In this document: positions 1 through 11,907 of the stretch, piece after piece
Layout of the letters: each line of letters opens with the position of its first letter
Numbering within the stretch: the stretch's first letter is position 1
Assembly: GCA_001803565.1 (NCBI GenBank)
Contig: MHDQ01000303.1
Location: 771 to 12,677 of the forward strand
Reading direction: 5' to 3'
Length of the DNA: 11,907 nucleotides
DNA from: Nitrospinae bacterium RIFCSPLOWO2_12_FULL_45_22
GTDB lineage: Bacteria; 2-12-FULL-45-22
Made by a program: the position numbers and the translations under genes
Notes under the pieces: model-generated
Told to the model about the DNA's origin: nothing
Database searches by the model: none
Seen by the model: only the letters and a program-made list of their open reading frames with translations

Positions 1-716
1 TTGATTCTCAATAATTCACCTATAATGTTACCGATGCTTCTCATCCTTACTTTAAAACTTGTTTGTGTCATACTTTTATAAAAATCGTTACAGCAGTAGG
101 TACATCGGAACCTGCATCCCCTCGATGACATAATCAGGTATGTGGTGGATTGATGTTTTTTTAATAACTTTGGGTCCACCTCCATTATGCCTTTAGCCTC
201 ATAAATATAGTGGCCATCAATATCGTAATCCAAAAATGGAAGCGAGTCCAGGTCCTCTATAAGTGGCCTTGGCGGATTAACTCTGATCCCATCACCTGCT
301 CTAAATCCAATGTTTCTGACATCTTCCCATGGGGCTCCTTTTTCTATTCTTGATGACAATTCGCTCAGGGCTTCTTCCCCTTCACCCACACAGATAATAT
401 CCGCATATTTGAGGCATTCATCCGGTCTAACAGTTGGGTGAACACCTCCCCAGAGTACTGGCATATTAGAATGTTCATGGAGATAATCAGTAATGGTCCT
501 TGCCCTCATCAGCCAATTGGTCATCACAGAAATTCCCACCAGGCCCGAGCCTCTGGCAATGGCAGCAATGCTATCAAGAACTTTCACTGTTAGGGGGGAG
601 CGTGGGTCGGGGGAAAAAATTAGATAAACTTCATGCCCATTTCTTTTTAAATAAGATGATAATGCCCTGATGGAAAAAGAATGAAAAGTCCCGGGAGATA
701 TAAGCGTTATCTTCAT
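1..716 (-). CDS. B12-binding-domain radical SAM protein, 3' part cut by window edge
   Basis: Translating the minus strand from the ATG at 716 gives an uninterrupted frame of about 238 residues to the left edge, so only the N-terminal part is present. Residues 1 to about 130 look like the cobalamin-binding Rossmann domain of the class B radical SAM family: MKITLISPG at the start, then WGGVHPT (89-95) and the typical VGEGEEAL. A linker follows with a hydrophobic/DLDSLPFLDYD stretch, then SSRGC. The iron-sulfur motif CRFRCTYC places C201, C205 and C208 in CX3CX2C spacing, so the SAM-cleaving domain begins intact. The family uses SAM radical chemistry, often methylation or ring rearrangement; the substrate here is unknown. 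The start lies 2 nt after the upstream stop (TGA-AC-ATG) with GGGAAG as ribosome site, so it is translationally coupled to the sugar-transferase fusion and probably modifies a polysaccharide or lipid precursor (inference). Confidence 0.9.
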   Translation of the reverse strand, partial: MKITLISPGTFHSFSIRALSSYLKRNGHEVYLIFSPDPRSPLTVKVLDSIAAIARGSGLVGISVMTNWLMRARTITDYLHEHSNMPVLWGGVHPTVRPDECLKYADIICVGEGEEALSELSSRIEKGAPWEDVRNIGFRAGDGIRVNPPRPLIEDLDSLPFLDYDIDGHYIYEAKGIMEVDPKLLKKHQSTTYLIMSSRGCRFRCTYCCNDFYKSMTQTSFKVRMRSIGNIIGELLRI

Positions 717-718
717 GT

Positions 719-2473
719 TCACTTCCCAGGAATAAATATAGAAGCTATATTCTTTATTATCAGATTTATTATCAGCAGTATAGTTTTTCCGATAATTTTC
801 AAATCGAGCATAAGGGACCTGTTTTTCACATAGTCTGGATCAGCCTGTAGCCACGCATGAAAGGACCTATTTATTCGTCCATACATCTGCCACAGGCCTG
901 TAATTCCGGGTTTAACCTTTAACCTGATATCTCTCCATCTTGGATTTAAACCCATCTCTTCCATGGGTAAGGGGCGTGGCCCAACAAGGCTCATATCTCC
1001 CCTGAGCACATTAAATAACTGGGGAAGCTCATCTAGACCGGTTTTGTTGATTACCTTCCCAACCTTAGTGAACCTTGGATCATCTTCGATTTTAAACATT
1101 GGACCATCCACTTCATTCATATGCCTAAGGGATAATTTAAGATGCTCGGCATTTTCGACCATAGAGCGAAACTTATATAATTTGAACTCCCGCCCCCCTT
1201 CTCCACATCTGATCTGGGTAAAGAACACAGGGCCCGAGGATTCAATTTTTATGGCAAGCCCTATTACCAGAAATAAGGGGAAAAATATAAGAAGTCCCAC
1301 CCCTGATACGATCTTGTCAATGGCAAGCTTCATGACCGTGTAAAGTCCCGTGAAAATTCTCTTTATGAGTAAATGCGTTGGGTCAATAGATAAAGTTAGC
1401 CCAGAGTTCACGGAATCTAGAGATAATACACCGATCCGCGAACCATTATCCAAATACACTGTATTGTTTAGGTATGTTCCCGGTGGGACCCGCGTACCTT
1501 CTGCCAGAACCGAATTCTCCACTCTAGCTTTTTGTGAAACAACGGAGCCTGGCATAATAAGGCTTGCAATTACCTCGGCATCAGGAGCAACATAAGATCC
1601 ATCCCTAATGACAGAAGGGCCAATAATCACGGCCTTATTATCGATGTGGCTATTCGGGCCTATAATTAACGGCCCCAAAATGAATGCCGAGGAAGATATG
1701 GTGGAATTCTCACCGACCCAGACCTTGCTCCTTAGTTCTCTATAAGGTTGGAAATCATCCGGCTTGGCATTCCGGAGCATCTCCCAGTTTATAGACACAT
1801 AGTCATTCAGGGTTATAAGCTTTCTGCACGCACCATTTATCTTCCATACCCATATTGAATGACCGCTCTTTTGAAGGAGGGGGAGCAACTGCTCTTTAAT
1901 ATCAAAGTATCGCCCACCCTCGATATAATCCAGCACAGTCGGTTCAAAGAGATATAATCCATAGCTTTCGACCTGTCTCCGCCTCTCCTTTGATTTATGG
2001 GCACGATAGATATCAAGCATCCTGCCATCTTCGGAAATTATCCAATTTTCTTTTTGCCCAAGCTCTGTATCATAGTTTATTACTCCAACCGTAGCCATGG
2101 CAGACTTTCTCTGATGGAACTCTACCAGACTCTTTAGGTCGAAATTAAGGAGGGTAGAACCCTCGACTACCAAGAAGGGTTCTTTGGAGAGATAACTACG
2201 AGCATTTTGTAAGGAGCCCGCAGTTCCCATGAGATATGGCGCCCAAAAATAAGAAATCCTAACCCCAAAGACGGACCCATCCCCCAGATAATCCGCTATA
2301 GTCCGCTGTCCCTCATTAAGGCAGAATAATATCTCTTTTATTCCGGACTTTTTCAAGAACTCGATATTATGCGCTATAAAAGGTTTCGTTCCAAGAGGGA
2401 GCATTATCTTTGGGTAATTTGGTTTGATTGGCAAATCTGTTCCCAAGCCTCCAAAAATTATCACCGCTTTCAT
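719..2473 (-). CDS. Nucleotidyltransferase-like / hexapeptide / undecaprenyl-phosphate sugar phosphotransferase fusion
   Basis: 584 residues in three parts. Residues 1-235 have the sugar-1-phosphate nucleotidyltransferase fold: GGLGTD (8-13), PK (21-22) and GTAG (83-86). About 250-345 are left-handed beta-helix hexapeptide-type repeats. About 378-584 form a bacterial sugar transferase (PglC/WcaJ catalytic domain) with a hydrophobic membrane segment (about 392-409), GPVFFTQ, YKFRSM (433-438), the catalytic DE pair in LDELPQL (D481, E482), SLVGPRP (495-501) and PGITGLWQ (522-529). The C-terminal domain should load the first sugar phosphate onto undecaprenyl phosphate at the inner membrane, initiating repeat-unit synthesis. 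The N-terminal domain looks inactive. D13 replaces the GTRL arginine, S106 replaces the GD metal aspartate, and the later DIGTP aspartate is replaced within KLITL (218-222). The N-terminal four-helix membrane module of WcaJ is absent; the NTase-like domain occupies its place. ATG start with GGAAGAGGG; 16 nt after the CpsD-like gene. Confidence 0.92.
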   Translation of the reverse strand: MKAVIIFGGLGTDLPIKPNYPKIMLPLGTKPFIAHNIEFLKKSGIKEILFCLNEGQRTIADYLGDGSVFGVRISYFWAPYLMGTAGSLQNARSYLSKEPFLVVEGSTLLNFDLKSLVEFHQRKSAMATVGVINYDTELGQKENWIISEDGRMLDIYRAHKSKERRRQVESYGLYLFEPTVLDYIEGGRYFDIKEQLLPLLQKSGHSIWVWKINGACRKLITLNDYVSINWEMLRNAKPDDFQPYRELRSKVWVGENSTISSSAFILGPLIIGPNSHIDNKAVIIGPSVIRDGSYVAPDAEVIASLIMPGSVVSQKARVENSVLAEGTRVPPGTYLNNTVYLDNGSRIGVLSLDSVNSGLTLSIDPTHLLIKRIFTGLYTVMKLAIDKIVSGVGLLIFFPLFLVIGLAIKIESSGPVFFTQIRCGEGGREFKLYKFRSMVENAEHLKLSLRHMNEVDGPMFKIEDDPRFTKVGKVINKTGLDELPQLFNVLRGDMSLVGPRPLPMEEMGLNPRWRDIRLKVKPGITGLWQMYGRINRSFHAWLQADPDYVKNRSLMLDLKIIGKTILLIINLIIKNIASIFIPGK

Positions 2474-2489
2474 AGCCCTCTTCCTTTAC

Positions 2490-3212
2490 TCATATTAGCC
2501 TTCGATATATGGATTCAGGGATATAGTGTCGCCTCTTATTTATCACCACGCCAACAATGCGTGCTCCCACTGTTTGTAAACTTTCCTTCGCTTTTAAGGC
2601 CACCTCTCTTCTAATCCGTTCAGACTCCACCACCAAGATGACTCCATCCATATACCTGGCTAGACCAAGGGAATCCGAATACATTAAGATTGACGCTGAA
2701 TCAATAATCAAAAATTGGTGTTTAGTACGGAGATAGGATAGGTAGTCCAGAATTTTTTTTGTTTCAAAAATACTCTCCCCGCTTGTAGAAGGGTTGCCGC
2801 TTGTAACAACAAAGAGATTTTCCACACCTGTTTTTTTTATGGATGCCCAAGGTTCCACTTCACCGGATAACACATCGGCAAGGCCGTCCGCTCTCGGGAG
2901 GTCAAAGAATTCATGAACAGAAGGGGATCTCAAATTAGCATCAACTATTACTACCGATTTGTTCAGAGATAGGGCCAGAATGCGAGCGAGAGAACATGCT
3001 ATGGTAGAACACCCCTCATACCTTAAAGCGCTGCACATTAGATAGGCCTTCCCTTCACTTTCGGGCAAATTAAGAATAAGGTTTTTGCTGATCCTTTCCA
3101 TGGCATCATTTATCCCTTCCGGTAAGCGATGCTTTTTTGTTCGGTTAGTAAAGCCTCTCTCTTTGATGAGATTAGATTTGAAAAATACGTTATCTTCCCT
3201 CCAAACTTTCAA
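2490..3212 (-). CDS. CpsD/CapB-like P-loop protein with degenerate Walker A (BY-kinase family)
   Basis: 240 residues matching the cytoplasmic domain of bacterial tyrosine kinases that partner Wzz/GumC-type membrane proteins. The Walker A region reads RYEGCST (64-70): the usual GEGKST lysine is Cys68 (codon TGT, two base changes from any Lys codon). The Walker A' motif is VDANLR (D91 kept, the second Asp is N93). The Walker B strand LIID ends at D171 but is followed by SAS rather than the usual TPP. The C-terminus has only two tyrosines (Y230, Y236), not a tyrosine cluster. Together these suggest weak or absent kinase activity and perhaps a structural or regulatory role in polymer length control. 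Related P-loop-degenerate homologues may exist in EPS loci, so this could be a subfamily trait. The gene sits 75 nt downstream of the Wzz-like gene and 16 nt upstream of the sugar transferase fusion. The start is TTG. Confidence 0.85.
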   Translation of the reverse strand: MKVWREDNVFFKSNLIKERGFTNRTKKHRLPEGINDAMERISKNLILNLPESEGKAYLMCSALRYEGCSTIACSLARILALSLNKSVVIVDANLRSPSVHEFFDLPRADGLADVLSGEVEPWASIKKTGVENLFVVTSGNPSTSGESIFETKKILDYLSYLRTKHQFLIIDSASILMYSDSLGLARYMDGVILVVESERIRREVALKAKESLQTVGARIVGVVINKRRHYIPESIYRRLI

Positions 3213-3218
3213 ACATAA

Positions 3219-3226
3219 CCCTTTCT
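3219..3226 (-). promoter_or_regulatory. Ribosome binding site fixing a TTG start for the CpsD-like gene
   Basis: Minus strand reads AGAAAGGG, then six bases, then TTG (3212-3210). The nearby ATG at 3216-3214 is out of frame with the protein, so TTG is the best-supported start. Confidence 0.55.
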
Positions 3227-3287
3227 AACTGGATTCCAAAACCCCTTGGTTGGTTTTAATCACGCTCTTATTACATCAACCTTTTCT

Positions 3288-4805
3288 TCAAACCTCTGGC
3301 ACCGAGCCGAGTGTAGGCAAACCGAGATATTGACTCACATCCTCACTTTTCTTAATGGTATGGTCCATATACTCGAGGGTGTATATCAGGGCGAAAGACC
3401 CGAATAACGCTGCCACAACAGCGATATAAAAATATAACTTTTTCATGGGTTTTACGGGATGGATCTTGAATGAAGCAGGGCTAACAATTCTCAGGTTTAT
3501 AACCCTCTTGTCTTTAGCGGCCGAGACCCTTTCCTCATCCCTTTTCTTTATGAGGAGTGATAAGGTATTTTCTTCTTCCCCAACAGCTTGCTCAAGCTTC
3601 TTTATATTATCCCTTTTATGAGGCAACTCCCCAAGCTCCCCACTCAATTCGGCCAGTGTCCCCTCAAGTGCCTTTTTTTCAGCCTTTAAGGTAGCCAGCG
3701 AACTTTCGTGCAGCCGGATCATCCCAAAAACCTCTTCCCTCAATTTCCTCTCAATTTCTCTAATCTCAAACATATTATCTTGCATCAGCCTATCCTCAGC
3801 CGTATATTTTGCGCTGAGGTTAGCACGAACTACTTTCAGCTCCACAAGCTTTGAATAAATCTTATCTACCGAACGCATTTGGAGGATATCGAGGGAGGGG
3901 ATAGCTATTTCTCGGTTGGTTTGCAAGAGTTCTTTCATCTTCATCAACTTTGCTTCCTTGCTCACTATATCTTTATTCACTGTGGTGTAAGCCCGGTCGA
4001 AGTTGGAATATTTCTCTAAGAGAAGCGCCTCCTGCTTCTCATAAGAAATCATACCCTCTTTTTTTTGATAATCGCTAAGCCTTGCCCTGAGCTCATCTAG
4101 CTTCTGCCGGGAGAATTCTATTTGTTCATCGAAGAAACTCCTTGCTTTTGGTAGCTGTTCTACCTGAAGCCTATGAGCTATATAATAGTTGACGAGGTCA
4201 TCCACAACCGGGAGCGCCTTGTTTGGGTTCGCTGAGTAAAGTTTTAACTCGATAATGTCTGAGTCCCTTACAGGTTCAACCCTGAGAAACTTCTTATTTT
4301 TCAGCAATTCAATCCTGTTCTCCAAATCAAAAAAGGCTATCTCCTCGGGACTCGGCCTGCGAATCAGGCCGGAAATATAAAGGCGCTCTCTCGAGACTCT
4401 CTTAACCTCTGAGTACAACCTCAATGGCATACCGATCACATACTTAACAGCCCTGCGGAAGGCAGATGGGTCACGATTCAATATATCCTCCAAGTCAGGA
4501 TGAACTCTTGCCATCTTCTCAAGCACAGGGTGGCTTTTTATTATCTCGATCTCGGAGTTGATTTCCTCCTCCCTCTCCTTCAACATTAAACGGCCAGCTT
4601 CAGGTGAAATGGAGGCCCTTACTTTCCCTTCTCGCTCTACATAAATTGAAGAGGTTACAAGATATCTAGGCGTCATTATCGAAAGGGCGGCATAGGCCGC
4701 AGCAATGAGTGATAGCCCAAAACCTAAAAGGGTATGCTTTCTTTTAAAAATCACATATAACAAATCCCTTGTTGAAAGCTGAGCATCCCTAATTTCATTA
4801 GCCAT
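3288..4805 (-). CDS. Wzz/GumC-type polysaccharide chain-length determinant (co-polymerase)
   Basis: About 505 residues from the ATG at 4805. A transmembrane helix lies near residues 27-45, followed by a long periplasmic region rich in Glu/Lys/Arg with coiled-coil character (about 230-440). A second transmembrane helix sits about 465-484 (YFYIAVVAALFGSFALIYTL), preceded by the proline-rich HPVKPMKK typical of Wzz proteins. The protein ends in LGLPTLGSVPEV, exactly where fused BY-kinases continue into the kinase domain; here that domain is the separate downstream gene, so this is the membrane adaptor of a split pair. It should span the inner membrane, set polymer chain length and contact the outer-membrane exporter. 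A TTG two codons upstream (4811) also opens the frame, but the ribosome site favours the ATG. It starts 11 nt after the exporter gene. Confidence 0.93.
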   Translation of the reverse strand: MANEIRDAQLSTRDLLYVIFKRKHTLLGFGLSLIAAAYAALSIMTPRYLVTSSIYVEREGKVRASISPEAGRLMLKEREEEINSEIEIIKSHPVLEKMARVHPDLEDILNRDPSAFRRAVKYVIGMPLRLYSEVKRVSRERLYISGLIRRPSPEEIAFFDLENRIELLKNKKFLRVEPVRDSDIIELKLYSANPNKALPVVDDLVNYYIAHRLQVEQLPKARSFFDEQIEFSRQKLDELRARLSDYQKKEGMISYEKQEALLLEKYSNFDRAYTTVNKDIVSKEAKLMKMKELLQTNREIAIPSLDILQMRSVDKIYSKLVELKVVRANLSAKYTAEDRLMQDNMFEIREIERKLREEVFGMIRLHESSLATLKAEKKALEGTLAELSGELGELPHKRDNIKKLEQAVGEEENTLSLLIKKRDEERVSAAKDKRVINLRIVSPASFKIHPVKPMKKLYFYIAVVAALFGSFALIYTLEYMDHTIKKSEDVSQYLGLPTLGSVPEV

Positions 4806-4812
4806 TCTCAAA

Positions 4813-4818
4813 TCCTTT
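4813..4818 (-). promoter_or_regulatory. Ribosome binding site deciding the Wzz-like start
   Basis: Minus strand reads AAAGGA, seven bases, then ATG at 4805-4803. The upstream TTG at 4811 would lie only one base from this site, too close, so the ATG is preferred. The site overlaps the stop codon of the exporter gene, suggesting translational coupling. Confidence 0.5.
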
Positions 4819-5821
4819 AATCATTATCATTGAGAAGAAAAGAAAACCCCACACCAAGATTTGGCGGGAGAAATTTATAAATATATTGCTCAACAAAAAT
4901 GTTCACTTTATTTATGGTAGTTTTGGGCACATATACCACGTCATACGGCTGAAGAGGCACATCTTTGGTTATATCACCACTCGAGAGGACTTCGCTAAGA
5001 TCCACCCTCATGGGCAAAGGCTTGCCATCCCTCCCTTTCCGAATTAACAAAACACTTTTCAGCTTGGCCGAATCCTTGTATCCTCCAGCAAAGCTAACAG
5101 CCTGCAATGCTCCAACATACCTGGGCATGGGATATATACCCGGCTTTTCAACCTCGCCGAGAACCAATACCTGACGGCTTTCGGCACCAGTTAAAATCAC
5201 CGTTGTACCAAGGCTAGGGAACCGGCTAGAATATTTACTGGAAATCTCATTATTGAGCTCTTCAACAGTCAGTCCCGCTGCTTTTATGTCGCCAATCATG
5301 GGCAGGTTAAGATACCCATCTGCTCTAATAATAGCCCTTGTTCGCTGCTTTGATTCTTCACTTTCCAGCGACACAAACATCTCGTCCAGAGGTGTATGAA
5401 ATCTTGTGACACTCACTGAAATTTCAGGATTTTTGAGGGTGTAGGAATATTTATTCTCAAGATAATTCGATGCTTCGATAGGGGTAAGACCTAGAAGCAC
5501 TACTTCCCCTATTCTTTGAAGATATACTTTTCCATCCGGCCTCATCGCTACTTTGCAGTTTATATCAGGGTGGGAAGACGAAATTACTTCTATCTCATCT
5601 TTCACATTCAGGCGGTAGTATGGGTCGCCTTTACTGTAATCTCTAAAATAGAGGACATCAACCACGTCTCCTATCCCAAGAATATATTTGTTCTTATTCA
5701 AGGGAGTAATTAAGCCATTAGTTTCATACGAGGCCTTACCTTTAGACCCCGCACATCCAAAAAACCCTCCCATAGCCACGCTAAGACATAGAAAAGAAAG
5801 GGTAATAAACCTCAGTCCCAT
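4817..5821 (-). CDS. Wza-like polysaccharide export outer-membrane lipoprotein
   Basis: 334 residues. An N-terminal signal sequence ends at Cys23 in GGFFGC, a somewhat atypical lipobox, consistent with a lipoprotein. Residues about 45-145 form the Poly_export domain (YILGIGDVVDV; MRPDGKVYLQRIGEV). A second such unit follows (IRADGYLNLPMIGDIKAAG, about 165-215), then an SLBB-type domain from about 220 (VLVLGEVEKPGIYPM ... LQAVSFAGGY) ending near DVVYVPKT. The C-terminal stretch around FVEQYIYKFLPP could be the membrane-crossing helix seen in Wza (inference). The protein should form the outer-membrane channel through which the polymer leaves. It is the first gene of the operon; the ATG is preceded by AAGGGG at eight bases. 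The stop is 11 nt before the Wzz-like ATG. A sigma-54 promoter lies about 420 bp upstream. Confidence 0.93.
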   Translation of the reverse strand: MGLRFITLSFLCLSVAMGGFFGCAGSKGKASYETNGLITPLNKNKYILGIGDVVDVLYFRDYSKGDPYYRLNVKDEIEVISSSHPDINCKVAMRPDGKVYLQRIGEVVLLGLTPIEASNYLENKYSYTLKNPEISVSVTRFHTPLDEMFVSLESEESKQRTRAIIRADGYLNLPMIGDIKAAGLTVEELNNEISSKYSSRFPSLGTTVILTGAESRQVLVLGEVEKPGIYPMPRYVGALQAVSFAGGYKDSAKLKSVLLIRKGRDGKPLPMRVDLSEVLSSGDITKDVPLQPYDVVYVPKTTINKVNIFVEQYIYKFLPPNLGVGFSFLLNDND

Positions 5822-6229
5822 TTTGTACCCCTTCGTTTATAAAAATCGCATATTTTCTCAGCTTGGGTAAAAGAATAATAAGTAATTAAACCTACCCTTT
5901 TCACCTTGAAACCCCCGGGTGCAAAATTTCCCTCCAGAATCACTTCTCTCCAGGGAAGAATCTTTGGGATGTTCGGAGTCACTAAAGCCCTCAGAAAGCC
6001 TTGGTAGCAGTTGTTGGAGAAAAACGGAAGAGTGAACAGATGATCAAAGACTTTAAACAACATTCAGGGGTTGAAAATTACCAAATGCGAAATCTTCAAG
6101 CCATCCATCGCCATGTGCTTCATCACTTCCGATCTACTTAGTCTCGGTCTCTTAGGGATCTTTCAGTGACTATGCTAATAAATTATGATTCCAAACCTAG
6201 TCATCAGTCTGCTTGAATTCTGGAGCCAT
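5822..6229 (-). other. Long 5' leader of the exopolysaccharide operon
   Basis: If the sigma-54 promoter is used, transcription starts near 6229 and leaves about 408 nt untranslated before the exporter ATG. I see no recognised riboswitch. An 83-codon minus-strand frame (5812-6063) overlaps the exporter start but matches nothing I know. On the opposite strand this stretch holds a transposase-like relic (6013-6141), so the leader may have been lengthened by an old insertion. Confidence 0.4.
6013..6141 (+). pseudogene. Relic of a DDE transposase C-terminus
   Basis: A short plus-strand frame ending in TAG at 6139-6141 encodes a segment reading KDFKQHSGVENYQ followed by MRNLQAIHRHV and LHHF. Its shape is that of the C-terminal end of several DDE insertion-sequence transposases, where a [K/R]D.KQ..G...YQ.R...AI.RH block follows the catalytic glutamate. 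Upstream in this frame the similarity fades and a stop lies nearby, and no matching inverted repeats are visible, so this is at best a decayed fragment. The assignment rests on pattern memory only. Confidence 0.4.
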
Positions 6230-6239
6230 TCATAATATT

Positions 6240-6256
6240 AGCAATAAATGTGCCAA
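6240..6256 (-). promoter_or_regulatory. Sigma-54 (-24/-12) promoter of the exopolysaccharide operon
   Basis: Minus strand reads TTGGCACATTTATTGCT. The GG of the -24 box and the GC of the -12 box are separated by exactly ten bases, and both boxes match the TGGCAC-N5-TTGCW consensus very well. It points toward the exporter gene; the predicted start is about 6229. Sigma-54 promoters need an ATP-driven activator bound upstream, and a palindrome lies about 120 bp farther upstream. Sigma-54 control of exopolysaccharide operons is known in several Gram-negative groups. No other gene lies between the promoter and the exporter on this strand. Confidence 0.8.
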
Positions 6257-6351
6257 CAACATCTTTGAGAAATAAGTATTGATTTTTCAAGGATTTTTAG
6301 CATTAAGGGAAAAGGAGGGGAAGAATATTTCTATGTATTTTTTTTCTCAAT

Positions 6352-6371
6352 ATGGGAAAATATTTTCCCAT
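6352..6371. promoter_or_regulatory. Perfect 20-bp palindrome, probable activator binding site
   Basis: ATGGGAAAATATTTTCCCAT is a perfect inverted repeat centred 6361/6362, about 132 bp upstream of the predicted sigma-54 transcription start. The position and dyad symmetry suit an enhancer-binding protein dimer. It is not followed by a T-run on either strand, so it is unlikely to be a terminator. Confidence 0.55.
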
Positions 6372-6409
6372 GTGAATTCTTAATCGTCGAAATTATCCCT
6401 TTTTTTACA

Positions 6410-6463
6410 CCCATAATACTGGCGCTAGCATTTTTTAATAGACCCATAAAAATATAGTCCCAT
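6410..6463. promoter_or_regulatory. Three further CCCAT half-sites upstream of the palindrome
   Basis: CCCAT occurs at 6410-6414, 6443-6447 and 6459-6463, in the same orientation as the right arm of the palindrome (6367-6371). Successive start-to-start spacings are 43, 33 and 16 bp, and the first two are close to whole helical turns. Four same-strand copies in under 100 bp of AT-rich DNA are many more than expected by chance, which suggests an extended activator-binding region. A function for the single half-sites is inference. Confidence 0.35.
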
Positions 6464-6520
6464 GATTGGCTAAAGAGAACAACAGATTGAGCTGGTTCAT
6501 TAATTAAATTTAAAAAATTT

Positions 6521-6838
6521 TCAGGGCAATTTGATCAGGTAGTTAGGTTCGGCATATTCTACCTCGGGTAATTGCTGATATTTATTTATCATGTCTTCGA
6601 CAGATGTATCCTCTGAGATCTCAATCAGGTAGAGATTTTGTTTAGCAATATATCTTATTACTTTGCTCCCGAATTTATTATTAATTTTATCAACCTCTTC
6701 TTGAGAAATTAGGGGTTTAAATTTCACCAAGAGCTGATCAGGCTCATATTCGCCATTTTTTGCTGGCACAATTGACCTATCAGTACAGACAATTACCGAT
6801 AAGATAAGGCAGGTGGATATTATCGCCCTTAGCACCAT
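6521..6838 (-). CDS. Small secreted protein made only of a subtilase propeptide-like (I9/fervidolysin-type) domain
   Basis: 105 residues. A hydrophobic N-terminus (about 1-18) looks like a signal peptide without a convincing lipobox. Residues about 31-103 resemble the N-terminal prodomain of S8 (subtilisin-like) proteases: YEPDQLLVKFKP, a helix with EEVDKINNKFG, NLYLIEI, and the closing PEVEYAEPNY. In a protease the catalytic domain would begin just after this last motif; here the frame ends four residues later (LIKLP) and the following DNA shows no protease sequence. It may be a stand-alone protease inhibitor or chaperone, or the surviving 5' end of a truncated protease gene. The intact signal, strong ribosome site (AGGTGGAGG) and ATG favour a functional small gene. 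It is transcribed away from the mobile elements, toward the operon control region. Confidence 0.7.
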   Translation of the reverse strand: MVLRAIISTCLILSVIVCTDRSIVPAKNGEYEPDQLLVKFKPLISQEEVDKINNKFGSKVIRYIAKQNLYLIEISEDTSVEDMINKYQQLPEVEYAEPNYLIKLP

Positions 6839-7065
6839 AATGCCTCCACCTCAAACCGGAATACGTTGCTGCTCCTAGTTTGCTACTTACTTATGATAAC
6901 CCCAGGATCAAAATTTATCCAGATAATCTTGGTAAGGATTTTATTTTTAGGGGATACTTAAGCATTTATATGAAGAACTGATTCTGCCGATAAGATCAGA
7001 AATCTTCCCCCTATCCATTCCATTTGCATGAAATGGATTTATTCGGTTAGAAAAATTGTTATATT
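6839..7065. other. Intergenic region upstream of the propeptide-like gene
   Basis: About 230 bp of AT-rich DNA without a convincing gene. It presumably holds the promoter of the propeptide-like gene, but I could not identify boxes with confidence. A 7-bp-stem, 5-nt-loop inverted repeat lies at 7019-7037 (TCCATTT / AAATGGA). I searched the plus-strand frames for the missing N-terminal half of the MmgE/PrpD gene and found nothing resembling it. Confidence 0.4.
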
Positions 7066-7082
7066 ATTACTTGTCTCTCGCT
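7066..7082 (+). repeat. Left terminal inverted repeat of outer element
   Basis: ATTACTTGTCTCTCGCT; exact reverse complement of 8364-8380. Confidence 0.8.
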
Positions 7083-7101
7083 CATTTTATCAAATAATTG
7101 A

Positions 7102-7106
7102 TAATT
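7102..7106. repeat. Target site duplication, left copy (TAATT)
   Basis: TAATT directly abuts the left IS end and is repeated at 8308-8312 directly after the right end. A 5-bp duplication is within the range known for IS1380-family elements. Confidence 0.75.
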
Positions 7107-7122
7107 CCCTAAAATAGCGATT
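7107..7122 (+). repeat. Left terminal inverted repeat of the IS1380-family element
   Basis: CCCTAAAATAGCGATT; exact reverse complement of 8292-8307. Confidence 0.85.
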
Positions 7123-7319
7123 GCTTTTTAAGCAGAGTTATTTTGAATGTAACTCTCAGGTTCCCTTTTCCTCAGGACATATAATTTATATCAATTAACC
7201 TTAATTACTGCTTTGAAGACCTCCATCGCTATTAGCCGCCCTAAACAGGAGCTATTTTTAGACAAACGTATCCTCTGTTACCCAGGGAATCCCAATGGTC
7301 ATTAGTTAAATATCCCTGG

Positions 7320-8231
7320 CTATCCAGGTTTATATAGCGCAAAGATGTTCTCGCGAATCTCTCTGAATAGAGTATAGCTCCCCCAGCCTCCAGCAATCTT
7401 AAGGATAACCCTTCTGCCATGCTTAACCACCCGGGCTGCGGTCTCAAACAGCCTCCAGCGAAAGGTTGCTACCGTATAATACATCCACTCTGGAGGGCAG
7501 CACAAGCGTTTAAAGCCAATCAAGACATTGTAGGCAATACTGGCCAAGCGATACCACACTGCATTGGCATAACGCCCAGAGGGCACCCGACCACAGGGCA
7601 GGGTCTCTAAACCAAAGCCGATCTTGGATTCTTTGATATAATTTTCTGCATTCCCTCGGCCATTGTGCCACTCCATAACCTCCTCTGGAGCCCATTTCTC
7701 CGCTAAATTGGTGGCTACGGCATGATGACGTTCCTTGGGTTTATCCCCCCATAAATTCAACTGTAGCTCTCTTTCTTTGATCACAATCAGGCGAAAGGCC
7801 TCCTTGGTATGCTCCAACCCCCTAAGCCCTTTTGCCCCCTTAGCAGGATCCCCCATCCGGCGCAACCAGTCCCCCGTGGCCGATACTGAAGGAACCTCAT
7901 ACCTCAAGAGCTTCTTTAATCCCTTATCCCTCTCTAATATCCGCAGATCCTCTATGCGCCTGCCACCTCCAGGATGCATCAGGATTATAGGTTCGCCATA
8001 CCCTGCTCCTTGCCTGCCTCGTCCACTACCAGGCCGGGGAAGCTCTTGCTCTAAGTCCCGATGTAACCCAAGCCCATGCATGTATTCTGCTATCAAGGCT
8101 AATCCCGCCCTGGGTGTTAATACCTCATCTGTCATCTCTAGCTTGAAAGGTAAAACAGTTTGTTGTATCATATCTCTCAGTCCTCTTGGGTTTAAGGTTT
8201 GTGCTTTCACCTCGTGGGTGAATACTTTCAA
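7320..8231 (-). pseudogene. IS1380-family transposase with in-frame central deletion
   Basis: 303 residues, against roughly 430-480 for the family. The N-terminal part is typical: EVLTPRAGLALIAEYMHGLGL (start 36), GGGRRIEDLR (88-97) and TGDWLRRMGDP (119-129). The C-terminal part is also typical: KEAFRLIVIKE (143-153), HAVATNL, EWHNGRGNAEN (187-197), IKESKIGFG (199-207), LPCGR, AYNVLIGFKRL and ATFRWRLFETAARVVKHGRR. The junction near residues 130-142 (around nucleotide 7810-7840) skips the section that normally carries the first two catalytic aspartates. The glutamate region (E196 or E201) remains. The protein therefore should not transpose on its own, though the element could be moved by a full-length transposase elsewhere. 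The frame opens at a TTG (8231); an ATG at 8171 (residue 21) is an alternative start. There is no frameshift, so the deletion is clean. Confidence 0.85.
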
Positions 8232-8291
8232 GCATTATACTCTCTTGAAATCCTTATTCCAAGAGGGCTTTTCTGTTTTTTAGCCATTTTT

Positions 8292-8307
8292 AATCGCTAT
8301 TTTAGGG
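8292..8307 (-). repeat. Right terminal inverted repeat of the IS1380-family element
   Basis: AATCGCTATTTTAGGG; exact reverse complement of 7107-7122. Confidence 0.85.
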
Positions 8308-8312
8308 TAATT
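8308..8312. repeat. Target site duplication, right copy (TAATT)
   Basis: Second copy of TAATT, abutting the right IS end at 8307; pairs with 7102-7106. Confidence 0.75.
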
Positions 8313-8363
8313 TATAAAATGGCTAACAAGATATAAAAGTTGTAAATAGATATTTGAAAATTA

Positions 8364-8380
8364 AGCGAGAGACAAGTAAT
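8364..8380 (-). repeat. Right terminal inverted repeat of outer element
   Basis: AGCGAGAGACAAGTAAT; exact reverse complement of 7066-7082. Its bases are also read in frame with the truncated MmgE/PrpD sequence that follows. Confidence 0.8.
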
Positions 8381-8381
8381 T

Positions 8382-8909
8382 AGTATCCTGGAGGAAAATA
8401 ATCTTCAACCTGAAGAAATTGCGAAGATAGAGGTATTCATTGATCCGCTGGTGACTTTGCCAGCCTGGGGGGTGAATGAGCTGCAAAGCCATGTAGATGC
8501 CCAGTTCTGTGCCCCATATCCCTTTGCGGCTGCCGCTTTCCGGCTGAAGAGCGGTGCTGAATGGCAAGCCCCGGCTACCCTCAATAATCCCCAAATAATG
8601 GAGTTTATGAAGAAGATTTCGGTAGAGGCACATCCAGAATATGGTAAGGCATTAGCTGAAGACCCCAGGAGCCCCTTGTCTAAAGTTGAGGTAATAGCCC
8701 GGGGCCGGAAGTACGTCGAGGAGCGGAATTGGAAAAAAGGGAATCCCTGGCCGGACAAGGCCCGGGTGAGTGATCAGGAGCTGGCAGCAAAGTTCTGTAA
8801 TAATACCTCCCCTATATTACCAAAGGAAAAAATTGATCTAGCTATTGAACATCTGCTTAATCTGGAAAGATTAACCAATATAACAGAATTAATAACCCAA
8901 CTTGTATGA
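8382..8909 (+). pseudogene. MmgE/PrpD family protein, 5'-truncated (C-terminal domain only)
   Basis: The frame is open from 8358 to the TGA at 8907-8909, and recognisable family sequence starts near ILEENNLQPEEIAKIEVFID (from about 8385). It continues through the C-terminal domain of the MmgE/PrpD (2-methylcitrate dehydratase / cis-aconitate decarboxylase-type) family: AQFCAPYPFAAAAF, an EVEA/ISVEAHPE strand, PLSKVEVIARGRKYVEER, KGNPWP, then LAAKFCNNTSPILP and a C-terminal helix. Family members are about 450-500 residues; only about 175 remain. The large N-terminal helical domain is missing and is not found on the other side of the mobile element, so this is a remnant. The first ATG (8475) lies inside the domain with no good ribosome site. 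The break coincides with the outer element's right border. Confidence 0.8.
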
Positions 8910-8993
8910 CCGGTGTTTTAAACCCCAGATGGACAGAGAGGCACAAAAATCCGTTTCAATGCAAAATCAGCAATTAGCATTTCAAAGCAGAAT

Positions 8994-9419
8994 ATGAAGG
9001 ATGCCCGGAAATTCGGTGTAAATATACAAAAAGAAAAGGCATTACAGGAGAAGATGGAAGAGCTAGGTGTGCGGGAGCAAGACCTGGTAGAAAAATTTAT
9101 TCGCTCGAGCGGTCCTGGCGGGCAAAAGACTAACAAAGTAGCTACTTGTGTCTACTTGAAGCATATCCCTAGCGGTATAGAAGTCAAAGTCCAACGAGAG
9201 CGCTCTCAGACCCTGAATCGGTTCCTGGCCAGACGCCTGATAGTAGAGAAGATAGAAAATGAGCTATTGGGCAGACTAAGTGCCGAGCAACAACTCCGCG
9301 AGAAAATTCGCCGCCAAAAACGTAAACGCTCCAAGCGCGCCAAAGAAAAAATCCTTCAGCAGAAAAAATTGCAATCCCATAAAAAACTCCTCCGTACCCC
9401 ACCCGGCCCGGATGAATAG
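8994..9419 (+). CDS. GGQ-domain peptide chain release factor-like protein (ribosome rescue type)
   Basis: 141 residues. The core RSSGPGGQKTNKVATCVYL has the GGQ triplet at 42-44, which in class I release factors and ArfB-like hydrolases enters the peptidyl-transferase centre and cuts the peptidyl-tRNA ester. The codon-recognition domains of RF1/RF2 are absent. The C-terminal tail (about 100-130) is strongly basic, with many Lys/Arg (EKIRRQKRKRSKRAKEKILQ), like the tail by which ArfB senses an empty mRNA channel. A role in freeing stalled ribosomes is likely by family; the exact subgroup (ArfB, or the mtRF-R/C12orf65-like set) is uncertain. An in-frame stop at 8919 excludes a much earlier start. 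ATG at 8994 keeps the N-terminal segment (KALQEKMEELGVREQDL) that I expect in the family; ATG at 9054 after AGGAG is an alternative. It lies 84 bp after the MmgE/PrpD remnant and converges on the next gene. Confidence 0.85.
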   Translation: MKDARKFGVNIQKEKALQEKMEELGVREQDLVEKFIRSSGPGGQKTNKVATCVYLKHIPSGIEVKVQRERSQTLNRFLARRLIVEKIENELLGRLSAEQQLREKIRRQKRKRSKRAKEKILQQKKLQSHKKLLRTPPGPDE

Positions 9420-9475
9420 GTTGATAGCCCAGGGATTTCCATTTTTGACCCAGATAAGCACCGATTTACCCACGG

Positions 9476-11464
9476 CTATTGCGCAGAATAGGTGACGTAA
9501 CTGATACTAATATCCCCGACTATTTTAGGAGAACCCGCCTGAACAGAGCCTGGCTCTGCAAGGGCAGCAAAGGCATAATAGTTGCCAGAAGGGAAACCTG
9601 CTAAAGAGGCATTGAAAAGCCGGTAGCTATCATTTATCCCATCATTATTAGTGTCGGCATCGGACTCCTTTTCTGTAGGGAAGATGAAGCTAGGAGGCAG
9701 ATTAAGATTACTCACGAGAGGTATAAAAGACCGGGGGCTCGAAGGATCAGCTTCTTTGAGATTAAGGGAAGGGCCAAGGAAGAAGATGCGCCCATCCGGC
9801 AGCCCTATTCCAATAAAGGCATCCACGGCTACAGTGGAACTCTTGCTAGGATTAATGACCCTTACTTGCAGCCCTAAAGTATCATCCTTAAGATAATTGC
9901 TCTTATCAGTTGATATATATACCGCAGCATTGGAAGCCGCATTGATAACCAGATTATCAGGCGAGCTAGATAGACTCCCGTCATTAACTATCAATTGAAT
10001 AACATAAATTCCCTCTTTATCGGCAGTAAAGCTAGGGTTGACCACAGTATTATTAGAGAAAGAAGCAGTGCTGCCTGATGGCCTGGAGATAAAGGACCAA
10101 CTGTAACTGAGCTTATCTCCATCAGGGTCGCTACTTTTGGAACCATCCAGAGTAACAGAAGAGCCGGTGGTTACTACCTGATCCGCTCCTGCGTTGGATG
10201 TGGGAGAGTTATTAGCGGACTGGGGGTTGTCCTCTCCAATGGCATATAGGTAGCCATCTTCTGAGCCAACATAGAGGATACCATTAGAATCTATAGCTGG
10301 CGCCGCTTCAGATATTTCTCCACCAGCGGTATATGACCACTTAACCGCACCATTAGTTGGGTTTATGGCGAATACTTTATGAGCCTCCACAGAACCGACA
10401 TAGATGGTGCCATCCTTGCCGATTATGGGCCAGGTAGGTATACCTTTATCTGCCGTAGGTCCTAAGCCAGTTGCCAGATCAGCTTTCCATTTAACCGTTC
10501 CTGAAGTACCAATGCAATAAAAGATCCCTTGGGAATTACCTATGTAAATAGAACCATCCGGGCTTAGTGCTGGTCCAATAATACCTGCATCAACCGGAAT
10601 GGGGGTGCTCTGCGGAGTCAATTTCCATTTCAAGGTAGGTGGGTTAGTACTAGGATTTAGGGCCAATAAATCCGGTGATGCGGAAACATAAATGGTACCA
10701 TCAGGACCAATAGCGGGTGTCCCTAATCTAAGGGCACTACTGCTACTGTACTTCCATTTCAGAGACCCATCGGATCCATTTATGGCATAAAGGTTTCGAT
10801 CACCACCACAATGGGCATCACCATTTCCCAGATAGATGGTGTTATCGGGGCCTATACTGGCCGGATAAGATACGCATGCACCCGGGGTATAATCTCTGGT
10901 ATTAAACTTCCACTTAAGCGTCCCGTCAGGATTCAAGGCATAAAGATAACCATCCCAGGAGCCTTGATAGATAGTACCATCAGATCCAATAGTCGGTCCA
11001 AATAAAGTCATACCACCAGTTTTGTAAGTCCATTTCTCATTGCCACTAGTATCATAGGCTACCACGCCATTGTTGGCAGTAAAATAGATAGTACCGTCAG
11101 AAGAAACAACTGACCCCGCTACAGATTTCATATCAAGGCCCTTACTCCATTTTATATTGCCGTTAGGATCCAGGGCATAGGCTGCAATTGATGCACCGAT
11201 GTAGATAGTCCCATCGGCCCCCAAAGAAGGGCTGTGAACCATTTGTCCTTGAGATGAGGGTATAAGCTGAGTTTTCCATTTTAAGGTATTTTTCTGGGGC
11301 CCCAGGTATGGGCTGTAGCCTGTGTGGCGCGCACTACCATCAAACATAGGCCAGGGAGTTTGAGCGGGCTGAGAAAAAAGCCCTTGATAACCACTCGGCA
11401 AAAAGATTAAGCTTATCAAAAAGATTAGAATGAAAAATATTCTCTTTGTCATTATTAATACCAT
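9476..11464 (-). CDS. Secreted PQQ-type beta-propeller protein with PKD-like domain
   Basis: 662 residues. A signal peptide spans about 1-31 (MTKRIF followed by a long hydrophobic run). Residues about 37-410 hold eight copies of a DGTIY-type motif (about 84, 123, 162, 207, 255, 303, 351 and 394), usually followed by G...LYALNP(D)G and then KW, the pattern of an eight-bladed PQQ-like propeller as in BamB. A PKD/Ig-like domain follows at about 420-508 (NAGADQVVTTGSSVTLDGSKSSDPDGD, YSWSF, GIYVIQLIVNDG). The last 150 residues form a further beta-rich region containing DADTNNDGIND (602-612), an acidic calcium-binding-like loop. No catalytic residues are recognisable; a surface or binding role is likely. 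The start ATG has GGAGGAG close upstream; ATG at 11452 is an alternative. No terminator is obvious in the 56 bp separating it from the convergent gene. Expression signals upstream are unclear. Confidence 0.88.
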   Translation of the reverse strand: MVLIMTKRIFFILIFLISLIFLPSGYQGLFSQPAQTPWPMFDGSARHTGYSPYLGPQKNTLKWKTQLIPSSQGQMVHSPSLGADGTIYIGASIAAYALDPNGNIKWSKGLDMKSVAGSVVSSDGTIYFTANNGVVAYDTSGNEKWTYKTGGMTLFGPTIGSDGTIYQGSWDGYLYALNPDGTLKWKFNTRDYTPGACVSYPASIGPDNTIYLGNGDAHCGGDRNLYAINGSDGSLKWKYSSSSALRLGTPAIGPDGTIYVSASPDLLALNPSTNPPTLKWKLTPQSTPIPVDAGIIGPALSPDGSIYIGNSQGIFYCIGTSGTVKWKADLATGLGPTADKGIPTWPIIGKDGTIYVGSVEAHKVFAINPTNGAVKWSYTAGGEISEAAPAIDSNGILYVGSEDGYLYAIGEDNPQSANNSPTSNAGADQVVTTGSSVTLDGSKSSDPDGDKLSYSWSFISRPSGSTASFSNNTVVNPSFTADKEGIYVIQLIVNDGSLSSSPDNLVINAASNAAVYISTDKSNYLKDDTLGLQVRVINPSKSSTVAVDAFIGIGLPDGRIFFLGPSLNLKEADPSSPRSFIPLVSNLNLPPSFIFPTEKESDADTNNDGINDSYRLFNASLAGFPSGNYYAFAALAEPGSVQAGSPKIVGDISISYVTYSAQ

Positions 11465-11561
11465 GACTCCTCCTTCCTCTCGCTAGGGAGAATGGCAATA
11501 CCTATTAGTAGAACAGGGATTTTGTTTAAAAATTTATAGACAAAAGTCTTTTCCTGATATT

Positions 11562-11673
11562 AACCACAGAGACCACAGAGAGTAGGTACGAATTAATTCG
11601 TGACTACAAGCCTGCCTGGCTGGCAGACAGGTAAGTTATCTTAAATGCATTTTCCTCTGTGCCCTCTGTGGTT
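11562..11673. mobile_element. MITE-like repeat with AACCACAGAG-type inverted ends
   Basis: About 112 bp, bounded by AACCACAGAGACCACAGAG (11562-11580) and its inverted counterpart CTCTGTGCCCTCTGTGGTT (11655-11673), 17 of 19 bases matching. Inside are a perfect 14-bp palindrome ACGAATTAATTCGT (11588-11601) and a CCTGCCTG...GGCAGACAGG hairpin (11611-11631, one mismatch). I recall near-identical AACCACAGAG-type ends as a common dispersed repeat in genomes of environmental bacteria. No coding sequence. It lies about 100 bp upstream of the propeller gene. Confidence 0.55.
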
Positions 11674-11907
11674 TCCTAACCATTTTCTATTGATGCGGGA
11701 AAAATTAATGTCCATTAAGGGATTAAAAAAGGCTATAAACAAAACCCCTCTAGAAGTAGACTTATTTTTTTATTATATAAAACTTGAGGATTCATACCAA
11801 CTAAAATTTGTGACTGCTTATATACACAAAAACGACGGGTAATCTTTCTTCAGGCCTTGTAGGCCAACGGATGGCCCTGTTTATCAAGATTAGTTAGATG
11901 AAAGGAA
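11674..11907. other. Right-edge stretch without a convincing gene
   Basis: AT-rich. A plus-strand frame from 11708 to 11842 could encode 44 residues (MSIKGLKKAINKTPLEVDLF, then an aromatic, lysine-rich end) but has no clear ribosome site and resembles nothing I know. No tRNA, terminator or repeat is clear apart from short GGCC-containing inversions around 11853-11880. Confidence 0.3.

Follow-up and report, generated by a model that had tools for sequence, protein, structure and literature searches.

Nucleotide sugars and undecaprenyl phosphate have to be rationed among competing glycan pathways, and accessory domains on the initiating phosphoglycosyl transferases (PGTs) are one proposed answer. 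The large monotopic PGTs (WbaP, WcaJ, and EpsZ; TIGR03025 group) carry such an additional N-terminal part. In WbaP, the DUF within this part binds uridine nucleotides, dimerizes through contacts that come mostly from the DUF itself, and has been proposed to regulate the PGT (PMC10942596); control of activity through dimer formation has also been proposed for EpsZ (PMC12802240). A second group, the Bi-PGT class, has a soluble domain joined to the PGT core (PMC10942596). Proteins combining a nucleotidyltransferase (NT) fold with a left-handed β-helix (LbH) are also known as regulators: GMPPA binds GDP-mannose while lacking activity (PMC11228364), the GlgD protein of Firmicutes is inactive and modulatory (PMC9093745), and GMPP oligomers are mediated by LbH domains (PMC9168903). 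Here, we analyze a protein in which an NT-LbH module that has lost its catalytic residues is fused to a monotopic PGT, encoded in an 11,907-nucleotide stretch of a Nitrospinae genome (the window).

The fusion gene lies on the minus strand at 719–2473, with an ATG start and its stop codon at 719–721, and encodes a 584-aa pseudo-NT, LbH, and monotopic PGT protein. The frame is open throughout, in agreement with a sequence-only reading of this DNA that had seen a clean gene free of frameshift decay at these coordinates. The 3.67-Mb draft source genome contains one full-length copy. The NT-fold domain spans residues 1–235 (1769–2473), as delimited by Pfam, AlphaFold, and structure matches; NTP_transferase (PF00483) matches residues 2–184 with 64.9 bits against a cutoff of 21.2. 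The LbH follows at residues ~245–348 (1430–1741), recognized from Pfam hexapeptide/LbH matches (about 248–348; Hexapep at 270–301) and from AlphaFold. The PGT domain (Bac_transf, PF02397) occupies residues 382–569 (767–1330) and scores 205.5 bits against a cutoff of 27, which assigns the protein to the monotopic PGT superfamily. Its catalytic dyad, D481-E482 (1028–1033), is intact, as had been read from the sequence, and invariant across a 21-row family alignment.

Hydropathy analysis indicates that the first strong hydrophobic stretch of the fusion protein coincides with the start of the PGT domain, which begins inside it; the stretch peaks within residues 380–418 and is a predicted re-entrant segment. 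No hydrophobic bundle precedes residue 380 in the window protein, whereas L002, an ordinary large PGT of the same genome, has four N-terminal segments. Pfam searches of the window protein and the scanned members gave no match to the four-helix bundle and PF13727 DUF of the large PGTs. From these sequence features and the predicted structure, the NT-LbH module occupies the place of that bundle and DUF. An Rfam search found no match within the window.

Structure prediction of the N-terminal module, a check proposed in the sequence-only reading, yielded a normal NT plus LbH fold. The AlphaFold model of residues 1–349 has a pLDDT of 84.8 and a pTM of 0.83; pLDDT is low in the presumed phosphate-contacting loops (near residues 9–18 and 161–164). 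The full-length model is of moderate confidence (pLDDT 70, pTM 0.51) and does not fix how the domains dock. Structure comparison of the 1–349 model returned VTC1 (7x8j; Z 34.0, 3.2 Å across 340 residues), tlr0611 (8x7s; Z 33.7), GMPPA/GMPPB (Z 33.4), and eIF2B (Z 32.9). The N-terminal half is best read, from its sequence and modeled fold, as a non-catalytic descendant of a GDP-mannose/UDP-glucose-pyrophosphorylase-like NT-LbH enzyme.

The loss of catalytic residues was examined by aligning 36 distinct fused NT domains with eight stand-alone NT controls and scoring five residues: the G-loop Arg, the PK Lys, the GD Asp, the EKP Lys, and the DIG Asp. In the window protein, D13 (2435–2437) stands at the G-loop Arg position, S106 (2156–2158) at the position of the GD metal Asp, and K218 (1820–1822) at that of the second metal Asp (DIG), all encoded on the minus strand. 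These columns confirm the three substitutions originally noticed, and a fourth, A158 in place of the EKP Lys, can be added, such that K22 (the PK Lys) is the only one of the five retained. Across the family, 20 of the 36 fused proteins retain none of the five residues, nine retain one, seven retain two, and none has three, whereas each stand-alone control keeps four or five; as judged from this alignment, the difference is far from chance. The EKP Lys is absent from every fused protein (0/36), and the DIG Asp survives in two of 36. At the GD position, none of the 30 members of the main set has Asp (Asn in 24, Ser in five, Gly in one), and six members of a related clade (L060–L065) have Asp (four) or Glu (two). 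The G-loop Arg survives in eight of the 30 main-set members, and in the Nitrospira members (L035, L036, and L052–L056) the G-loop region is mostly deleted while the remaining NT domain is conserved. Since the G-loop Arg and the GD Asp persist in some lineages, a uniform loss of all catalytic residues is ruled out. The earlier reading of this domain as inactive is supported at the level of the family, where the residues are lost throughout, and has to be qualified for individual substitutions, which vary. The alignment leaves the NT domain very probably without catalysis, and its pseudo-catalytic state is well supported.

Other parts of the domain are strongly conserved. The GTAG loop is retained, with G83 and G86 in all 36 proteins. 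Immediately past the lost EKP motif lies a family motif, H159-x-S161-x-x-x-R165-R166 (1976–1999, minus strand), in which H159 is found in 33 of 36 proteins, S161 in 29 of 30 of the main set, and R165 as Arg (32) or Lys (four), for a basic residue in 36 of 36. A second motif, D191-I-K-E-Q-L196 (1886–1903, minus strand), is located at the former sugar pocket; D191, E194, Q195, and L196 are invariant (36/36), and K193 is present in 30 of 36. In the RmlA-like control L007, the residues opposite DIKE are EITD, a stretch that in RmlA lines the sugar pocket. The alignment places H159, R165, D191, E194, and Q195 at the old sugar/phosphate pocket. The stand-alone relative 8x7s also carries D-I-x-x-Q-L-x-P, so that D191, Q195, and P198 could predate the family; in the same comparison, K193 and E194 seem specific to it. 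A stand-alone, strongly degenerate NT-LbH protein sharing a YFDIKEQLLP motif is encoded in a Planctomycete (Phycisphaerales; L045, 1909–2901). Its setting resembles an exosortase-type polysaccharide cluster, and its 6.8-kb contig contains no PGT.

The fusion architecture is found in at least 36 distinct proteins from several phyla. An initial search of GTDB contigs with the single NT domain as query gave no match; a four-row profile search of these contigs recovered 31 loci, most with the same fusion, and further members came from genome searches. Both Bac_transf and NTP_transferase matched in all 21 members scanned. Hosts include Nitrospirota, Schekmaniibacteriota, Abyssobacteria, and MAGs labeled Deltaproteobacteria, several of which are placed in Myxococcota by taxonomy lookup. 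Fusion carriers make up 11 of 295 sampled genomes in the phylum of G391, eight of 297 in the phylum of G393, and four of 386 diverse genomes, so the fusion is rare but widespread. Two genomes, G969 (L062 and L065) and G927 (L063 and L066), carry a pair of copies each; L066 comprises only part of the LbH plus the PGT in a frame of 319 aa. Close homologues with intact residues, which would have made the window protein a single degenerate copy, were found neither among the 36 fused proteins nor with an active-NT query of 386 genomes, and the family-wide loss rules that possibility out. That query, a chimera joining the active L005 NT to the window PGT, gave full-length matches only to the four known pseudo-fusions in the 386 genomes; no fusion with an intact NT, the expected ancestral type, was seen.

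Nine close pairs allowed an estimate of selection. Where computable, NT-domain dN/dS was 0.06–0.19 (one pair has a saturated dS), which is within the values obtained for the LbH and PGT domains, and rules out decay through relaxed selection where it could be measured. In most pairs, the protein sequence of the NT domain changes faster than that of the PGT domain. As judged from these codon comparisons, the NT domain is under purifying selection, and its catalysis-less state is family-wide and selected. In a tree of NT domains, the stand-alone enzymes fall on one side of a branch (support 98). The PGT tree also contained 14 non-fused PGTs, taken from the window and homologue genomes; a branch with support 94 separates all 33 fused sequences from them, and another (support 96) unites the window protein with L009, L010, and the L060–L066 clade. 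This pattern fits a single fusion event, with the EKP Lys and the DIG Asp disappearing early and the GD Asp being lost later and repeatedly.

Polysaccharide genes lie near the fusion. Upstream of the fusion, all on the minus strand, lie a BY-kinase-like ATPase (2490–3212; TIGR01007 at 104.4 bits, just below the cutoff of 108, and TIGR03018), a Wzz/GNVR chain-length protein (3288–4811), and a Poly_export/SLBB polysaccharide export protein (4817–5821), the last two assigned by domain matches. Downstream, on the same strand, is a B12-binding radical SAM gene (3–722), also identified from domain matches, whose 3′ part is cut by the window end and which is broken by a run of unknown contig bases that appear as X in the translation. 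Among 23 homologous loci, many of them short, Poly_export relatives occur in 17 and Wzz/kinase relatives in 15, and the B12 radical SAM gene occurs in only a few, so it is ruled out as a constant neighbor. Ten of the 23 loci have an AMP-ligase and a Zn-dehydrogenase near the fusion, always paired; the Zn-dehydrogenase of L018 (4924–6081) scores 533 bits against a cutoff of 450 for scyllo-inosose 3-dehydrogenase. From such matches, this pair hints at an inositol-related sugar or lipid part.

Several other genes of the window appear to be fragments or small proteins. An IS1380 transposase (7320–8231, minus strand) is apparently truncated, with residues 143–283 matching only the C-terminal part (284–419 of 419) of the model. 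Adjoining this remnant is an MmgE/PrpD gene (8451–8909, plus strand) that has kept only the C-terminal portion and is probably a gene remnant. The 105-aa product of 6521–6838 (minus strand) comprises little beyond a fervidolysin-type protease prodomain, and the protease is absent. A 141-aa RF-1-domain protein (8994–9419, plus strand) has peptide chain release factor H as its best match (60 bits against a cutoff of 167) and may be an ArfB/PrfH-like rescue factor.

Because catalysis has been lost while the fold, the selective constraint, and a newly conserved pocket are kept, we argue that the N-terminal module retains a non-enzymatic role. Family-wide residue loss under selection suggests that the module is an integral part for control or pairing and not a dead remnant. 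Our favored reading, which we hold at about an even chance, is that the NT-LbH is a dimerizing, ligand-sensing module on the PGT. The LbH would hold the PGT as a dimer, and the NT pocket, without metal ligands and with the H-x-S-x-x-x-R-R and DIKEQL motifs, would bind a nucleotide, nucleotide sugar, or sugar phosphate and perform no chemistry. Binding would alter PGT activity, so that polymer flux would follow the supply of precursor or product. This keeps, as a proposal, the suggestion of the sequence-only reading that an inactive module may deliver, sense, or gate the nucleotide sugar. A nucleotide may, however, bind unusually or not at all, since the G-loop varies across the family and has lost most of its length in Nitrospira. 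The low pLDDT of the phosphate-contacting loops, the weakly predicted domain docking, and the faster protein-level change of the NT domain also count against this reading. More tentatively, these proteins may constitute a class of self-regulated PGTs in which a dead NT active site has been rebuilt into a ligand-sensing pocket, with precursor or product gating the first committed membrane step. Residues 1–349 are a predicted soluble, well-folded domain with named conserved residues, and are thus directly testable.

Three other explanations rank behind a dimerizing and sensing module. The NT-LbH could be purely structural, forming PGT dimers or docking cluster partners (Wzz or the kinase) with no small-molecule ligand. 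The oligomers mediated by LbH domains in this fold family (PMC9168903), the predominance of DUF contacts in the WbaP dimer (PMC10942596), and a G-loop that is degenerate or absent in many members would all suit such a scaffold; however, the best-conserved family-specific residues (H159, R165, K193, E194, and Q195), some of which may be ancestral given 8x7s, cluster at the old sugar/phosphate pocket and would be unneeded by a pure scaffold. We rate this explanation as the likeliest of the three, though rather unlikely. We consider it improbable that the domain acts in trans in the manner of GMPPA or GlgD, pairing with an active NT encoded elsewhere and bringing it to the membrane for nucleotide-sugar synthesis next to the PGT. 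The fold matches GMPPA/GMPPB and eIF2B closely, and stand-alone NT-LbH genes whose GD and DIG residues are intact, such as L005, also occur in the window genome. Yet the active NT of the source genome sits on another contig, and no second NT gene lies near the fusion in any of the 23 homologous loci, which rules out an adjacent active partner. Least probable is that the NT domain itself retains enzymatic activity through other residues or a different chemistry: it preserves its fold and the GTAG loop, and the related clade keeps GD and PK, but the absence of the EKP Lys from every member, the near-absence of the DIG Asp, the missing GD Asp in the main set, and the unconserved G-loop all argue against it.

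The family resembles several known systems and differs from each. Like the large PGTs, the fusion proteins have the PGT catalytic domain, the DE dyad, a polysaccharide gene context, and an N-terminal extension akin to a nucleotide-sugar enzyme; unlike them, they carry an NT-LbH module in exchange for the four-helix bundle and DUF. As in Bi-PGTs, an extra soluble domain is joined to the PGT core, but here that domain lacks its catalytic residues, and the protein is therefore probably not bifunctional. Tlr0611 and VTC1, the closest solved relatives of residues 1–349, are stand-alone sugar-1-phosphate nucleotidyltransferases annotated as enzymes. The γ and ε subunits of eIF2B share the NT-like and LbH folds and a non-enzymatic role, and each of the 21 scanned members has a match to the LbH_EIF2B model, although the window protein itself scores below its cutoff; eIF2B is, however, a eukaryotic translation factor without a PGT. 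In combining NT and LbH without catalytic residues, the fusion resembles the regulatory pseudo-NTs GMPPA and GlgD. GMPPA has the same fold with catalysis lost and is known to sense a ligand, which is only proposed for the fusion; it regulates an active paralogue in trans, whereas the fusion module is joined to a presumed nucleotide-sugar consumer. GlgD is likewise a bacterial, inactive, and modulatory NT-LbH protein, but is a separate subunit that pairs with GlgC in a different pathway.

The sequence-only reading knew of no description of this design. That view holds for the exact pseudo-NT, LbH, and PGT fusion, which was not found in the literature searched (a PNAS 2021 survey of PGT fusions and networks lies outside this coverage), and is too broad for its elements, as regulatory non-catalytic NTs (GMPPA and GlgD) and the WbaP DUF were already known. 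PGTs with fused extra domains and pseudo-NTs are each familiar, and what appears new, within the literature searched, is their conserved combination. If these are indeed self-regulated PGTs, they would be convergent with the large PGTs and their dehydratase-related DUF, and an independent case of a catalysis-stripped nucleotide-sugar enzyme on a PGT would support the repeated recruitment of such folds as regulators.
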